Positions 1-64,000 of a stretch of 64,000 nucleotides of DNA are shown piece by piece. The DNA is from Indioceanicola profundi (GTDB lineage Bacteria; Pseudomonadota; Alphaproteobacteria; Azospirillales; Azospirillaceae). The stretch lies in contig NZ_CP030126.1 in the NCBI RefSeq assembly GCF_003568845.1, forward strand, positions 1,701,001 through 1,765,000, in the 5' to 3' direction. The position numbers and the translations under genes were made by a program. Within the stretch, counting starts at the first letter, position 1, and each line of letters opens with the position of its first letter. The notes beneath the pieces are model-generated. The model worked only from the letters and a program-made list of their open reading frames with translations, searched no databases and was not told where the DNA came from.

Positions 1-627
1 GCGTCCGCGGGCGAACCGCGTATCGCGATTGGATGGATCGCGGATAAAGGGCTGCCCCCTGACGTCACAGGTCGCCTCCAGCCGTGCACGGAGAACGCCC
101 AGCACGGGACGGATCAGCCGTAGTCCGGGGCGCTCGCGGATGGACGGCATGGCGGCAAGCCCGTCGGGTCCGCTACGCATGCCCCGCCGGATCAGTACGG
201 TTTCCGCCTGATCCTCCTGCTGGTGGCCCAATGCCAGATGAAGAATGCCTCTTTCGCGACATTCCTGCTCGAGCAGGTCGTATCGGGCCCCACGTGCCGC
301 TTCTTGCAGGCCGGTGACGGGCTTGGCTCCTTCCCAGCGGCGAATGACGTGAAGTATGCCGTGAAACCCCATCCACGCGGCAACCTGCTCTGCTTCGGCT
401 CCGCTGGCCTGCCGCAGACCATGATCCACGGTGATGGCCAACAGACTGCCGCCACGCCGCTGTGCCCAGTCGTGGAGCAGCAAGGCCAAGGCCATGCTGT
501 CCGGCCCGCCGGAGAGGCCAACCGCCACATGCGGTGCAGCCTCGAACGGCCCTAGCGGCGCCATCAGCCGTTCAAACTCCGCGGAGCTTATCGGCTCGGC
601 GGGCGGAATGCTGCGGTGTTCAGCCAC
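1..627 (-). CDS. tilS: tRNA(Ile)-lysidine synthase TilS, 3' part beyond the left edge
   Basis: TilS attaches lysidine to C34 of the CAU-anticodon tRNA-Ile using ATP and lysine, so that it reads AUA. The visible N-terminal ~209 residues carry the PP-loop ATPase signature SGGPDSMALALLLHDW (about residues 36-51), followed by ITVDHGLR, LQEAARGARYDLL and LALGHQQEDQAETVL, all typical of the family. The gene continues past position 1. I chose the GTG at 627 because it lies 8 bases inside the preceding gene's end, a translational-coupling arrangement, and places the PP-loop at a normal distance from the N terminus. It is the last visible gene of the tol-pal operon. The identification is solid; only the exact start is uncertain. 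Confidence 0.9.
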   Translation of the reverse strand, partial: MAEHRSIPPAEPISSAEFERLMAPLGPFEAAPHVAVGLSGGPDSMALALLLHDWAQRRGGSLLAITVDHGLRQASGAEAEQVAAWMGFHGILHVIRRWEGAKPVTGLQEAARGARYDLLEQECRERGILHLALGHQQEDQAETVLIRRGMRSGPDGLAAMPSIRERPGLRLIRPVLGVLRARLEATCDVRGQPFIRDPSNRDTRFARGR

Positions 628-1555
628 ACCGCAGCCGGTTCTTCTCCTGCTCGGCACGGCGGCGGATCGTGGTCGGTGCATCCTTGTATTCGCCCGCCAA
701 CTGCTGGAGCGCCAGGCAGGCGTCTTCCTTCTGGTTGATGGCGCCGAGCGACATGGCGAGCTTCAGCAGGTTGTCCGGCGCCTTGCTGCTCTTCGGATAG
801 GATTGGTAGCCCTCCGCGAAAGCAACGGCCGCTTCCTTGAACATGCTGCGGACATACAGCGTCTCTCCCAGCCAGTACTGGGCATTGGCTGAGAGTTGGT
901 GGCCCGGATTGTCCGTCAGGAACTGCTGGAAGGCGGCATGGGCAGCCGCATAGTTCTGCTGCCGCAACAGGCCGAAGGCGTAATCATACTGCTGCTGCGG
1001 CCCGCCGGAGGGCAGGTCCGCCGGTGCGGCGGCTCCGCCCGAGGGTGCAGCTGCCATCGGCGGCAGCGCTTCCCCTGTGGGTTCCGCAGATGGGGATGCC
1101 GGCTGCTGGGCGGAGCCGCCGCCAACAGGCGCTGCCTGTGCGCCGCCGCGACCCTGCTCAAGCTGGGTCAGACGGTATTCCATGTCTGTTGCCAACCGCT
1201 CCAGCTGCTCACGGAGCTGCCCGATCTGGAAGGTAGCTTCCTCATACCGGCCGGTCATGGTCCGGACATCGGTTTCCAGCCGCTGCAGGCGGACTTCGAA
1301 ATCACCAGCGACGCTCGGGGCGATCTGCGCGCCGCCGCTCCCGCCGCCGCCCTGACGGGTCCCGCCCCCGCGGTAGACCTCGCGGCTGAGGGTCTGGACT
1401 TCGGTTTCCAGCCGGTTGAGACGATTCAGCAATTCGCGCATGTCGCCGCTCTGCGCCTGGGCGGCGGGAGCGAGCAACGCAATGGCCAGCAGGGGAGCCG
1501 CGAGGGCGACGCCGGCAAGGCGGGAACGGGTCTTGATCTTCATGATCGTCTGCAT
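620..1555 (-). CDS. cpoB: TolA-interacting cell division coordinator CpoB (YbgF)
   Basis: Periplasmic protein that couples Tol-Pal constriction to peptidoglycan synthesis. The 311 residues start with a Sec signal peptide (hydrophobic core LAGVALAAPLLAIALLAP, cleavage near AQA-QS). A heptad-rich coiled coil follows at about residues 38-150, with two LNRLNRLETEV-like stretches typical of the trimerisation region. After a Pro/Ala/Gly linker, TPR repeats begin at YDYAFGLLRQQNYAAAHAAF and run to the C terminus. A second ATG lies four codons downstream (1543), and neither start has a clear ribosome site. The gene sits between pal and tilS, the usual tol-pal location, and its stop overlaps the tilS start. 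Confidence 0.93.
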   Translation of the reverse strand: MQTIMKIKTRSRLAGVALAAPLLAIALLAPAAQAQSGDMRELLNRLNRLETEVQTLSREVYRGGGTRQGGGGSGGAQIAPSVAGDFEVRLQRLETDVRTMTGRYEEATFQIGQLREQLERLATDMEYRLTQLEQGRGGAQAAPVGGGSAQQPASPSAEPTGEALPPMAAAPSGGAAAPADLPSGGPQQQYDYAFGLLRQQNYAAAHAAFQQFLTDNPGHQLSANAQYWLGETLYVRSMFKEAAVAFAEGYQSYPKSSKAPDNLLKLAMSLGAINQKEDACLALQQLAGEYKDAPTTIRRRAEQEKNRLRCG

Positions 1556-1695
1556 GCCCGGAAGTGACTGGACCGGCCGGAAGCGTAGCGTCCGCCGGTA
1601 AACAGAGGAAGACTAACGCCCCGAAAGGGACAGATTATGGCATTTACGCCACAGAAACGGCCCCGCAGGCATTTCGGCCATCCTGAAACCAAAGA

Positions 1696-1723
1696 AGCGC
1701 CGCCCGGTTTCCCGGACGGCGCC
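1696..1723 (-). terminator. Hairpin downstream of pal
   Basis: On the minus strand a GC-rich stem (GGCGCCGTCCGGG, loop AAA, CCGGGCGGCGCT) is followed by the T-rich run CTTCTTTGGTTT. It lies about 60 bases after the pal stop and before cpoB. It may therefore end or attenuate transcription after pal, so that cpoB and tilS receive less readthrough. No promoter for cpoB was identified. Confidence 0.7.
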
Positions 1724-1782
1724 TCCCTGATCATGACGCGGCGTTCGTACGCTGCGGCACCGAGTGACTGATCCAGTACGGA

Positions 1783-2274
1783 TCAGTTCACCACGGTCAC
1801 GCCGCGACGGTTCTGCGCCCAGGCGGACTCGTTGGAGCCGAGCACCGCCGGACGCTCCTTGCCGTAGCTGATGGTCTGCACGCGGCCAGCATCGACGCCC
1901 AGGGCGACGAGGTAGTTCTTCACGGCCGAGGCGCGGCGGTCACCCAGGGCGAGGTTGTACTCGCGGGTGCCGCGCTCGTCGGCATGACCCTCGACGGTCA
2001 CGGTGACGCCCGGATACTGCTTCAGCCAGGCGGCCTGACGGTCAAGCGTGGCCGTCGCTTCCGGGGTGAGGTCGTAACGGTCGAAACCGAAGAAGACGCG
2101 GTCGCCGACATTGACGACGAAGTCTTCGGCAGTGCCGGGAACCGGACCGGCGGGCTGGGCCGGCGCAACGGAGGTGTTGCCACCCGCGTTGGAGGTGTCG
2201 GCAGTTTCCGGCGCGCTCTGGCAAGCAGAGACGAGCAGAAGCGCCGCGAACATGCTCAGGTACTTAACGCGCAT
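1783..2274 (-). CDS. pal: Peptidoglycan-associated lipoprotein Pal
   Basis: Outer-membrane lipoprotein of the Tol-Pal system that binds peptidoglycan and TolB. The 163 residues have a lipoprotein signal (MRVKYLSMFAALLLVSAC, with the lipidated Cys at residue 18), an Ala/Pro-rich linker, and an OmpA-like domain with FFGFDRYDLTPEA, VEGHADERGTREYNLALGDRRA and a C-terminal NRRGVTVV. The start has a good ribosome site (AGGGGG) a few bases upstream. The 147-bp gap to tolB could hold an extra promoter for this abundant lipoprotein, but no element is certain. Confidence 0.96.
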   Translation of the reverse strand: MRVKYLSMFAALLLVSACQSAPETADTSNAGGNTSVAPAQPAGPVPGTAEDFVVNVGDRVFFGFDRYDLTPEATATLDRQAAWLKQYPGVTVTVEGHADERGTREYNLALGDRRASAVKNYLVALGVDAGRVQTISYGKERPAVLGSNESAWAQNRRGVTVVN

Positions 2275-2421
2275 TTTTTGAGACCCCCTACTTCGACACT
2301 AGTTTTGATGATCGGAACTGCCCCACGAGCGACGCCAATATACGTTCAGTCGGCGATTTCTCCGATCCTCGGACTGTAAAGTCTTAGCGTCGTTCTGCGG
2401 TGCGAAAATAATGGGACGGAC

Positions 2422-3774
2422 TTAAGGAATCAAGGGCGACCAAGCTGGGTCCGAAGCGTCCGTCGGTGTCACAGCCTGCCGTTCATTGAATCCGGTGAGG
2501 TCGATGGAGAAGAGCTTCGCCTGCCGCTGGCGGTCGCCGGCGCCGACGGGACGCTCCTTGAAGTACATCAGCACGCGCCCGTTGGGAGCCCAGGTCGGGC
2601 CTTCCACATGGAAGGATTCCGTCAGAAGGCGCTCACCAGTACCGTCCGGACGGATTACGCCGATATAGAAGCGACCCTGATGCAGCCGCGTGAAGGCGAT
2701 CAGGTCGCCGCGCGGGGACCAGACCGGAGTTGCATAACGCCCCTGCCCGAAAGTAATCCGCTTCACGTCGGAACCATCTGCATTCATCGTATACAGCTGC
2801 TGTGTTCCGCCGCGGTCGGACTCGAACACGATTTTACTTCCGTCCGGAGAGTAGGACGGAGCCGTGTCGATACCGGGGTGGTTGGTCAACTGGGTCTGCC
2901 GACGGGTGCGGAGGTCCAGGGTATAGATGTCCGTGTTGCCTCCGGTGGCCAGCGACATGATGACTTTGTTGCCGTCCGGCGAGAAACGCGGGGCGAAAGT
3001 CATGCCGGGGAAATCCCCCAGGACTTCCTGCCGACCGGTATCGATATTGAACAGGTAAACACGAGGCCTGTTGTTGAAGTAACTCAGGTATGTGATTTCC
3101 TGTGCCGTCGGAGAGAAGCGCGGCGTTAGGACGAGCACGCGGCCATCGGTCAGGAAGCGGTGGTTCTCCCCGTCCTGGTCCATGATGGCCAGCCGCTTCA
3201 CCCGGTTGTTCGCCGGGCCGGACTCGGCGATGTAGACGATGCGGGTATCGAAGTAGCCTTCCTCACCGGTGATCGCCTTGTAGATGGCGTCGGAGATGAT
3301 GTGGGCGACTCGACGCCATCCGTCGGGTTGGGTGAAATAGGCGAGGCCCGTGAGCTGCTGCCCACGCACCACGTCGAACAGACGGAACTCGATGCGGACA
3401 CGGCCATCCGGCTGCGTGCTGGCAGCGCCGATCACCAGCCCCTCGGCATTGATCACCCGCCAGTCCGCGAAGCGCGGCCCGGCGCGGAGCTGCTCCGGCG
3501 ACTGGATGAAGGCCCGCTTGTCCAGCGGACGGAACAGGCCGGTGCGCTCCAGGTTCGCCTGGATGACGCCGGACACGTTCTGGCCGATCTGGCGGTCCTG
3601 CGGGCTCTCGCCATAGAAGTCCGTGACGGCGATCGGAATCGGCTCCGACACGCCTTCCGTCATGTCGATGACGAGCTGGGCGCGGGCTTCGGGCGCCGGT
3701 GCCGCGGCCAGCGCGGCCAGCACTAGGGCGGCCCCCATGGCCACCCGGCGTATCATGTGGAACAGGCGCGTCAT
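2422..3774 (-). CDS. tolB: Tol-Pal system protein TolB
   Basis: Periplasmic beta-propeller that shuttles between Pal and the TolQRA motor. The 450 residues contain a Sec signal peptide (hydrophobic [20 protein letters not shown]), an N-terminal alpha/beta domain, and a six-bladed propeller with recurrent [24 protein letters not shown] and [10 protein letters not shown] blades from about residue 220 to the end. The length is normal for TolB. A second ATG six codons in (3756) is possible, but the longer start gives a usual n-region. The gene lies between tolA and pal as in most proteobacteria. Confidence 0.96.
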
Positions 3775-3853
3775 GTCAGGGCGATCCCCCCTGTTACTTG
3801 CGGATGGTTTGGAATGGTCGTGCCGGCGGGGCCGGCGGAAAGCCGGCCCGCGC

Positions 3854-4792
3854 TCACAGCATGTCCCGCGGATTGAAGTTCACCGTCATGACCTTCCAGT
3901 CGTCATACTGGTCGGGCGGGAGCGGAAAAGGCTGGCAGCGCGGATTCAACAACGCACGCAGCGCCCGGTCGGTGGAGGCGCGATCGACGGTGCTGGACAC
4001 CACCCGCGCATTCCTCACCGTTCCATCGGGATTCATGTTCGCCTCGACCACGACGAGATAGTTGTCGACGCCCCGTGCGCCGGCATCGACGCTCCAGCAT
4101 GGCCGGATCGCGCGCCGGACGGCATCGACCTGGGAGATGGTCAGCCTGTCGGAACGTGAGACGCTCTGCGAAGCCGGAGCCTCGGCGACCTGCTCCTCCT
4201 TGGGCTCCTGGCGCGGAGCCGGCGGAGTCTCCTCCTTCAGCTTCTCCAGGTTCTTGAGCACGCTGTCGAAGGACCGCTTGGGTTCCTCCTTCTTCGGCTC
4301 TTCCTTTTTCGGAGGCTCCTTCTTGGGCTCCTCCTTTTTGGGCTCAGGCTTTTTCGGCTCTTCTTTCTTCGGCTCCGGCTTCTTGGGCTCGGGCTTGGGT
4401 TCTTCCTTCTTAGGCTCCGGCTTCGGCTCGGGCTTGGGCTTCGGCTCTTCCTTCTTCGGCTCCGGCTTCGGCTCGGGCTCCGCCTGGGCGACCTGCTTCG
4501 GCGGTTCCGGAGTCTTCACCGGCGGCGGGGGTGGAGCTTCCGCCTGTGCCTGGGGCGGAGGAGGCGGCGGCTGGTTGCGCGGCGGAGCTGGCTGCGGCTT
4601 GGCGGGTGCAGGCTTCGGCGGCTCCTTGTTCGGCTCGATCCGCGTATTGGTCAGCTGGCCGACGTCGACGATTTCAACCGGAATGGCCTCGGGAATGGCG
4701 GCAAGCCGCTTCTCCGGGCGCGGCAGTCCGACGATCGCGACCAGGAACAGCGCGACGTGCAGCACGGCGGAAAGGATGATCGCGGTGCGCAT
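3854..4792 (-). CDS. tolA: TolA, inner-membrane tether of the Tol-Pal system
   Basis: TolA links the TolQR motor to TolB, Pal and CpoB across the periplasm. The 312 residues have one N-terminal transmembrane helix (about 4-22), a Pro-rich stretch, and a long Lys-Pro-Glu linker (about residues 95-190) built from [14 protein letters not shown] units. This linker replaces the Ala/Lys helix of the E. coli protein. The C-terminal TolA/TonB-like domain (about 210-312) contains [13 protein letters not shown] and [12 protein letters not shown]. The repetitive linker is encoded by similar GAAGAAGGAG blocks with no frameshift. The tolR-tolA-tolB context makes the call secure. Confidence 0.93.
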
Positions 4793-4836
4793 GATTAGGG
4801 GCCGGCGCTCCAGGCTTCAGGCGATGAGGGGCGATA

Positions 4837-5292
4837 TCAACGGCGGGCGGCAGGCTGGTCCGGCATCTCGGCGACCAGCGCGACCTTCTTGAACCCGGCC
4901 GCGCTCACCGTGCCCATGACCTCCACGATCCGGCCGTAGGCCAGGTTACGGTCGCCACGGACGAAGATGCGGGCCTCCGGATTGTTTTCGGTGATGGCCG
5001 TCAGCAGCGGGACAAGCTGCTCCATGTCGGTTGCCGTCTCATTGACATAGACGGTTCCCTCCCCATCCACGCTGATGACCAGGGGCTCGTCCTGTCCCTG
5101 GATGGCGGGGGCGTTGGTCTTCGGCAGATCGATGGGCACGCCCACGGTCAACAACGGGGCAGCCACCATGAACACGATCAGCAGAACCAGCATGACGTCC
5201 ACGAAGGGCGTCACGTTGATCTCGGACATGGCGCGGTAGCGGCGCTTCCCGCCGCGTCCGCCGCCGGACTTCCCTGCAAGCTGCGCACCCAT
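4837..5292 (-). CDS. tolR: TolR, proton-driven motor subunit of Tol-Pal
   Basis: ExbD/TolR-family inner-membrane protein. The 151 residues have a basic N terminus (GGRGGKRRYRAMSEINVTPFVDVML), one transmembrane helix (VDVMLVLLIVFMVAAPLL) with the membrane Asp that carries the proton, and a periplasmic domain ending in GRIVEVMGTVSAAGFKKVAL. It forms the motor with TolQ and energises TolA. The start is 3 bases from the tolQ stop, so the two are translationally coupled. Confidence 0.95.
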   Translation of the reverse strand: MGAQLAGKSGGGRGGKRRYRAMSEINVTPFVDVMLVLLIVFMVAAPLLTVGVPIDLPKTNAPAIQGQDEPLVISVDGEGTVYVNETATDMEQLVPLLTAITENNPEARIFVRGDRNLAYGRIVEVMGTVSAAGFKKVALVAEMPDQPAARR

Positions 5293-5295
5293 GGT

Positions 5296-6039
5296 TCAGC
5301 CCCGCTCTTCCAGGTGACGCTGCAGGATGGAGGAGAATTCTGTCACGAATGAGTCGAGCCGGTCGGCATACCGCCCCAGATCGGTCGAGAACTTGTTGTA
5401 GGCGATCACCGCCGGAATAGCGGCCACGAGGCCGAGCGCCGTCGCGAACAGCGCCTCGGCGATGCCGGGAGCGACCACGGCCAGCGAGGTGTTCTGCTGC
5501 GAGGCGATGTTGGTGAAGGCGCTCATGATGCCCCACACCGTGCCGAACAGCCCGACGAAAGGAGCGACCGAGCCGACGGAGGCCAGAACGGTCATGTACC
5601 GCTCCGCATTCGCCATCTCGCGGCCGACGGTCACGGACATGACCCGCTCCACCCGCTGGGCAAGGTTGGCCCGCATGTTCCCGCCGGACAGCCCACGTTC
5701 ATTGGCATGCCGCCACTCCCGCATGCCGGCCGCGAAGGTGGAGGAAAGCGGGTCGGACGGGTCCTGCCCCACATCGTCATAGAGCTGGTCCAGCGAACCG
5801 CCGGACCAGAACTGCTCCTCGAAATCCGCAGCGGCGGCCTTCATGCGGCGCAGCTTCACCGCCTTGTCGAAGATGATCGCCCAGCACCAGATCGAGGCGG
5901 CGACAAGCCCAAGCATGACGAGTTTCACCACCCAGTCGGCCATCATGAACAGGCCGATGATTGACAGGTCGTGCGCCTGGGCGGCGACAGCGGTTTCCAT
6001 GACGGCGGGCTCCATCATCACATGGTCAAGGGGATGCAC
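5296..6039 (-). CDS. tolQ: TolQ, MotA/TolQ/ExbB proton channel subunit
   Basis: Inner-membrane stator subunit that with TolR converts proton motive force into TolA movement. The 247 residues have an N-terminal helix (WVVKLVMLGLVAASIWCWAI), a cytoplasmic loop, and two C-terminal helices. The first of these has the family motif VGLFGTVWGIMSAF, and the second begins GIAEALFATALGLVAAIPAV. The N terminus has several Met residues, so the exact start is not fixed. Confidence 0.95.
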   Translation of the reverse strand: MHPLDHVMMEPAVMETAVAAQAHDLSIIGLFMMADWVVKLVMLGLVAASIWCWAIIFDKAVKLRRMKAAAADFEEQFWSGGSLDQLYDDVGQDPSDPLSSTFAAGMREWRHANERGLSGGNMRANLAQRVERVMSVTVGREMANAERYMTVLASVGSVAPFVGLFGTVWGIMSAFTNIASQQNTSLAVVAPGIAEALFATALGLVAAIPAVIAYNKFSTDLGRYADRLDSFVTEFSSILQRHLEERG

Positions 6040-6050
6040 AAATCGGGTGT

Positions 6051-6539
6051 TCAGCCCGGATCTCTACCCGCGGGCGGCTGACCGAGAGCGTTGCGTAGCG
6101 CTACCGGTAACCGCACGGGTCTTCCATTTTGGTTAATGCAGGCAAGCCGCAAAGTCAGCCGGGCCAACTCCTCGGGCGCGCCTTCGTCGCCGGCAGCGGG
6201 CCGGCGGACAATCTGAACGGCATCCATTGTCGCGGCGCCGATATCCGATATCCGGGACACGACTTCAAGCGCGTCATCCAGCACGGCAGGCCTTAGAAAA
6301 TCGATCTCACAGCGCCGTACCGCGAATGCCACACCTTCATCACGCACCATCGCCGCATGGGGGTAGCCCATGCAGCGCATCATCTCGTTGCGCGCCCGCT
6401 CGCAGAACCGCAGGTAGTTGGCATGGTAAACGATGCCGCCCGCATCCGTGTCTTCGTAATAGACACGGAACGGGTAGATATGGGCGTCGCCATCCAGCCA
6501 GCCCTCGGCTGGTCCGGGGGCGGAAAGCGTGTCAGACAT
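6051..6539 (-). CDS. ybgC: YbgC-family acyl-CoA thioesterase
   Basis: Hotdog-fold thioesterase that begins the tol-pal cluster in most proteobacteria. In 162 residues it shows the family core [26 protein letters not shown], given here in two parts: [16 protein letters not shown] with the catalytic Asp, then [10 protein letters not shown]. It also has the later stretch [12 protein letters not shown]. The ATG at 6539 lies 8 bases inside the end of ruvB, which ties it to the Ruv genes. A longer upstream reading would run through ruvB and was not chosen. The physiological substrate in this group is unknown. Confidence 0.92.
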
Positions 6540-7620
6540 CCTCCCCCTCCTCCTCCGGCGGCACGGTGCCCAGCAGATCCAACTGCCGCGCCGCCGCGGC
6601 CGGAACCGGAAGCCCCAGATAGCGGTAGCCGCCATCGGTCAGCATCCGCCCCCGCGGCGTGCGCTGAAGCAGCCCCTGCTGGATCAGGTATGGCTCGATG
6701 GTTTCTTCCAGCACGTCCCGCTGTTCGCCCAGCGCCGCGCCCAGCGTGTCCACCCCCACTGGCCCACCGCCGTAATTGTCCGCGATGCAGCAGAGATAGC
6801 GGCGGTCCATGGCGTCGAAGCCCATCCGGTCCACCTCGAGCCGCGTCAGCGCGCTGTCCGCCGCCTTCGCATCCACCGTCTCCAGCCCCGCGACGGAACA
6901 GATGTCGCGCACCCGGCGCAGCAGCCGGCCGGCGACGCGCGGCGTACCGCGGGAGCGGCGCGCAATCTCCATGGCCCCGTCCGGGCTGAGCGGCATGGCG
7001 AGCAGGCGGGCCCCGCGGCTGACGATGAGCTGCAGCTCCTCCGGCTCGTAGAACTGCATGCGCAGCGGAATGCCGAACCGCTCCCGCAGAGGGCGGGTGA
7101 TAAGGCCCGAGCGCGTGGTGGCGCCGACCAGGGTGAAGGGCGGAAGGTCGATGCGCACGCTGCGCGCCGCCGGCCCTTCCCCGATGATGAGGTCGAGCTG
7201 GAAATCCTCCATCGCGGGATAGAGGATTTCCTCCACCTGCGGGCTCAGGCGGTGGATCTCGTCGATGAACAGGACGTCGTGCGGCTGGAGGTTGGTCAGC
7301 AGGGCCGCCAGGTCGCCGGCCTTGGCGATCACCGGCCCGCTGGTGGCGCGGAAGCCGACATTCAGCTCCTTCGCCACGATCTGGGCCAGCGTCGTCTTGC
7401 CGAGCCCCGGAGGCCCGAAAAGCAGAACATGGTCAAGCGCTTCGCCGCGGGATTTCGCAGCCTTGATGAACAGGGCCAGGTTCTCGCGGACCTGCTTCTG
7501 ACCGGTGAAGTCGGCCAGCGAGAGCGGGCGGATGGAGGATTCCGCATTGTCGCCGCCGATGCGGTCCTGCTCCACCAGCCGCTGGGGCTTGGGTGCGTCG
7601 CTGTTGGGGGCGGGACTCAC
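6532..7620 (-). CDS. ruvB: Holliday junction branch migration helicase RuvB
   Basis: AAA+ motor that drives branch migration with RuvA. The 362 residues contain Walker A ([13 protein letters not shown]), Walker B (LFIDEIHRL), sensor 1 (GATTRSGLI) and the C-terminal winged-helix domain ending [18 protein letters not shown]. The N-terminal extension of about 20 residues and the acidic tail EEEGEDV are common in alphaproteobacteria. The start overlaps the ruvA stop by 4 bases. Confidence 0.98.
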
Positions 7621-8240
7621 TGGCTAAGCTCCTTCAACCCGGCCCGGATCAGGTCGGACATGCTGGCATCAGCCCCGAGACGCTGGACCGCACTGTTGAC
7701 CGCCGTGAACGCCTCCACCCGGCGGTAACCCAGATTGACCAGGGCGGAGACGGCATCGGCCACGGGGCCGCCGCCCGCAGGCGCCGCCGCCCCGGCGGGA
7801 GCCGCGGCTGCCGGCGCGCTCAGCGCGGCCATGCCGATGCTGGCGACCTTATCCTTCAATTCGTTCAAAATTCGGGCAGCCAACTTTGGGCCTACCCCGT
7901 CCGCACGGCAAAGATTCGTCTTGTCCTGCGCGGAGATGGTGGTGGCCACCTCGTCCGGCGACAGCACGGACAGGATGTTCAGCGCGACCCGCGCCCCCAC
8001 CCCCTGCACCGTGGTCAGCATCCGGAACCAGTCCTTCTCCTGCGTATCGAAAAAGCCGAAGAGCTGGATGTTGTCCTCCGACACCCACATGTCGGTGAGC
8101 AGCGTCACCGCCTCCCCCGGGCCTCCCAGCCGGCGCAGCGTCCGGGCGGAGCAGGAGACGAGGTAGCCGACTCCGTTGACGTCCACCACCGCATAATCCA
8201 GGCCGGTGGCATCGAGGATGCCGCGCAATTTGGCGATCAT
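7617..8240 (-). CDS. ruvA: Holliday junction DNA-binding protein RuvA
   Basis: Tetrameric junction-binding partner of RuvB. The 207 residues start [20 protein letters not shown] and have the helix-hairpin-helix stretches [16 protein letters not shown] and [19 protein letters not shown]. An Ala/Pro-rich linker leads to the C-terminal RuvB-binding domain ([20 protein letters not shown]). Unusually, its ATG overlaps the stop of a PIN-domain toxin gene by 4 bases rather than that of ruvC. Confidence 0.97.
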
Positions 8241-8671
8241 AAGGTCCTCCCTCCCGCCTCGGGCACCAGCAGAGGCAGAGCCGGGGTCACGTCGGTATGG
8301 TTGAAGTCGTTACCATTGAAAAGCAGCGGCGCATCCACCGACCGCGCCAACGCATAGGCTGCACAATCGGCGAAGTTCAACTTCGCACGATGACCGGTTC
8401 CCTTGCCGTAGCGGCGATAGGCCTGGAAAGCGGCGGACGCCTGCCCTTCGTCGAAAGGCACGACTTCCGTGTTCCAGCGCGCAAATGCCAGCTCCATCGT
8501 CGTCAGCACGTCCTGCCCCTTCCGGAATGCCAGGACCGTCCGCATCTCGAACAGCGTGACGGCGGAGATGAAGGGCCGGTGCAGCATCTCAAGAGCGGAT
8601 TGATAGGTATCCGCGTCAGCCTCATCAAAGCCGACCGCCAGAATCGCGGAAGTGTCGAGAACGATCCGCAT
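8237..8671 (-). CDS. vapC: VapC-type PIN-domain ribonuclease toxin
   Basis: Probable RNase toxin of a type II toxin-antitoxin pair. The 144 residues have the PIN-domain plan: MRIVLDTSAILAV with the first acidic residue (Asp6), a glutamate in VTLFEMRTVL, and the C-terminal acidic cluster KLNFADCAAYALA...LLFNGNDF with two Asp residues. The ATG at 8671 is chosen because the PIN fold starts immediately there, one base after the antitoxin stop. The stop overlaps the ruvA start by 4 bases, so the toxin is translated in the Ruv operon. No frameshift or missing acidic residue was seen, so it should be active. Confidence 0.88.
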   Translation of the reverse strand: MRIVLDTSAILAVGFDEADADTYQSALEMLHRPFISAVTLFEMRTVLAFRKGQDVLTTMELAFARWNTEVVPFDEGQASAAFQAYRRYGKGTGHRAKLNFADCAAYALARSVDAPLLFNGNDFNHTDVTPALPLLVPEAGGRTL

Positions 8672-8672
8672 G

Positions 8673-8933
8673 TCAGTCGAACATCCCGAGATCGTCATAG
8701 CCCAGGATTTCGTCCTCCGGGCGGTTGTCCAGGACCGGCGCCCTGCGGACCTGCTCCAGAAGCTCCCGGATATCCGCGCGACGCCGGAGCTCCGCCTGCT
8801 GGCGTGTTGCCTCAAGCCGCGCCAGCCGCTCCTCCGCCGCGATTCGGATGGTTTCGGTGATGCTCTCCCCCGTCAGCTCCGCAAGCCGCCGGACGGCCTG
8901 CTCGGCCTCATCGGATTTGATGTTCAGCGCCAT
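8673..8933 (-). CDS. vapB: VapB-type antitoxin (Rv0623/PSK transcription-factor-like)
   Basis: Short 86-residue antitoxin. The N terminus MALNIKSDEAEQAVRRLA followed by ELTGESITETIRIAAEERL is the DNA-binding region of the Rv0623-like family (PF07704). The C-terminal half ends in PEDEILGYDDLGMFD, which would wrap the toxin. The ATG at 8933 matches the conserved start of the family, so I rejected a longer upstream reading. The gene is directly upstream of vapC and 63 bases after ruvC, and its promoter and autoregulatory operator could lie in that gap. Confidence 0.85.
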   Translation of the reverse strand: MALNIKSDEAEQAVRRLAELTGESITETIRIAAEERLARLEATRQQAELRRRADIRELLEQVRRAPVLDNRPEDEILGYDDLGMFD

Positions 8934-8996
8934 GGCATTCTTCCTTTCTGCCCAGCAGGGAAGAATTCTACACCGACGGGAACAAAGCGGCAACAG

Positions 8997-9524
8997 CTAC
9001 CGGCGGACTCCGAGCATCCCGTCCAGCACGCGCCGCTTCGTTCCTGCCGTATGGGCGTGGCAGATGGCAACCGCCAGGGCGTCGGCGGCATCGGCGCTGG
9101 TGGTCTGGGAGCCGGGCAGCAGCATGCGCACCATGTGCTGAACCTGGGCCTTGTCGGCATGTCCGGTGCCCACCACCGACTTCTTCACGATCATGGGCAG
9201 GTACTGCTCCACCGGCAGCCCGGCCCTGGCCGTGACCAGCAGGGCGATCCCGCGCGCCATCCCCAGCTTCAGGGTGGATGACGGGTTCTTGTTGGCCAAG
9301 GTCTCCTCGACCGCAGCCTCGTCCGGGGTCCAGGCCCGGATCACGTCCAGGATGCCGTCATGCAGGACCTCCAGCCGTCGCGAGAGGTCCTGCTTCTCAT
9401 TGGTGTGGATGGCGCCGTCGGCAACGAAGCTCAGCCGGTTCCCGGTGACGTCGATGACGCCCCAGCCGGTATGCCGCAGCCCGGGGTCGAGCCCCAGGAC
9501 GCGGATGGTGGAGAGGGCGGTCAT
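8997..9524 (-). CDS. ruvC: Crossover junction endodeoxyribonuclease RuvC
   Basis: Holliday junction resolvase. The 175 residues contain the RNase H-like acidic residues: Asp in [17 protein letters not shown], Glu in [11 protein letters not shown], and the C-terminal [14 protein letters not shown]. The length is normal. It is separated from ruvA and ruvB by the vapBC pair and starts 14 bases after the yebC stop. Confidence 0.97.
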
Positions 9525-9538
9525 CGCATCCTGTCCGG

Positions 9539-10285
9539 TCAGCCCAGCTTTTCCAGAACGTCGGCGGAGATGTCGAAGTTGCCGATCACCTCCTGGACGT
9601 CGTCATTGTCGTCCAGCACGTCGATCAGCTTCAGCAGGGTCTGGGCGGCATCCTCGCCGACTGGGATCAATGTCTGCGCCTGCCAGGTCAGCTTGGCGCT
9701 GGAGGGTGCGCCGAACCTCTCTTCCAGCGCATCGCGTACGGAGCCCAGATCGTCCACCGCGGTGATGACGATGTGGTTCACCTCGTCGGACTGCACATCC
9801 TCCGCACCGGCCTCGATGGCGGCTTCCAGCATGCCGTCGGCATCGGCCACCTCGGCCGGGTAGACGACCTGCCCAATGCGGTTGAACATGAAGCTGACCG
9901 AGTTGGTCTCACCCAGCGTCCCGCCATTCTTGGAAAAGGCGGTGCGCACTTCTGAGGCGGTGCGGTTGCGGTTGTCGGTCAGCGCTTCCACGATCAGCGC
10001 GACGCCGCCGGGGCCGTAGCCCTCGTACCGCACCTCTTCGTAATTGGTGTCGTCCGCACCCGGCGTGCCCTGCTTGATGGCGCGGTCGATGCGGTCCTTC
10101 GGCATGTTCTCCGCGCGCGCGGCGACGATGGCGGCGCGCAGGCGGGGATTCGCCGCAGGGTCGGGCATGCCCGACTTCACCGCCACGGTGATTTCGCGCG
10201 CAAGCTTGTTGAACTTCTTGGCCCGCTTGGCGTCCTGCGCGCCCTTGCGGTGCATGATGTTCTTGAATTGGCTATGACCGGCCAT
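9539..10285 (-). CDS. yebC: YebC/TACO1-family protein
   Basis: Conserved protein annotated as a transcriptional regulator; recent work on the family supports a role in translation. The 248 residues begin [20 protein letters not shown], the invariant family start, which sets the ATG at 10285. Later hallmarks are [21 protein letters not shown] and [10 protein letters not shown]. It lies upstream of ruvC, its usual position. The 189-bp gap on its upstream side should hold the operon promoter, but I could not fix it. Confidence 0.95.
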
Positions 10286-10474
10286 GGGACCCTGGCAATT
10301 CTCTGAACCGTCCGCCCAGGCCGGGCGGATAGCGGGATGGAAGATCAGGGCTTGTACCACAGGCCGTCGCGCAAAGCACACCCGTCCCGCGGGGCATTTT
10401 CATGGGCGAAGAATGCAGGACGTACAGCCCCGCCATGCGGGCCTTAGGGCTTGGGCCTGGAGCCGCGGTCAGCC

Positions 10475-11239
10475 CTAACCGACGATGTTGTAGCCGCCAT
10501 CGATGTATTCCACCGCCCCGGTCACGGCCTTGGCCGCATCGCTGGCCAGGAAGGCGGCATAGGCGCCGACATCCTCGATAGTGACGAGCTGGTTGGTGGG
10601 CGCCCGCGCCGCGGCCCGCGCCAGCAGCTCGTCGAACCGGTCGATCCCGCTGGCCGCCCGCGTCGCCAACGGCCCCGGCGACAGCGCATGCACACGGATG
10701 CCCTTGGGCCCCAGCTCGGCGGCCATGTAGCGCACGGTGCTTTCCAGCGCGGCCTTGACCGGCCCCATCAGATTGTAATGCTCCACGACCTTTTCGGAGC
10801 CGTAGAAGCTCACCGTCTGCAGGCATCCGCCGGCCGTCATCAAGGGCTCCGCCAGCCGGGCCATGCGGATGAAGCTGTGGACGGAGACGTCCATGGCGGT
10901 CAGGAAGCCGTCGCGCGAACAATCCACCACGCGCCCGTGCAGATCCTCCCGCGGGGCGTAGGCGATGGAGTGCAGCAGGAAGTCCAGCCGGCCCCACCGC
11001 CGCCCGATCTCCTCGAACACCGCTTCGAGCTGGCCGGGCTCCCGCACGTCGCAGGGCAGGATCAACTGCGCCCCCAGCCCCTCCGCCAAGGGGCGGACAT
11101 GGGGCTTCGCCCTCTCGTTCAGATATGTCACCGCCAGATCGGCGCCCATCTCCCGGAAGGCCCTGGCGCAGCCATAGGCGATGGAACTGCCATTGGCGAT
11201 CCCGACCACCAATCCACGCTTGCCCGCCAGGGTGATCAT
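10475..11239 (-). CDS. fabI: FabI-type enoyl-[ACP] reductase
   Basis: Short-chain dehydrogenase fold enzyme for the last step of fatty-acid elongation (NADH-dependent reduction of enoyl-ACP). The 254 residues have the N-terminal cofactor loop [31 protein letters not shown], and the FabI-specific catalytic spacing Tyr-x6-Lys in [13 protein letters not shown]. The C terminus has [19 protein letters not shown] and [11 protein letters not shown]. The Tyr-x6-Lys spacing separates it from ordinary SDRs, which use Tyr-x3-Lys. Alphaproteobacteria often carry more than one copy, so its share of essential function is unknown. It overlaps mnmA by 4 bases. Confidence 0.87.
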
Positions 11240-12399
11240 GCCCGCTCCGTCCCGCCGATCCAGCCGCCGCCCAGCACCCGGCCGCCCTGGTAGAATACCG
11301 CGGCCTGCCCCGGCGCGATACCGTACTGCGGCTCATCCAGCCGCACCACCGCCCCGCCCTGCCCGTCCAGGGTGACGGTGGCCGCCGCCGCCCGCTGGGC
11401 GGACCGCAGCTTGACCTCGCAGGTTACGGCCCCGCCAGCCAGTTCGGCGGCCAGCCAGTTGACCTCCTTGACCCGCACCATGTCGCGGGCCAGCGCCTCG
11501 CGCGGGCCGACGACAACCTGCTTCGCCGCCGGATCGACCTTCACGACATAGAGCGGTTCCAGCTCCTCCCCGTCCGGTCCCTTGCGACCGCCGATGCCGA
11601 GGCCCTTGCGCTGGCCGATGGTGTATTTGATCGTGCCCTCGTGCCGGCCCAGAACCCTTCCGTCCACATGGACGATGTCGCCCGGCTCCAGGCTGCCCGG
11701 CCGAAGCTTTTCGACGACGGAGGCGTAGTTGCCGGTGGGCACGAAGCAGATATCCTGGCTGTCCGGCTTGTCCGCGACGGGCAGGCCCAGCCGCTCGGCG
11801 ATGGCACGGGTCTCCGTCTTGGGCAGATGCCCCAGGGGGAAGCGCAGGAAGTCGAGCTGCGCCGGCGTGGTGGCGAACAGGAAATAGCTCTGGTCGCGGC
11901 TCGGGTCCTCGCCCCTGTGCAGCTCCGCCCCCGCCGGCCCCATGATGCGCTGGGCATAATGGCCGGTGGCCAGGCAGTCGGCTCCAAGGTCCTGCGCCTG
12001 CTCCAGCAGGTCGCGGAACTTGACGCGCTGGTTGCAGCGCACGCAGGGGATCGGCGTCTCGCCCCGCAGATAGCTGTCGGCGAAATCGTCGATCACCGCC
12101 TGACCGAAGCGGCTCTCGTAATCCAGCACGTAATGGGGAAATTCCAGCGCGTCGGCCACGCGGCGGGCGTCATAGATGTCCTGGCCGGCGCAGCACGCCC
12201 CCTTCTTGCCCACGGCCATGCCGTGGTCATAGAGCTGGAGCGTGATCCCCACCACGTCGTAGCCCTGCTGCTTCAGCATGGCGGCGGCCACGGAGGAGTC
12301 GACGCCGCCCGACATGGCGACCACCACGCGGGTGTCGCTCGGCGCCTTGTCGATGCCCAGGCTGTTCAGCCCGGCGATGGGGGGAAGAACTGTGTCCAT
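11236..12399 (-). CDS. mnmA: tRNA-specific 2-thiouridylase MnmA
   Basis: Thiolates the wobble U34 of tRNAs for Lys, Glu and Gln. The 387 residues show the PP-loop [18 protein letters not shown], the first catalytic cysteine in [14 protein letters not shown], the second in [14 protein letters not shown], and the barrel domain [17 protein letters not shown]. The ATG at 12399 gives a ~20-residue leader before the PP-loop; upstream readings have no support. It is the first gene of a two-gene unit with fabI. Confidence 0.96.
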
Positions 12400-12539
12400 G
12401 GGGCGCGAATATAGGCGATGCGGGCGGCAGCGCAACGCGCGCCCGCGCCGGGGCGGCATGCTTGCGCGGATGCCCGCCCCCTTGCGGAACGGGAGCAGCG
12501 GCACGACGTTGCCAGCATGTTGTCCAGGTCCGGAGCCGC

Positions 12540-13313
12540 ATGCCCATGTGCCGTTGCCATCCCCTTCCCCGACGCCGCCTGCTAACCCTGATGGGGGCCG
12601 CCGCCACAGCCCCCCTGCTCGGCGGCTGCGGAGAGGAACTGCCCTTCGACCTCGTCTCCGACAGCACGGTGGTGGAGATGGGGCTGAAGGGGTGGGAGGA
12701 AATCCGGGCCAAGACGCCCGTCAGCCAGGATGTCCGGTTCCAGAACGTGCTGGACCAGATATCCGCCCGCCTTCTGGACGCCATCGGCGCAAATCCGGCG
12801 GATTGGGAAACGGTGGTCTTCGCCAGCCCGCAGGTGAACGCCTTCGCCCTGCCCGGCAACAAGATCGGCGTCTTCGAAGGCATGTTCCAGGTGATCGGCA
12901 GCGCCGACCAGCTCGCCGCCATCGTCGGTCATGAGATCGGCCATCTCCAGGCGGAGCATGGCAAGGAGCGCATGAACACCCAGGTCGCCAAGGAGTTCGG
13001 AATGCGCCTGATCTCCCTGCTGCTGCAGTTGGGCGATGTGGAATATGCAGTGGAGATCGCGGCGGCCCTGGGCATCGGCGTGGAATACGGGCTGGTTCTG
13101 CCCTATTCCCGCAACCAGGAGCTGGAGGCCGACCGGCTGGGGCTAGTCACCATGGCGCAAGCCGGGTTCGAGCCGGCCGAGGCGGTGGAGCTGTGGCGGC
13201 GGATGGAGGCCGCGGGCGGCTCCCGCGTTCCCGACTTCCTGGCCACCCACCCCGCCCCCCAGGCCCGCATCCGCGCCATCGAGGAGATGCTGCCCCAAAT
13301 TCGCGCCTCCTGA
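12540..13313 (+). CDS. M48-family metalloprotease lipoprotein
   Basis: Zinc metallopeptidase. The sequence has a signal [21 protein letters not shown], with a twin-arginine-like RR-x-L-L start and a lipobox LGGC, so it may be a Tat-exported lipoprotein. The peptidase core follows: [16 protein letters not shown], then the zinc motif HEIGH in [19 protein letters not shown], then the third ligand region [18 protein letters not shown]. The family includes LoiP and BepA, which help with outer-membrane protein quality control. The ATG at 12540 is inferred; 12546 is also possible. The gene is divergent from mnmA. Confidence 0.85.
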
Positions 13314-13319
13314 CCCGCC

Positions 13320-14510
13320 TCAGCCCTTCAGGAAGCGTCCGATCCTCCGCGCCGCCTCCGCCATCTCGGCCTCCGCCCCGGCGAAGGACAGGCGGACGGA
13401 ATGGTGGCCGCGGCTCTGGTCGAAATCGGTGCCGGGCGTGATCGCCACCCCCGTCTCCGCCAGCAGCCGCTTGCAGAATTCCTCGCTGTTGTCCGTCACC
13501 CCGCTGACATCGGCATAGAGGAAGAAGGCCCCGTCCGGCGGGGCGAAGCGGCTCAGCCCCGCCCTGGGCAGCTCCTCCAGCAGGATGTCCCGGTTCCGCC
13601 GATAGCGGGCCGCATGCCCCTCCAGCTCCTCGATGCAGTCGAAGGCGGCCACGGCCGCATGCTGGCTGATCGTCGGCGGGGAGATGTAGAGGTTCTGGGC
13701 CAGGCACTCCACCGCCCGCAGCAGCTCCGGCGGCACCACCAGCCAGCCCAGCCGCCAGCCCGTCATGCTGAAATATTTGCTGAAGCTGTTCACCACCAGC
13801 GCCCGGTTCGTGGAGGCCAGCGCGGTCGAGCTGGCCGCCTGCCCGTACTCCAGCCCGTGATAGATCTCGTCGGAGATGACGCGGACGCCCCTGGCCTCGC
13901 ACCAGGCGGTGAGCCGCGCCAGCTCCGCCGGATGGATGATCGTGCCGGCCGGATTGCTGGGGCTGGCCACGATCAGCCCGCGCACCGGCGTCTCCAGCGC
14001 CTCCAGATGTTCCACCGTCGGCTGGAACCGGGTCTCCGGGCCTGTCGGGAACTCCACCGGCTCCAGCCCCACGGCGCGCAGGATGTTGCGGTAGGCGGGA
14101 TAGCCAGGTGCCGCCAGCGCCACCCTGTCCCCCGGCTCGAACGCCGCCAGGAAGCCCAGCAGGAACCCGGCGCTGGAGCCGGTGGTCACCGCGATCCGCC
14201 CCGGATCGACGGACACGCCGTGCCGGTCCCGGTACCAGCGGGCAATCGCCTCCCGCAGCGCCGGCAGCCCGAACGCGTCGGTATAACCCAGCCTTTCCCT
14301 TGCCAGTGCAGCCTGCGCCGCCGCCACCACGCCGCGCGGTGCCGGGGTGCTGGGCTGGCCGATCTCCAGATGCAGCACGTCGCCGCCCGCCGCCTGCCGC
14401 TCGTTGGCGGCGCGCAGCACCTCCATCACAATGAAGGGGGCCACGCGTCCGCGGGCAGACGGCGCCCAGATGCCGGTTTTCGAGAAATCCGGCGCGTCGG
14501 CTTCTGGCAA
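13320..14510 (-). CDS. PLP-dependent class I/II aminotransferase
   Basis: Fold-type I aminotransferase related to aspartate/aromatic transaminases. Visible motifs are LEIGQPSTPAPRGV, AVTTGSSAGFLLGF, ASPSNPAGTIIHPAEL (PLP-contacting Asn), VISDEIYHGLEY, and the Schiff-base lysine in VNSFSKYFSMTGWRLGW. The substrate cannot be told from sequence. The first ATG is at 14426, but the conserved family stretch RVAPFIV lies upstream of it. I therefore prefer the TTG at 14510, which follows a GGAAGG ribosome-like site; a GTG at 14444 is an alternative. It converges on the upstream M48 gene and diverges from the downstream one. Confidence 0.85.
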   Translation of the reverse strand: MPEADAPDFSKTGIWAPSARGRVAPFIVMEVLRAANERQAAGGDVLHLEIGQPSTPAPRGVVAAAQAALARERLGYTDAFGLPALREAIARWYRDRHGVSVDPGRIAVTTGSSAGFLLGFLAAFEPGDRVALAAPGYPAYRNILRAVGLEPVEFPTGPETRFQPTVEHLEALETPVRGLIVASPSNPAGTIIHPAELARLTAWCEARGVRVISDEIYHGLEYGQAASSTALASTNRALVVNSFSKYFSMTGWRLGWLVVPPELLRAVECLAQNLYISPPTISQHAAVAAFDCIEELEGHAARYRRNRDILLEELPRAGLSRFAPPDGAFFLYADVSGVTDNSEEFCKRLLAETGVAITPGTDFDQSRGHHSVRLSFAGAEAEMAEAARRIGRFLKG

Positions 14511-14580
14511 GCCGGCCCTTCCATCGCCACTTTTTTCATGGCTAGCTTGGGTCCGTATGGCGTCGCCGAAGGAAGGTTTC

Positions 14581-15948
14581 ATGATTGCGCTTTCGAAACG
14601 GCTGTCGATGCTGGCGGTCGTCTGGCTCGTGACGGCAATGCTGGCGGTGCAGCCGGCCTTTGCCCAGGGCCGGCAGATGCAGTTTATCCGCGACACCGAA
14701 ATCGAACAGACCTTGAAGGCTTTCGCCACGCCGATTCTACAGTCGGCCGGCATCGTGCCCGAGGCGGTGACCATCGCCCTGATCAAGGATGACGAGCTGA
14801 ACGCCTTCGTTGCCGCCGGCCAGAACATTTTCTGGTTCACCGGAATGCTGATGGATACCGAGCTGGATGAGCTGATCGGCGTCATGGCGCACGAAATCGG
14901 CCACATCAGCGGCGGCCATCTTGCCCGCGGCCGCAATGCGATGGAAGACGCGGCGGTGGTCGCCACCCTGTCCACGCTGCTGGGCCTCGCCGCCGCCATC
15001 GGCGCCGGCCGGGGCGATGTCGGCGCTGGCGTCATGGGCGGCGGGCAGGAGGTCGCGCGGCGCACCTATCTCTCCCACTCCCGCGGGCAGGAGGGCGGGG
15101 CCGACGAGTTCGCCTTCACCCACCTGGAGAAAGTCGGCTGGCCGGCCACGGGCATGGTGAAGCTGATGAGCCGGTTGATGGACCAGACGCTGCTGCCGCA
15201 GAGCCGGCAGGTCGAGTACCTGCTGACCCACCCGCTCCAGTCCAACCGGTTGGAAGCGGCGCGCAACTTCGTCGAGAACCGCTCCAAGCACTCCAACAGC
15301 CGCTTCCCCGAGCCATTCTACGAGTACCATGCCCGCATGAAGGCCAAGCTGATGGGCTTCATCCGCCCGCAGCAGGCCCTGCGGAAATTCGATGCTGCGG
15401 CTACCGACATCCCGTCCCGCTATGGCCGCGCCATCGCGCTGTACCAGACCGGCTCCGTCGATGAGGCGCTGAGGCTGATGGACGGGCTGATCAAGGAGGA
15501 ACCGGAAAACCCCTATTTCCATGAGCTGAAAGGTCAGATCCTCTTCGAGAACAGCCGCACCGCCGACAGCGTGCCGCCCTACCGCGAGGCGGTGAAGCTG
15601 ATGCCGGAGGCGGGGCTGCTGCGCGCAGCGCTGGGCCATGCGCTGCTGGAGGCCGGAGACGACAAGCTGCTGGATGAGGCGATCCTGAACCTTGGCGAGG
15701 CGACCCGGCTGGAGCGGCGCTCCTCCCTGCCCTGGCGGCTGCTGGCCAGCGCCTACAGCCGCGCCGACATGAAGCCGCAGCTCGCCTATGCGAGGGCCGA
15801 GGAAGCCCTGGCCCGCGGCGACATCCAGGCCGCCAAGTTCCATGCCGACCAGGCTGAGCGCATGCTGCCGGCCGGCTCCCCGGAATGGCTGAGGGCGCAG
15901 GACATCCGCGTGCTGGTGGAGAACAGCCCCGGCAGACAGCGGGGATAG
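14581..15948 (+). CDS. BepA-like M48 metalloprotease with TPR tail
   Basis: Periplasmic protease and chaperone of the BepA/YfgC type, probably in outer-membrane protein assembly. The 455 residues have a Sec signal (LAVVWLVTAMLAVQPAFAQG) and an M48 catalytic domain with HEIGH in GVMAHEIGHISGGH, plus QEGGADEFAFTHLEKVGW for the third zinc ligand. TPR helices run from about residue 270 to the end. The ATG at 14581 follows a GAAGGAAGG ribosome site; the ATG eight codons upstream is less suitable. The aminotransferase start is only about 70 bp away on the other strand, so the two promoters must overlap. Confidence 0.9.
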   Translation: MIALSKRLSMLAVVWLVTAMLAVQPAFAQGRQMQFIRDTEIEQTLKAFATPILQSAGIVPEAVTIALIKDDELNAFVAAGQNIFWFTGMLMDTELDELIGVMAHEIGHISGGHLARGRNAMEDAAVVATLSTLLGLAAAIGAGRGDVGAGVMGGGQEVARRTYLSHSRGQEGGADEFAFTHLEKVGWPATGMVKLMSRLMDQTLLPQSRQVEYLLTHPLQSNRLEAARNFVENRSKHSNSRFPEPFYEYHARMKAKLMGFIRPQQALRKFDAAATDIPSRYGRAIALYQTGSVDEALRLMDGLIKEEPENPYFHELKGQILFENSRTADSVPPYREAVKLMPEAGLLRAALGHALLEAGDDKLLDEAILNLGEATRLERRSSLPWRLLASAYSRADMKPQLAYARAEEALARGDIQAAKFHADQAERMLPAGSPEWLRAQDIRVLVENSPGRQRG

Positions 15949-16285
15949 GCTGCAGGCGCGCGGCAGTCAGGACCCGGTCGCGGCCGGATTGCCCGCCTGA
16001 TCGCCACCAGCGCCATGCTGGGAACAAGGGCCGGCGCCGCCATCACGCCCGTCGCGAGCACGGCCTGCCGGCAAGAGGTGATGACTCCGCCGGCAATTCC
16101 AGCCAGGAGGGACGTCGCCTCGGCCTTCGACCGGTACGACACTCAGTCCTGTCCCCTGTTGAAAACGCCTTCGCCTTCAGACAGGGAAGAACGCCGTTCG
16201 GGACGGCGGAAGCCGCGCATCTGCGGCGATGTCGGCTTTTATACGGGCGGAATCGGGCGCCGCTCGTGCTCTGTCGGGAGAGCCC
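15949..16285 (+). other. Intergenic stretch without a supported gene
   Basis: About 340 bases between the convergent BepA-like and HD-GYP genes. Open frames occur on both strands, but none has a ribosome site, a recognisable domain or a credible start. No clear terminator hairpin with a T-run was found. Confidence 0.4.
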
Positions 16286-17848
16286 TCAACGCATGCGGCC
16301 ACGTCCGCCCATGGCCTTGAAGAAGGCCTGCACGACGCCCGGATCGAACAATGTGCCGGAGCCCGCCTCGATCCGGCGCAGCGCTTCGGCCACCGGCACG
16401 GCCTCGCGCCAGCTCCGCTTGTGGGTCAGGGCGTCGAAGACATCGGCAACGGCCACGATGCGGGCGGCCAGGGGGATTTCCTCTCCCTTCAGACCGTGGG
16501 GATAGCCGCTGCCGTCCCAGCGTTCCTGGTGGGCGCGGGCGATGGCGGCACCGAAAGACAGGTAGTTCGACCCCTCCACCATGCGGGACGCCTTCTCCAG
16601 CAGGGCGGCCCCCCGCTCGCAATGCGCCTCCATGATCTTCCGCTCATCCTCGTCCAGGTCGCCCTGCTTGGCGATAATGCGGTCGGGCACGGCCACCATG
16701 CCGATGTCGTACAGCATGGAGCCCATGGTGATCAGGTCCAGGAACTCGTCATCGATCCTGTCCGCATAGGCCGGGTCCGTGCGGAGAAGGAAGGCTACCT
16801 CGGTGATCAGGCGCGACAGGCGCAGCACATGGTCGCCGCCGCCCTCCGGGTCCTTGTACTCGGCCAGTCCGGCCAGCGCGATGACGGTCGCCTTGTGCGC
16901 CTTCTTAAGTTGATCGTAGAGGTGCAGATTGTCGAAGCCGATGGCGATCTTGGAGCCGAGCACCTCCGCCAGCCGCCGCTCCAGCTCGTCCAGCTCGCGG
17001 CCGGTGTGGATGCAGGCTACCGCATCCCGGCCGTCATTGGTCTTCAGCCAGAGAATCAGCAGCCCGTCCTCGTGGTGGTGCTCCCGCTCGCGGAGCACGG
17101 CGAGGATCTTGTCCGACAGCTCCCCGCTGACCGCGGCGGCCAGCCGCATTCCGGTGGTGCCCGCATATGTGCCGGCGCCGGCCAGGATCTGGGCGTCGGC
17201 CCTGGCAGCCCCTCTGGGCACGCAGACCAGCCCGTCCTGCGGCACGTCCAGCACCCGCGCCAGCTCCTGGATCACCGCCTCGGCAAAATGATCGACCGCG
17301 CGCAGATTGAACAGGTTGGTGGACGCCTCGATGATCCGCTCCATCCCCCTGCGGGAGCGCTGGAGCATGGTGATGTGCTCGTAGGAGCGTAGCGCCGCTA
17401 CGGTGGCGGTGCCCAGCTTCTGGGCCGTCAGCTCCGTCTTGGCCTTGTAATCGTTGATATCGTAGCCGTGGATGACCGCGTCTTCCGGCGCCTGGCCCGG
17501 CTGGCCCGTGCGCAGGATGATCCGGACGGCGTCGTTGTTCAGCTCCTCCCGGATGCGGGGCACCAGGCGCAGCCCGGCATCATCCGTTTCCATCACCACA
17601 TCCAGCAGAATCATCGCGATTCCCGGATCAGTGCGCAGGATCTGCAACGCCTCTTCCGCCGAATAGGCGGACAGGAACTGGACCGGCCGGCCATGATAGC
17701 TGAACTTCTTCATGACCAGCCGCGTCATGGCATGCACCTCCGGATCGTCGTCGACGATCAGGATCAGCCAGGGCTTCTGCGGGAACTCGGGACGGGTCGG
17801 AGCCGATGGCGCCTCATCCTGGAACAGGAAGTCGTCATTCATGATCAT
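16286..17848 (-). CDS. Response regulator: REC, DUF3369 and degenerate HD-GYP domains
   Basis: Predicted cyclic-di-GMP-related signalling protein of about 520 residues. The N-terminal receiver domain (about 20-145) has LILIVDDDPEVHAMT and the phosphoacceptor Asp in IAMILLDVVMETDD. A GAF-like DUF3369 region follows (about 150-320). The C-terminal HD-GYP domain has the GYP signature ERWDGSGYPHGLKGEEIP and most conserved histidines (GGDHVLRLSRL, MEAHCERGAALL, RAHQERWDG). The key HD dyad is changed: the canonical LHDIGK reads LYDIGM here, losing the metal-binding His and the Lys. It may therefore bind but not cleave c-di-GMP. ATGs at 17848 and 17842 are equally possible, and no clear ribosome site is present. 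Confidence 0.88.
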   Translation of the reverse strand: MIMNDDFLFQDEAPSAPTRPEFPQKPWLILIVDDDPEVHAMTRLVMKKFSYHGRPVQFLSAYSAEEALQILRTDPGIAMILLDVVMETDDAGLRLVPRIREELNNDAVRIILRTGQPGQAPEDAVIHGYDINDYKAKTELTAQKLGTATVAALRSYEHITMLQRSRRGMERIIEASTNLFNLRAVDHFAEAVIQELARVLDVPQDGLVCVPRGAARADAQILAGAGTYAGTTGMRLAAAVSGELSDKILAVLREREHHHEDGLLILWLKTNDGRDAVACIHTGRELDELERRLAEVLGSKIAIGFDNLHLYDQLKKAHKATVIALAGLAEYKDPEGGGDHVLRLSRLITEVAFLLRTDPAYADRIDDEFLDLITMGSMLYDIGMVAVPDRIIAKQGDLDEDERKIMEAHCERGAALLEKASRMVEGSNYLSFGAAIARAHQERWDGSGYPHGLKGEEIPLAARIVAVADVFDALTHKRSWREAVPVAEALRRIEAGSGTLFDPGVVQAFFKAMGGRGRMR

Positions 17849-18115
17849 GCGGCTGCCGTGGTCATCGGACTGCGAACCGTCCGGGTCGTGTTCGGATGAT
17901 CCCGGCCGGAAAAAAGAGACCGGCCCTCCGGCAGACTGCCGGCGGCCCATATCTCCGCATACCTCAGTCGGCTAAGCAAGTCAGAAACTCCGGTCCTTCC
18001 CGCGGACGTAGCGGGCGGCAGGCTTGCATCCCTCCACGATTTCGCCATCTCCTGTGTCTATCGTGCCAATCCATGGCGCCGGATATTCCGCCGGCGCATC
18101 GACCGGAGCTGTTGA

Positions 18116-18871
18116 GTGATGATGTCCCGCCCCCTGCGCGCCGCACTGATCGGCCTTTCCCTGACGGCCGTGACCCTGCCCGCCGCGGCCGCCGAACCGG
18201 CGCAGATGGACCGCAAGGCGGTCGAGCAGATCGTCCGCGACTACATCCTGCAGAATCCGGAAATCATCACCGAGGCCATCACCATCCTCCAGCAGCGGGA
18301 GGAGGAGCAGGCGTCCCAGGCCGTCTCGCAGGCCGTGAAAGCGAATCAGCAGGAGCTGACCCGCAGCCCCGGTTCGCCGGTGCTGGGCAATCCAAAGGGC
18401 GACGTGACCCTGGTGGAGTTCTTCGACTACCAGTGCGGCTACTGCAAGCGCGCCCATCCGCAGCGCTCGGCGGCGGTGAAGGACGACGGCAAGGTCCGCG
18501 TCGTGATGAAGGAGTTCCCGATCCTCGGCCCCGCCTCGGTCGAGGCGTCCAAGGCCGCGCTGGCTGCCGCCAAGCAGGGCAAGTACGCGGAAATGCATGA
18601 GGCGCTGATCACCCAGCAGGGGCCGCTGAACAACGATGTGATCCGGGACGTCGCCCGCAAGGTCGGTCTGGACATGGACCGGCTGGAGAAGGACATGAAG
18701 TCCGCCGACGTCCAGGCGGAGATCGACGCCAATTACAAGCTGGCCCAGGCCCTGAACATCCGGGGCACTCCGGGCTTCGTTGTGGGAGAGACGGTTGTTC
18801 CCGGCATGATCGGCCGCGACGCCTTCACCGAGCTGTTCGCCGCCGAACGCGCCGCGCAGAAGGGCGGCTGA
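18116..18871 (+). CDS. DsbA-family thioredoxin-fold protein
   Basis: Exported thiol oxidoreductase. A Sec signal peptide (LRAALIGLSLTAVTLPAAAAEP) is followed by a helical N-terminal extension with IVRDYILQNPEIITEAI, typical of the Com1/DsbA-like group. The thioredoxin fold has the active site CGYC in FFDYQCGYCKRAHP and the cis-proline loop in NIRGTPGFVVG. It probably forms or isomerises disulfides in periplasmic proteins. The start is a run of GTG-ATG-ATG at 18116-18122 preceded by GGAG, so the exact codon is open. The 267 bp upstream, divergent from the HD-GYP gene, contains a GGCCGG...CCGGCC stem near 17903 but no assigned gene. Confidence 0.9.
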   Translation: MMMSRPLRAALIGLSLTAVTLPAAAAEPAQMDRKAVEQIVRDYILQNPEIITEAITILQQREEEQASQAVSQAVKANQQELTRSPGSPVLGNPKGDVTLVEFFDYQCGYCKRAHPQRSAAVKDDGKVRVVMKEFPILGPASVEASKAALAAAKQGKYAEMHEALITQQGPLNNDVIRDVARKVGLDMDRLEKDMKSADVQAEIDANYKLAQALNIRGTPGFVVGETVVPGMIGRDAFTELFAAERAAQKGG

Positions 18872-19018
18872 GCCGCTTCCAGCCCCCCGGCAAATACCCG
18901 CTCCCGTGTTCCCTGCGGCACATGGGGGCGGGATTGGCACGCCTGTCGCCTCCGCTGACGCTCAGTCCTTGCCCCCGGCGGTCCCCATGCTATAAACGCG
19001 CGGTTTTCCGGGACCACC

Positions 19019-19495
19019 ATGTCGGGACAGCCAACCTTGGCCATCCAGCCTTCCGTGCTCATCCTGAACGGGCCGAATCTCAACCTGCTCGGCACGCGGG
19101 AGCCGCATGTCTATGGAACGGACACGCTTGAGGATGTCGAGCGCCTGTGCGAGGACGCGGCCGCGCGCCTCGGGCTGGAGATCGATTTCCGCCAGTCCAA
19201 CCATGAGGGCGAACTGGTGACCTGGATTCAGGATGCGCGTGGCGAACACGATGCCATCCTGCTCAATGCGGGTGCCTACTCGCACACCTCCATCGCCATC
19301 CTCGACGCCCTGAGCGCCGTGGGCCTGCCGGTGGTGGAGGTTCATCTCAGCAATATCTTCCGACGTGAGCCGTTCCGACATCACTCCTATGTGTCCACGG
19401 TTGCGCGCGGTGTTATCTGCGGCTTCGGCCCGCACGGCTATGTCCTGGCGCTGGAGGCGGTTGCCCGTCTCGTCGACGCCGCGGACCCGGCCTGA
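19019..19495 (+). CDS. aroQ: Type II 3-dehydroquinate dehydratase
   Basis: Third step of the shikimate pathway (dehydration of 3-dehydroquinate). The 158 residues contain [18 protein letters not shown] with the catalytic Arg and Tyr, [26 protein letters not shown] and [20 protein letters not shown] with the catalytic His. There is an N-terminal extension of about 10 residues. The gene stands directly before accB, an arrangement shared by many proteobacteria. Confidence 0.97.
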
Positions 19496-19530
19496 CAGGG
19501 TGCGACCGGCCATCAAAGGGTTTAAGAAGA

Positions 19531-19995
19531 ATGGCGACGTTTGAACTGGACGCTGAGTTCGTGCGCAAGATGGCGGAGCTCCTGACGGAGACCGGCCTGA
19601 CGGAGATCGAGTATTCCGAGGGCGAGAAGCGCATCCGCCTGACCAAGGCGGCAATCCACGCCGCGCCGGCGATGATGGCTGCTCCCATGATGGCCGCCCC
19701 CGCCGCGATGCCGGCGGCCGCTGCCCCGGCGGCAGCTCCGGCAGCATCCCCGGCCCAGCATCCGGGCGCGGTGAAGTCCCCGATGGTGGGCACCGCCTAT
19801 CATTCGCCGGAGCCGGGCGCCGCCCCGTTCGTGCGCGTCGGCGACAGCGTCAAGGCCGGTCAGACCATCCTGATCATCGAGGCCATGAAGGTGATGAACC
19901 CGATCAAGGCGCCGAAGGCCGGCACCATCACCCAGATCCTCGTCAACGACGCTCAGCCGGTCGAGTACGGCGAGCCTCTCATGATCATCGAGTAA
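19531..19995 (+). CDS. accB: Biotin carboxyl carrier protein of acetyl-CoA carboxylase
   Basis: Carries the biotin that accepts CO2 for malonyl-CoA synthesis. The 154 residues have an N-terminal acidic region, a flexible Ala/Pro/Met linker, and a biotinyl domain with the lysine motif IIEAMKVMNPIKAP. The gene is separated from accC by 6 bases and forms one operon with it. Confidence 0.97.
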   Translation: MATFELDAEFVRKMAELLTETGLTEIEYSEGEKRIRLTKAAIHAAPAMMAAPMMAAPAAMPAAAAPAAAPAASPAQHPGAVKSPMVGTAYHSPEPGAAPFVRVGDSVKAGQTILIIEAMKVMNPIKAPKAGTITQILVNDAQPVEYGEPLMIIE

Positions 19996-20001
19996 GGGCT
20001 G

Positions 20002-21357
20002 ATGCAGGACGGTCTGTTCGAAAAGGTCCTCATCGCCAATCGCGGTGAGATCGCGTTGCGCATCCACCGCGCCTGCCGCGAGATGGGCATCAAGACGGTT
20101 GCCGTGCACTCCACGGCCGACGCCGACGCCATGCATGTGCGCCTCGCGGATGAGAGCGTGTGCATCGGCCCGCCCTCTTCCAAGGAAAGCTATCTCAACA
20201 TCCCGGCGATCCTGTCGGCCGCGACCATCACGGGCGCCGACGCGATCCATCCCGGCATCGGCTTCATGTCGGAGAACGCCCAGTTCGCCGAGATGGTGAT
20301 CGAGCACGGCTTCGCCTGGATCGGCCCGACGCCGGAGCATATCCGGATCATGGGCGACAAGGTCACCGCAAAGAAGACCGTGATCGCCCATGGCCTGCCC
20401 TGCGTGCCCGGCTCCGACGGGCCGGTGAACTCGGTGGAGGAGGCCTTCGCCATAGGCGAGACGGCCGGCTACCCGATCCTGATCAAGGCGGCGGCCGGCG
20501 GCGGCGGCAAGGGCATGAAGGTGGCCTGGTCCAAGGATGAGCTGAAGGAGGCCTACCAGCTCGCCCGTGGCGAGGCGCGCGCCGCCTTCGGCAACGACCA
20601 GGTCTATATCGAGAAGTATCTGGCCAACCCGCGTCACATCGAAATCCAGCTCCTGGGCGACCATCACGGCAATGTGGTGCATTTCGGTGAGCGCGACTGC
20701 TCCCTCCAGCGTCGGCACCAGAAGGTCGTGGAAGAGGCTCCCTCCCCGGCGCTGAACGCGGAGGAGCGGGAGAAGATCGGCGCCCTGGCCGCCCGTACCG
20801 CGAAGCTGATCGGCTACCGCGGCGTCGGCACCATGGAGTTCCTGTACGAGGACGGGCAGTTCTTCTTCATCGAGATGAACACCCGCCTGCAGATCGAACA
20901 CACCATCACCGAGATGATCACCGGCGTCGATCTGGTGCGGGAGCAGATCCGCGTCGCCACCGGCGCGCCGCTGGGCATCACCCAGAAGGACATCAAGTTC
21001 AACGGCCACTCCATCGAGTGCCGCATCAATGCCGAGCATCCGGAGACCTTCGTTCCCTCCCCCGGCCAGGTGAAGCAGTACCATGCGCCGGGTGGTCTGG
21101 GCGTGCGGGTCGATTCCGCCCTATATGACGGCTACCGCGTGCCGTCGCACTATGACAGCATGATCGCCAAGCTGATCGTGCACGGGAATTCCCGGAACGA
21201 GTGCCTGATGCGGCTCCGCCGTGCGCTGGAGGAATTCGTGATCGAGGGCATCGACACCTCGATCCCGCTCCACCAGAAGATCATCTCCGAGCCCGACTTC
21301 ATCAATGGCGACTACGACATCCGCTGGCTCGAAGAGTGGATGAAGAAGAAGCTGTAG
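20002..21357 (+). CDS. accC: Biotin carboxylase subunit of acetyl-CoA carboxylase
   Basis: ATP-dependent carboxylation of biotin on AccB. The 451 residues include FEKVLIANRGEIALRIHRA, the ATP-grasp glycine loop LIKAAAGGGGKGMKVAW, ERDCSLQRRHQKVVEEAPS, FIEMNTRLQIEH and SIECRINAEHPETF. Just after the usual EH, the family's common PVTEM reads TITEM here, a mild change. The length is normal and accB is directly upstream. Confidence 0.97.
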   Translation: MQDGLFEKVLIANRGEIALRIHRACREMGIKTVAVHSTADADAMHVRLADESVCIGPPSSKESYLNIPAILSAATITGADAIHPGIGFMSENAQFAEMVIEHGFAWIGPTPEHIRIMGDKVTAKKTVIAHGLPCVPGSDGPVNSVEEAFAIGETAGYPILIKAAAGGGGKGMKVAWSKDELKEAYQLARGEARAAFGNDQVYIEKYLANPRHIEIQLLGDHHGNVVHFGERDCSLQRRHQKVVEEAPSPALNAEEREKIGALAARTAKLIGYRGVGTMEFLYEDGQFFFIEMNTRLQIEHTITEMITGVDLVREQIRVATGAPLGITQKDIKFNGHSIECRINAEHPETFVPSPGQVKQYHAPGGLGVRVDSALYDGYRVPSHYDSMIAKLIVHGNSRNECLMRLRRALEEFVIEGIDTSIPLHQKIISEPDFINGDYDIRWLEEWMKKKL

Positions 21358-21676
21358 CGGCAGCCCTTCCTGTAGGCTGCGGAGCGGGCCGCCGGACCTC
21401 GTGCCGCCCTGCTCCAGCCCGCAGGGCAGTGACAGGATTCCTAACACCTGCCATACTGGGCTCCGCCGGTCGGTGACCGGCGGGTCTTGGACATGGTGGA
21501 ACCGTCCCGGCTGCCGGGCTGCATTCCAGCCGCAACCGCTGCCGCCTGTGCCGCCGCATCACGGCAGGGGTGCGGTCCAGGGACGCCCACCCGGCGAATC
21601 TGTTGCGTTAGGTGCGTTAAGGGTCGCGTTAGGTGCGTTAAGGGCCACCTGCGGCACGCCTTGTCCTCCGCCTTCG
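21358..21676. other. Convergent intergenic region
   Basis: About 320 bases between accC (plus) and the YnjB-like gene (minus). It holds the short tandem repeat described separately. No gene with a ribosome site and no classic T-tailed terminator could be supported. Confidence 0.45.
21605..21644. repeat. Two tandem 19-bp repeats
   Basis: The 19-mer GCGTTAGGTGCGTTAAGGG occurs at 21605-21623 and again at 21626-21644, separated by TC. Each copy itself contains two GCGTTA hexamers. The function is unknown; it lies just past the stop of the YnjB-like gene. Confidence 0.8.
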
Positions 21677-22876
21677 CTAGTCGGCATAGCGCCGTTTCCA
21701 TTCCTCCTCGATACGCACCATCCAGCTTGGATGCGGCTCCGGCAGGGTCCGGGAAAGATCGCCCTCAGGGGGCATGGCGGGCGGCCTTTCCAGCCGGTCG
21801 AACAGCGCCCGCTGGTCCGGCGAAAGCTTGTCCATGTCCAGCACGGTCGGATCGCCCCAGAGCGCCGGGTCGGCCTTGCGGGCCTGGGCTTCCGGCGACA
21901 GCAGGAAATTCGCCACCACCAGCGCCCCCTCCTTGGCCGAGGAGTTGAAAGGGATGGCGACGAAGTGCGTATTCGCGATGGTGCCGCCCTCCAGCACATA
22001 GGCCCGCACCGACTCCGGAAGCAGCCCCAGCGACGCGGCACTCGCCGCCTCCGCCGGATTGAAGGCGAAGGCGATGTCCACCTCTCCGTCGTCTACAAGC
22101 TGCCGCATCCGCGGATAGTTCGGCGGGAAAGCCCGCCCGCCGCGCCAAAGGTGGGGATGCAGCCGGTCCAGATAGGCCCAGAGCGGGGCCGACGCGGTCT
22201 CGAACCCGGCATCCGTCACGGGTTCGGCGAACACGGACCGGTCGGGCGCAAGCTCCAGCAGCGCCTGCTTCAGGAAGGTGGAACCGGTGAAATCCGGCGG
22301 AGCCGGATAGGTGAAGCGTCCGGGATTCTCCGCCGCCCATTCCAGGATCGCCGGAATGCTGCGGGGCGGCCGCTCGACCGTTTCGCTATCGTAATAAAAG
22401 GTGAGCTGCGCCATGCCCCACGGGCTCTCATAGCCGTCCGTCGGCACGGTGAAGTCGACCAGCGTGGTCGGCTTCCCCTCCGTATCCACCAGGGCGAAGT
22501 TCGGCAGCAGATGGGTGAAGGGACCGTGCAGCAGCCCGTTCTCCTTCATGGCCGCGAAATTCTCGCCGTTCAGCCAGAGCAGATCCTGCTTGCCCCCGCT
22601 GGCGACTCCGGCCGCCTTCTCCGCCAGCACCGCGGTGACCGCATTGCCGGGATCGTCATCCTTCACATGATGCAGCTCGATCCCGTTCCGCTCCCGCAGG
22701 ATGGCGGCGGCCCAGGTGATGAAGGCGTTGACCTTCCCGTCCCCCGCCCAGGCCCGCCAGTAGACCGCCTGCCCCCGCGCCGCCGCCTCGATCTCGGCCC
22801 AGCTCCGCTGCTGCGCCTGCACAGGCGCCGCCAGCACGGCCAGCAGGGCGATCAGGGTGGCGGCCAGGCGGTGCAT
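21677..22876 (-). CDS. ABC transporter substrate-binding protein, YnjB-like
   Basis: Periplasmic binding protein of 399 residues. A Sec signal peptide (LAATLIALLAVLAAPVQAQQ) precedes a family-1 type fold with WAGDGKVNAFITWAA, DLLWLNGENFAAMKENGLLHGP, ESPWGMAQLTFYYD and AEAASAASLGLLPESV. These resemble the E. coli YnjB group. The ligand is unknown. The neighbouring upstream gene is a YnjF-like phosphatidyltransferase, and the E. coli ynj cluster has the same pairing, which supports the subfamily call. No permease or ATPase gene is adjacent, so either they are encoded elsewhere or the protein works in another way. Confidence 0.82.
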   Translation of the reverse strand: MHRLAATLIALLAVLAAPVQAQQRSWAEIEAAARGQAVYWRAWAGDGKVNAFITWAAAILRERNGIELHHVKDDDPGNAVTAVLAEKAAGVASGGKQDLLWLNGENFAAMKENGLLHGPFTHLLPNFALVDTEGKPTTLVDFTVPTDGYESPWGMAQLTFYYDSETVERPPRSIPAILEWAAENPGRFTYPAPPDFTGSTFLKQALLELAPDRSVFAEPVTDAGFETASAPLWAYLDRLHPHLWRGGRAFPPNYPRMRQLVDDGEVDIAFAFNPAEAASAASLGLLPESVRAYVLEGGTIANTHFVAIPFNSSAKEGALVVANFLLSPEAQARKADPALWGDPTVLDMDKLSPDQRALFDRLERPPAMPPEGDLSRTLPEPHPSWMVRIEEEWKRRYAD

Positions 22877-22883
22877 GGAAGTC

Positions 22884-23492
22884 CTACTCGTCGCGGAAGG
22901 TCAGCACGGCCTGGGCGATGCGGGAACCGGTGGTGATCCAGCACATGGCTGCGAACACGCCAGCCAGCCAGCCGAACAGGTCCGGCAGCAGACAGGCCAG
23001 CGCCAGGAAGATGATGGTCTCCGTCCCTTCCGCCAGCCCGCCCAGGTAATAGATGGCCTTGGCGCCCCGCTCGGCCGTGGTGATGCCGCGTTTGGCGGCG
23101 ATGATGGCGAAGGCCAGGAAGCTCGCCATGGTGCCGACGAAGCTGAAGACCAGCACGGCGGCATGCAGGGCGAATTCCGGCCTGCCGAAGGCGAAGGCCA
23201 CCGGCACGCCGGCATAGAACAGGAAGTCCAGCGTGATATCCAGATAGCCGCCCAGGTCGGTGGGGCCACGGGCGCGCGCAATTGCCCCGTCCAACCCGTC
23301 CGCCAGCCGGTTCAACCCGATGCAGAGCAGCGCCCAGCCATACATCTGGGCGGCGAGGAAGGGGAAGCTGGCCACTCCCACCGCAAAGCCCGCCAGCGTC
23401 ACGGCAGTGGCAGGCATGCCGAGCCGGCCCAGCCGCACTCCGGCACTGTTCAGGGGCGGATCGATCAACCGCCGCAGGCTCGCATCCAGCAT
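22884..23492 (-). CDS. CDP-alcohol phosphatidyltransferase family protein, YnjF-like
   Basis: Integral membrane protein of 202 residues with about five to six hydrophobic helices. The CDP-alcohol motif is present as DGAIAR...GGYLDITLD, with seven residues between AR and the following Gly instead of the usual eight. To my recollection this spacing is also that of E. coli YnjF. The conserved aspartates are intact, so catalytic transfer of a phosphatidyl or similar group is plausible. The acceptor alcohol is unknown. It lies 7 bases upstream of the YnjB-like gene. Confidence 0.85.
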   Translation of the reverse strand: MLDASLRRLIDPPLNSAGVRLGRLGMPATAVTLAGFAVGVASFPFLAAQMYGWALLCIGLNRLADGLDGAIARARGPTDLGGYLDITLDFLFYAGVPVAFAFGRPEFALHAAVLVFSFVGTMASFLAFAIIAAKRGITTAERGAKAIYYLGGLAEGTETIIFLALACLLPDLFGWLAGVFAAMCWITTGSRIAQAVLTFRDE

Positions 23493-23537
23493 GTGCCACC
23501 CGGGCTCGCTTCGGATGCCATCTCACCTGCACGCGCC

Positions 23538-23571
23538 CGCCCGCCTTGTCCAGCACCGAACAAGGCGGGCG
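23538..23571 (-). terminator. Strong hairpin between the GTPase and YnjF-like genes
   Basis: A perfect 12-bp inverted repeat (CGCCCGCCTTGT / ACAAGGCGGGCG) with a 10-base loop lies 12 bases past the GTPase stop. No T-run follows on either strand, so it may be a Rho-assisted end, an mRNA-stabilising hairpin or a processing site. Confidence 0.55.
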
Positions 23572-23582
23572 TGCCGCGGGGG

Positions 23583-25121
23583 TCAGCCCTGGGCCCCGGC
23601 CGTACGGCCGATATCCCGCTCCGGCTCCACAACCTCGACCGTCCGGGCCGCCTGGGGCGGTGCGGACTGGACCGGGACGGCGGGTGCATGGGCGACTTCC
23701 ACCGGTGGGGGTGCGAAGCCCGGTCCGGCGCCTTCCGAACCGGTGCCGGGACGGGCATAGCGGTCGTTCATGCGCCGGACCTCCGCCGCCACTTCCTCAT
23801 GGATACGGTCCAGCTTCCGGTCGGTGCCCTTCGACCAACCCACTGGCCGCTTGCGCAGGAACAGCGGGAAGCTGGTCGCGGCCAGGAAGGCGCGCCTCAT
23901 CTCCAGGGCGAAGGTGCCCCGGCGCTCCGGCAGCTCGCGGGCGATCCGCCGGGCCACCATCTTGCCGCCGATCCAGCGTGCCGCCAGCACCAGCAGGATC
24001 AGCAGGCCGGCAGTACCCCAGAACCAGGGGCTGTTCACGTCGATGTTCGCGAAGGGATCGCCGATGACCAGACCGGCGATAACGCCGGCCGCAACCAGGG
24101 CCAGGATGATGGCGCCCCAGGTGATGCGGCTGGTCGCCTTGCGCCAACGGCCAAGAGCGGCGGTCAGCCCGGGGATCACGTCCTCCCGCAGATCCTTGGT
24201 GATCGCCTCCAGGCTGTTCGCGACCCGGTAGCCGCGCACCGACGGCACCTCGTGGATGCGCTGGCGGATTTCACGGGTATCGCGCCGGCTGATCTCCTGC
24301 AGGCGGATCTGGATGTCGGAACCCGTGGAGGCGGCGGTGCTGTAGATCGAATAGAACCGGCCCCCGGTGATGCCGACGCTGGCCAGCGCCCGCTGCCAGG
24401 CGCCCACCACCTCCTCCAGATTGTCCTCGCGGGAGGTGGCGTCGATCTGGTTCAGCACGAACAGGAACTTGTTCGCATCCGCCCGGTCCTTGATGCGGGC
24501 GACCAGCTTCTCCAGCGTGTCCCGCATGACGCCCGGCTCCGGCTTGCGGGCATCGAAGACCACCAGCGTCAGGTCGGACAGGTCCAGGATATGGTCGATC
24601 AGACGCAGCGTGGCCGCCCTGTACTCGTCGCTGTCGAAGCCGGGGCTGTCCACCAGGATCATGCCCTTGAGCTGCTCCGACGGAACCGTCTTCAGGGCCA
24701 GGAAGCGGTTGACCATCTTGCCTTCGCCGGGGACGGCCTTCTCGATCTCGTCGCCCATGGCGTGGAACGGGAACCGGGGATCGACATCCAGCGCCGTTCC
24801 CGGCAGTTCCCGCAGCTCCGTCCCGTGGCAAAGCACGGTGAACTTGTCGTCCACCGCCTGATTGCCCGTCCGCTGGACCTTGAGGCCCAGAAGATCATTG
24901 ATCAGCGTGCTCTTCCCCGAGGAGTAGAGGCCGACCAGGGATACGACCGGCCACCAGCCGATCCGGTTGGTCAGCGTGTCCTCCGGATCGAGCAGCCGCA
25001 TCCGGTGGAGCACCTGGTCCATTCGACCATATGAATCGACCAGCCCAACCAGATCCGGATTCTCTTCTTGCAGATGCTTGCGCAGGTTATCGATCCTGCG
25101 CCGGATCATTGAACGTGCCAT
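23583..25121 (-). CDS. Dynamin-like membrane GTPase
   Basis: Large 512-residue GTPase. The G1 loop is GLYSSGKSTLINDLLG (about residues 64-79), followed by a switch with TVLCHGTELRELPG, G3 ILVDSPGFDSDEYRA and G4 FVLNQIDATSRE. The YSSGKST form is that of bacterial dynamin/EHD-like proteins. Two transmembrane helices follow (ITWGAIILALVAAGVIAGLVIG and WFWGTAGLLILLVLAARWIG), then a basic segment and a Pro/Ala-rich tail. It may remodel the inner membrane. It lies upstream of a phospholipid-synthesis-type gene, which suggests a link to membrane lipid metabolism, but that is inference. Confidence 0.85.
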   Translation of the reverse strand: MARSMIRRRIDNLRKHLQEENPDLVGLVDSYGRMDQVLHRMRLLDPEDTLTNRIGWWPVVSLVGLYSSGKSTLINDLLGLKVQRTGNQAVDDKFTVLCHGTELRELPGTALDVDPRFPFHAMGDEIEKAVPGEGKMVNRFLALKTVPSEQLKGMILVDSPGFDSDEYRAATLRLIDHILDLSDLTLVVFDARKPEPGVMRDTLEKLVARIKDRADANKFLFVLNQIDATSREDNLEEVVGAWQRALASVGITGGRFYSIYSTAASTGSDIQIRLQEISRRDTREIRQRIHEVPSVRGYRVANSLEAITKDLREDVIPGLTAALGRWRKATSRITWGAIILALVAAGVIAGLVIGDPFANIDVNSPWFWGTAGLLILLVLAARWIGGKMVARRIARELPERRGTFALEMRRAFLAATSFPLFLRKRPVGWSKGTDRKLDRIHEEVAAEVRRMNDRYARPGTGSEGAGPGFAPPPVEVAHAPAVPVQSAPPQAARTVEVVEPERDIGRTAGAQG

Positions 25122-25230
25122 GGGGCGTCCCTCTTTTTATGCGCGCGCAATGGGGGGAACACCGCAAAGCGGTGTCTTGTGCCATGCGCAAGAGAGAATG
25201 AGCCCATCCAGCCGAGGTGTCGAAGCTGCT

Positions 25231-25506
25231 TTAACCGAGAAGGTCCTGTACTTCCTTGTGACGGCGCATCCAGGCCGCGGCATAGCTGCATAGGGGAAAA
25301 ATGGTCAGCCCGTCACGGCGCGCGATGTCCGTGATGCCGCGCATCAGCCGGTCGGCAGCGCCGGTGCCGCGCAGTGGGATCGGCGCTTCCACATGCGAGA
25401 TACGGACGCTGTTGCCGCTTCGGCGGTAGTCGGCGAACGCGATCATTCCATCCTGCTCAAGCTCATACCGATCCTGCTCGGTATTGTCCCTGACGTCGCT
25501 CATCAT
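25231..25506 (-). CDS. Small GNAT-like N-acetyltransferase (YjdJ type)
   Basis: A 91-residue protein of the compact acetyltransferase group. It has FADYRRSGNSVRISHVEAPIP, then the CoA-binding loop PLRGTGAADRLMRGITDIARRDG, and ends with the pattern FPLCSYAAAWMRRHKE seen in this family. The target is unknown. The ATG at 25506 (or 25503) fits the family length; a longer upstream reading lacks support. Confidence 0.83.
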   Translation of the reverse strand: MMSDVRDNTEQDRYELEQDGMIAFADYRRSGNSVRISHVEAPIPLRGTGAADRLMRGITDIARRDGLTIFPLCSYAAAWMRRHKEVQDLLG

Positions 25507-25660
25507 CCACCTGTCCAGTTCATCAAGGGCGCATGGCGCCCACCGACCAACAGCTATATGGGCGATCTGCACCCGCCCCTCCTCCTCCGCAACATACCCG
25601 CCCGGCATCGGTTGCACCGGTCGCGTCCCGTAAGGCTGTGGACCGCAGGGGGACCGGGAA

Positions 25661-25885
25661 ATGAGGTGTGCCGCTGCAGCCCTGCTGACCGTTGTGCTCG
25701 CTGCTTGCAGCGGGCAGGACGCATCCGCGCCGGACAACGGTGAGCAGGAGTTTGAGGAGAGGATTGCCGAGGAATGCACATATGCCGGCCTTTCGACCGG
25801 GGAGTGCGCCGCCTTGATGCACTACTGCTTCAACGATATCGAGCGGTGCGAAATCCTGGGCAGACCCATCAGGCCGGAAGGTTGA
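25661..25885 (+). CDS. Small cysteine-containing lipoprotein
   Basis: 74 residues with a short lipoprotein signal MRCAAAALLTVVLAAC and a Cys-bearing mature part (EECTYAGLSTGECAALMHYCFNDIERC). Four cysteines after the lipidated one could form two disulfides. A GGGGGACCGGGAA ribosome region precedes the ATG. I recognise no family. Confidence 0.65.
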   Translation: MRCAAAALLTVVLAACSGQDASAPDNGEQEFEERIAEECTYAGLSTGECAALMHYCFNDIERCEILGRPIRPEG

Positions 25886-25926
25886 TTCTGGCCAGTATCC
25901 GACGCTATATCCCTAGTCTGACCGAA

Positions 25927-26106
25927 ATGCGGATGGGGCTTCTCATCGTCGGCGCGGCCGTTCTGGCTGCCGGCTGCAGCCAAGCACCATCCACGGTCCA
26001 GGACCGAACAGAAAACGCCGAGTCCGTTTCAGAAGCCCGCAATGAACATCTGGAAGATATCCGGGCCAAGCGCCGACGCCGGATGATCATGCGCCGGGGA
26101 CCGTAG
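25927..26106 (+). CDS. Small predicted lipoprotein
   Basis: 59 residues: MRMGLLIVGAAVLAAGC, a typical lipobox, then a short polar tail ending in the basic run KRRRRMIMRRGP. It follows another small lipoprotein by 41 bases. No ribosome site is clear, so the start and even the expression are uncertain. No family was recognised. Confidence 0.5.
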   Translation: MRMGLLIVGAAVLAAGCSQAPSTVQDRTENAESVSEARNEHLEDIRAKRRRRMIMRRGP

Positions 26107-26203
26107 CGGCCTCCGATGTGGATACCTGATTCTAATTCTGGGCAGATTATCTACTGGAACCGCTTTGCGGCTCGCCTGCTGAACTGGCAGGCTTTGAAAG
26201 GGA

Positions 26204-26278
<75 letters not shown>

Positions 26279-26449
26279 GATCCCTTGGGGTCGCTCCGGC
26301 TTTCGCCAGAGCCGCCGCGGGGCAGCGCCCCGTAGCGAGGCGGGCTTGTAGCACCCTGCTTCGGGGTTGGCAACCCTTCGATTTCCGGGACATGCGCTTT
26401 TTTTTGCCGGCCGCTTGGCGCGGTGGCATGCCGCCGTGTTATCCGCTAG

Positions 26450-27403
26450 ATGAAGCACATGGACCGCCCCTCCTTCAGCCCCCCGGACATCAGCGCGGGC
26501 CCAGGCTCCACAGCCGCTCCGGACCAGGATGCCGCGGACGGGGATGCCGTTTTCCACATCCGCAGGCCAGCGGTCCAGACCCTGCCCCTGGTACTGGCGT
26601 CGCCCCACAGCGGCCGGAACTATCCAATGGAGTTCCTGGCCTCATCCCGGCTGGACGCGTTGTCCCTCCGGCGGTCGGAGGACTGCTTCGTCGATGAGAT
26701 TTTCGCGCCCGCTGCCGATCTTGGCGCGCCGCTGATTTCCGCCCTGTTCCCGCGCGCCTATCTGGACCCGAACCGGGAGCCGTTCGAGTTGGACCCGGCC
26801 ATGTTCGACGGACCGGTACCGTCCTATGTGAACAGCCGAAGTGCGCGGGTGCAGGCCGGCCTTGGAACCATTGCCCGGATCGTCGCCAGTGGAGAGAATA
26901 TTTATGCTGGCAAGCTGCGCTTCCGTGACGCGTTGCGACGGGTGGAGCGCTGCTATTTTCCCTATCACGCCGCGTTGAGAGGCCTGATCGAGGAGACGCA
27001 GGCGCAGTTCGGCTACTGCATCCTGCTCGACTGCCATTCCATGCCGTCCATCGGACTGCCGCCCGAGATCGCCGCCGGGGGCAAACTCGACATGGTGCTG
27101 GGCGACTGTTATGGCAGTTCCTGCGTTCCGGCTGTGATCACGGCGGCGGAGATGGTGTTGCGGACACAGGGATACGGCGTCGGACGCAATGCCCCCTATG
27201 CCGGCGGCCATACCACGCGACATTATGGGCGCACCGCCGACGGAGTGCATGCATTGCAGATCGAGATCAATCGGGCGCTCTACATGGAAGAGCGGACGTT
27301 GGAGCGACGGCCCTTCATTTCCAGCCTTGCCCAACACATGGCGGAGCTGGTCACGGCCCTGGGCAGGCTGCAAGCCAGCGCCCTTTTGCCGACGCGACGG
27401 TGA
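26450..27403 (+). CDS. N-formylglutamate amidohydrolase family protein
   Basis: Zinc amidohydrolase family (PF05013) of 317 residues. Diagnostic pieces are LPLVLASPHSGRNYP near residue 50 with the first metal His, FPRAYLDPNREPFELD, CILLDCHSMPSIG, and the late VGRNAPYAGGHTTRHYG and HALQIEINRALYMEE. In some bacteria this enzyme ends histidine degradation, but no hut genes are nearby, so the substrate is unproven. An ATG at 26459 is an alternative start. The next gene overlaps it by 4 bases. Confidence 0.9.
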   Translation: MKHMDRPSFSPPDISAGPGSTAAPDQDAADGDAVFHIRRPAVQTLPLVLASPHSGRNYPMEFLASSRLDALSLRRSEDCFVDEIFAPAADLGAPLISALFPRAYLDPNREPFELDPAMFDGPVPSYVNSRSARVQAGLGTIARIVASGENIYAGKLRFRDALRRVERCYFPYHAALRGLIEETQAQFGYCILLDCHSMPSIGLPPEIAAGGKLDMVLGDCYGSSCVPAVITAAEMVLRTQGYGVGRNAPYAGGHTTRHYGRTADGVHALQIEINRALYMEERTLERRPFISSLAQHMAELVTALGRLQASALLPTRR

Positions 27404-27966
27404 ACCACATGGATGAGGCGCCCTCCGTAACGCTGAAACGTCCCATTCTGACTCTGAGGGATGCCGGGCCGGACGATTCGGCTGCAATCGCTGCCATCTA
27501 CGGGCCGGAGGTCCTGGCCGGCACAGCCAGTTACGAGTTTGCCGCCCCCGATCCGACGGAGATGCGCCGACGTTTGACGGAGGTTCAGGCCGCTGGCCTG
27601 CCGTGGCTCGTGGCTGAACATGATGGACGGGTCGCAGGCTACGCCTATGCCAGCCCCTTCCGAACCCGACCCGCCTACAGGCATACAGTGGAAAATTCCG
27701 TCTATGTCGCCGAGTGGGCGCGGGGCCGGAGCGTCGCGTCGATGCTGATGGGTGAACTGATCAGCCGGTGTACGGCTCTCGGCCATCGCCGGATGGTGGC
27801 GGTGATCGGCGACCGCCGTAATGTAGCGAGCATCGCCCTGCACCGTCGGCACGGCTTTCTGGAGGTCGGCGCCATTCCTGGAGCCGGGGCCAAGTTCGGC
27901 GGCTGGCTGGACTTGATGATCATGCAGCGCCCGCTCGGCGATGGCAGCGACTTGCCTCCGCCGTGA
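27400..27966 (+). CDS. GNAT acetyltransferase, phosphinothricin-acetyltransferase-like
   Basis: 188-residue acetyltransferase of the Pat/YwnH group. Motifs are LRDAGPDDSAAIAAIYGPEVLAG, GRVAGYAYASPFRTRPAYR, ENSVYVAEWARGRSVASMLM with the CoA loop, and ALHRRHGFLEVGAIPGAGAKFG. Members acetylate amino-acid-like amines such as methionine sulfone. The start may be the GTG at 27400 (4-base overlap with the upstream gene) or the ATG at 27409. It is probably co-transcribed with the amidohydrolase. Confidence 0.87.
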   Translation: MNHMDEAPSVTLKRPILTLRDAGPDDSAAIAAIYGPEVLAGTASYEFAAPDPTEMRRRLTEVQAAGLPWLVAEHDGRVAGYAYASPFRTRPAYRHTVENSVYVAEWARGRSVASMLMGELISRCTALGHRRMVAVIGDRRNVASIALHRRHGFLEVGAIPGAGAKFGGWLDLMIMQRPLGDGSDLPPP

Positions 27967-28395
27967 ACCGTCTCATCGCGCCGCAATACGCAAAGAAAAA
28001 GGCCGTGCCCAACGGCACGGCCTGAGTTTAGGGAGGAAACGCCCAAGAAGTGCGTTACGGCAGGATCACTGGAAGCAACCCATGCCGCACTGCAATATAA
28101 GCCCGCCCCTCCACCGGTAATCAAGGGAAAAATCCATCTGCTTCAAAATGCTAGCTGTACAGACAGGCTCAGCGGGAGAGCCGGCACCGACAATGATGCC
28201 GCAGTGCAGCGCCGCTGGAGGGAACGAAAGTGCTAAGCCGACCGGAAGCCTTTGCCGGTCGGACAGTCCAAGGGTCTAGGATGTAGAACATCGGGCACAC
28301 CGCTATGGTCTGCTCCCGAACCGCAGGCCTGGGAGGCCTGTTTCCTGTTGCCTGGTATGTCAGGCGGCAGCCCGGAACCCCGGAGGACAGGAGCA
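27967..28395. other. 430-bp intergenic region with hairpins and a possible small transcript
   Basis: The region holds the terminator at 28001-28022. It also holds a 23-codon minus-strand frame at 28066-28137 (starting MDFSLDYRWRGG, ending MGCFQ) just upstream of that terminator's T-run. A second hairpin (CCGACCGG ... CCGGTCGG) lies at 28238-28262, ahead of otsA. The small frame could belong to a short RNA or peptide ended by the terminator, but nothing beyond layout supports it. The otsA promoter presumably lies in the right half. Confidence 0.4.
28001..28022 (-). terminator. Rho-independent terminator (strongest on the minus strand)
   Basis: A perfect 9-bp stem GGCCGTGCC / GGCACGGCC with a 4-base loop. 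On the minus strand it is followed by TTTTTCTTTG; on the plus strand only by TGAGTTTA. It can also stop the acetyltransferase transcript on the plus strand, but its T-run says it mainly ends something coming from the right on the minus strand. Confidence 0.8.
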
Positions 28396-29808
28396 GTGAG
28401 CCGTCTCGTCGTCGTTTCGAATCGAGTAGCCCCGGCCGAGGAGGGCAAGCAGCAGGCTGGCGGCCTTGCAGTGGCCATCCTGGAAGCGCTGAAAAGCCGC
28501 GGCGGCATCTGGTTCGGCTGGAACGGGACGACCACGGAAAACACGGAGTCGGGTCCGCCTGATATAAATCAGGTCGGCCGGCTGACCTATGCCACCATGG
28601 GGCTGAGTAAGCGCGATCTCGACGAGTACTACAACGGTTTCGCCAACTCGACCCTGTGGCCCCTGTTCCATTTCCGCCTGGACCTCGCCAGCTTCTCCGG
28701 CCGGACCTATGCAGGCTACCAGCGGGTCAACGGCCTCTTCGCATCCCGTCTGGCCCCACTGCTGGAGCCGGACGATCTCGTTTGGGTGCACGACTATCAC
28801 CTGATTCCGTTCGCGGAGCAGCTTCGGACGATGGGGCTGTCGCAGCGGATGGGCTTCTTCCTCCACACCCCCTTCCCTGCACCCGAGATCCTGGTCGCGC
28901 TTCCCGGGCACGAATCCATCGTCCGGAATCTCTGCGCTTACGACCTGGTGGGCTTCCAGACCGAAGCCGACCTGCGCTGCTTCGCCAACTACATCCGGTA
29001 CGAAGCCGGCGGATTGGTCGAGGAATTGGAGGAAGGGCCGCCCGGCTGGAGCGGCGTGCGGGTGCATGCCTTCGGTCGGACCGCGATCGCCCGCGCCTTT
29101 CCTATCAGCATCGAAACCCAGACCATGATCGATCTGGCCACCCAAGCGGCCGACATGGCCCAGACGCAGCGTCTGCGGGACAGCCTGGGCGGACGGGCCC
29201 TGATCATCGGTGTGGACCGCCTGGACTACTCCAAGGGCCTGCCGCAGCGGTTCGAGGCGTTCCAGGCCTTGCTGGATGCCTATCCGGGCAATCGTGGTCA
29301 GGTCAGCTTCATGCAGGTCGCGCCGCCTTCCCGCACCGATGTGGCCGAGTACCAGGCGATCCGCCGGGAGTTGGAGACGCTGGCCGGCCATATCAACGGA
29401 CGCTTCGCCGAATTCGATTGGGTGCCGATCCGCTATCTCAACAAGAGCTTCAGCCGGAAGAGTTTGGCGGGCTTTTATCGGAATGCCCGGATCGGGCTGG
29501 TTACGCCGCTGCGGGACGGCATGAATCTGGTCGCCAAGGAATATGTCGCCTGCCAGAACCCGGAAGATCCCGGCGTACTGGTCCTCTCCCGTTTTGCCGG
29601 CGCGGCGAAGGAGCTTGACGCCGCCCTGATTGTCAATCCCTATGACATCCGCGCGGTTGCCGAGAATCTTCAACGGGCTCTGACCATGCCTTTGGCGGAA
29701 CGTCGTGAGCGGTTCGAGTCCATGATGAAGGTGATCGTCGCGAACGACATCACGCATTGGCGTGAAGTCTATGTGGACACGCTCTATGGCCTGGGATCGG
29801 CAGACTGA
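28396..29808 (+). CDS. otsA: Alpha,alpha-trehalose-6-phosphate synthase OtsA
   Basis: GT20 glycosyltransferase making trehalose-6-phosphate from UDP-glucose and glucose-6-phosphate for osmoprotection. In 470 residues it has [56 protein letters not shown] and [19 protein letters not shown]. The GTG at 28396, preceded by GGAGGACAGGAG, is chosen because the family begins right there with RLVVVSNR. No phosphatase gene (otsB) is in the window. The glucokinase gene 5 bases downstream would supply glucose-6-phosphate. Confidence 0.95.
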
Positions 29809-29813
29809 CTTCA

Positions 29814-30770
29814 ATGAGTGACATAACACTGTCCCTGATCGCCGACATCGGCGGCACCAATGCCCGGTTCGCCTTGGTCGGGCCGGACGGAGCGTTCGCA
29901 GAGAGGGTGCTGCGTTGCGCGGATTACGCTTCGCTGGCCGATGCGGCGAAAGCCTATCTGGCGCAGCAGAATGGCTTGGTTCGGCCGGCCCGTGCCGCAT
30001 TTGCTGTCGCCTCCCCCGTGACTGGCGACATCATCCGCATGACGAATCTGCCATGGGAATTTTCCATCGCGAACGTCAGGCGGGAGCTGGAGCTGGAGCG
30101 GCTTGACGTCATCAACGACTTCACCGCCGTGGCCCTGTCGATGCCCGAGCTGGGGCCGGACGATCTGGCGCAGGTTGGGGACGGTGCGCCGGTAGCCCAG
30201 GCCCCGGTGGGGGTACTTGGGCCCGGCAGCGGTCTCGGCGTTTCGGCCCTGATCCCCGGAATCCAAGGCTGGACGGCCCTGGCCACCGAGGGCGGCCATG
30301 TGACGATGGCGCCGGTCTCCGACCGCGAAGGCGCAGTGCTGGCCCAACTGCGCAAGCGGTTCGAGCACGTCTCGGCCGAACGGGTCCTTTCCGGTCCGGG
30401 TCTTGTCAACCTCTACGAAGCGCTGGTCGTCATTGATGGGCGGGAGCCGGAGCAGCTCACAGCGGCTGAAATCTCGACCCGAGGGCTGGAGGGACGAGAC
30501 CCGGCCAGCCAGGAGGCGCTGGAGATGTTCTGCGCCATGCTGGGCACGGTGGCTGGAAATCTCGCCCTCACACTGGGAGCGCGCGGCGGCGTCTACGTGG
30601 CCGGTGGCATCGCGCCGAAAATTCTGTCCTTCCTGAGGCACAGCCGGTTCCGCAAGCGCTTCGTTGAGAAGGGCCGGATGCGCGACTTCCTGGGACCGAT
30701 CCCGACTTATGTGGTCACCCACCCTTACCCGGCCTTCGTCGGGCTACAGGCGCAGCTCAGGAAGTCGTAA
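29814..30770 (+). CDS. glk: Glucokinase
   Basis: ROK-unrelated bacterial glucokinase (Glk family, PF02685) of 318 residues. It shows the phosphate loop LIADIGGTNARFALVG, MTNLPWEFS, the catalytic Asp in VINDFTAVAL, VLGPGSGLGVSAL, ATEGGHVTMAP and GGVYVAGGIAPKIL. It phosphorylates glucose with ATP. The close spacing after otsA suggests one operon for trehalose and glucose metabolism. Confidence 0.95.
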   Translation: MSDITLSLIADIGGTNARFALVGPDGAFAERVLRCADYASLADAAKAYLAQQNGLVRPARAAFAVASPVTGDIIRMTNLPWEFSIANVRRELELERLDVINDFTAVALSMPELGPDDLAQVGDGAPVAQAPVGVLGPGSGLGVSALIPGIQGWTALATEGGHVTMAPVSDREGAVLAQLRKRFEHVSAERVLSGPGLVNLYEALVVIDGREPEQLTAAEISTRGLEGRDPASQEALEMFCAMLGTVAGNLALTLGARGGVYVAGGIAPKILSFLRHSRFRKRFVEKGRMRDFLGPIPTYVVTHPYPAFVGLQAQLRKS

Positions 30771-30796
30771 CGGGGTTCATCCAGCACAGTACCCGG

Positions 30797-30834
30797 AAAT
30801 AGAAAGGGCGCCTCGATGGGCGCCCTTTCTATTT
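30797..30834. terminator. Bidirectional terminator between glk and atpF
   Basis: A perfect 16-bp stem (AAATAGAAAGGGCGCC and its complement) with a 6-base loop. A/T-rich ends on both sides let it work for the convergent glk and atpF transcripts. Confidence 0.9.
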
Positions 30835-30851
30835 CAACGCTGCCTGTCTGC

Positions 30852-31334
30852 TCAGTGCAGATTGGCCGGCAGGTTCTTGATGGCCGCGTCGACGAGCTGG
30901 TCGTTGCGGGTGCGGTCCATATTCTGGACCAGCAGCCGCTCAGTCGCGGCGATCGCCACATCCACAGCCAACTCCCGGACCTGCTGCACGGCCTGAGACT
31001 CTGCCTGGGCGATCTTATCCATCGCCTGTGCCTCACGGCGCTTCAGCGATGCCTCCAGATCGACTGCTGCCTGCTGGCGGATGCGCTGCGCCTCTTCCCG
31101 CGCATGCGTCAGTATCTCCTCGGCGTCCTTCAGCGCGTCGCGCTGCTTGCGCTGATACTGGGCCAGGGCGGCCTGCGCATCCTCACGCAGCTGCTGCGCC
31201 TGCTCCAACTCCTGGCGGATACGGTCGGCACGGGTGTCGAGAGCCTCGACAATCGTCTTGCCCGCCATCTTTGCGACGATGGCGACAAAGATCAGGAAGG
31301 CCAGCGCAACCCAGAAATACGGATTCTCCAACAT
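30852..31334 (-). CDS. atpF: F0F1 ATP synthase subunit b
   Basis: Stator stalk subunit. 160 residues with an N-terminal membrane helix (PYFWVALAFLIFVAIVAKMAG) followed by a long charged coiled coil (QLREDAQAALAQYQRKQRDA and on). The ATG at 31334 overlaps the b' stop by one base; a GTG lies one codon upstream. It is the last gene of the F0 operon and is followed by a strong terminator. Confidence 0.94.
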   Translation of the reverse strand: MLENPYFWVALAFLIFVAIVAKMAGKTIVEALDTRADRIRQELEQAQQLREDAQAALAQYQRKQRDALKDAEEILTHAREEAQRIRQQAAVDLEASLKRREAQAMDKIAQAESQAVQQVRELAVDVAIAATERLLVQNMDRTRNDQLVDAAIKNLPANLH

Positions 31335-31993
31335 CACGCACGCTCCTTCAGCACGTCGTCCACGGCGGTCGTGACCGTGTCGGCCGACAGGCTCAGGCCA
31401 ACCAAACGCTCCACCGCGGACTGCGCCGCCTCGACGGAGACGTTGCGCAGAGACTGGATCGCATTTTCCTTTGCGACACGGATATTCTCTTCCGCCGCGC
31501 GGCTGCGCTGCGTCAACTCCGCGTCGAGCTCACGAAAACGCTGTGCAGCGTCGGCATCCGCAGCGGCAACTGTTTCGGCCATGATGCGCTGTGCGTTGGC
31601 GCGGGCCTCCGCTTCAGCCTTTTCGTAAGCCTGCATGACCTGCTCGGCCTCGGCCTTGAGGGCCGCCGCTTTGTCCAGGTCGTTGGCAATCTTTTCCTGG
31701 CGGGCCTGCAGCACCTCGCCGACGCGCGGCAGGGCGACTTTGGACATCAGCCAGAGAAGGAGACCGAAGGTCGCCAGCGTCCAGAATATCTGTGACGCAT
31801 AGTTGGCCGGGTTCAACTGTGGAAGACCGCCGCTGTGGTGGTCGTCCGGCCCCTGCCCCGACGCAGCCTCGCCAATGGCCTCGGCGGCCCCTTGGGCAAA
31901 GGCGGGGTCGACCAGCAACGCGCCGCCCAGCAGGGCGATGCCGGCGCACAGGCCCCAGCGCTTCAGGCTGTCGATACGCATGTTGGCACCCAT
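31334..31993 (-). CDS. atpG: F0F1 ATP synthase subunit b'
   Basis: Second, diverged b-type stator subunit, as in photosynthetic and related alphaproteobacteria. The 219 residues start with an unusual hydrophobic leader (GLCAGIALLGGALLVDPAFAQG) that looks like a cleavable signal peptide. The true membrane helix follows (YASQIFWTLATFGLLLWLMSKV), with the family stretch ALPRVGEVLQARQEKI and a coiled coil to the end. The gene lies between atpE and atpF; the symbol atpG for b' should not be confused with the gamma subunit. Confidence 0.92.
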   Translation of the reverse strand: MGANMRIDSLKRWGLCAGIALLGGALLVDPAFAQGAAEAIGEAASGQGPDDHHSGGLPQLNPANYASQIFWTLATFGLLLWLMSKVALPRVGEVLQARQEKIANDLDKAAALKAEAEQVMQAYEKAEAEARANAQRIMAETVAAADADAAQRFRELDAELTQRSRAAEENIRVAKENAIQSLRNVSVEAAQSAVERLVGLSLSADTVTTAVDDVLKERA

Positions 31994-32080
31994 TCACTCA
32001 AGCCCGCCCGCCAGGGCGGAGCTTCGCCTGTTTTCCGGCAACACCGTTCGCCACCCGGCAAAGCGGATGTCGATAGACGA

Positions 32081-32124
32081 CCGCCGTTGCATCGACGATC
32101 AACAAGGATCGAATGCAACGGCGG
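32081..32124 (-). promoter_or_regulatory. Long two-part hairpin between atpE and atpG
   Basis: A perfect 12-bp inverted repeat (CCGCCGTTGCAT / ATGCAACGGCGG) encloses a second 5-bp stem (CGATC / GATCG). It lies in the 182-bp gap after atpE, with no T-run. Its position after the c-subunit gene, whose product is needed in many copies, suggests an mRNA-stability or partial-termination element. This is inference. Confidence 0.6.
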
Positions 32125-32175
32125 ATCGACCGGTGCTGAAGCGCAGCCGCCGGGCGGCGGCCACCGAACCCGTTC

Positions 32176-32403
32176 TTAGCTGAACAGGATCAGGAAGGCG
32201 ATGACGAGGGCGAACAGGCCGACCGCCTCGGTCAGGGCGAAGCCGATGAAGATGAAGGTACGGTAGGCCGGGATGGCGGCCGGGTTGCGGGCCGCAGCCT
32301 GATACAGGCCGGAGAACAGGTTGCCCAGGCCCATGCCGACGCCCCACAGGGCCAGCATGGCGATACCGGCGCCGATGAACTTTGCGGCTTCAGCGATTTC
32401 CAT
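32176..32403 (-). CDS. atpE: F0F1 ATP synthase subunit c
   Basis: Proteolipid of the rotor ring. 75 residues in two hydrophobic helices joined by the polar loop ARNPAA. Helix 1 carries the glycine-rich packing stretch GVGMGLGNLFSGLYQ, and helix 2 the proton-binding Glu in FIGFALTEAVGLFALV. The features fit a proton-coupled ring; the extra residues typical of sodium-coupled rings are not evident. Confidence 0.97.
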   Translation of the reverse strand: MEIAEAAKFIGAGIAMLALWGVGMGLGNLFSGLYQAAARNPAAIPAYRTFIFIGFALTEAVGLFALVIAFLILFS

Positions 32404-32468
32404 TTCAACAATCCTCTGGTTAGAGCGAGTCGAAGAACTCGAAGGGTGGGATAGGATCGACAGCCGGA

Positions 32469-33230
32469 TCAGTGCAGTTCCAGCGAGTCGCGTAGGTACA
32501 CGCAGCTCAGCAGCGCGAAAACATAGGCCTGAATACCGGCCACAAGAAACTCGAGGGCGAACAGCGCCACGTTCAGGGCAACAGGCACAAGCCCGCCGAT
32601 CGCACCGATGGCGCCCATTCCGGCCAAGCTCACCGAGAAGCCGGCGAACACCTTCAGCATGGTGTGGCCTGCCAGCATGTTGGCGAACAGACGGACAGAC
32701 AGGCTGATCGGGCGGACGAAGTAGGAGATGACCTCAATCGGCACCACCAGCGGCGCCAGCCAAAGCGGCGTGCCCTCCGGTAGGAACAGATGGAAGAAGT
32801 GCAGGCCATGCCGGGCAATGCCCAGAACCGTCACGAACAGGAACACGACCATCGCCAGCGAGAAGGTGACGATGATGTGGCTGGTGAAGGTAAAGGCCGT
32901 GGGGATCAGGCCCAGCAGGTTGCCGAACAGGACGAAGACGAACAGGGAGAAGATGAAGGGAAAGTACGGGCGAGCCTTCTCTCCCGCATTCTCTTTCACC
33001 ATTCCGGCGACAAGTTCGTACAGAATTTCCGCCATCGACTGCAGGCGACCCGGCACCATGGCGCGTCCACGCATGCCGACTACCAGCAGAACGGCGGCCA
33101 GCACCACGGCCAGAACCATGTGCAGCGCCGAGTTGGTGAAAGAGAGGTCAAGCCCACCGACCGGCAGCGGGATCAGTCTGACGATCTCGAATTGCTCCAG
33201 CGGACCAGCCACGTCACCCTCATTCCACAT
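32469..33230 (-). CDS. atpB: F0F1 ATP synthase subunit a
   Basis: Proton channel half of F0. 253 residues, mostly membrane helices, with LAPLVVPIEVISYFVRPISLSVRLFANM (in parts: LAPLVVPIEVISYF, RPISLSVRLFANM) bearing the essential Arg, and the C-terminal FLVAGIQAYVFALLSCVYL. The ATG at 33230 is taken because it gives the usual N terminus; it overlaps the atpI stop by 11 bases. Confidence 0.96.
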   Translation of the reverse strand: MWNEGDVAGPLEQFEIVRLIPLPVGGLDLSFTNSALHMVLAVVLAAVLLVVGMRGRAMVPGRLQSMAEILYELVAGMVKENAGEKARPYFPFIFSLFVFVLFGNLLGLIPTAFTFTSHIIVTFSLAMVVFLFVTVLGIARHGLHFFHLFLPEGTPLWLAPLVVPIEVISYFVRPISLSVRLFANMLAGHTMLKVFAGFSVSLAGMGAIGAIGGLVPVALNVALFALEFLVAGIQAYVFALLSCVYLRDSLELH

Positions 33231-33573
33231 GGTCCCGAGGATTCCGGGACTCTTTGAAGCCTGCCGCATACCCTTGGCCCGAGGCCACACGGTACACGTT
33301 CATGAACCCCGCAACCGCGCCGACCAGGACCATCACGATCAGGCCCCAAGGCGCAGTGCCCAGCCAGCGATCCAGACCGAGGCCCAGCAAGAGGCCGAGG
33401 ACAACCCCTGCCACCAGCTCGACAGCGATGCGCATCCCCAGTGCCATGTCCCCGTTGGATCCCCCCTCCTGCCCCGGCAGGGGTTCGGGCGGGTCCATGC
33501 CAGCCTGGCGCCTGGCGTTCCGCAATCTTGCTTCGATGTCCTCCAGCGTTGGAGGAGGCCTGTCATCTGTCAC
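33220..33573 (-). CDS. atpI: ATP synthase assembly protein AtpI
   Basis: Small membrane protein that helps c-ring assembly. 117 residues: a polar N terminus, then two helices (MRIAVELVAGVVLGLLLGLGLD and PWGLIVMVLVGAVAGFMNVYR) in the AtpI/GMG layout. It is the first gene of the F0 operon, and the operon promoter should lie in the 183 bp upstream. Confidence 0.9.
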   Translation of the reverse strand: MTDDRPPPTLEDIEARLRNARRQAGMDPPEPLPGQEGGSNGDMALGMRIAVELVAGVVLGLLLGLGLDRWLGTAPWGLIVMVLVGAVAGFMNVYRVASGQGYAAGFKESRNPRDHVE

Positions 33574-33756
33574 GATGTGTCCCCCTTCCGCCGCCGCGTT
33601 CGACGCCGTGCGAAAGCGGCGGCACCATACGGGCCGGTCCCACCCCTGTCAAGCCTGGAAACCCCCGCATTAAGTCATTGATATTTCAGTAAATACGCTG
33701 CCCCTGCGGCACTTTGATGCGGCGTCTTAAGCCATTCGGGCGTGAAATCCTGCCCA

Positions 33757-34293
33757 TCAGTCGTGGTGACCGGCCCCTGCATCGTGGTGCGCCCCATGGT
33801 CATGCGCGCCGTTCTGGCCACCGCCGCTCGATTCCGCAGAAGCGGGCGGCTTCTCGCCGGCCTTGAGCACACGCACTTCCACCTCGACTTCGCCGGCCCG
33901 CTCGAAGCTGAGCGTCAGGGGAACCGTAGCGCCGGGCGCCAATCGCTCATTCAGGCCGATGAACATGACGTGATTGCCGCCGGGAAGCATCTCCAGCACG
34001 CCGCCAGCAGGCAGTTCCAACGGCTCTCCCACCGGGCGCATCCGGGCAACCCCGTTCTCCATGGAATGGGTGTGCAGCTCCGTCTTCTCCGCCACGGGGG
34101 AACTGGCCGAGACCAGCCGGTCCCCTTCTCCGCTCACGTCGCGGATCACCAGGAATGCGCCGCCGGCTTTCGCCATGCTGGTGGTCGGCCGCGCCCAGGC
34201 CTGCTCGACGGCGGGCCGGTCGGCGGCCCACGCGGCGATCGGCGCGAGAATGCCGGCGGAGACGAGCGCGACGGCTGCGAAACGGCGGATCAT
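33757..34293 (-). CDS. Periplasmic copper chaperone PCu(A)C
   Basis: Delivers Cu(I) to the CuA site of cytochrome oxidase. 178 residues with a signal peptide (FAAVALVSAGILAPIAAWAADR), the metal residues in ELHTHSMENGVARMRPV and GGNHVMFIGL in the family spacing, and a His-rich tail (AHDHGAHHDAGAGHHD) that could bind extra copper. The ATG at 34293 is used; a longer reading upstream enters the Sco gene. It follows the Sco gene by 10 bases, a common pair. Confidence 0.93.
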   Translation of the reverse strand: MIRRFAAVALVSAGILAPIAAWAADRPAVEQAWARPTTSMAKAGGAFLVIRDVSGEGDRLVSASSPVAEKTELHTHSMENGVARMRPVGEPLELPAGGVLEMLPGGNHVMFIGLNERLAPGATVPLTLSFERAGEVEVEVRVLKAGEKPPASAESSGGGQNGAHDHGAHHDAGAGHHD

Positions 34294-34303
34294 GTTCTGC
34301 TCC

Positions 34304-34945
34304 TCAGCTTTGCCCCTGCATGAACTGGCGAATGCTCTTCGCCATGGTCTCGGCATCCGTTCCCCGCGGGAAGACGGTCAGGAACTGGCCGTCCGGTCCC
34401 ATGAGGTAGGTATAGGTGGAGTGGTCCATGAGGTATGTCTCCGCGTCGCCGGGAGCCTTGGCGTAATAGACCCGGTACTTGCGCGCGATATCGGCAATCT
34501 GCTCCGGCGTGCCGGTCAGTCCGGTGATCCGGTCATCGAACAACGACACATACTCGGCGAGTTGCGCCGGCGTGTCCCGCTCTGGATCGATGGTGACGAA
34601 CAGGGGCTTCACGTCCTCCGCGGCTGGGCCGAGTACATCCAGCGCCTGCGCCATGACCTGAAGCTCGGTCGGGCAGATATCAGGACAGAAGGTGAAGCCG
34701 AAGAAGATCAGGCGGAACTTGCCTTGGTAATCGGCATCCGTGACAGCGGCCCCGGTATGGTCGGTCAGCGCGAAGGGTCCGCCGATGCTGACGCCCTCCG
34801 GCACCGCCACGGCAGTGATCCCGCCCCCGCCCTGCGCCGTGCGATTCGCCTGATCCTGTTGGATGGTCCACCAGGCGATCAGCCCGGCAATGCCGAGCCC
34901 CAGCACCAGGATGAGGACGATGCGCAGAAGGCGGCCACCATTCAT
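34304..34945 (-). CDS. SCO1/SenC-type copper protein
   Basis: Membrane-anchored thioredoxin-fold protein for CuA assembly. 213 residues with an N-terminal helix (LLRIVLILVLGLGIAGLIAWW), the copper/thiol motif FTFCPDICPTEL, the family stretch FVTIDPERDTPA, and the conserved histidine in YLMDHSTYTYL. The ATG at 34945 gives a short cytoplasmic tail. It probably works with the next gene, PCuAC, on the same oxidase. Confidence 0.94.
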   Translation of the reverse strand: MNGGRLLRIVLILVLGLGIAGLIAWWTIQQDQANRTAQGGGGITAVAVPEGVSIGGPFALTDHTGAAVTDADYQGKFRLIFFGFTFCPDICPTELQVMAQALDVLGPAAEDVKPLFVTIDPERDTPAQLAEYVSLFDDRITGLTGTPEQIADIARKYRVYYAKAPGDAETYLMDHSTYTYLMGPDGQFLTVFPRGTDAETMAKSIRQFMQGQS

Positions 34946-35107
34946 GTCAGAAGCTCCCAAATGTCGTAGGTCTACCTAGGCAGCCGCCGGTCAGGCTGAA
35001 AGGAGGCATCGGGTCGCAGCAATGAACACCGCCGAATTGACCTTCATCAAACCATAGCCTGTTACCGGCTGTTAGGTTCAGCGAAGAAACGGATAAGGGG
35101 ACATATC

Positions 35108-36049
35108 ATGCGGATCGGCATCGTCGGGGCCGGGTTCGTCGGAAGTGCGGCGGCCTATGCCATGGTCATGCGCGGCGTGGGCAGTGACCTCGTCATCGTG
35201 GACAAGAACGCCGCCCTGGCGGATGCGCAGGCCCGCGACATCCTGCATGCCACGCCCTTTTCCCATCCCATGCCGGTGCGGGCGGGCGAATATTCCGACC
35301 TGAACCGCGCCGGCATCGTCGTGCTGGCGGCCGGGGTCAATCAGAAGCCGGGGGAAAGCCGGCTGGACCTGCTGTGCCGGAACGCGGAAATCTTCGCCGA
35401 CATCATCCCGGAGGTGCTGAAGGCCGCACCGGATGCCATCTTCCTGGTCGCCACCAACCCGGTGGATGTGATCACCCAGATCTGCACGGTCATCGCCGCA
35501 CGCCACGGCGTGCCCTCCTGCCGGGTCATCGGGTCCGGCACCATCCTGGACACCGCGCGGTTCCGTGCCCTGCTGGCCCAGCATCTGGGGGTGAGCCCCA
35601 AGTCGGTGCACGCCCATGTGCTTGGCGAGCATGGCGATTCGGAGGTGCTGCACTGGTCGCAGGCCAGAGCTGGCGGACTGCCGGTCGTGGAAGCGGCCAA
35701 TCAGTTGAACCGCCCGATGTGCGCGGCTTACCGCGATGTCATCGAGGACGAGGTCCGTTGCGCCGCCGCGCGGATCATCAAGGGCAAGGGCGCCACCTGG
35801 TACGGCATCGGCGCCGGTCTGGCGCGGCTCGCCGAGTGTATCGTGAACAATGAGCGGGCCTTGATGACCTGCTCAATGGTCACGCCCGAGGTGGTGGGCG
35901 TGCAGGATGTGGCTCTGTCCCTGCCCCGCATGATCGGAAGCGGCGGCGTAGTGGACACGCTGATGCCGGACCTGGACGTGGGCGAGACCGCCTGCCTTCA
36001 GCGCAGTGCCGAAATCCTGCGCCACGCCTTCAACGGGGTGCGGCTGTAA
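35108..36049 (+). CDS. ldh: L-lactate dehydrogenase
   Basis: NAD-dependent interconversion of pyruvate and lactate. 313 residues: Rossmann start MRIGIVGAGFVGSAAAYAM, catalytic loop AGVNQKPGESRLDLL with Gln at the specificity position (Arg would mean malate dehydrogenase), ATNPVDVITQ, SGTILDTARFR and the active-site His in VLGEHGDSEV. The start has AAGGGG a few bases upstream. The last 20 bases overlap the end of the convergent PBP-like gene, so readthrough would make antisense RNA. Confidence 0.93.
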   Translation: MRIGIVGAGFVGSAAAYAMVMRGVGSDLVIVDKNAALADAQARDILHATPFSHPMPVRAGEYSDLNRAGIVVLAAGVNQKPGESRLDLLCRNAEIFADIIPEVLKAAPDAIFLVATNPVDVITQICTVIAARHGVPSCRVIGSGTILDTARFRALLAQHLGVSPKSVHAHVLGEHGDSEVLHWSQARAGGLPVVEAANQLNRPMCAAYRDVIEDEVRCAAARIIKGKGATWYGIGAGLARLAECIVNNERALMTCSMVTPEVVGVQDVALSLPRMIGSGGVVDTLMPDLDVGETACLQRSAEILRHAFNGVRL

Positions 36050-39000
36050 GCTCCATTGCCGCCCCCTGCGCATTTTCCGCCGTCTGGGTCCCATGGGTGA
36101 ACAGCGGCTGGAGAGCCGGGGCCAGCGCCTTCAGGAGCTGCGATGCCAGGGCGGAGGTGAAGCGGTACTTCGCCGCCTCCTGCCCCTGGACATGGGCGGT
36201 GATGACGCCGAAGAACCGGTCGCCTGCATAGAAGACGAAGGTGGCCGTCCGGTTGACCACCCGGCTTTCCAGCACTGCGCCGCCCGGTCCATAGCGCTCG
36301 AACCGGTGGTCGCCGGTGCCGGTCTTGCCGCCGATCACCATGGGCGTGCCGTCGCCATTGATGAAGGCCCCCTGGACGCGGCGAGCGGTGCCGTTCTCCA
36401 CGATGTCGGCAAGATGCCGGCGAAGCACCTGGGCCACCTCCGGCGTCATCACCTGCTGCCCCTCGGTCTGCTCATCCAGACCGAACAGCGTCTCGAAGGG
36501 CGTACCGTCGGCGAAGTGGAGTTCCGTGACGCGGACCGTGGGCAGGCGGACCCCGTCGTTCAGAATGATGCCCATCAGCTCCGCCAGCGCGCCGGGCCGG
36601 TCGGCGCTGCTGCCGATCGAGGTGGCATAGCTGGGGATCAGCGCGCCGAAGGGGTAGCCCAGCCGCTTCCATTCCTCATGGATACGGGCGAAGGCCTCCT
36701 CCTCCAGCACCATGCCGATGCGGGTGTTCTGCGCCCGGGTGGAGCGTGACTTGAACAGCCAGCTATAGCTTTCCTGCCGGGACTCGGCGCTCCGCTCCAG
36801 CATGTCCTTCCGCTTGGCCTTCGGACTGTCCTGGAGATAGGCGACCAGCCACAGTTCCAGCGGATGGATGCGGGCGATATAGCCGCGGTCGTTCAAGCTC
36901 CAGGCAGCCGGATCGTACTTCGTATAGAGCGCCTGGACACGCTGATCGTTCGGTGCGCCTTCGGGGAGATGACGAGCCAGGAAGGCGCGCAACTCCGCCA
37001 CGCCGGCATTCGGCCGGGCGGACCGGAAGACCGTGACCAGCCGGTCCGGGATCTTCTTCAACCGCCCGGCCAGCTTGTCCAGCGCCTGATCGGGGTCGAG
37101 ATCCTTGTAGTCGGCCCAGAAGCGGTTGAGGAACTGGCTGCCTTCCTGGTCGGCGAAGCGGGCCAGATAAGTCATGCGCGCCGGGTGGCGCGGGTCGTCC
37201 AGCACATCGTCCTTCCGCGCCGGGCCCTCAGCGATGTAGTGATTCACCACCTCGCGCATGATCCGGATGAAGACCAGATTGGTGGAGTGGCGGAAGGCCT
37301 CCGCCACGGTTAGTATCTTGCCATCGTCCTTGTGATCGAAATTGCCGAAGCTGTGCAGCCCGCCGCCGGTGAAGAACCGCTCCGCCGGGCTGGCGGAGAA
37401 GGTCCGTTGCATGGCGAGGTCCAGCAGCTCGCCCAGCGGCATGGTTCCGCCGCCCTGGGCCTTGCGGGCAGCCATGGTGCGCGTGACCCACTGGGTCAGC
37501 CGGTCCTGCGCGTCGGCGGCCACTGCCTCCATCTCGAAGGATTCCAGCCCTTTCACCCGACCATGCAGTTTGGCGATGATCTCAAGATAGCTGACCATGG
37601 TCCGCAGCTTGGCCGTGGAGCCGAGATCGAGCTTGGCGCCTTCATTGAGATCGAGCGGCTTGTCCAGCGTATCCACCTGCACCCGCACCAGATTGGCGGT
37701 GGGCGTGCGCTCGAAGACGGTCAGGCTGTAGACCACCTTCGACGGATCGGCATTGTTCAGCAGCCTGTCCCCGACCAGCCCCAGCGCCTGGGCCCCCTCC
37801 GGCGTGGCAAGCTGCTTCAGCGTATCGGTGACGCGACTCTGGGCGGAAAGGTCCAGCGTCGTCTCGACCGTCAGATCCAGCCGGTCCAGCTCATAGAGGC
37901 TGCCGAGCCCGAGAAGCTGGAGCAGGCGGGTCCGGATGGAGTTGGTCGCCTTCAGCTCCACGAACTCCGGCTGCGGCAGGACGGGCGGCTGCTCCCGGAA
38001 GCGGAGCGGAAAATGACGGGCGGCATCGGCCAGCGCCGCCGGCACTACGCCGGCCTTTTCCAGCGCTCGGAGGTGCTGGTTGGCCAGATCGTCCAGGGCT
38101 GCCCGCTCGCGCGCCAGATAGGCGCTGGGACGACGCTGTGCCAGCAGCAAGGCAAGGACCTGCTTATAGACCACGGCCTGCGTCGCCAGCTCCGCCTCGG
38201 TCATCGGGGTGGCGCGAAGAATGCGGTTGGCGACGGTGAAGTCGGTGCCGAACCACGCCCAGAGACCATCGCCGATTCCATTGACCTCACCCAGTCCGGC
38301 CTTGGCCGAGAGCGGGGTAGAGTTCAGATAGTCCACCAGGATCTGGTGACGGGCAGCCGTGGTATCCGGCCCGTCAAGATAGGCCCGGACGGATGCGCTC
38401 ATCATCTGCCGCAGCTTCTCAACCCCGCTGCCGGTACGGCCTTCGGGGGAGTGGCGGTATTTCTCGATCTGGGTGGCGAGGGTGGAGCCGCCGGCCTTGT
38501 CTGCATCCATGCCGATGGCGCGGAGCGGAATGCTGCCCAGCGCCAGCGCAAAGCGGTCCCACTCCACCGCCGGGTTGCGATGGGGATGCTTCGGGTCCAG
38601 AAGCTCCCGATTTTCAATGAACATGAGCGTGTTGGCAACCAGCGGCGGAACGCTGTCGAAGCCCTCATAAACCCGCTCCGGAAAGCGGGCGTCGTGCAGC
38701 ACGCCGCCGGACCGGTCATGGATCGTCAGACCGGCGCGGGTCTTCTCCCGGTATGGCGGGAAGCCGCCGAACTCCACATAATCGCGGAAGGCCGGGGTTG
38801 GCCGGGCTTGTGCTTCCACCTTGTAGGGTCCGGCCGTCAGACGTTCCAGGAACTGCGGGATGCGGGTGTAACCAAGCCGCAGGTCATACGGCCCCTGATC
38901 CGGGAATCGGACATCCGGGTTGGGGCCGCGCTGCACGGTCCAGGTCAGGTCCTTGCCGAAGCGGGCAAGAAACTCCGACTGGAACCGGGATGCGTTCATC

Positions 39001-39092
39001 TCGTGATACGCAGCAGCTCCCGCCCCGCCGACCAGCGCCAGGCTCAGCCCCCAGGACATCACCCGCACCCACCGCGCACGCGCCATCACCAA
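36030..39092 (-). CDS. Large class A penicillin-binding-like protein (GT51 plus transpeptidase)
   Basis: 1020-residue membrane-anchored enzyme, larger than a usual class A PBP. After a helix (VMSWGLSLALVGGAGAAAYH) comes a family-51 glycosyltransferase domain with MFIENRELLDPKHPHRNPA and GGSTLATQIEKYRHS. A transpeptidase domain follows with its three motifs: STAK in LGSTAKLRTM, SxN in FRHSTNLVF, and KTGT in VIGGKTGTGDHR. In the first glycosyltransferase motif the usual ED is EN, so polymerising activity needs testing. A ~250-residue segment between the SxN and KTGT motifs is unusually long. Confidence 0.85.
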   Translation of the reverse strand: MVMARARWVRVMSWGLSLALVGGAGAAAYHEMNASRFQSEFLARFGKDLTWTVQRGPNPDVRFPDQGPYDLRLGYTRIPQFLERLTAGPYKVEAQARPTPAFRDYVEFGGFPPYREKTRAGLTIHDRSGGVLHDARFPERVYEGFDSVPPLVANTLMFIENRELLDPKHPHRNPAVEWDRFALALGSIPLRAIGMDADKAGGSTLATQIEKYRHSPEGRTGSGVEKLRQMMSASVRAYLDGPDTTAARHQILVDYLNSTPLSAKAGLGEVNGIGDGLWAWFGTDFTVANRILRATPMTEAELATQAVVYKQVLALLLAQRRPSAYLARERAALDDLANQHLRALEKAGVVPAALADAARHFPLRFREQPPVLPQPEFVELKATNSIRTRLLQLLGLGSLYELDRLDLTVETTLDLSAQSRVTDTLKQLATPEGAQALGLVGDRLLNNADPSKVVYSLTVFERTPTANLVRVQVDTLDKPLDLNEGAKLDLGSTAKLRTMVSYLEIIAKLHGRVKGLESFEMEAVAADAQDRLTQWVTRTMAARKAQGGGTMPLGELLDLAMQRTFSASPAERFFTGGGLHSFGNFDHKDDGKILTVAEAFRHSTNLVFIRIMREVVNHYIAEGPARKDDVLDDPRHPARMTYLARFADQEGSQFLNRFWADYKDLDPDQALDKLAGRLKKIPDRLVTVFRSARPNAGVAELRAFLARHLPEGAPNDQRVQALYTKYDPAAWSLNDRGYIARIHPLELWLVAYLQDSPKAKRKDMLERSAESRQESYSWLFKSRSTRAQNTRIGMVLEEEAFARIHEEWKRLGYPFGALIPSYATSIGSSADRPGALAELMGIILNDGVRLPTVRVTELHFADGTPFETLFGLDEQTEGQQVMTPEVAQVLRRHLADIVENGTARRVQGAFINGDGTPMVIGGKTGTGDHRFERYGPGGAVLESRVVNRTATFVFYAGDRFFGVITAHVQGQEAAKYRFTSALASQLLKALAPALQPLFTHGTQTAENAQGAAMELTAAPR

Positions 39093-39373
39093 CTACCCCC
39101 TGCACCGGCGGTACTCCGACCGCCTGAGGTAACCATGCGCCCGGTTCGGTTAAAAAGCCCTTTTCACCCGCTCGGCCGAAGCGGCGCGTCGATGATGTTC
39201 TCTGAATGTTTCAGCGGGATTTCCCGCCTGCACACGATGACCAGGGCAATGTGGCATCATGGGCACATTGCCTACAGCCTCACCCGTAGTTCCTCCGTCG
39301 GAAGCACTGTGGCCGTTGCTGCCGGCAATCGCCGGTTCTAGGCTGAAATTTAGATTTTCCGGCAGAGCGCGCC

Positions 39374-39970
39374 ATGATCCATGTCACAGCCCTTCTATTC
39401 GGGGCCACCCTCGGCATCGCCGTAGGGCCGATCGCTCTGCTGATCGCGAATACCGGGCTACGGCATGGGGCCTGGGCAGGAATCCGGGCCGGGCTGGGCG
39501 CGGCCACGGCCGATTTCCTCTACGCCCTCGTAGCCTTCTCCGCGGGTACGGCGCTGGCTCCCCTTCTAGCGGCCAACCGGTCGGCGATCGAGGCCGGAGC
39601 CGCCCTGCTGCTGGTCGTTTTCGGCCTGTGGATGCTGTATGGAGCGCTGACGGCACCCGCCCCGAGGGTCGACGGGGCAAGGCCGCCGCCCGGCCGCCCC
39701 TACCTGACAACCTTGTCGCTGACCATCGTGAACCCGCTGACGGTGCTGCTCTTCATGGGCTTCACCGCGCACCTGCCGGCGGACCCGGCAACGCCCACGA
39801 TCATCCTGGCCGCCGCCTGTCTGTTCCTGGGCAGCCTCGCGGTTCAGATGCTCTTCGCCCTGGGTGGCGCCGGGCTCGCGAAGGTGCTGAAAGATGCCGC
39901 CTGGATACGCCGTCTGAATATCGTCAGCGCATTTGGAATCGTTGCCTTCGGCGTGGCAGGGCTGCTGTAG
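39374..39970 (+). CDS. LysE/RhtB-family amino-acid exporter
   Basis: 198-residue membrane protein with about six helices. The LysE-family opening LLFGATLGIAVGPIALLIANTGLRHG (in parts: LFGATLGIAVGPIALL and IANTGLRHG) and the mid stretch LSLTIVNPLTVLLFMGFTA are typical. The substrate could be an amino acid or a related compound. The 280 bp upstream contain no other gene that I can support. Confidence 0.85.
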   Translation: MIHVTALLFGATLGIAVGPIALLIANTGLRHGAWAGIRAGLGAATADFLYALVAFSAGTALAPLLAANRSAIEAGAALLLVVFGLWMLYGALTAPAPRVDGARPPPGRPYLTTLSLTIVNPLTVLLFMGFTAHLPADPATPTIILAAACLFLGSLAVQMLFALGGAGLAKVLKDAAWIRRLNIVSAFGIVAFGVAGLL

Positions 39971-39982
39971 AACAGCGGGACC

Positions 39983-40627
39983 TCAGCGTCCGGGGCCACG
40001 GCCCTGGCGCGGCATGATGGCAGGAGCCCTTTCCCAGGCTCTTGCCACCGCGGCCGACAATTCAGTCTGGTCCAGGAAACCATCGCCATTGGCGTCCAGC
40101 GCGGCGAACCTCCGCCCCGCCTCCTCCGCCAGCTCGTCGGCGGTGACACGGAAATCCACGTTGCGGTCGGCCGCCATCACCGGGTCCGGCGCGCCGAGCC
40201 GGCCGCCACCGTTCCGCTGGTCGCGCCTGGGCGCCTCGCCCGCCAGGTTGTCCGGCGACTGAACACTCTCAGGCTCATCGGAACCGGTCGCCGTGCGCTG
40301 CACCTCCCGTTGCGCCAGCCGGACCTGCGTGAGTTCCCGGACGTCCACCATGCCATCGGAATTCAGGTCCAGAGTGGCGAAGTAACGTCGCGCATCGGCC
40401 TGGACCTCTGCCAATGCCAACCGCCTGTCCCCATCCGCATCCACGCGGGCGACCCAGCCCATGGCCGCGTCCCTATAGGCCGCCTCGCTCCGCACCGGAG
40501 GGCCCAGCCGTTCCCCGGCCAGGCTGACCGGTGCCGGCCGTAGCGCATCCGGGGGAATGGAGGGCCGCCCGCCACATGCGGAGAGCGGCAGGAGAAGGGC
40601 CAGGAACAGCAGCGGCAGGTGTTTCAT
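39983..40627 (-). CDS. EF-hand calcium-binding lipoprotein
   Basis: About 214 residues with a lipobox signal (LPLLFLALLLPLSAC) and four EF-hand-like loops: DADGDRRLALAE, DLNSDGMVDVRE, DRNVDFRVTADE (weaker) and DANGDGFLDQTE. Acidic side chains at positions 1, 3 and 5 of loops 1, 2 and 4 support calcium binding. It would sit on a membrane facing the periplasm or outside. The ATG at 40627 is preferred over one at 40642. The function is unknown. Confidence 0.8.
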   Translation of the reverse strand: MKHLPLLFLALLLPLSACGGRPSIPPDALRPAPVSLAGERLGPPVRSEAAYRDAAMGWVARVDADGDRRLALAEVQADARRYFATLDLNSDGMVDVRELTQVRLAQREVQRTATGSDEPESVQSPDNLAGEAPRRDQRNGGGRLGAPDPVMAADRNVDFRVTADELAEEAGRRFAALDANGDGFLDQTELSAAVARAWERAPAIMPRQGRGPGR

Positions 40628-40708
40628 TTCAGAGCCGGACATGGGTTGCACCTACCGCTTATACGCGGGAGCGGCGGAAACCCTGCCGCTCCCTTCCGGG
40701 CCGCCGCG

Positions 40709-42070
40709 CTAGACAGCCGGATTCAGCCGTTCCTTCAGCACCGCGGCAAGGTCGGCGCGACGGATGGAGCTCTGCTCCCCGGTCACCATGTCCTTCACAG
40801 TGACCTCGCCGCGCGCTTTCTCATCCGGTCCCATGATGATGGCGAAGCGGATGCCGGCCTTGTCGGCGTAGGCGAACTGCTTCTTGGGCTTCGCCGGCTC
40901 AAGCTGGATTTCCGTGTTGATGCCGGCCGCCCGCAGCTCCGCCCCGATGGCGAGATAATCGGGCAGCAGGGCGGGATCGAACTGGGTCACCAGCGCCTGC
41001 ACCGTACTGGGTCCGTCGGTGACGATCCCGGCCTGCTCCAGCACGTAGAAAAGCCGCGTCAGACCGATGGAGATGCCGACGCCGGGCAGCTTCGACTTGG
41101 TGTAGAGCCCCGCCAGATTCTCGTACCGCCCGCCGGAGCAGACGGAGCCCATGCCGGGATGGTCGGTCAGGAAGGTCTCATAGACCGTGCCGGTGTAGTA
41201 GTCGAGGCCACGGGCGATGGCGAGGTTGACCCGCCAGTTGGTCTCCGGCACGCCGAAGGCCTTGAGCGCGGCGACCACTTCAGCCAACTCCGCAATGCCG
41301 GTCCGGAAGGTCTCGCTGGACAGGTTCAGCCCACGCAGATGGGCCAGCGTCTCCTCCGCAGGGCCGGCGAATCCGATCATGGACAGGACCTGTTCGGCAA
41401 CATCCGCCGAGAGCCCGATCTCATCCCCTGTCAGCAGGCCGGTCACCTGCTCCCGGCTGAGCTTGTCCAGCTTGTCCACCTGCCGCAGGACCAGGGCGCG
41501 CTTGGCCGGGTCGTCGATGCCCAGCGCCTCGAACATCCCCAGCAGGACCTTGCGGTTGTTGAAATTGATCTGGAAGGGGCCGACATCCAGCTCCTTGAAG
41601 ATTGTGTAGATGACGGCCGGCATCTCCGCATCATAGGCGACGGGCAGGCTGTCCTTGCCGATCACGTCGATGTCGCACTGGTAGAATTCGCGATAGCGGC
41701 CCTTCTGCGCCCGTTCGCCGCGATAGACCCGCTGGATCTGGTAGCGGCGGAACGGGAAGGCCAGATCGCGCTCATGCTCCGCCACATAGCGGGCCAGGGG
41801 CACGGTCAGGTCGAAGCGCAGGGCCAGGTCCGGCTTGTGCCCCTGCTCGATGGCGCCGGTGCTCTGCACGAAATAGACCTGCTTCTCCGTCTCGCCCCCT
41901 GACTTCGACAGCAGCACGTCCGCCACCTCGAACACGGGCGTCTCGATGGGCAGGAAGCCGAACCGCTCATAGGTGCGGCGGATCGTGTCCAGCATGCGCT
42001 GGAAGGCGATCTGCCGGCGGGGCAGCAGTTCCATGGTGCCGGGCGGCGTGCGGGGGCTGATGATGGACAT
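40709..42070 (-). CDS. hisS: Histidyl-tRNA synthetase
   Basis: Class II aminoacyl-tRNA synthetase charging tRNA-His. 453 residues: motif 1 region [16 protein letters not shown], motif 2 [18 protein letters not shown], the histidine motif [26 protein letters not shown] and motif 3 [15 protein letters not shown]. The ATG at 42070 (start [17 protein letters not shown]) fits the family; a longer upstream reading overlaps the divergent gene's promoter. It is divergent from the IorA-like gene. Confidence 0.96.
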
Positions 42071-42277
42071 GATGCAGGCGTCCGATTTGCGCGGGTGCGT
42101 TTCTGCCCCTCCCTTTAACGGGTCGCACGCGCCCCGCCAAGCCCCGGCACAGGAATCGTCGCGGTCGCGGGCGTAGCCCTTTGCGGAAACAGCAGGATTT
42201 TCGTCTGCAAAAGCGTGCACATGGTCTTCGCTCTGTGGCAAAACCGTTCTGCCGACCACAGGACCGGGAGACCCGCG

Positions 42278-42724
42278 ATGATCCGATTGACCGTCAATGG
42301 CGAGGCGCGTGAGATCGATGCCGATCCCGACATGCCCCTGCTCTGGGCCATCCGCGACATGCTGGGCCTGACCGGAACCAAATATGGCTGCGGCGTCGCC
42401 CAGTGCGGCGCCTGCACGGTGCATCTGGACGGGCAGCCGATCCGGTCCTGCATCACCCCGGTCGCCGCGGCGGAAGGGGCGACGGTCACGACCATCGAGG
42501 GGCTGGGCGGCGACCATCCCCTGCAGAAGGCCTGGATTGAGGCGCAGGTGCCGCAGTGCGGCTACTGCCAGTCCGGCCAGATCATGTCCGCCGCGGCACT
42601 TCTGACCGAGACGCCGAAGCCGACGGATGCCGAGATCGATACGGCGATGGAGGGGAACCTGTGCCGTTGCGGCACCTATCCCCGCATCCGCAGCGCGATC
42701 AAGCGCGCCGCCGGCGTGGCCTGA
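42278..42724 (+). CDS. iorA: 2Fe-2S subunit of a molybdenum hydroxylase (IorA-like)
   Basis: Small electron-transfer subunit of an isoquinoline 1-oxidoreductase/aldehyde oxidase-type enzyme. 148 residues with two clusters: the plant-type site [16 protein letters not shown] and the second site [10 protein letters not shown] ... NLCRCGTY. The ATG at 42278 gives the family start MIRLTVNGE. It lies 14 bases before the large subunit and forms an operon with it. Confidence 0.92.
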
Positions 42725-42738
42725 GGGAGGACGGAGCC

Positions 42739-44916
42739 ATGAACCATTTCGCGCCCCTGTCCCGCCGCGCCATCCTGAAGGGCATCGGCGGGCTTGCCGT
42801 TGCCGTTTCCCTTCCCCTGCCCGCCTGGGCTCAGCAGCAGCCTGCCCCGCCGCCGACCATCGCGGCCGGCGCCGGCGCCAATGCCGCCCCCGGCATGCTG
42901 ACGGCCTATGTGGTCGTGACGCCCGAGGGCAAGGTCCGGGTCCTGTCCCCCACCACCGAAATGGGCCAGGGCAGCCAGACCGCCCACGCAGCCGCCGTGG
43001 CAGACGAGTTGGGCGTGGACATGGCCGACGTGTCGGTCGAGACGGCCCTGCCCGCCGATTCCTACCGCTGGGGCGGTTTCATGAGTTCGGGCGGAAGCTG
43101 GGGCGTGCGGCGCTGGCATCCCTATATCCGCAAGGGTGCGGCCCAGGCGCGGGAGATGCTGATCGCGGCGGGTGCTGCGCGGATGTCGGTCCCGGTGTCC
43201 GAGCTGACGCTCACCGACGGCAAGGTCACCCACTCGGTCACCGGCAAGTCGGTGGGCATCGGGGAGCTGGTGGAGGATGCGGCCAGGCTGACCCCGCCGG
43301 AATCGCCCACCCTGCGCGATCCCGCCACCTTCCGCTATGTGGGCAAGGGCACGCCGCGCCTGGACCTGCCGGCCAAGGTGAACGGCCAGCATGTCTACAG
43401 CCTGGACTTCAAGCTGCCCGGCATGCTCTACGCCTGCGCCCGCTTCACGCCCGTGTTCCATGGCGAGATCGTCAGCTTTGACGACAAGGCCGCCCGCGCG
43501 GTGAAGGGCGTGCGCGAGGTGGTCCGTGTACCGGGCGGCGTCGCCGTGCTGGCGGACAATAGCTGGGCCGCCATGCGGGGCGCCGACGCCATCGAACTGA
43601 CCCAGGCCCCCTCTCCCAACACCAGTATTTCCTCCGAAGCGCTGAGCGCGATGATGCAGGAGGGGTTGGGTGCGGCGAAGGCGGCCGAAGCAAAGAATGT
43701 GGGCGACATCGGTGCGGCCTTCACCAAGGCCGCCAAGCTGGTGGAAGCGGATTACGAGGTTCCCTATCTCTCCCACGCGCCGATGGAGACCTGGAGCTGC
43801 ACCGCCCTGTTCAAGGATGGCGGCCTGGAGATCTGGGCCCCGACCCAGCGGCAGGACCAGGCTATAGCCGGAGTCGAGAAGGCCACCGGCGTGCCGAAGG
43901 ACAAGGTCACGCTCCACACGCTCCAGATCGGCGGCGGATTCGGGCGTCGGCTGGTGACGGATGACGGCGTGCCGCACGCCGCGATCTGCGCCAAGGCGAT
44001 GCCCGGGACGCCGGTGAAATTCTTCTGGCGGCGCGAGGATGAGATGGAGCGGGGCTGGTTCCGCCCCGCCCAGATGGCGCGCCTGAAGGCGGCGCTGGAC
44101 CAGGACGGCAAGGTCACTGCCCTGCATATCCGCACCAGCGGCCCGTCCCTGGCCATGGAGTTCGCGCCGGATCGGATCAAAGAGGGGGAACTGGACGGTT
44201 CATCCGTCCAGAACCTGGCGGACATCCGCTACAAGCTCCCGAATTACCGGCTGGACTATGCGATGCGGCACGTTCCCGTGACCGTGGCGCCCTGGCGGTC
44301 GGTTGGTGCGACGCAGAACGCCTTCTTCCTGGAATGCTTCATTGATGAGCTGGCCGCCGAGGCGGGCAAGGACCCGGTCGCATTCCGGCGGGAGCTGCTG
44401 GCCGGCGACAAGCGTGCCCTCACGGTGATCGACACGGCGGCGGAAAAATCCGGTTGGGGCAAGCCCCTGCCGGAGGGCCGGGCGCTGGGCATCGCCTATT
44501 TCGAGAGCTTCGGAAGCCTGTCCGCCCATGTGGCGGAGGTCTCGATGGAGAACGGCACCCCGCGCGTCCACAAGGTCACAGCGGTGCTGGATTGCGGCGA
44601 GGTGGTGCTGCCCGATGGGGCGAAGAGCCAGATGGAAGGCGGTGTCGTCCAAGGCCTCTCCACCACCCTGTATGAGGCGGCGACCATCGCCGAGGGTCAG
44701 ACGGTGGAAAAGAACTTCGACAGCTACCGCCTTCTCCGCTTCCCCGAAGCGCCGGTGGTCGATGTCCACTTCATCGATTCCAGCGAAGCGCTCGGCGGCG
44801 TCGGGGAGCCCGGCCTGCCGCCCACGGCACCGGCCGTCGCCAATGCCCTGTCCACCCTGACCGGCAAGCGCATCCGCACCCTGCCGATCATGAAGGCATT
44901 GCAGGCCCGCGCATAG
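42739..44916 (+). CDS. iorB: Molybdopterin-binding subunit of a molybdenum hydroxylase (IorB-like)
   Basis: 725-residue large subunit. It begins with a twin-arginine signal ([17 protein letters not shown]), so the holoenzyme is exported folded with its partner. Molybdenum-cofactor motifs include [15 protein letters not shown], and the active-site Glu is in [16 protein letters not shown]. The aldehyde or N-heterocycle substrate cannot be read from sequence. The maturation chaperone usual for this family and a cytochrome partner are not adjacent. Confidence 0.9.
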
Positions 44917-45011
44917 AGGTGGCTACGGGCGCTGGTACCAGCGCCCGCACGCCTTTCCAAACCGGGGCGCTTCGGTCTAAAGAACGGCAACCCGCAGGAC
45001 GGAGCCCAACC

Positions 45012-46070
45012 ATGACCGAACAACCGCAGCGCCTCACTATCCGCCGTCCCGACGACTGGCATCTGCATATCCGCACGGGCGCCATGCTGCGGGCCGTGCT
45101 GCCGCTGTCGGCGCGGCAGTTGGGTCGGGCCATCATCATGCCGAACCTCGTCCCGCCGGTGACCACCACCGAAAAGGCCATGGCCTACCGGGCCGAAATC
45201 CAGGAGGCGTTGGGATCGGATGCAAGATTCCAGCCCTTGATGACCGCCTATATGACGGACGGCACCGATCCCGACGATATCGAGCGCGGCTTCCGCGACG
45301 GCGTGCTGACGGCGGTGAAGCTCTATCCGCAGAACGCCACCACCAACTCCGCCGCCGGTGTCTCGGACATCACGAAGGTCTATCCGGTGCTGGAGCGGAT
45401 GCAGGCCATTGGCATGCCTCTGCTGATGCATGGGGAGGTCACCGACAAGACCGTGGACGTGTTCGACCGGGAGGCGGTGTTCGTCGAGCTGGTGCTCCGC
45501 CCCCTGCTGGACCGCTTCCCCACCCTGAAGATCGTGATGGAGCACATCACGACCGAGGAGGGTGTCGCCATTGTCCGGCAGCACGGGCCGAGCGGGCGGC
45601 TGGCCGCCACCATCACGGCGCACCACCTGATGATCAACCGATCCGACATCTTCGCCGGCGGCATCCGCCCGCATCTCTATTGCCTGCCCATCGCCAAGCG
45701 GGAGAAGCACCGGCTGGCCCTGCGCCGGGCGGCGACCAGCGGGGAGCCCTGGTTCTTCCTGGGCACGGATTCGGCTCCCCACCCCATCGGGGCGAAGGAG
45801 ACGGCCTGCGGCTGCGCCGGCATCTTCACCGCCGCGACCGCCATCGAACTCTATGCCCAGGTCTTCGACCAGGAGGGCGCGCTGGACAAGCTGGAAGCCT
45901 TCGCCAGTTTGAACGGCCCGCGCTTCTACGGGCTGGAACCGAACCCGGACACCATTACGCTGGAGCGAAGCGGCCAGACCGTGCGCGACGTGCTGGACGT
46001 GGACGGCAGCGCCGCCGTCCTGCCCTTCCTATCCGGCGAGCGGCTGGACTGGCGGATGGCGGGGGAGTAA
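45012..46070 (+). CDS. pyrC: Dihydroorotase, class II
   Basis: Third step of pyrimidine biosynthesis. 352 residues: the metal site [16 protein letters not shown], the carbamylated lysine in [43 protein letters not shown] and [15 protein letters not shown]. The ATG at 45012 starts [13 protein letters not shown], the family start. The next gene, pyrE, catalyses a later step, and the two are probably one operon. Confidence 0.97.
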
Positions 46071-46095
46071 GCCTCGCCTCCACGGAACCATTCCC

Positions 46096-46175
46096 GTCAC
46101 CCCGGCAACAGCCGGGGCCCAGGACCACAAGCACCGCCCTCGGGATTCCTGGGTCCCGGCCTTCGCCGGGATGAC
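46096..46175. repeat. Palindromic repeat between pyrC and pyrE
   Basis: Two facing units, GTCACCCCGGCAACAGCC (46096 on) and its near-complement ending CTTCGCCGGGATGAC (to 46175), share CCGGGxCCCAGG-type ends and can fold into a long hairpin. This looks like the short dispersed REP-like elements common in alphaproteobacteria. It could dampen or stabilise the pyrC-pyrE transcript. Confidence 0.7.
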
Positions 46176-46246
46176 GACAGAAGTGGCGGAAGGACACGCA
46201 ACATCCCGCCGGCGACCCCAGCGCCGCACGACACCGGACCCCGCCC

Positions 46247-46930
46247 ATGATCGACGCCCAGACCGCCGCCACCCAGACCGCCCGCATCCTGCTGGAAACC
46301 AAGGCGGTCCACTTCAACGCGGCCCAGCCCTTCATCCTCACGTCGGGCCGCGCCAGCCCGGTTTATATCGACTGCCGCAAGCTGATCAGCTTCCCGCGGG
46401 CTCGGCGTTTCCTGATCGAAGCGGCGCGCGACCAGCTTTACCGCGATGCCGGGTTCGAGGCGTTCGACGCCGTGGCGGGCGGCGAGACGGCCGGCATCTC
46501 CTATGCCGCCTGGATCGCCGACGCACTCGACCTGCCGATGCAGTATATCCGCAAGAAGCCCAAGGGCTTCGGCCGCAATGCCCAGATTGAGGGCCAATTG
46601 ACGGAGGGGCAACGGGTGCTGCTGGTGGAGGATCTGACCACCGACGGCGGCAGCAAGGTCAATTTCGTCAGTGCCCTGCGCCAGGCCGGCGCCGTGGTGG
46701 AACATGCCTGGGTGGTCTTCCACTACGGCATCTACCCGAAGTCCAAGGAGACGATGGACGCCATGGGCGTGAAGCTGCACGCGCTGGCGACCTGGTGGGA
46801 CGTGCTGCGCGTCGCCCGGGAGGATGGCGGCCTGGACGCCCGCACCCTGGACGAGGTGGAGAAGTTCCTGCACGCACCGGAAGCCTGGTCCAGCGCCAAT
46901 GGCGGCAAGGAGCCGGGCGCGGCGGGCTGA
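46247..46930 (+). CDS. pyrE: Orotate phosphoribosyltransferase
   Basis: Joins orotate and PRPP to make OMP. 227 residues: [22 protein letters not shown], the Gly-rich [31 protein letters not shown], and the PRPP motif [15 protein letters not shown]. The length is normal for the alphaproteobacterial type. A strong terminator follows 20 bases after the stop. Confidence 0.96.
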
Positions 46931-46949
46931 TCGGCTCGGCCTAGACGGA

Positions 46950-46989
46950 AAAGGCCCCCGCACCGTCCGGCGCGGGGGCCTTTCTTTTT
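46950..46989 (+). terminator. Rho-independent terminator after pyrE
   Basis: A 12-bp stem (AAAGGCCCCCGC / GCGGGGGCCTTT) with a 10-base loop and the run TTTCTTTTTC. Its A-rich left side also lets it serve the convergent chemotaxis gene. Confidence 0.9.
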
Positions 46990-47008
46990 CCGGGACCGGC
47001 CGCTTCCG

Positions 47009-48697
47009 TCAGGCGGAGCAGACCTGCGCCAGGAAGCGATCCACCTGCTTGCGCAGCTCGTCCGACTGGCGGGACAGGTTGCGGGACGCTTCCAGCATGC
47101 CATTGGCGGACTCGCCCGTCTCGTGGGCGACCTGCTCCAGGCTTTCAATGTTGCGGGTCACCTCCATGGTGCCCATGGAGGCCTGCTGGACGTTGCGCGC
47201 GATTTCCTTGGTCGCGCTGTCCTGCTCCTCCACCGCACCCGCGACCATCTCGGAGATGTCGTTGATCTCCCCGATGGTCTTGGAGATGGTCAGGATGGCA
47301 TCCACCGCTTCCTTGGTGGCGTCCTGCATGGTGGTGATCTGCGCCGCGATCTCCTCCGTCGCCTTGGCCGTCTGGTTGGCCAGGCTCTTCACCTCGGAGG
47401 CGACGACCGCAAAGCCCTTGCCGGCCTCACCGGCGCGGGCAGCCTCGATGGTGGCGTTCAGGGCCAGCAGGTTGGTCTGGCTCGCAATGTCGGAGATCAG
47501 CTTGACCACATCGCCGATCGACTGGGCACGCTGCGCCAGCGACTGGACGGTGCCGTTGGTCTTCTCTGCCGTGGAGGAGGCATCGCGAGCGATGCGGGCG
47601 GAGGTGTTGACCTGATTGCTGATCTCCGCCAGCGAGCCGGCAAGCTGCTCGGTCGCGGTTGCGACAGACTGGACGTTGGCGCTGGCCTGCTGGGTCGCCG
47701 CGGCGACGGCACTGGTCTGGGCGCGGCTTTCCTCGGCAGAGGCGGAGAGGTTTTCGGACGTGTCCTGGACACGGGTCGCGGCACCGGTCAGCTCCGCCAC
47801 CACGCCCTTGACCGAGGACTCGAAGTCGTTGGCGAGCTGCTGCATGGCCCGGCGCTTCTCCTCCGCCGCCTGGGCATCACGCTCCTCCTGCGCCTTCTTC
47901 AGGCGCTCCATTTCCAGCGCATTGTCCTTGAACACCTGCACCGACTTGGCCATGGCGCCGATCTCGTCACCGCGCTCGGTTCCGGTCACTGCGACCTGCA
48001 GATCACCGTCGGCCAGCTTGGTCATGGCGGTCTGCAGCGTGCGCAGGGGCGAACCGACAAGGCGGTGCAGAACGAAGACCAACAGACCCAGCAGGACGCC
48101 AAGAACGATCAGCGCCACCAGCAGGTTGCCGAAGATCGTTTCCCAGATGGCGCTCTCGAGATTGTCGCGGCTCCAGGCCACGGTCAGCGTGCCGACCTGA
48201 TCGCGGTTCGCGCCGGCCCGCACAGGCACGGAGACGATGAGGTGGGAGCCCACATCCGTCGCCGTCAGGTCCGTGACGGTGTTCGGGATCTTGTGATCCG
48301 TGAAAATCTGGGCCTGTCCGCTGTCCTGCGGCGGATACTGGTCCAGAAGCTCACCCTCATTGTCATAGACCTTGAGGTTGGAAAGGGCGCTCCCCTCGGC
48401 GTTGGCGGTTTCCGTATAGGCGTCGGAGACGGCCATCGCCTGCTTGAAGCGGACGGCGGCGGACATCTGGGCCGCCATCATCTCCGTCACCTGGGTCTGG
48501 GACTGGACAGACTGGTCCAGCATCGAACTGCGCATGAACGTCGCGCTCAGCAGGATGACGATGCCGAGCCCGATGATCACGGGACCGGCGACGGCAACTG
48601 TAATCTTCCGGCTGACCGACCAACTGGCGAACAACGCAGCCGTCGGCCCCGATGCGCCCTTGAGACGGCCCCCCATTCCCGCGGTGATCGTGTTCAT
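47009..48697 (-). CDS. Methyl-accepting chemotaxis protein
   Basis: 562-residue receptor. Two membrane helices ([21 protein letters not shown] and [20 protein letters not shown]) frame a ~140-residue periplasmic sensor. A HAMP domain follows, then a long coiled coil with the invariant tip [20 protein letters not shown] and [20 protein letters not shown]. The C-terminal end has no CheR-binding pentapeptide. The ligand is unknown. The ATG at 48697 is chosen because it directly precedes the first helix region; upstream codons lack support. Confidence 0.93.
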
Positions 48698-49014
48698 CTC
48701 CGATGTTCTCCTCGTGCTCAGCCTGCCCTGCCGTCGGACCTGAAGCTCTGGACGGCCCTTACCCGACTTGGCGGTATCTTTAGTATGGTTTATGCGCGCG
48801 CTCGACTTTGGGTGCAATCCTCCGGGGTTCTCATTAGCCCTAGCTTATCGTCTTGGGCCTTGTATCCAGTCGGTTGAGACTTGAACCCTGTCGTCACTTT
48901 CGCATAGCAGTACCCCTTAATGTAACTACATTTATGTAGGCACATAAGCTTTTCGGGGTGACGCAACGGCAGGAGTGCCCGTGCCGGGGCGTCGGCAGGC
49001 AACAGGAGGGTAAA
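48698..49014. promoter_or_regulatory. Divergent promoter region with a 14-bp palindrome
   Basis: About 320 bases between the chemotaxis receptor (minus) and a small secreted-protein gene (plus). An exact palindrome CTACATTTATGTAG lies at 48926-48939 in an AT-rich stretch, a likely site for a dimeric regulator. No other gene is supported here. Confidence 0.5.
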
Positions 49015-49329
49015 ATGAGAAAGCTGACCGCACTGGCCGTTCTGGCCCTGGCCCTTGGCATTCCGACAGCATCGCAGGCCGACTGCGTCCTCAGCGCGCC
49101 CCCGGTTATTCCGGACGGCGCCACCGCTCCCGAGGCGGACATGGTTGCAGCGCAGCAGGCGCTCCGGACCTACGTGACGGAGACCCAGGAATATCTCGCC
49201 TGCCTGGAGAATGAGAATCGCGGCCGCGCTGGCCGTGACTGGACGCGCGACTATAACGAGGCGTCGTCGCAGATGGAAAAGCTCGCCAGCGACTTCAATA
49301 AGCAACTGCGCGCCTTCAAGTCCCGCTGA
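49015..49329 (+). CDS. Small secreted protein of unknown function
   Basis: 104 residues with a clear signal peptide (KLTALAVLALALGIPTASQADC) and a polar, helix-prone mature part (ALRTYVTETQEYLACLENEN, then charged). Two cysteines (after the signal and near residue 60) could pair. The ribosome site AGGAGGG is excellent. I recognise no domain. A terminator follows immediately. Confidence 0.8.
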   Translation: MRKLTALAVLALALGIPTASQADCVLSAPPVIPDGATAPEADMVAAQQALRTYVTETQEYLACLENENRGRAGRDWTRDYNEASSQMEKLASDFNKQLRAFKSR

Positions 49330-49345
49330 GAGGGGCTACAGATAC

Positions 49346-49379
49346 AAACAACCGCTGCTTCCAGGAGCGGCGGTTGTTT
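49346..49379. terminator. Terminator hairpin between convergent genes
   Basis: A 14-bp stem AAACAACCGCTGCT / AGCGGCGGTTGTTT with one G-U pair and a 6-base loop, ending in a short T-run. It serves the small secreted protein gene and probably the convergent beta-lactamase-like gene. Confidence 0.8.
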
Positions 49380-49398
49380 CTTCAGCGGAACGATCCTT

Positions 49399-50670
49399 CT
49401 ATTCGGCGGCGGGCGCGTCCAGGGGCACGGCCTCTACCGACGGAATGGGCGGCGGCGTGGTGATGGGCGGAAGCTCAATTCCAGACAGATCGCCTCCTGC
49501 CTTGCGGGGCCTCGCCTGCTGCACCTCCAGATGACGGGCGACCAGATTCGGAAGCTCCGCCTCGTCCCATCGTTCGACCTCGGCGCCCAGGCGCAAAATC
49601 ACCAGATCGGCCCCGCGCGCCACATAGATCCGCTGCCCCCCATCGCCTGTCAGGAACACCGTATCGGGCTCCCGGAAGGCGGCGCTGGCCTGCAACGGCC
49701 CCTTGGGATCGAATGGCCATGCCAGGCGGACGCGGGTTCCGTCGTTCCTGGACCACGGCGTGGGCCGCTGCACATCGTCCACCCAAGGAGTGGACACGAG
49801 CGGCTGCCCCGCGACCGCTCCCCCTTCCAGAAGCAGAAGACCGATACGCAACCAATCGCGCGGAGTTGCTGCGAAGCAGCAGGTCAGCACAGGAGTGCCG
49901 TCCGCCCCCAGTCGCATCTCCGCCGTGCGCGCTCCCAGCGGCTGCCACAGCCGCTCCGACAGATAGGTCGGAAGAGGTTGACCCGCGGCACGGGCCAGGA
50001 CCAGTCCCAGAACCTGCATTTCCATGAGGTTTGGTGCGAACCGGGTCTCCGGCGCGGCCGCCAGCGGCGCTGACAGGGTCCGGGCCAAAGTATCGTCCAT
50101 GACCGGTTCGCCGGCAGGCAGATCCAGCCCGCTGGTGCCCTGCAGGAGCTGGCGCAGGGTAATCCGGCCCCGCGGGTCGTCCTTCCATTCCCCGATCCAA
50201 CGGACCACCGGGTCCTCGAGCGAGGGAATGTATCCATCACGCACGGCCTGTCCGGCCAGCAACGTCAGAAGCCCGGCCTGCAGCCCGCGCCCGTCCAGCC
50301 GGTCGAAAGGCTGAGTCGCTGCCCCGTAGAACTCCAGCTGCAACGCCCCGCCCTGCCAGATCAGCAGCGCCTCCGTCCCGGTGCGACGGGCGAAATCCAG
50401 CACCAGCCGTTCCCCTTCTGCGGTGAGGACCGCGCTTTCGGGAGCGGCGACGGGCATGATGCGTCCGGCGGTCCCGGGCACCTCCACTGTCGCCGGCCCG
50501 GCGGGCGCTGGCGGCGGAGCGATCGGCTCAGGCTCGGTCAGGTCGATGCGGACCGGCTGGCCGGATACGGGCTCCGGGGCTGTTCCAGGCTCCGTACGCA
50601 GCCAGAGGATCAGGCCAGCAGCGCTCAACAGCACGGCGACTCCGAATGCGGCAGGCAGGAAGCGCCTCAT
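49399..50670 (-). CDS. Beta-lactamase-fold protein lacking the catalytic Ser-x-x-Lys
   Basis: 423 residues of the serine beta-lactamase/class C family (PF00144). A membrane anchor (FGVAVLLSAAGLILWL) is followed by a Pro-rich linker. The fold is recognisable at ALLIWQGGALQLEFYG, PSLEDPVVRWIGEWKDDPRGRI (given as PSLEDPVVRW and ITLRQLLQGTSGLD), and ATPRDWLRIGLLLLEGG. Where the family has Ser-x-x-Lys, this protein reads RLDGRGLQAGLL. The Tyr-x-Asn box is also replaced (FAPNLMEM). It is therefore probably inactive, perhaps a binding or scaffold protein in the periplasm. Confidence 0.8.
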   Translation of the reverse strand: MRRFLPAAFGVAVLLSAAGLILWLRTEPGTAPEPVSGQPVRIDLTEPEPIAPPPAPAGPATVEVPGTAGRIMPVAAPESAVLTAEGERLVLDFARRTGTEALLIWQGGALQLEFYGAATQPFDRLDGRGLQAGLLTLLAGQAVRDGYIPSLEDPVVRWIGEWKDDPRGRITLRQLLQGTSGLDLPAGEPVMDDTLARTLSAPLAAAPETRFAPNLMEMQVLGLVLARAAGQPLPTYLSERLWQPLGARTAEMRLGADGTPVLTCCFAATPRDWLRIGLLLLEGGAVAGQPLVSTPWVDDVQRPTPWSRNDGTRVRLAWPFDPKGPLQASAAFREPDTVFLTGDGGQRIYVARGADLVILRLGAEVERWDEAELPNLVARHLEVQQARPRKAGGDLSGIELPPITTPPPIPSVEAVPLDAPAAE

Positions 50671-50698
50671 ATGTCACGCCTCCCCGACGCCGGGCTGC

Positions 50699-51115
50699 TC
50701 ACACTTCGCCGTGCCGGTACAGCGGGTAGGTCTGCACGTCCACCACCTCCCACCCGCCGGCGGACTGTTTGCAGAGAAAGCCGATCGAGTGCTTGTAAAG
50801 ATTCCCGCGGGTGATGACGGAGTGGAATTCCCGGCAGGGCCGATTCTCGTCGTCGAACCCGTCGCGAAGCACCTTCACCGCTCCGGCCAGACCGGTTTCC
50901 GGGCTGATCCACGGAACGGTGCGGTTGGGCTGAACGAGGAAAAGCTGGTCCATGGCAACCTTCAGCGCCTGCTCGTCCGGCGGCGTGAGGATGATGTCCG
51001 TCTGGACCACCGTAGGCACGGGCGGAGCCGGCGGCGCCGGCGGCTCCTTTGTGGCACACCCCGCCAGAAGACCCGCCAGGACAAGTCCGGTCAGGACCGG
51101 CCTGATCTGCGGCAT
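50699..51115 (-). CDS. 17-kDa surface-antigen-like lipoprotein
   Basis: 138 residues with a lipobox signal (MPQIRPVLTGLVLAGLLAGC) and a Pro-rich spacer. A small domain bearing VPWISPETGLAGAVKVL and ENRPCREFHSVITRGN resembles RT0821/Lpp0805-type surface proteins. The start at 51115 gives a normal lipoprotein signal; 51154 (MSRTASIRSF) is an alternative. It lies 28 bases upstream of the beta-lactamase-like gene and is probably co-transcribed. Confidence 0.7.
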   Translation of the reverse strand: MPQIRPVLTGLVLAGLLAGCATKEPPAPPAPPVPTVVQTDIILTPPDEQALKVAMDQLFLVQPNRTVPWISPETGLAGAVKVLRDGFDDENRPCREFHSVITRGNLYKHSIGFLCKQSAGGWEVVDVQTYPLYRHGEV

Positions 51116-51456
51116 CAAATTTTTGAAGGACCGGATGGATGCGGTGCGGCTCATGGCGGCCGAGAACTCTGAATGGTGACGTCCATCCCTCTTTGCCGCA
51201 GTCGACGCCCGTTGCGCAAGGGAGGGCACAAAATGATTGCAGCCCCCGATCCTTCCGATCCTGTCCGGCCGGCATCAGGAATGCCGCAGCCGCACTGTTC
51301 AATGCCATCGGAGCCACCCGCTGTTCTTTCGGGCGGTGACCTTATCGGGCGCATGTGCCCGAAATAGGGCACGCCCACGGATCAAAGCTGAAGCGGGTCG
51401 CCAGCGCGTCAACGGAGTGATAGTGCATTAGCTCCTGCATCGAGCCGGGTGAAGAA
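51116..51456. other. Intergenic region between divergent genes
   Basis: About 340 bases (300 if the longer lipoprotein start is used) that must hold the promoters of the lipoprotein gene and of the DUF523 gene. No distinctive operator was found. A GGGTGAAGAA ribosome site lies before the plus-strand gene. Confidence 0.4.
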
Positions 51457-51984
51457 ATGAAATCCATCCTCGTCAGCGGGTGCCTCCTGGGACGGCCGAT
51501 CCGGTACGATGGTCGGCCCAAGCTCCTCACCCATGCGCTGCTGGAGCAATGGCAGGCCGAAGGACGCCTTGTTCCGATCTGCCCGGAGCTCGCCGGAGGA
51601 CTGCCCGTGCCCCGACCACCGGCGGAGATCGCGAACGGGGCCGATGGTTCCAGCGTGCTGGATGGGCAAGCGGCCGTCATGGAGAAAACCGGGGGCGACG
51701 TGACCGAGGCGTTTCTGGATGGCGCGCGCAAAGCTCTGGAAACCGCGAGACTACATGGCTGCCGGTTTGCCCTGCTGACAGAGGGCAGCCCAAGCTGCGG
51801 TTCGGAATTCATCCATGACGGGCGCTTTGATGGATCGCGGCATCAGGGCTCCGGCGTCACCGCTGCGCTGCTCCGCCGCCATGGCATACAGGTCTTCTCC
51901 GAGGAGCGTATCGGTGAGCTTGCAGCGGCCCTGCACGCCACCACAAGCTTCGAAGGAGCTGGTCCAGGCTCAGCAACCGCCTAA
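51457..51984 (+). CDS. DUF523 family protein
   Basis: 175 residues with the conserved DUF523 elements: MKSILVSGCLLGRPIRYDG, VPICPELAGGLPVPRPPAEI, and the Cys-containing LLTEGSPSCGSEFIHDGRF with a late GSGVTAALLRRHGI. The conserved cysteines suggest a metal or thiol site. Its role is unknown. It ends 117 bp before the borosin-type gene on the same strand, so partial co-transcription is possible. Confidence 0.88.
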   Translation: MKSILVSGCLLGRPIRYDGRPKLLTHALLEQWQAEGRLVPICPELAGGLPVPRPPAEIANGADGSSVLDGQAAVMEKTGGDVTEAFLDGARKALETARLHGCRFALLTEGSPSCGSEFIHDGRFDGSRHQGSGVTAALLRRHGIQVFSEERIGELAAALHATTSFEGAGPGSATA

Positions 51985-52101
51985 CCATAGCGCGATCTCT
52001 AATACCTGTTTCGCAAAGAACAATCATCGCCTAACCTATCCGGGAATGCTCGATCGAGTTAACCAACGCGGTCGGTAGATTGCCAGGATAGGAGACGGAA
52101 G
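51978..52101 (+). promoter_or_regulatory. Leader region of the borosin-type gene
   Basis: The nonamer CGCCTAACC occurs twice, at 51978-51986 and 52028-52036, exactly 50 bp apart, in a relatively AT-rich stretch. A ribosome site (AGGATAGGAGACGGA) ends 2 bases before a double ATG at 52102 and 52105. The repeats are candidate regulator sites; no promoter boxes could be assigned. Confidence 0.4.
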
Positions 52102-53601
52102 ATGATGGACGGCGGCATCTCGCCCAAGTCCGCCCAGACGGAAGGGGCGGCAGCCGGCAAGGGACGCTTGACGATTGTGGGCTCCGGCATCAAGGCGGTC
52201 GCCCATTTCACCCAGGAAACGGTCGCGCACATCCGTGACGCCGACGTTGTTTTCTACAAGGTGATTGATGGTGCGTCCGCCGCGTTCATCCGTGACCTGA
52301 ACCCGAATGCCATAGACCTGTCCCAATATTATGGCGACGACAAGCGCCGACGCATCACCTACATCCAGATGGCCGAGGTCATGCTGCGGGAGGTGCGCGC
52401 CGGCAGGACCGTCGTTGGCGTGTTCTACGGTCATCCCGGGTTCTTCGTCGACCCGGCGCGGCGCGCGCTGGCGGTGGCGGCAAAGGAAGGCTATCCGACC
52501 GAGATGCTCGCCGGGGTGTCCTCGACCGACACGCTGTTCGCCGACCTTCGGATCGATCCTGCCCAGAGCGGGCTTCAGATGCTGGAGGCCACGGACCTGC
52601 TGCTCCGCAACCGGCCGCTCGTTACCTCCGGCCATGTGGTGATCCTGCAAGTCGGGTCGGTGGGCGATGCCGCCTACAACTTCGCGCACGGCTTCCGCAA
52701 CAACAAGCGGGCTATCCTGTTCGAGCGGCTGATCGAGACTTACGGCCCCGACCATGTCACCGTGCTTTATCTCGCGGCCTCCCTGCCCGGAGTAGCTCCG
52801 CAGCTCATCCGACGTCGGCTCAGCGCCTATCGCGATCCAGCCGTCCTGGCGTCGGTCCATCCGGCCAGCACCTTGTATATTCCGCCGGGAACCGTCCTGG
52901 ATACAGATCCGACCATGGCCGAGAAGCTCGGCGCGCAGTGGGTGCTGAATCCCGCCGCCGCCCGCCGCGCGCCGATCTCCGAGTACGGCCCGCTTGAGGC
53001 GGAGGCGGTGCAAGCCCTGGCGCAGCATGCGCGGTCTCCCCACTACAAGGCTCATCTGGCTTCGCCGGCATTGCTGAACGTCATCACGAAGCTGGCCCTG
53101 GACCCCGCGGCAAGCCGGGCGTTCGAGGATGCGCCGGAGCAATTCCTGGAGAATTTCCCCTATCTGACGGATGCGGAACGCAAGGCACTTCTGTCCCGCA
53201 ATGTCTCGCGGCTGGTGTCAGCCATGGTGGTGCCGAACCGCGGGGCTGCCTCGCCCGGCAATCCTCCGCCATCGGATTCCGACGTGTCGATGACGGAGGA
53301 GGATGCTCCGGAGGGCATGCCTCCAAGCGATACCGATCTGAACGTCACTGAGAACGTGCCCCCCAGCAATACCGATCTGCACATCACCGAAAATGTGCCG
53401 TCGAGCGATACGGACCTGAACGTCACCGAGAACGTGCCGCCCAGCGACACCGATCTGAGCGTTACCGAGGATGCACCGTCCAGCGATACCGACCTCAGCG
53501 TTACCGAGGATATTCCGATGAGCAATACTGACTTGCACATCACCGAAAATGTGCCGCCGAGCGATTCTGATGTCAGTGTCGCGGACGAGGACCAGCGCTG
53601 A
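52102..53601 (+). CDS. Borosin-type peptide alpha-N-methyltransferase fused to a repetitive core
   Basis: 499-residue protein. Residues ~21-285 form a SAM-dependent tetrapyrrole-methylase fold with the borosin signature: GRLTIVGSGIKAVAHFTQET; LSQYYGDDKRRRITYIQMAE (the tyrosines and arginines equivalent to the catalytic set of fungal OphMA); GVFYGHPGFFVDPARRAL; MLAGVSSTDTLFADLRIDP; ASTLYIPPGTVLDTDPTMAE. To my memory OphMA has nearly the same stretches. Residues ~315-370 (LNVITKLALDPAASRAFEDA ... FLENFPYLTDAERKALL) resemble a borosin-binding/leader helical domain. Residues 389-499 hold eight acidic repeats that I take as fused core units. If so, the enzyme would N-methylate its own tail. The repeats could instead be a structural tail. 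No protease or exporter gene is adjacent. Confidence 0.87.
   Translation: MMDGGISPKSAQTEGAAAGKGRLTIVGSGIKAVAHFTQETVAHIRDADVVFYKVIDGASAAFIRDLNPNAIDLSQYYGDDKRRRITYIQMAEVMLREVRAGRTVVGVFYGHPGFFVDPARRALAVAAKEGYPTEMLAGVSSTDTLFADLRIDPAQSGLQMLEATDLLLRNRPLVTSGHVVILQVGSVGDAAYNFAHGFRNNKRAILFERLIETYGPDHVTVLYLAASLPGVAPQLIRRRLSAYRDPAVLASVHPASTLYIPPGTVLDTDPTMAEKLGAQWVLNPAAARRAPISEYGPLEAEAVQALAQHARSPHYKAHLASPALLNVITKLALDPAASRAFEDAPEQFLENFPYLTDAERKALLSRNVSRLVSAMVVPNRGAASPGNPPPSDSDVSMTEEDAPEGMPPSDTDLNVTENVPPSNTDLHITENVPSSDTDLNVTENVPPSDTDLSVTEDAPSSDTDLSVTEDIPMSNTDLHITENVPPSDSDVSVADEDQR
53266..53598 (+). repeat. Coding tandem repeat: eight PxS[DN][ST]D[LV] units, mostly 39 bp
   Basis: Units begin at residues 389, 407, 420, 433, 446, 459, 472 and 485 of the borosin-type protein. 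From residue 407 to 484 the period is exactly 13 residues (39 bp, 53320-53553), with consensus PPSDTDLNVTENV. Variants are NTDLHITENV (third and seventh units) and DTDLSVTED (fifth and sixth). The first and last units share DSDVS. Third-position differences between units keep the amino acids, which argues for selection on the peptide. It is not a CRISPR array: there are no spacers and the frame stays open. Confidence 0.93.
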
Positions 53602-53655
53602 CGGCCGGAGGCGGCATTCGGTTCGCATGCTCGCCGGGGCCGCCTCTGTCATGGT

Positions 53656-56574
53656 ATGAAAGCTGAACTGCCGCCTTGGATGCCGATGATCGACTCCCAC
53701 GGGCTCTCGGACCGGGTTGACGCCCTGAATGAGCTGCTTTCGCAGCCATCGGGTCCGGATTCCCGCGCCCGGGTGCTCGTGGAACTGGCTTGGTATCTGA
53801 GGCAGCGCAATACGCGTCGGGCGGTCGAACTGGCCGATGCGGCAGAGCAACTCCTGCCGTTCCTCAACGGGGCAGAGGCGGGTTCCGCCTCTGCCCGGCT
53901 CCGGCTGGTCCGGGGAGAGGCGTTCCGCCTCTTCGCCGACCTGGACAGGTCCCGCGACCTCGTTCTCGAGGCGATGGAGAACTTCCAGGCGGCAGGCGAC
54001 CGGGTCGGCGAAGGGGATGCCCTCTCCTGCGAGGCGGAGCGGCTCTTCTTCGGGGGCGATACGGGCGGCGCCCTTGCCTGTCTCCAGTCAGCACGCGCAC
54101 TGTTCCTGGATGCGGGCGACCTCGTCCGGGCGCAGTTCGTCGAGATCAGGTCTATTGACCTCCGTCTCGGGTCGGAGACCGCATCCGCGCGGGAATACTG
54201 GAACGGCATGGCGGCGCTCGGGGGTTTGCGCCATCCTGCCTCCCAGGCACTGGGCGCATTCGTCGAGGCCTTCCTTCAGAGGGACAGAAGCGATCTCCTC
54301 GCCGCTCTTGAGACCGCCAAGACTGGCCTCGGCCCCGCGGAGCAGGCGGGCATGGTCTGGCTGCAGATCGGTCTCATGAACCTGATCGGCAGCGTTCTTA
54401 CCAACATCAGCGACTATGCTTCCGCCATGGAGTGGAAGCAGCGAGCTTATGCAATCGCCCAAGCGACGGGCTGGCCCGAATCCAGAGGGGCTGCGCTCTC
54501 CTCACTGGCGCACACGCACAGCCGGATCGGCCACAAAGCGGAGGCCCGGGCGCTGTATCTGGATGCGCTGACCGAGTTGCAGAGGTTTTCCGGAACCCGC
54601 CGTTTTCAGGTCGCATGCGTGACCTATGGAAACACCTGCCTGGAAATGGGCGAGGCCGAGGAGGCTTCGAGTTGGTTTTCGCGGGCTCTGGAGAACGCGA
54701 CCCTCGGGAACCAGCAGGATGTCCAACTCCTTGCCCTCCTTGGCACCGCCCGCGCCTGCAATGCGCTGGGCAGGCTGGAGGAGGCGCGGGACAGGCTGGA
54801 TCAGGCGTTGGAAATTGCGCGCCGGCGCGACAACCGCCTGGAACAGGTCGTGGCGCTGCACGCGCTGGCCGGGACACGGCGGCGCCTCGCCGGGAGTCCT
54901 GTTGAAGGACATCGCGAGGCGATTGCACTGCTGGAAGAGGCCATGGCGGTCGGCCAGTCGATTCCGGGCTATGCGATGCGGCCGGATCTGCTCTCCGAAC
55001 TGGCTGCGGACTATGAGGCGGTGGGCGACTTCCAGCTTGCCCTTCAATATGAGCGCCTCGCTCGCAGCTCCTGGGAACGTACCTTCAACAAGGAAAGCGC
55101 TGACAGGCTGGCCGCCATGCAGGCCCGCTTCGAGACCTTGCGGGCGCGTGACGAGGCCGACCATATGAAGGCCCTCGCCAGGACGGAGACGGAGCGCGCG
55201 ATGGCGCTCGACCAGGCGAACCAGGCACTGGAACAGCTCGGACTCGCCGGCAAGGCGATCACGGCCAGCCTGGATGTCGACGCCATCCTCGTGACCCTGC
55301 GCGAACGGCTGGGCGTTCTGCTCGACCCGCCCTGCATGTTCATCGGTTTGCTGGACGAGGCGCGGCAAAGGATCGATATCCAGTTCCGGATTGAGGACGG
55401 CATGTCGCTGCCGCCCTATTCCATAGCCCTGTCCAACCCGGATTCCTATTCCGCCCGCTCCGTACGGGAGAACCGGGAACTTCTGGTGGAAAGGTCGTTG
55501 GGCGCGGGGGAGCGGGCGCATGTCCCCGGAACACGCCCGATGCTGAGCATGATCTACTGCCCCCTTGCCGTGGGCGGGCGTGTTCTGGGTGTTCTGTCGG
55601 TACAGCAGGACCGCCCGAACGCCTTCGGTCAGCGTGAGCACAGGATCGTCCGCAGTCTGGCAGCGTACGGCGCCATTGCCCTTGCCAATGCCCAGGCCTA
55701 CCGCTCGCTGGACGAGGCGCTGGCGACTCTCCAGGACGCCCAGGGACGGCTGGTGCAGCAGGAAAAGCTGGCCTCCCTGGGCCAGCTTGTGGCGGGGGTA
55801 GCGCATGAGGTGAACACGCCCATCGGCATCCTGCTCAGCCTCGCCTCCCACATGATGGAAGAGGTCGAGAGCATCAATGGCCGCTTGGCGCGGGCGCAGC
55901 TCCGCAAGTCCGACCTGCTTCAGCATCTGCGCACCGCGGAGGAAACCGCCTCGCTGATGCTGACCACCGCGAAGCGCGCCGCCAACCTGGTGAGCGCTTT
56001 CAAACAGGTGGCGGCGGACCGCACCAACGACGAGGCGCGGGAGGTGGAGCTGACCGACTACCTCCGCGAGGTAGCCGCGACCGTGCAGCCGTTGCTGCGT
56101 CCGCGCGGGATCGCCCTGTCGGTGGAGGGGGAGCCGGGCCTGCGCCTGACCACCTACCCTGGCCTGTTGGCTCAGGTCGTGACGAATCTGGTGGAGAACG
56201 CCGTCAGCCATGCCTTCGACGGGATCGCGTCCCCTGCCCTGACCATAGCCGTGCGGCCCACCCCTGTGATGGGAGAGCAGGGCGAGGAGATGTTGGAACT
56301 CCAGGTGGCCGACAATGGCGTCGGCATGACCGCCGCGGTCCGCGCCAAGGCGTTCGAGCCGTTCTTCACCACCCGGCGCAGCAGCGGCGGCACCGGCCTG
56401 GGTCTTCATGTCGTCCACAATGTGGTGACCGGCCCGTTGCAGGGCACGGTGGATCTGGCGAGTACGCCCGGCAAGGGCTGCCGCTTCACCCTGCGCCTGC
56501 CGGTCCGGCTCCGCGCCGTACAACTCGGCGATCTCACCACTGACCCCGCCCTTGCCATTGCACTGGGACAGTAG
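53656..56574 (+). CDS. Soluble sensor histidine kinase with TPR and GAF domains
   Basis: 972 residues without a membrane segment. The N-terminal half (to about 490) is TPR-like helical repeats (for example RALYLDALTELQRF, EEASSWFSRALENA and EEARDRLDQALEIARRR). A coiled coil (~500-545) and a GAF domain (~550-690; MIYCPLAVGGRVLGVLSVQQ) follow. The kinase core has the H-box GVAHEVNTPIG with the phosphorylated His at about residue 717, the N-box NLVENAVSHAF near 845, and glycine boxes ADNGVGM and GGTGLGLHVV. No receiver domain or response regulator is nearby. It lies 54 bp after the borosin-type gene on the same strand, so it may sense or control that product. Confidence 0.9.
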   Translation: MKAELPPWMPMIDSHGLSDRVDALNELLSQPSGPDSRARVLVELAWYLRQRNTRRAVELADAAEQLLPFLNGAEAGSASARLRLVRGEAFRLFADLDRSRDLVLEAMENFQAAGDRVGEGDALSCEAERLFFGGDTGGALACLQSARALFLDAGDLVRAQFVEIRSIDLRLGSETASAREYWNGMAALGGLRHPASQALGAFVEAFLQRDRSDLLAALETAKTGLGPAEQAGMVWLQIGLMNLIGSVLTNISDYASAMEWKQRAYAIAQATGWPESRGAALSSLAHTHSRIGHKAEARALYLDALTELQRFSGTRRFQVACVTYGNTCLEMGEAEEASSWFSRALENATLGNQQDVQLLALLGTARACNALGRLEEARDRLDQALEIARRRDNRLEQVVALHALAGTRRRLAGSPVEGHREAIALLEEAMAVGQSIPGYAMRPDLLSELAADYEAVGDFQLALQYERLARSSWERTFNKESADRLAAMQARFETLRARDEADHMKALARTETERAMALDQANQALEQLGLAGKAITASLDVDAILVTLRERLGVLLDPPCMFIGLLDEARQRIDIQFRIEDGMSLPPYSIALSNPDSYSARSVRENRELLVERSLGAGERAHVPGTRPMLSMIYCPLAVGGRVLGVLSVQQDRPNAFGQREHRIVRSLAAYGAIALANAQAYRSLDEALATLQDAQGRLVQQEKLASLGQLVAGVAHEVNTPIGILLSLASHMMEEVESINGRLARAQLRKSDLLQHLRTAEETASLMLTTAKRAANLVSAFKQVAADRTNDEAREVELTDYLREVAATVQPLLRPRGIALSVEGEPGLRLTTYPGLLAQVVTNLVENAVSHAFDGIASPALTIAVRPTPVMGEQGEEMLELQVADNGVGMTAAVRAKAFEPFFTTRRSSGGTGLGLHVVHNVVTGPLQGTVDLASTPGKGCRFTLRLPVRLRAVQLGDLTTDPALAIALGQ

Positions 56575-56715
56575 GGGCAGGTTTGGCTGGATGATCCGGC
56601 ATCCGGATTGTTGCCGTCCCGGCGACGGAGCTTTGCCCCAGGCGGGCTTAATCCGCGCCTGCCGCACACCATATAGCCCCTACTTCCTTTTTGCAGCCTC
56701 AAGGACAAGAGACAC

Positions 56716-57414
56716 ATGACGATCCAGCTTCATGTCTGGCCGACACCCAACGGCCATAAAGTCTCCATCGCGCTGGAGGAGATGGGGCTCGCCTACGATG
56801 TCCATCCGGTGGACATCGGCAAGGGAGACCAGTTCAAGCCGGATTTCCTGAAGATCAGCCCGAACAACCGGATGCCCGCCATTGTCGATCCCGACGGTCC
56901 GGACGGAAAGCCGATCACCCTGTTCGAATCCGGCGCCATCCTGATTTATCTGGCGGACAAGACCGGCAAGTTCCGGCCCCGGGATCAGGCTACCTGGTAC
57001 ACGCACATCCAGTGGCTGATGTGGCAGATGGGCGGTGTCGGTCCGATGTTCGGTCAGGCAGGCCATTTCATGTTCTACGCACCGGAGCAGATCCCCTACG
57101 GCGTGGAGCGCTACGGCAATGAGGCCAAGCGCCTGATGAAGGTAGCCGACACGCGGCTGGGCGAGGCGCGGTTCCTGGGCGGCGATGAATACGGGATTGC
57201 CGACATGGCAACCTTCCCCTGGCTGCGCCTGCATGAGCGCTACGGCATCACCACGTCGGACTATCCCAACGTGAAGCGCTGGATCGACGAGATCGCGGCG
57301 CGGCCTGCCGTACACCGCGGGCTGGACCTGCTGAAGGACTCCGCACGCCCGGCTGGACAGCCCCTGAGTGACGAGGAGCGGGAGAACATGTTCGGGAAGA
57401 AGCAGCAGGGCTGA
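56716..57414 (+). CDS. Glutathione S-transferase, YfcG/YghU-like
   Basis: 232 residues. The N-terminal thioredoxin-like domain has LHVWPTPNGHKVSIALEEMG, in which the Thr/Asn of TPNGHKV is the YfcG-type active site, then ISPNNRMPAIVDPDGP and LFESGAILIYLADKTG. The C-terminal helical domain has QWLMWQMGGVGPMFGQAGHF and GIADMATFPWLR. It is probably a disulfide-bond reductase with glutathione. No linked pathway is visible. Confidence 0.92.
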   Translation: MTIQLHVWPTPNGHKVSIALEEMGLAYDVHPVDIGKGDQFKPDFLKISPNNRMPAIVDPDGPDGKPITLFESGAILIYLADKTGKFRPRDQATWYTHIQWLMWQMGGVGPMFGQAGHFMFYAPEQIPYGVERYGNEAKRLMKVADTRLGEARFLGGDEYGIADMATFPWLRLHERYGITTSDYPNVKRWIDEIAARPAVHRGLDLLKDSARPAGQPLSDEERENMFGKKQQG

Positions 57415-57542
57415 TGCCAGTTGCCGGGCGGGGGAGCCGGCTGCCCCTCTTAGAAAAGTTTTCTCCCCCTGTCGATTGCGCCAAACTCCATTCGTCACGG
57501 GAGAGGGCGGCAGTTCCGCCGCCCGTGCGATGGAGATGCCCG

Positions 57543-57890
57543 ATGGCGAAGTTCGTCCTGATCCTGCGCGAGACTCCTGCCGCGACCGCCGCCCTTTCCC
57601 CGGCGGAAATGCAGGCGTGCATCGAAGAGTACATGGCCTGGTCGGCCAAGCTGGCACAAGCCGGGCGGCTTATCGGCGGTGAAAAACTGATGGATGAGGG
57701 CGGCAGACGCCTGAAGCGTCAGGAAGGACGGCTGCTGGTCACGGACGGCCCCTATACCGAGGCCAAGGACGTGATCGGCGGATTGTTCATCATAGAAGCC
57801 GCGGACTATGCGGAGGCGGAAGGTCTGGTCGCCGACTGCCCGCATCTTGCCATCGGCGAGATCGAACTGCGCCAGATCCATGAGCTGTGA
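57543..57890 (+). CDS. YCII-family (DGPF-type) protein
   Basis: 115 residues with the family motif TDGPYTEAKDVIGGLFIIEA and a ferredoxin-like layout starting MAKFVLILRETPA. Members are very often encoded beside ECF42 sigma factors, as here: the sigma factor's ATG overlaps this stop by 11 bases. The biochemical role is unknown. Upstream, the near-palindrome AGAAAAGTTTTCT around 57451 may mark the promoter. Confidence 0.88.
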   Translation: MAKFVLILRETPAATAALSPAEMQACIEEYMAWSAKLAQAGRLIGGEKLMDEGGRRLKRQEGRLLVTDGPYTEAKDVIGGLFIIEAADYAEAEGLVADCPHLAIGEIELRQIHEL

Positions 57891-59136
57891 GCCGTCCGCC
57901 GACGGTATCCCGGAACTGGTGGCCGACCTGTTCCGCGTGCAGGCGGGCCGGATGACGGCCAGTCTGGCCCGGTTGACCGGCAGCCTGGATACGGCGGAGG
58001 AGCTGGTACAGACAGCGTTGCTGAAGGCCCTCCAACTCTGGCCGTTCCAGGGCGTACCGGCCAACCCGGCTGGTTGGCTGTGGCAGGCAGCGCGCAACGC
58101 GGCCCTGGATGGGCTGCGCCGCAACCGTTTCCAGGCCCCGGTCACGCCGGGGGAGATCGCCGACGCCCTTTCGATGGAAGCCGCCGACGATCCCTGCTTC
58201 GCGCGGGAGCTGGAGGACGACCGGCTGCGGCTGGTCTTCGCCTGCTGCCACCCGGTCCTGTCGGCGGAAGCGCAGATCGCGCTGGCGTTACGGACGGTCT
58301 GCGGGTTGGGCACGGCGGAGGTCGCACGGACCTTCCTGCTGCCGGAGCCGACACTTGCCCAGAGGCTGGTTCGGGCCAAGGCAGCCCTGGCCAAGGCGCA
58401 GGTGCCGTTTGCCATTCCCGGACCGGAGGAGATTCCCGCCCGCTTGCCTCCCGTGCTGGGCACATTGTACCTGATGTTCAATAGCGGCTACGAAGCGCTG
58501 GAGGGCGACAGGCTGATACGCGCCGCCGTGGCGATGGAAGCCGTGCGCCTGGCCTGCCTAGCCGCGGAACACCCTGCCATAGCCCGGCCGGCGACACATG
58601 CGCTGGCTGCCCTCCTCTGCCTGCTGGCGGCGCGCCTGCCGGCGCGCACCGGGCCGGACGGGCTGCTGGTGCCGCTTGATCGCCAGGACCGGGGCGCGTG
58701 GGACCCGCACCTTACTGCCCGCGGCTTTCGCCACCTTGCCCGCTCCATGCAGGGCGGAGAGGAAACACGCTGGCATGTCGAGGCGGCGATTGCCGCAACC
58801 CACGCAGCGGCGACCACCTGGTCCGAGACGGACTGGAACCGAATCGTCACGCTCTATGACAGGCTGATGCGGCACCACCCGTCACCTCTGGTCGCGCTGA
58901 ACCGGGCGGTGGCGCTGGCGGAAGCGGCGGGGCCTGTAGAAGGGCTGGCGGCGCTGGCAGGGCTGGAGGCAGACCCGCGGCTGGCGCGCTATCCCCTCTA
59001 TCATGCTACGCTTGCCGAACTCTGCCGCCGGGCGGACCGGCCACAAGAGGCCAGAGCCCATCTCCGCTCCGCACTTGCCCTCGCCATCTCGGAACCGTCC
59101 CGCCGCCTGCTTGAGGAACGCTTGTCCGCTGTTTGA
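57880..59136 (+). CDS. ECF42-type RNA polymerase sigma factor with C-terminal extension
   Basis: 418 residues, much longer than an ordinary ECF factor. The sigma2 region (RVQAGRMTASLARLTGSLDTAEELVQTAL) is cited here as SLARLTGSLDTAEELVQTAL, then PAGWLWQAARNAALDGLRR. The sigma4 region has IALALRTVCGLGTAEVARTF with LLPEPTLAQRLVRAKAALAK. The remaining ~200 residues are the TPR-like SnoaL-free extension typical of ECF42, with LYLMFNSGYEA. No anti-sigma factor is present. It probably controls its own operon with the YCII gene. Confidence 0.9.
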   Translation: MSCEPSADGIPELVADLFRVQAGRMTASLARLTGSLDTAEELVQTALLKALQLWPFQGVPANPAGWLWQAARNAALDGLRRNRFQAPVTPGEIADALSMEAADDPCFARELEDDRLRLVFACCHPVLSAEAQIALALRTVCGLGTAEVARTFLLPEPTLAQRLVRAKAALAKAQVPFAIPGPEEIPARLPPVLGTLYLMFNSGYEALEGDRLIRAAVAMEAVRLACLAAEHPAIARPATHALAALLCLLAARLPARTGPDGLLVPLDRQDRGAWDPHLTARGFRHLARSMQGGEETRWHVEAAIAATHAAATTWSETDWNRIVTLYDRLMRHHPSPLVALNRAVALAEAAGPVEGLAALAGLEADPRLARYPLYHATLAELCRRADRPQEARAHLRSALALAISEPSRRLLEERLSAV

Positions 59137-59233
59137 TCCGCGGGGTTGGCAGCTCGTACGAAGCATCCGGAATAAGAGCGGAACAGTTTTCACCCCCTAT
59201 GCGTTCGCGCATTGGTCTGATGAGGGGGAGAGA

Positions 59234-59767
59234 ATGACGCGGCGCATCCTTGCCTTTCTGGCACTGGTTCTGTTCGTAGCCGGCTGCGCCGCAAAGCCGC
59301 CCCCGCCCCCTCCTGCAGCCCCTCCACCTCCGCCCGGCCCCTCTCCAGAGGAGATCGCCTTCCGGGAAGCGGAAATCGAGTGCTTGGCCCAGGTCGTGTA
59401 TTTCGAAGCACGCGGGGAGAGCGAGATCGGCCGCCGCGCGGTCGCGGCGGTGGTCATGAACCGGGTCGGCCATGACAAATTCCCGGATACGATCTGTGGC
59501 GTCGTCCGCCAGGGCGGGGAGACTCCGCCCTGCCAATTCTCCTGGTGGTGCGATGGCCAGGCCGAGAAAATCGAGGAGCAGGATGCCTGGATGGATGCCA
59601 AGCGCATCGCCAGGGAGATGTTCGAGCACAAGCATCCTGACCCGACGAACGGCGCCATGTACTTCCATCGGCGCGACACATCACCGGACTGGATGAATGT
59701 TTTCCGGCAGACGGCGCAGATCGACGACCACATCTACTACCGCCCTGTGACCGACGACCAGATCTGA
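59234..59767 (+). CDS. SleB/CwlJ-type cell wall hydrolase, lipoprotein
   Basis: 177 residues: lipobox signal (FLALVLFVAGC), a run of prolines, then the hydrolase-2 domain (PF07486) with CLAQVVYFEARGESEIGRRAV, AAVVMNRVGHDKFPDTICGV, CQFSWWCDGQ and the late NGAMYFHRRDTSPDW. The Glu in YFEARGE is the likely catalytic residue. It would trim peptidoglycan from the outer membrane. It is the first of three related genes in 1.8 kb. Confidence 0.9.
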   Translation: MTRRILAFLALVLFVAGCAAKPPPPPPAAPPPPPGPSPEEIAFREAEIECLAQVVYFEARGESEIGRRAVAAVVMNRVGHDKFPDTICGVVRQGGETPPCQFSWWCDGQAEKIEEQDAWMDAKRIAREMFEHKHPDPTNGAMYFHRRDTSPDWMNVFRQTAQIDDHIYYRPVTDDQI

Positions 59768-59804
59768 ACCCGGCCGCCATCCGCAACCTCACCGGGGCGG
59801 TGTC

Positions 59805-60401
59805 CTAACCGCCCTCCCCGCCGGTGTCCGCTTCCTGCGGAACACGGTAGAAGATATGCGGGCCGATGCGCACGGTTCGCTGGAAAACGCGCCGCCAACC
59901 GGGCCGGACGCTGGTGTGGTGGAAGAACAGGGCGCCCTCCGTCGAGTCATTCTCCAGACCCTGCAGCGCCTCGTTGGCGACGGACAGCGCCTCCGACCAG
60001 GCGACCTCGTCAGTCGGCGCATCGCTCTTCCCGTCGCACCACCAGGAGAACTGGCAAGGCGGCCTCTCCCCGCCGTCGCGGACGACACCACATACGGTAT
60101 CGGGGAATTCCGGCTGGGCGACACGGTTCAGCACCACCGCGGCAACGGCGCGCTTTCCCGCGTCCTGCTCGCCGCGCGCTTCGAAATAGATCGCCTGGGC
60201 AAGGCATTCCGCATCTTCCGGATCGACCTCCGCCTGCTCCTGGTCCACGGCGGGCTCCGGGTGTGGCGGGGGAAGAAGCATCGCAGTGACCTGCGGAGCC
60301 TGCAATGGACCCGTCCGGATCGGCAGTTGTTCCGCACAGCCGGTCAGTCCCAGGACAAGTAAGCCAGACAGGGAAAGGGCAAGAGGCAGGGATTTGGGCA
60401 T
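59805..60401 (-). CDS. SleB/CwlJ-type cell wall hydrolase, lipoprotein (second copy)
   Basis: 198 residues: lipobox signal (LSGLLVLGLTGC), a Pro/Glu-rich spacer, then CLAQAIYFEARGEQDAGKRAV, PEFPDTVCGVVRDGGERPPC, QFSWWCDGKSD and EGALFFHHTSVRPGW. It is closely similar to the neighbouring copies in the core domain and differs in the linker and tail. It converges with the first copy, 37 bases apart. Confidence 0.9.
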   Translation of the reverse strand: MPKSLPLALSLSGLLVLGLTGCAEQLPIRTGPLQAPQVTAMLLPPPHPEPAVDQEQAEVDPEDAECLAQAIYFEARGEQDAGKRAVAAVVLNRVAQPEFPDTVCGVVRDGGERPPCQFSWWCDGKSDAPTDEVAWSEALSVANEALQGLENDSTEGALFFHHTSVRPGWRRVFQRTVRIGPHIFYRVPQEADTGGEGG

Positions 60402-60507
60402 CCCCCGGAGCTCCGGCTCGTTAGCGCTCCTTGCCCTCTACCTCGTCCGGGAGCGGACCGCCACTATCTAAAGGGGCGGGTCGCAATTTCATTACAGCAG
60501 TTTCCAG

Positions 60508-61038
60508 CTATTCCTCCGGCGTCTCTTGAGGAGTTACCTCGGCCTGCTGAAGCTCCTCATCATCCTCGGGCGCCCGGTAGTACATATGGCTTCCGATCTG
60601 GCCGACCGGCTCCATCTCGTCTCCCCAGGCGGGTGTCTGGCCGGCGGAGTGGAAGAAGACCGCGCCGTCGGTCACGTCCTTTTCCGGCTCCTGGATGACC
60701 TCCTGTGCCACCGACTGCGCCTGCTCCCAGGCCTCGGGCTCGGTAGGGTCGTCGCTTTTGCCATCACACCACCAGGAGAACTGGCACGGCGGCTTCTCCC
60801 CGCCGTCCTGGATGACCTCGCAGACAGAATCGGGGAAATCCGGATGCTCAACGCGGTTGATGACCACATCGGCAACGGCGCGCTGGCTGACTTCATCCTC
60901 GCCACGGGCTTCGAAATAGACGGCCTTCGCCAGACACTGTTGGGCTTCCGGCGTAGCGGCATCATCTCCCAGCGCGGCCGCAGGAAGCAGGGCTGCGAGG
61001 GAAAGGGGTGCCAGCACGAACATGGCGCGCATCCGCAA
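60508..61038 (-). CDS. SleB/CwlJ-type cell wall hydrolase, secreted (third copy)
   Basis: 176 residues. The N terminus (MFVLAPLSLAALLPAAALGDD) is a plain signal peptide without a lipobox, so this copy is soluble in the periplasm. The core is CLAKAVYFEARGEDEVSQRAV, DFPDSVCEVIQDGGEKPPC, QFSWWCDGKSDD and DGAVFFHSAGQTPAW. The acidic tail ends TPQETPEE. Starts at 61038, 61032 and 61023 are all possible. Confidence 0.9.
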   Translation of the reverse strand: MRMRAMFVLAPLSLAALLPAAALGDDAATPEAQQCLAKAVYFEARGEDEVSQRAVADVVINRVEHPDFPDSVCEVIQDGGEKPPCQFSWWCDGKSDDPTEPEAWEQAQSVAQEVIQEPEKDVTDGAVFFHSAGQTPAWGDEMEPVGQIGSHMYYRAPEDDEELQQAEVTPQETPEE

Positions 61039-61190
61039 CCTCCATCGTCGTTGAACGGTGGAGCATCAACGTGCGGGGCCTGCGCTTGTTACGGATGCTG
61101 TGACACAAGGTGGTAAACGTCTCCATCAGGCTGGCAGCCCTACCCCTCCCTGCCATATAAGCGGCTAAGCTTTTAGGGAGGATCGATGCC

Positions 61191-61775
61191 GTGCGGTATG
61201 GAAAGCTGGAAGTGATCTGCGGCCCGATGTTCTCGGGCAAGTCGACGGAGATCCTGAAGCGCGCCATCTGGTACACGCACGGGACCGGCACCCGGATCAT
61301 GCTGCTGAAGCCCGCCTTCGATGTGCGGTACGGGGCGGACAGGGTGGTCAATCACGACGGGGTCGGCTTCGACGCCGTTCCCATCAGTGAAATGCCGGCC
61401 GTCCCCGACGATGTCGCCGCCGTCTTCGTCGACGAGGTGCAGTTCTGTTGCGAGCCCCATTTCAGGGGCGACATCGTGGAGAGCATCCGCGCGCTGCTGG
61501 ACCGCGGAATCGATGTGGCGGTAAGCGGCCTGGATACTGACTGGAAGGGCCGGCCCTTCATCGTGACGGCTACCCTGGCCGGCATGGCGGACAGCATCCA
61601 GAAGCTGCGCTCCCGCTGCGCCATCTGCGGCCACGACGCCAGCAAGAGCTTCAAGAAGCACGGCAATGAGCGCACGGTGGAGCTGGGTCAGGCAGACCTC
61701 TACGAGCCCCGCTGCAATGCCCACTGGCACGACCACAGCCCCAGGCCGGGCCGTGAGCTGACGCTGGAAATCTAG
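61191..61775 (+). CDS. tdk: Thymidine kinase
   Basis: Salvages thymidine by ATP phosphorylation. 194 residues: P-loop VICGPMFSGKSTEILKRAI, Walker-B-like AVFVDEVQFC, SGLDTDWKGRPF, and a zinc-binding pair in CAICGHDASKS with a later Cys in YEPRCNAHW. The start is a GTG after AGGGAGG. A close family member, not a viral type. Confidence 0.94.
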   Translation: MRYGKLEVICGPMFSGKSTEILKRAIWYTHGTGTRIMLLKPAFDVRYGADRVVNHDGVGFDAVPISEMPAVPDDVAAVFVDEVQFCCEPHFRGDIVESIRALLDRGIDVAVSGLDTDWKGRPFIVTATLAGMADSIQKLRSRCAICGHDASKSFKKHGNERTVELGQADLYEPRCNAHWHDHSPRPGRELTLEI

Positions 61776-61782
61776 CTCCGCC

Positions 61783-62325
61783 TCACGCCGCCCTGGCGCT
61801 CCCCGTCAGGTCCTGCTCCGCAGCGGTCCAGGCCGCGACAGCGGGCGGGATCGGGGGTGAAACGGCATCGGGCACGCCGGCAGCGGTCAGAAGCTCGGCC
61901 ACCGGAACGGTGCCCTGGGCGCCGACGAACACGCCGCGCCCGATGGCGATGGCGGCCACCTCGCCGTCCATCGTCTCGAAGACGTGTTCCAGGTATATCC
62001 ACTTGCCGTCCCAGCCCATGACCCGGCTCTTCAGCCGGAACGGCTGGAAGGGCCGCAGTTCGCGGCGGTAGCGGATCATCATGCTGCCCAGCACCGGCGA
62101 CCAGCGCCGCTTCCACATCAGCCGCCCCATGCCGGTGCGGATCAGCAGGTCCAGTCGGCCCAGATCCATCATCGACGGATAGCGGGCATTGGTCATGTGC
62201 AGGTTCGGATCGCAATCCGTCGGCCATACCCGCAGCACCAGCTCCGACACCGCCAGCGGGTGCAGCCGCTTCCTGAACCACAGGGCGGCGAGGACGGTCT
62301 TGAGCAGGCGGAGCAGGAGATTCAT
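61783..62325 (-). CDS. Hotdog-fold thioesterase-like protein
   Basis: 180 residues of the 4HBT_2/THEM6-like group. Motifs are VLRVWPTDCDPNLHMTNARY (substrate-side Asp and Asn), YPSMMDLGRLDLLIR, RRELRPFQPFRLKSRVMGWD and KWIYLEHVFE. The acyl-CoA substrate is unknown. It is convergent with tdk, 7 bases apart. Confidence 0.82.
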   Translation of the reverse strand: MNLLLRLLKTVLAALWFRKRLHPLAVSELVLRVWPTDCDPNLHMTNARYPSMMDLGRLDLLIRTGMGRLMWKRRWSPVLGSMMIRYRRELRPFQPFRLKSRVMGWDGKWIYLEHVFETMDGEVAAIAIGRGVFVGAQGTVPVAELLTAAGVPDAVSPPIPPAVAAWTAAEQDLTGSARAA

Positions 62326-62335
62326 GGGGCCAAAC

Positions 62336-62425
62336 GTAGGTCGCGAGGAGCGGAGCGCATCGCGACATTGCCGCAGGCATGGGGCGCGGTAAATGTCGCA
62401 ATGCGCTTCGCTGCTTGCGACCTAC
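62336..62425. repeat. Long imperfect inverted repeat
   Basis: The left arm starts GTAGGTCGCGAGGAGCGG (62336) and the right arm, read on the other strand, starts GTAGGTCGCAAGCAGCGA (ending 62425). The ~34-base arms match except for a few positions, with ~21 bases between. It resembles a dispersed palindromic element and would fold into a long hairpin in RNA. Confidence 0.75.
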
Positions 62426-62439
62426 GGGCCGGAATGAAA

Positions 62440-62469
62440 AAGGGCCCCGGCGTTTCCACCGGGGCCCTT
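62440..62469 (-). terminator. Terminator of the acyl-CoA dehydrogenase gene
   Basis: An 11-bp stem AAGGGCCCCGG / CCGGGGCCCTT with an 8-base loop. On the minus strand it is followed by TTTCATTCC, 13 bases past the stop. Confidence 0.85.
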
Positions 62470-62482
62470 GCTGCCGTCAGCC

Positions 62483-64000
62483 TCAGAACTGGTCGGCGTC
62501 CAGCGACATCAGGGTCTTGCCGCCGGCCATCAGGCTCTTGAATCGGGCATCCGCCTCGGGAAGCATCTTCTCCATGAAGAAGCGGGCGGTCTTGATCTTG
62601 GCGTCGTAGAAGGACTGCTTGCCGTCCGAACCCTCCGCCATCTTCTCCTGAGCCACCTTCACCATCTTCAGCCACATCCAGCCCAGGCTGACCAGGCCGA
62701 AGATGCGCAGATAGTCTGTGCTGGCCGCACCGGCCTCATCCGGGCGCGCCATGCCCTTCTGGGCGATGATGGCGGTGGCCTGCTGGAGCTTCCCGAACGC
62801 CTTGGAGAGCGGGATCACGAACTCCATCAGGGCCGGGTTGGACATGCTGGATTCCAGCTCCGCCTGCATCGGGTGGAAGAAGCGGCGGAGCAGGCGGCCC
62901 ATGTTCTGGGGCATCTTGCGGCCGACCAGATCCAGCGCCTGGATGCCGTTCGCCCCCTCATAGATCATGGCGATGCGGGCATCGCGGACGAACTGCTCCA
63001 TCCCCCATTCGCGGATGTAGCCGTGGCCGCCATAGACCTGCTGCATGTTGGTCGCGACCTCGTACCCCATGTCGGTGAAGTAGGCCTTCACCACCGGGGT
63101 CAGTAGGGCGACGAAATCCTCCGCCTCCTGCTGCACCTTCGGGTCGGGGTGACGCTCATACATGTCGATCAGCATGCCGACCCAGTAGCCGAGCGCGCGC
63201 CCACCCTCGACGAAGGCCTTGCCGGCCAGAAGGTTCTTGCGCACGTCCGGATGCACGATGATCGGATCGGCGGGTTTCTCCGGAGCCTTGGCGCCGCCGA
63301 GGGAGCGGCCCTGGAGCCGGTCCTTGGCGTAGGCGAGGCCGTTCTGATAGGCCACGGCCGCGATGCCCAGCCCCTGCATGCCGACGCCCAGGCGGGCGGC
63401 GTTCATCATGGTGAACATGGCGCGCATGCCCTTGTGGGGCTCACCCACCAGCCAGCCGGTGGCGTCGTCGAAGTTCATGACGCAGGTGGCGTTGGCCATG
63501 ATGCCCATCTTGTGCTCGATGGACCCGCACATGACGCCGTTGCGCTGGCCGGGCTCGTTGTTCTCGTCCGGTAGGAACTTCGGGACCAGGAACAGGCTGA
63601 TGCCCTTGGTGCCAGCAGGAGCATCTGGCAGCTTCGCCAGCACCAGATGGATGATGTTGCTGGTGAGGTCATGCTCACCGGCGGAGATGAAGATCTTGGT
63701 TCCGGTCACCTTGTAGCTGCCATCGCCGGCCGGGACGGCCTTGGTCTTGATCAGGCCGAGGTCGGTGCCGCAATGCGGCTCCGTCAGGCACATGGTGCCG
63801 GACCACTCGCCGGACGCCATCTTGGGCAGGTACTGGGCCTTCAGTTCCTCATTCGCATGGGTGTGGATGGCGTTCATCGCCCCCTGCGTCAGACCCGGAT
63901 ACATGGCGAACGCCATGTTGGCCGAGTTCATCAGCTCTTCCATCACGAAGGTCAGCGTGTGGGGAAGACCCTGGCCGCCATACTCCGGATCGAATGACAG
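62483..64000 (-). CDS. DmdC-like acyl-CoA dehydrogenase, 5' part beyond the right edge
   Basis: FAD-dependent acyl-CoA oxidation, similar to 3-methylmercaptopropionyl-CoA dehydrogenase. The 505 visible residues open in frame at the window edge with LSFDPEYGGQGLPHTLTF. They continue with SANMAFAMYPGLTQGAMNAI, TMCLTEPHCGTDLG (FAD and substrate region), VTGTKIFISAGEHDL, VYGGHGYIREWGMEQFVRD and IAMIYEGANGIQALDLVGRK with the catalytic region. A C-terminal extension (PF12806-like) follows. About 90 N-terminal residues are missing. True substrates in this bacterium are unknown. Confidence 0.9.
   Translation of the reverse strand: MSFDPEYGGQGLPHTLTFVMEELMNSANMAFAMYPGLTQGAMNAIHTHANEELKAQYLPKMASGEWSGTMCLTEPHCGTDLGLIKTKAVPAGDGSYKVTGTKIFISAGEHDLTSNIIHLVLAKLPDAPAGTKGISLFLVPKFLPDENNEPGQRNGVMCGSIEHKMGIMANATCVMNFDDATGWLVGEPHKGMRAMFTMMNAARLGVGMQGLGIAAVAYQNGLAYAKDRLQGRSLGGAKAPEKPADPIIVHPDVRKNLLAGKAFVEGGRALGYWVGMLIDMYERHPDPKVQQEAEDFVALLTPVVKAYFTDMGYEVATNMQQVYGGHGYIREWGMEQFVRDARIAMIYEGANGIQALDLVGRKMPQNMGRLLRRFFHPMQAELESSMSNPALMEFVIPLSKAFGKLQQATAIIAQKGMARPDEAGAASTDYLRIFGLVSLGWMWLKMVKVAQEKMAEGSDGKQSFYDAKIKTARFFMEKMLPEADARFKSLMAGGKTLMSLDADQF

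What the first reader, a model, noticed from the sequence alone, without database searches (positions are those of the whole stretch)
52102..53601. A borosin-type methyltransferase fused to its own multi-copy core in an alphaproteobacterium
Seen: the stretches IVGSGI, LSQYYGDDKRRR, VFYGHPGFFVDPARRA, MLAGVSSTDTLFADL and STLYIPP occur in the order found in peptide-backbone alpha-N-methyltransferases, and a repetitive tail follows in the same frame. Known: in fungi such enzymes (OphMA) methylate their own C-terminal core, whereas in bacteria, as far as I recall, the enzyme and precursor are usually separate (SonM/SonA). Inference: this is a fused bacterial borosin with a repeated acidic core, so one protein could yield several methylated peptides.
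Basis: partly seen in the sequence, partly recalled or inferred. Interest (0 to 1): 0.95.

Follow-up and report, generated by a model that had tools for sequence, protein, structure and literature searches.

The report
Borosin peptide with dedicated receptor kinase
This bacterial gene encodes an enzyme of a peptide-methylating kind fused to eight related copies of a short acidic peptide that it likely methylates itself, and the sensor-kinase gene directly after it, present after all 18 such genes found in its family, likely recognises that peptide as a private chemical signal.

Summary
Window 52102-53601 (+) encodes a 499-aa fused borosin: an OphMA-type backbone N-methyltransferase with clasp, followed in frame by eight units of mostly 13 aa. 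A fused bacterial borosin is not new in itself: KchMA was shown to methylate its own tail (PMC11395268). In all 18 loci of this subfamily found in 82 family genomes, the next gene on the same strand is a GAF-histidine kinase. Core units differ between lineages, and the kinase's TPR sensor is hypervariable along with them: two species with 97% identical kinase domains share 48% of the TPR, while a TPR-kinase paralogue elsewhere in their genomes shares 98%. Core similarity predicts TPR identity beyond kinase identity (partial r 0.90, p 0.001, 8 genomes). TPR and kinase trees conflict, and the cores follow the TPR. One lineage lacks both repeats and working kinase motifs. I infer an agr-like ligand-receptor cassette whose ligand is a borosin core. 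Methylation, release and binding are untested; physical linkage could explain part of the co-variation.

The parts
52102..53601 (+). fused borosin precursor-methyltransferase, 499 aa
52162..52926 (+). alpha-N-methyltransferase domain (residues 21-275); OphMA Y66, R72, Y76, Y98, S129, Q172 correspond to Y77, R83, Y87, Y109, S140, Q183; OphMA Y63 is S74
52927..53226 (+). clasp-like helical domain (residues 276-375), aligns with the part of OphMA after its methyltransferase domain
53227..53271 (+). linker (residues 376-390)
53272..53598 (+). predicted multi-copy core: units beginning at residues 391, 409, 422, 435, 448, 461, 474, 487; predicted disordered (pLDDT under 50 over nearly all of 389-499)
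53656..56574 (+). downstream TPR-GAF histidine kinase, 972 aa, 54 bases after the borosin stop; predicted cognate receptor
53656..55095 (+). TPR sensor of the kinase (residues 1-480); the matching domain is hypervariable between species among the relatives
55258..55695 (+). GAF domain of the kinase (residues 535-680)
55723..56511 (+). dimerisation and ATPase domains (residues 690-952) with His717 in the H-box LVAGVAHEVNTP and the N, G1 and G2 boxes present

Best explanation
The 499-aa protein has the build of a fused borosin and is predicted to methylate the backbone of its own eight-unit core, and the histidine kinase encoded directly after it likely acts as the receptor for that core peptide, so that the two would form a linked ligand-receptor cassette working like the staphylococcal agr locus. 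Shown by sequence: the OphMA-type enzyme with clasp and catalytic residues, the repeat tail in cis, the kinase after all 18 genes of this subfamily found in 82 family genomes, and the joint variation of core and sensor domain between conserved enzyme and kinase ends. Inferred: an OphMA-like dimer methylates hydrophobic residues of each unit (for example Leu413 and Val415, spaced as SonA Leu63 and Ile65), a protease releases several like peptides per precursor, the peptide binds the TPR groove (or, in the Nitrospirillum-like group, a predicted outward-facing propeller), and the kinase passes the signal to a response regulator not yet identified.
For: Enzyme. Core: (units differ between lineages and are alike within a protein; few K, R, F, W, Y). 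Kinase after the borosin gene in 18 of 18 loci: 14 on one contig and 4 where the contig ends inside the borosin gene (three in the tail, G072 already in the methyltransferase part) and another contig of the genome opens with a repeat tail end plus the kinase. Of 7 other borosin loci searched none has the kinase domain in the flank held; 5 of these cover the downstream side. The 11 borosin-adjacent TPR kinases form one side of a branch (94/97) against 12 other TPR kinases of the family. Mean divergence over 28 pairs: TPR 0.52, GAF 0.24, kinase 0.23 against 0.21, 0.18, 0.16 in the paralogue; boundary near residues 480-520; dS for G067/G070 1.39 in TPR against 0.25 in GAF-kinase. Core predicts TPR: partial Mantel r 0.87-0.90, p 0.001, 8 genomes; 0.86-0.89, p 0.0002 or less, 9 genomes. 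The TPR tree joins G069+G070 (100/100) and rejects G067+G072+G070 (AU 1.2e-9); the GAF-kinase tree joins the latter (98/95) and rejects the former (AU 2.9e-28); the cores follow the TPR. In the Nitrospirillum-like group the one genome with a different core has propeller identity 0.56-0.57 to the other six, which share 0.74-0.98. G076 lacks both the repeats and the H-box His, with no HATPase_c match. The TPR model is confident and its PDB matches include LGN peptide complexes and Rap with its pheromone.
Against: Core and TPR are neighbours, so one recombination block carries both; linkage alone could make them co-vary without binding. Few independent contrasts: nine g11 genomes with about six or seven core types, most pairs having unlike cores, so the correlation rests largely on three like pairs (G067/G072, G071/G075, G069/G070). 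The tail of G072 is a 32-aa piece and those of G070, G073, G074 are incomplete. The AU groups were chosen after seeing identities. In the kinase tree the window and G076 rows are long branches that meet, which the program warns of. In the Nitrospirillum-like group G063 is also the most distant genome overall (methyltransferase 0.86-0.87), and G062 shares the common core with a propeller of only 0.74-0.76. No hydrophobic signal sequence by a hydropathy scan and no GG export motif after residue 276 of the window precursor; no other neighbour is shared by all groups, so no conserved protease, exporter or response regulator is at hand; the window's TPR kinase has only a borderline hydrophobic stretch inside its GAF domain, so ligand entry or intracellular sensing must be assumed. 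The sensor type differs between groups. G076 is one lineage, and its methyltransferase and TPR remain. TPR variation is not focused on the groove: by my helix assignment the inner A helices keep 0.46 and the outer B helices 0.39, the same order as in the paralogue (0.80, 0.69). AboMA modifies only uncharged residues (PMC11395268), so methylation of such acidic units is not assured.
Confidence: 0.58

Rival explanations
1. An ordinary fused borosin that makes an exported N-methylated peptide (antibiotic, metallophore or the like); the downstream kinase only regulates the operon in answer to some other stimulus.
For: Kinases often regulate neighbouring biosynthetic genes (general knowledge). Transport genes occur near some loci: a C39-peptidase ABC exporter and HlyD in L031/L032, MacB/FtsX permeases in L027-L030, L033 and L043, an SBP_bac_5 protein in six of the seven Nitrospirillum-like loci (one member of each gene cluster scanned).
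Against: Does not by itself explain why the sensor domain is hypervariable and changes together with the core while the paralogous kinases do not, nor the double lack in G076. The transport genes are not shared between the groups.
Confidence: 0.23
2. The tail is never released: the methylated repeat tail of the intact protein docks on the TPR domain, and its methylation state reports S-adenosylmethionine supply (or enzyme state) to the kinase.
For: TPR domains bind extended peptides of partner proteins (LGN complexes top the fold list); no protease or exporter is shared by all groups; the TPR kinase looks cytoplasmic; the two genes are 54 bases apart and overlap by 4 in L025.
Against: The Nitrospirillum-like loci keep the repeats but have a propeller sensor followed by a hydrophobic helix before the GAF domain, in five of the seven with an N-terminal hydrophobic stretch above the scan's threshold too, which points to sensing outside the cytoplasm. 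Species-private units are not needed for a SAM gauge.
Confidence: 0.12
3. Relaxed or neutral evolution plus linked recombination: the block between two conserved ends has been replaced by foreign alleles several times, with no functional tie between core and sensor.
For: For pairs with unlike cores dS in the TPR is above that of the kinase half, up to saturation, as expected after import of a divergent block; core and the front of the TPR lie in one block of about 1.3-1.5 kb.
Against: Units stay alike at the peptide level although third positions have diverged (13 of 13 tails); outside G076 the H-box is intact in the other ten of the eleven TPR kinases and the ATPase boxes are there in those shown; the kinase follows the gene in 18 of 18.
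Confidence: 0.07

Closest known systems
OphMA / dbOphMA / MroMA (fungal fused borosins)
   Same: Methyltransferase domain, clasp directly after it, core in cis at the C terminus; 37-43% identity in the listed structural matches
   Different: Bacterial; eight-unit acidic tail in place of one hydrophobic core (the fungal core type is recalled); kinase neighbour
KchMA (bacterial fused type III borosin, WP_084224105.1, PMC11395268)
   Same: Bacterial fused borosin; self-methylation shown there, some of it on Asp
   Different: KchMA's methylated stretch is at residues 742-796; here the tail follows the clasp at once in a 499-aa protein. The words kinase, signal and repeat do not occur in that paper's main text
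SonM/SonA (split borosin, PMC8429565)
   Same: Homologous methyltransferase (E 9e-40)
   Different: Enzyme and precursor are separate proteins there
Staphylococcal agr locus (PMC10482373)
   Same: Hypervariable block that spans the peptide and part of its receptor kinase
   Different: Unrelated proteins; AgrC senses through a membrane domain (PMC8534201); no AgrA-like regulator is conserved beside the genes here
RRNPP receptors such as Rap with its peptide (4gyo; the family name is recalled)
   Same: TPR domain, here proposed to bind a short peptide
   Different: Here the TPR is fused to GAF and a histidine kinase, in a Gram-negative, and the peptide gene is a borosin

Membership tests
borosin (fused) | methyltransferase domain homologous to OphM/SonM | tested here: met
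borosin (fused) | residues equivalent to OphMA Y66, R72, Y76, Y98, S129, Q172 | tested here: met
   kept in all 18 aligned rows except that L041 has T for S129; PDB titles confirm OphMA numbering for Y63, Y66, R72, Y76 and Y98; S129 and Q172 are mapped by a constant offset of 7 from KchMA S136 and Q179
borosin (fused) | residue equivalent to OphMA Y63 | tested here: not met
   Ser74; S, T or A also in 11 rows of this subfamily or near it, N in P0012, Y in L041, P0040 and three fungal rows. KchMA Y70A lost activity only moderately, so I do not treat it as defining
borosin (fused) | clasp domain followed by core peptide in the same chain | tested here: met
borosin (fused) | autocatalytic backbone alpha-N-methylation | not testable with these tools
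   needs mass spectrometry
type III borosin | core with alternating acidic and other residues; in KchMA a long region before the core | tested here: inconclusive
   acidic tail yes (23% D/E); no long region before it. The formal type definitions (Quijano 2019, Imani 2022) were not read; searches give summaries
agr-like peptide signalling | peptide gene linked to a histidine kinase gene | tested here: met
   18 of 18 loci
agr-like peptide signalling | peptide and sensor domain vary together between conserved flanks | tested here: met
agr-like peptide signalling | linked response regulator and maturation/export protein | tested here: not met
   no further neighbour is shared by all groups; only ten flanking genes of relatives and the window's four upstream neighbours were scanned by Pfam
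agr-like peptide signalling | peptide binds and activates the kinase | not testable with these tools
   needs biochemistry
RRNPP quorum sensing | TPR receptor for a short peptide | tested here: inconclusive
   TPR fold confident, Rap among the matches at rank 42, but TPR matches are generic

The most novel reading that the evidence does not exclude
A Gram-negative cell-to-cell signalling system in which the pheromone is a self-made, backbone N-methylated borosin released in many copies from one precursor-enzyme, and the receptor is a TPR (or propeller) histidine kinase encoded next to it; core and receptor form an exchangeable specificity cassette that gives each species a private signal, as agr groups do in staphylococci.
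Probability: 0.43. Interest if true: 0.95.

Novelty: new variant of a known kind. Interest (0 to 1): 0.82.

Why it matters
[quoted passage not shown] A receptor-like kinase that varies with the core gives a concrete function to test and a natural set of matched and mismatched pairs. If right, backbone N-methylated peptides would join the known bacterial peptide signals, the multi-copy core would parallel multi-copy pheromone precursors of yeasts (recalled), and the cassette would offer swappable peptide-receptor pairs.

Tried and rejected
Cobalamin- or siroheme-type methylase: rejected, the NCBIfam hits lie far under their cut-offs and borosin structures score about 75 orders of magnitude better than the one precorrin methylase listed. 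Chance tail: rejected. Assembly chimera: unlikely, since the pattern also holds between loci on unbroken contigs (L029 and L030). TPR variation focused on the groove: not found. Extension to other borosins: L041, L042, L077, L078, L079 have no such kinase domain within the flank held; L001 and L061 were searched too but do not cover the downstream side. The genome-contig scan gave one locus only. Wider surveys, the window's own genome counted: 4 of 385 class genomes and 15 of 398 phylum genomes have a match at 1e-20; of their loci outside the family only L061 and, as L077, that of G114 were looked at for the kinase. Two weak family hits, G033 and G045 (E 5e-4 and 8e-4, 30-32% over about 120-130 aa), were dropped as generic methylases. 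P0005 (Rhodocista pekingensis) also lacks repeats; its neighbours were not seen. Papers: nine searches. None of the listings shows a paper on borosins and histidine kinases; the one joint hit holds each term once and was not opened, nor were the five. Seen: PMC11395268 parts 1-3 of 5 and a word search; passages of PMC8429565, PMC11285071, PMC9233826, PMC10482373, PMC8534201. Quijano 2019, Imani 2022, Cho 2022 and the 2024 RODEO borosin paper were not opened; what I say of them is from the papers named or recall.

Full report
OBSERVATION. The ORF is at 52102-53601 (+), 499 aa. Residues 22-185 match TP_methylase. Against PDB sequences the best relatives are dbOphMA (5e-78, residues 18-363), OphA, MroMA (8e-66, residues 20-395) and SonM (9e-40, residues 21-277). 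An AlphaFold model is mostly confident over residues 21-375 and disordered after about 389; it matches dbOphMA (E 4e-39), OphA and MroMA. OphMA residues Y66, R72, Y76, Y98, S129 and Q172 are kept as Y77, R83, Y87, Y109, S140 and Q183; Y63 is Ser74. The tail has eight units: residues 391-408 (18 aa) and seven of 13 aa from 409 to 499, the last degenerate.

RELATIVES. A protein search gave 88 homologues, the query itself counted. In the window's family, 20 of 82 genomes match at E 0.001; two of them (G033, G045) are weak generic methylases and were dropped, leaving 18 genomes (also 18 of 82 at 1e-30): the window's, seven of seven in g10, nine of eleven in g11, one of one in g12. By equal contig lengths, g10 holds Nitrospirillum and g11 holds Niveispirillum. 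After the clasp, lineages have different tandem units: EQDAAELSSA (L025), AELNDA (L030), EQHETEQHEAEQHVT (L029), ATEEHDASEEHI (L031, L032), DVQDQNVSTE or close to it (L034-L039), EELNEHNDV (L040), and others; L026 (G076) has a 33-aa tail with no repeat. In 13 of 13 tails examined, the window's included, adjacent copies agree better at codon positions 1 and 2 than at position 3; in L029, L032 and L035 0.84-0.90 of like residues also share the codon, so recent duplication contributes there. The tails of the window and 17 repeat-bearing relatives, linkers included, hold 0.15-0.37 D/E and 0.00-0.07 K/R.

THE KINASE. A comparison of mechanically called genes around the loci showed one neighbour shared by all groups: a histidine kinase directly downstream on the same strand. 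It is there in the window and in 13 relatives on one contig. In the other four the contig ends inside the borosin gene: in the tail for G070, G073 and G074, already in the methyltransferase part for G072. For each of the four, another contig of the genome opens with a repeat tail end and goes on into the kinase. So 18 of 18, with the join inferred in four. Among the 14 on one contig, gaps run from an overlap of 38 (mechanical start) to 250 bases, 54 in the window. Eleven have the TPR-GAF-kinase layout (four scanned by Pfam; the rest by full-length alignment); seven (g10) have a Reg_prop propeller, Y_Y_Y, a hydrophobic helix, GAF and kinase (one scanned by Pfam; the rest by alignment). Two borosins of another subfamily in these genomes (L041, L042) and three elsewhere (L077; L078 from Azospirillum lipoferum 4B; L079 from Mycetohabitans) lack the kinase domain in the flank held. 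The two g11 genomes without a borosin, G065 and G068, showed no kinase of the borosin-adjacent group among the ten candidates scored per genome.

CO-VARIATION. Eight g11 genomes carry both the borosin-adjacent kinase and a TPR-kinase paralogue elsewhere. Over their 28 pairs the adjacent kinase diverges 0.52 in the TPR, 0.24 in GAF, 0.23 in the kinase; the paralogue 0.21, 0.18, 0.16. For G067/G070: methyltransferase 0.93, clasp 0.68, TPR 0.48, GAF 0.99, kinase 0.97, paralogue TPR 0.98. The boundary lies near residues 480-520. At DNA level homology between L030 and L029 stops at the clasp end and resumes inside the kinase gene near residue 241; between L030 and the two contigs of G070 it stops at 10362 and resumes at 11669; between L030 and L046, which share the AELNDA core, it runs unbroken from the tail end on. 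dS for G067/G070 is 1.39 in the TPR and 0.25 in GAF-kinase, against 0.28 and 0.31 in the paralogue; for like-core pairs it is 0.31 and 0.36 (G067/G072) and 0.78 and 0.58 (G071/G075). I read this as exchange of the block. Core k-mer similarity against TPR identity, given GAF-kinase identity: partial r 0.87-0.90, p 0.001 (8 genomes, k 3-5); 0.86-0.89, p 0.0002 or less (9 genomes); core against GAF-kinase given TPR: -0.02 to 0.26. Three like pairs carry most of this. The TPR tree puts G070 with G069 (both with EQH units); the GAF-kinase tree and the paralogue tree put it with G067 and G072; the TPR and GAF-kinase data each reject the other's grouping. These groups were picked after the identities were seen. 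In g10 the one genome with another core, G063, has propeller identity 0.56-0.57 to the other six, while Y_Y_Y, GAF and kinase stay at 0.83-0.92; the six, with like cores, are at 0.74-0.98 among themselves. G063 is also the most distant of the seven overall, so this is support of a weaker kind.

A DOUBLE LACK. In G076 the borosin has no repeats and the kinase has Arg for the H-box His, altered N, G1 and G2 boxes and no HATPase_c match at 0.01. This is one lineage.

HOW IT LIKELY WORKS. Shown: enzyme, tail in cis, constant kinase neighbour, joint variation. Inferred from OphMA (as described in PMC11395268): a head-to-tail dimer in which each methyltransferase acts on the other chain's tail. Inferred: release of like peptides, binding to the kinase's variable sensor, signalling. 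SonM methylates Leu63 and Ile65 of SonA (PMC11285071, passage); the window units carry the same spacing in DLNV, DLHI, DLSV, which is a prediction for mass spectrometry. The TPR model (mean pLDDT 88.6, residues 1-525) resembles LGN peptide complexes and, at rank 42, Rap with its pheromone; TPR matches are generic and count for little.

KNOWN AND NEW. Fused bacterial borosins are known: KchMA (PMC11395268). That paper speaks of types 0 to X and adds XI; the window protein has a short OphMA-like layout with a repeated acidic tail, and I could not assign it to a type from what I read. The pairing with a kinase and the cassette-like co-variation did not show in the listings of my searches, which cover open-licence papers only. 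The closest known pattern is the hypervariable region of agr (PMC10482373, passages). I therefore rate the borosin as a new member, and the borosin-kinase cassette as a new variant of peptide signalling, pending one binding or phosphorylation experiment.

Noticed in passing
L041:13166-16207 and L042:7499-10396: A second borosin subfamily (1013 and 965 aa, about 650 aa after the clasp, D/N-rich stretch) in two of the same genomes, without the kinase.
   Followed up: partly
proteins P0018, P0028, P0029, P0033, P0034: Borosin-type methyltransferases with a 2-oxoglutarate/iron oxygenase domain (PF13640) before them (four proteins) or with PF19193 (P0034), by the precomputed Pfam accessions and the alignment positions.
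   Followed up: no
plasmid NZ_CP101526.1 635722-636792 (hit H1): A borosin-type match in a Burkholderia arboris record with no gene listed under it; that gene table is incomplete.
   Followed up: no
L078 (Azospirillum lipoferum 4B plasmid AZO_p2): A borosin-type gene (WP_014188741.1) annotated only as SAM-dependent methyltransferase, followed by a gene named streptomycin biosynthesis enzyme StrG.
   Followed up: partly
L027, L028, L033, L043: Draft contigs end inside the borosin gene, three of the four in the repeat tail, so these genes are truncated in the assemblies.
   Followed up: yes
L058 (second TPR kinase of the window's own genome): The window's genome has another TPR-GAF kinase; its match shows one in-frame TGA as scored.
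   Followed up: no
window 49399-50670 (-) and 48958-49329 (+): A serine hydrolase of the beta-lactamase family (PF00144) and a small protein near the borosin gene have homologues near the one in L026 but not in the other loci compared (gene clusters 18 and 17).
   Followed up: no
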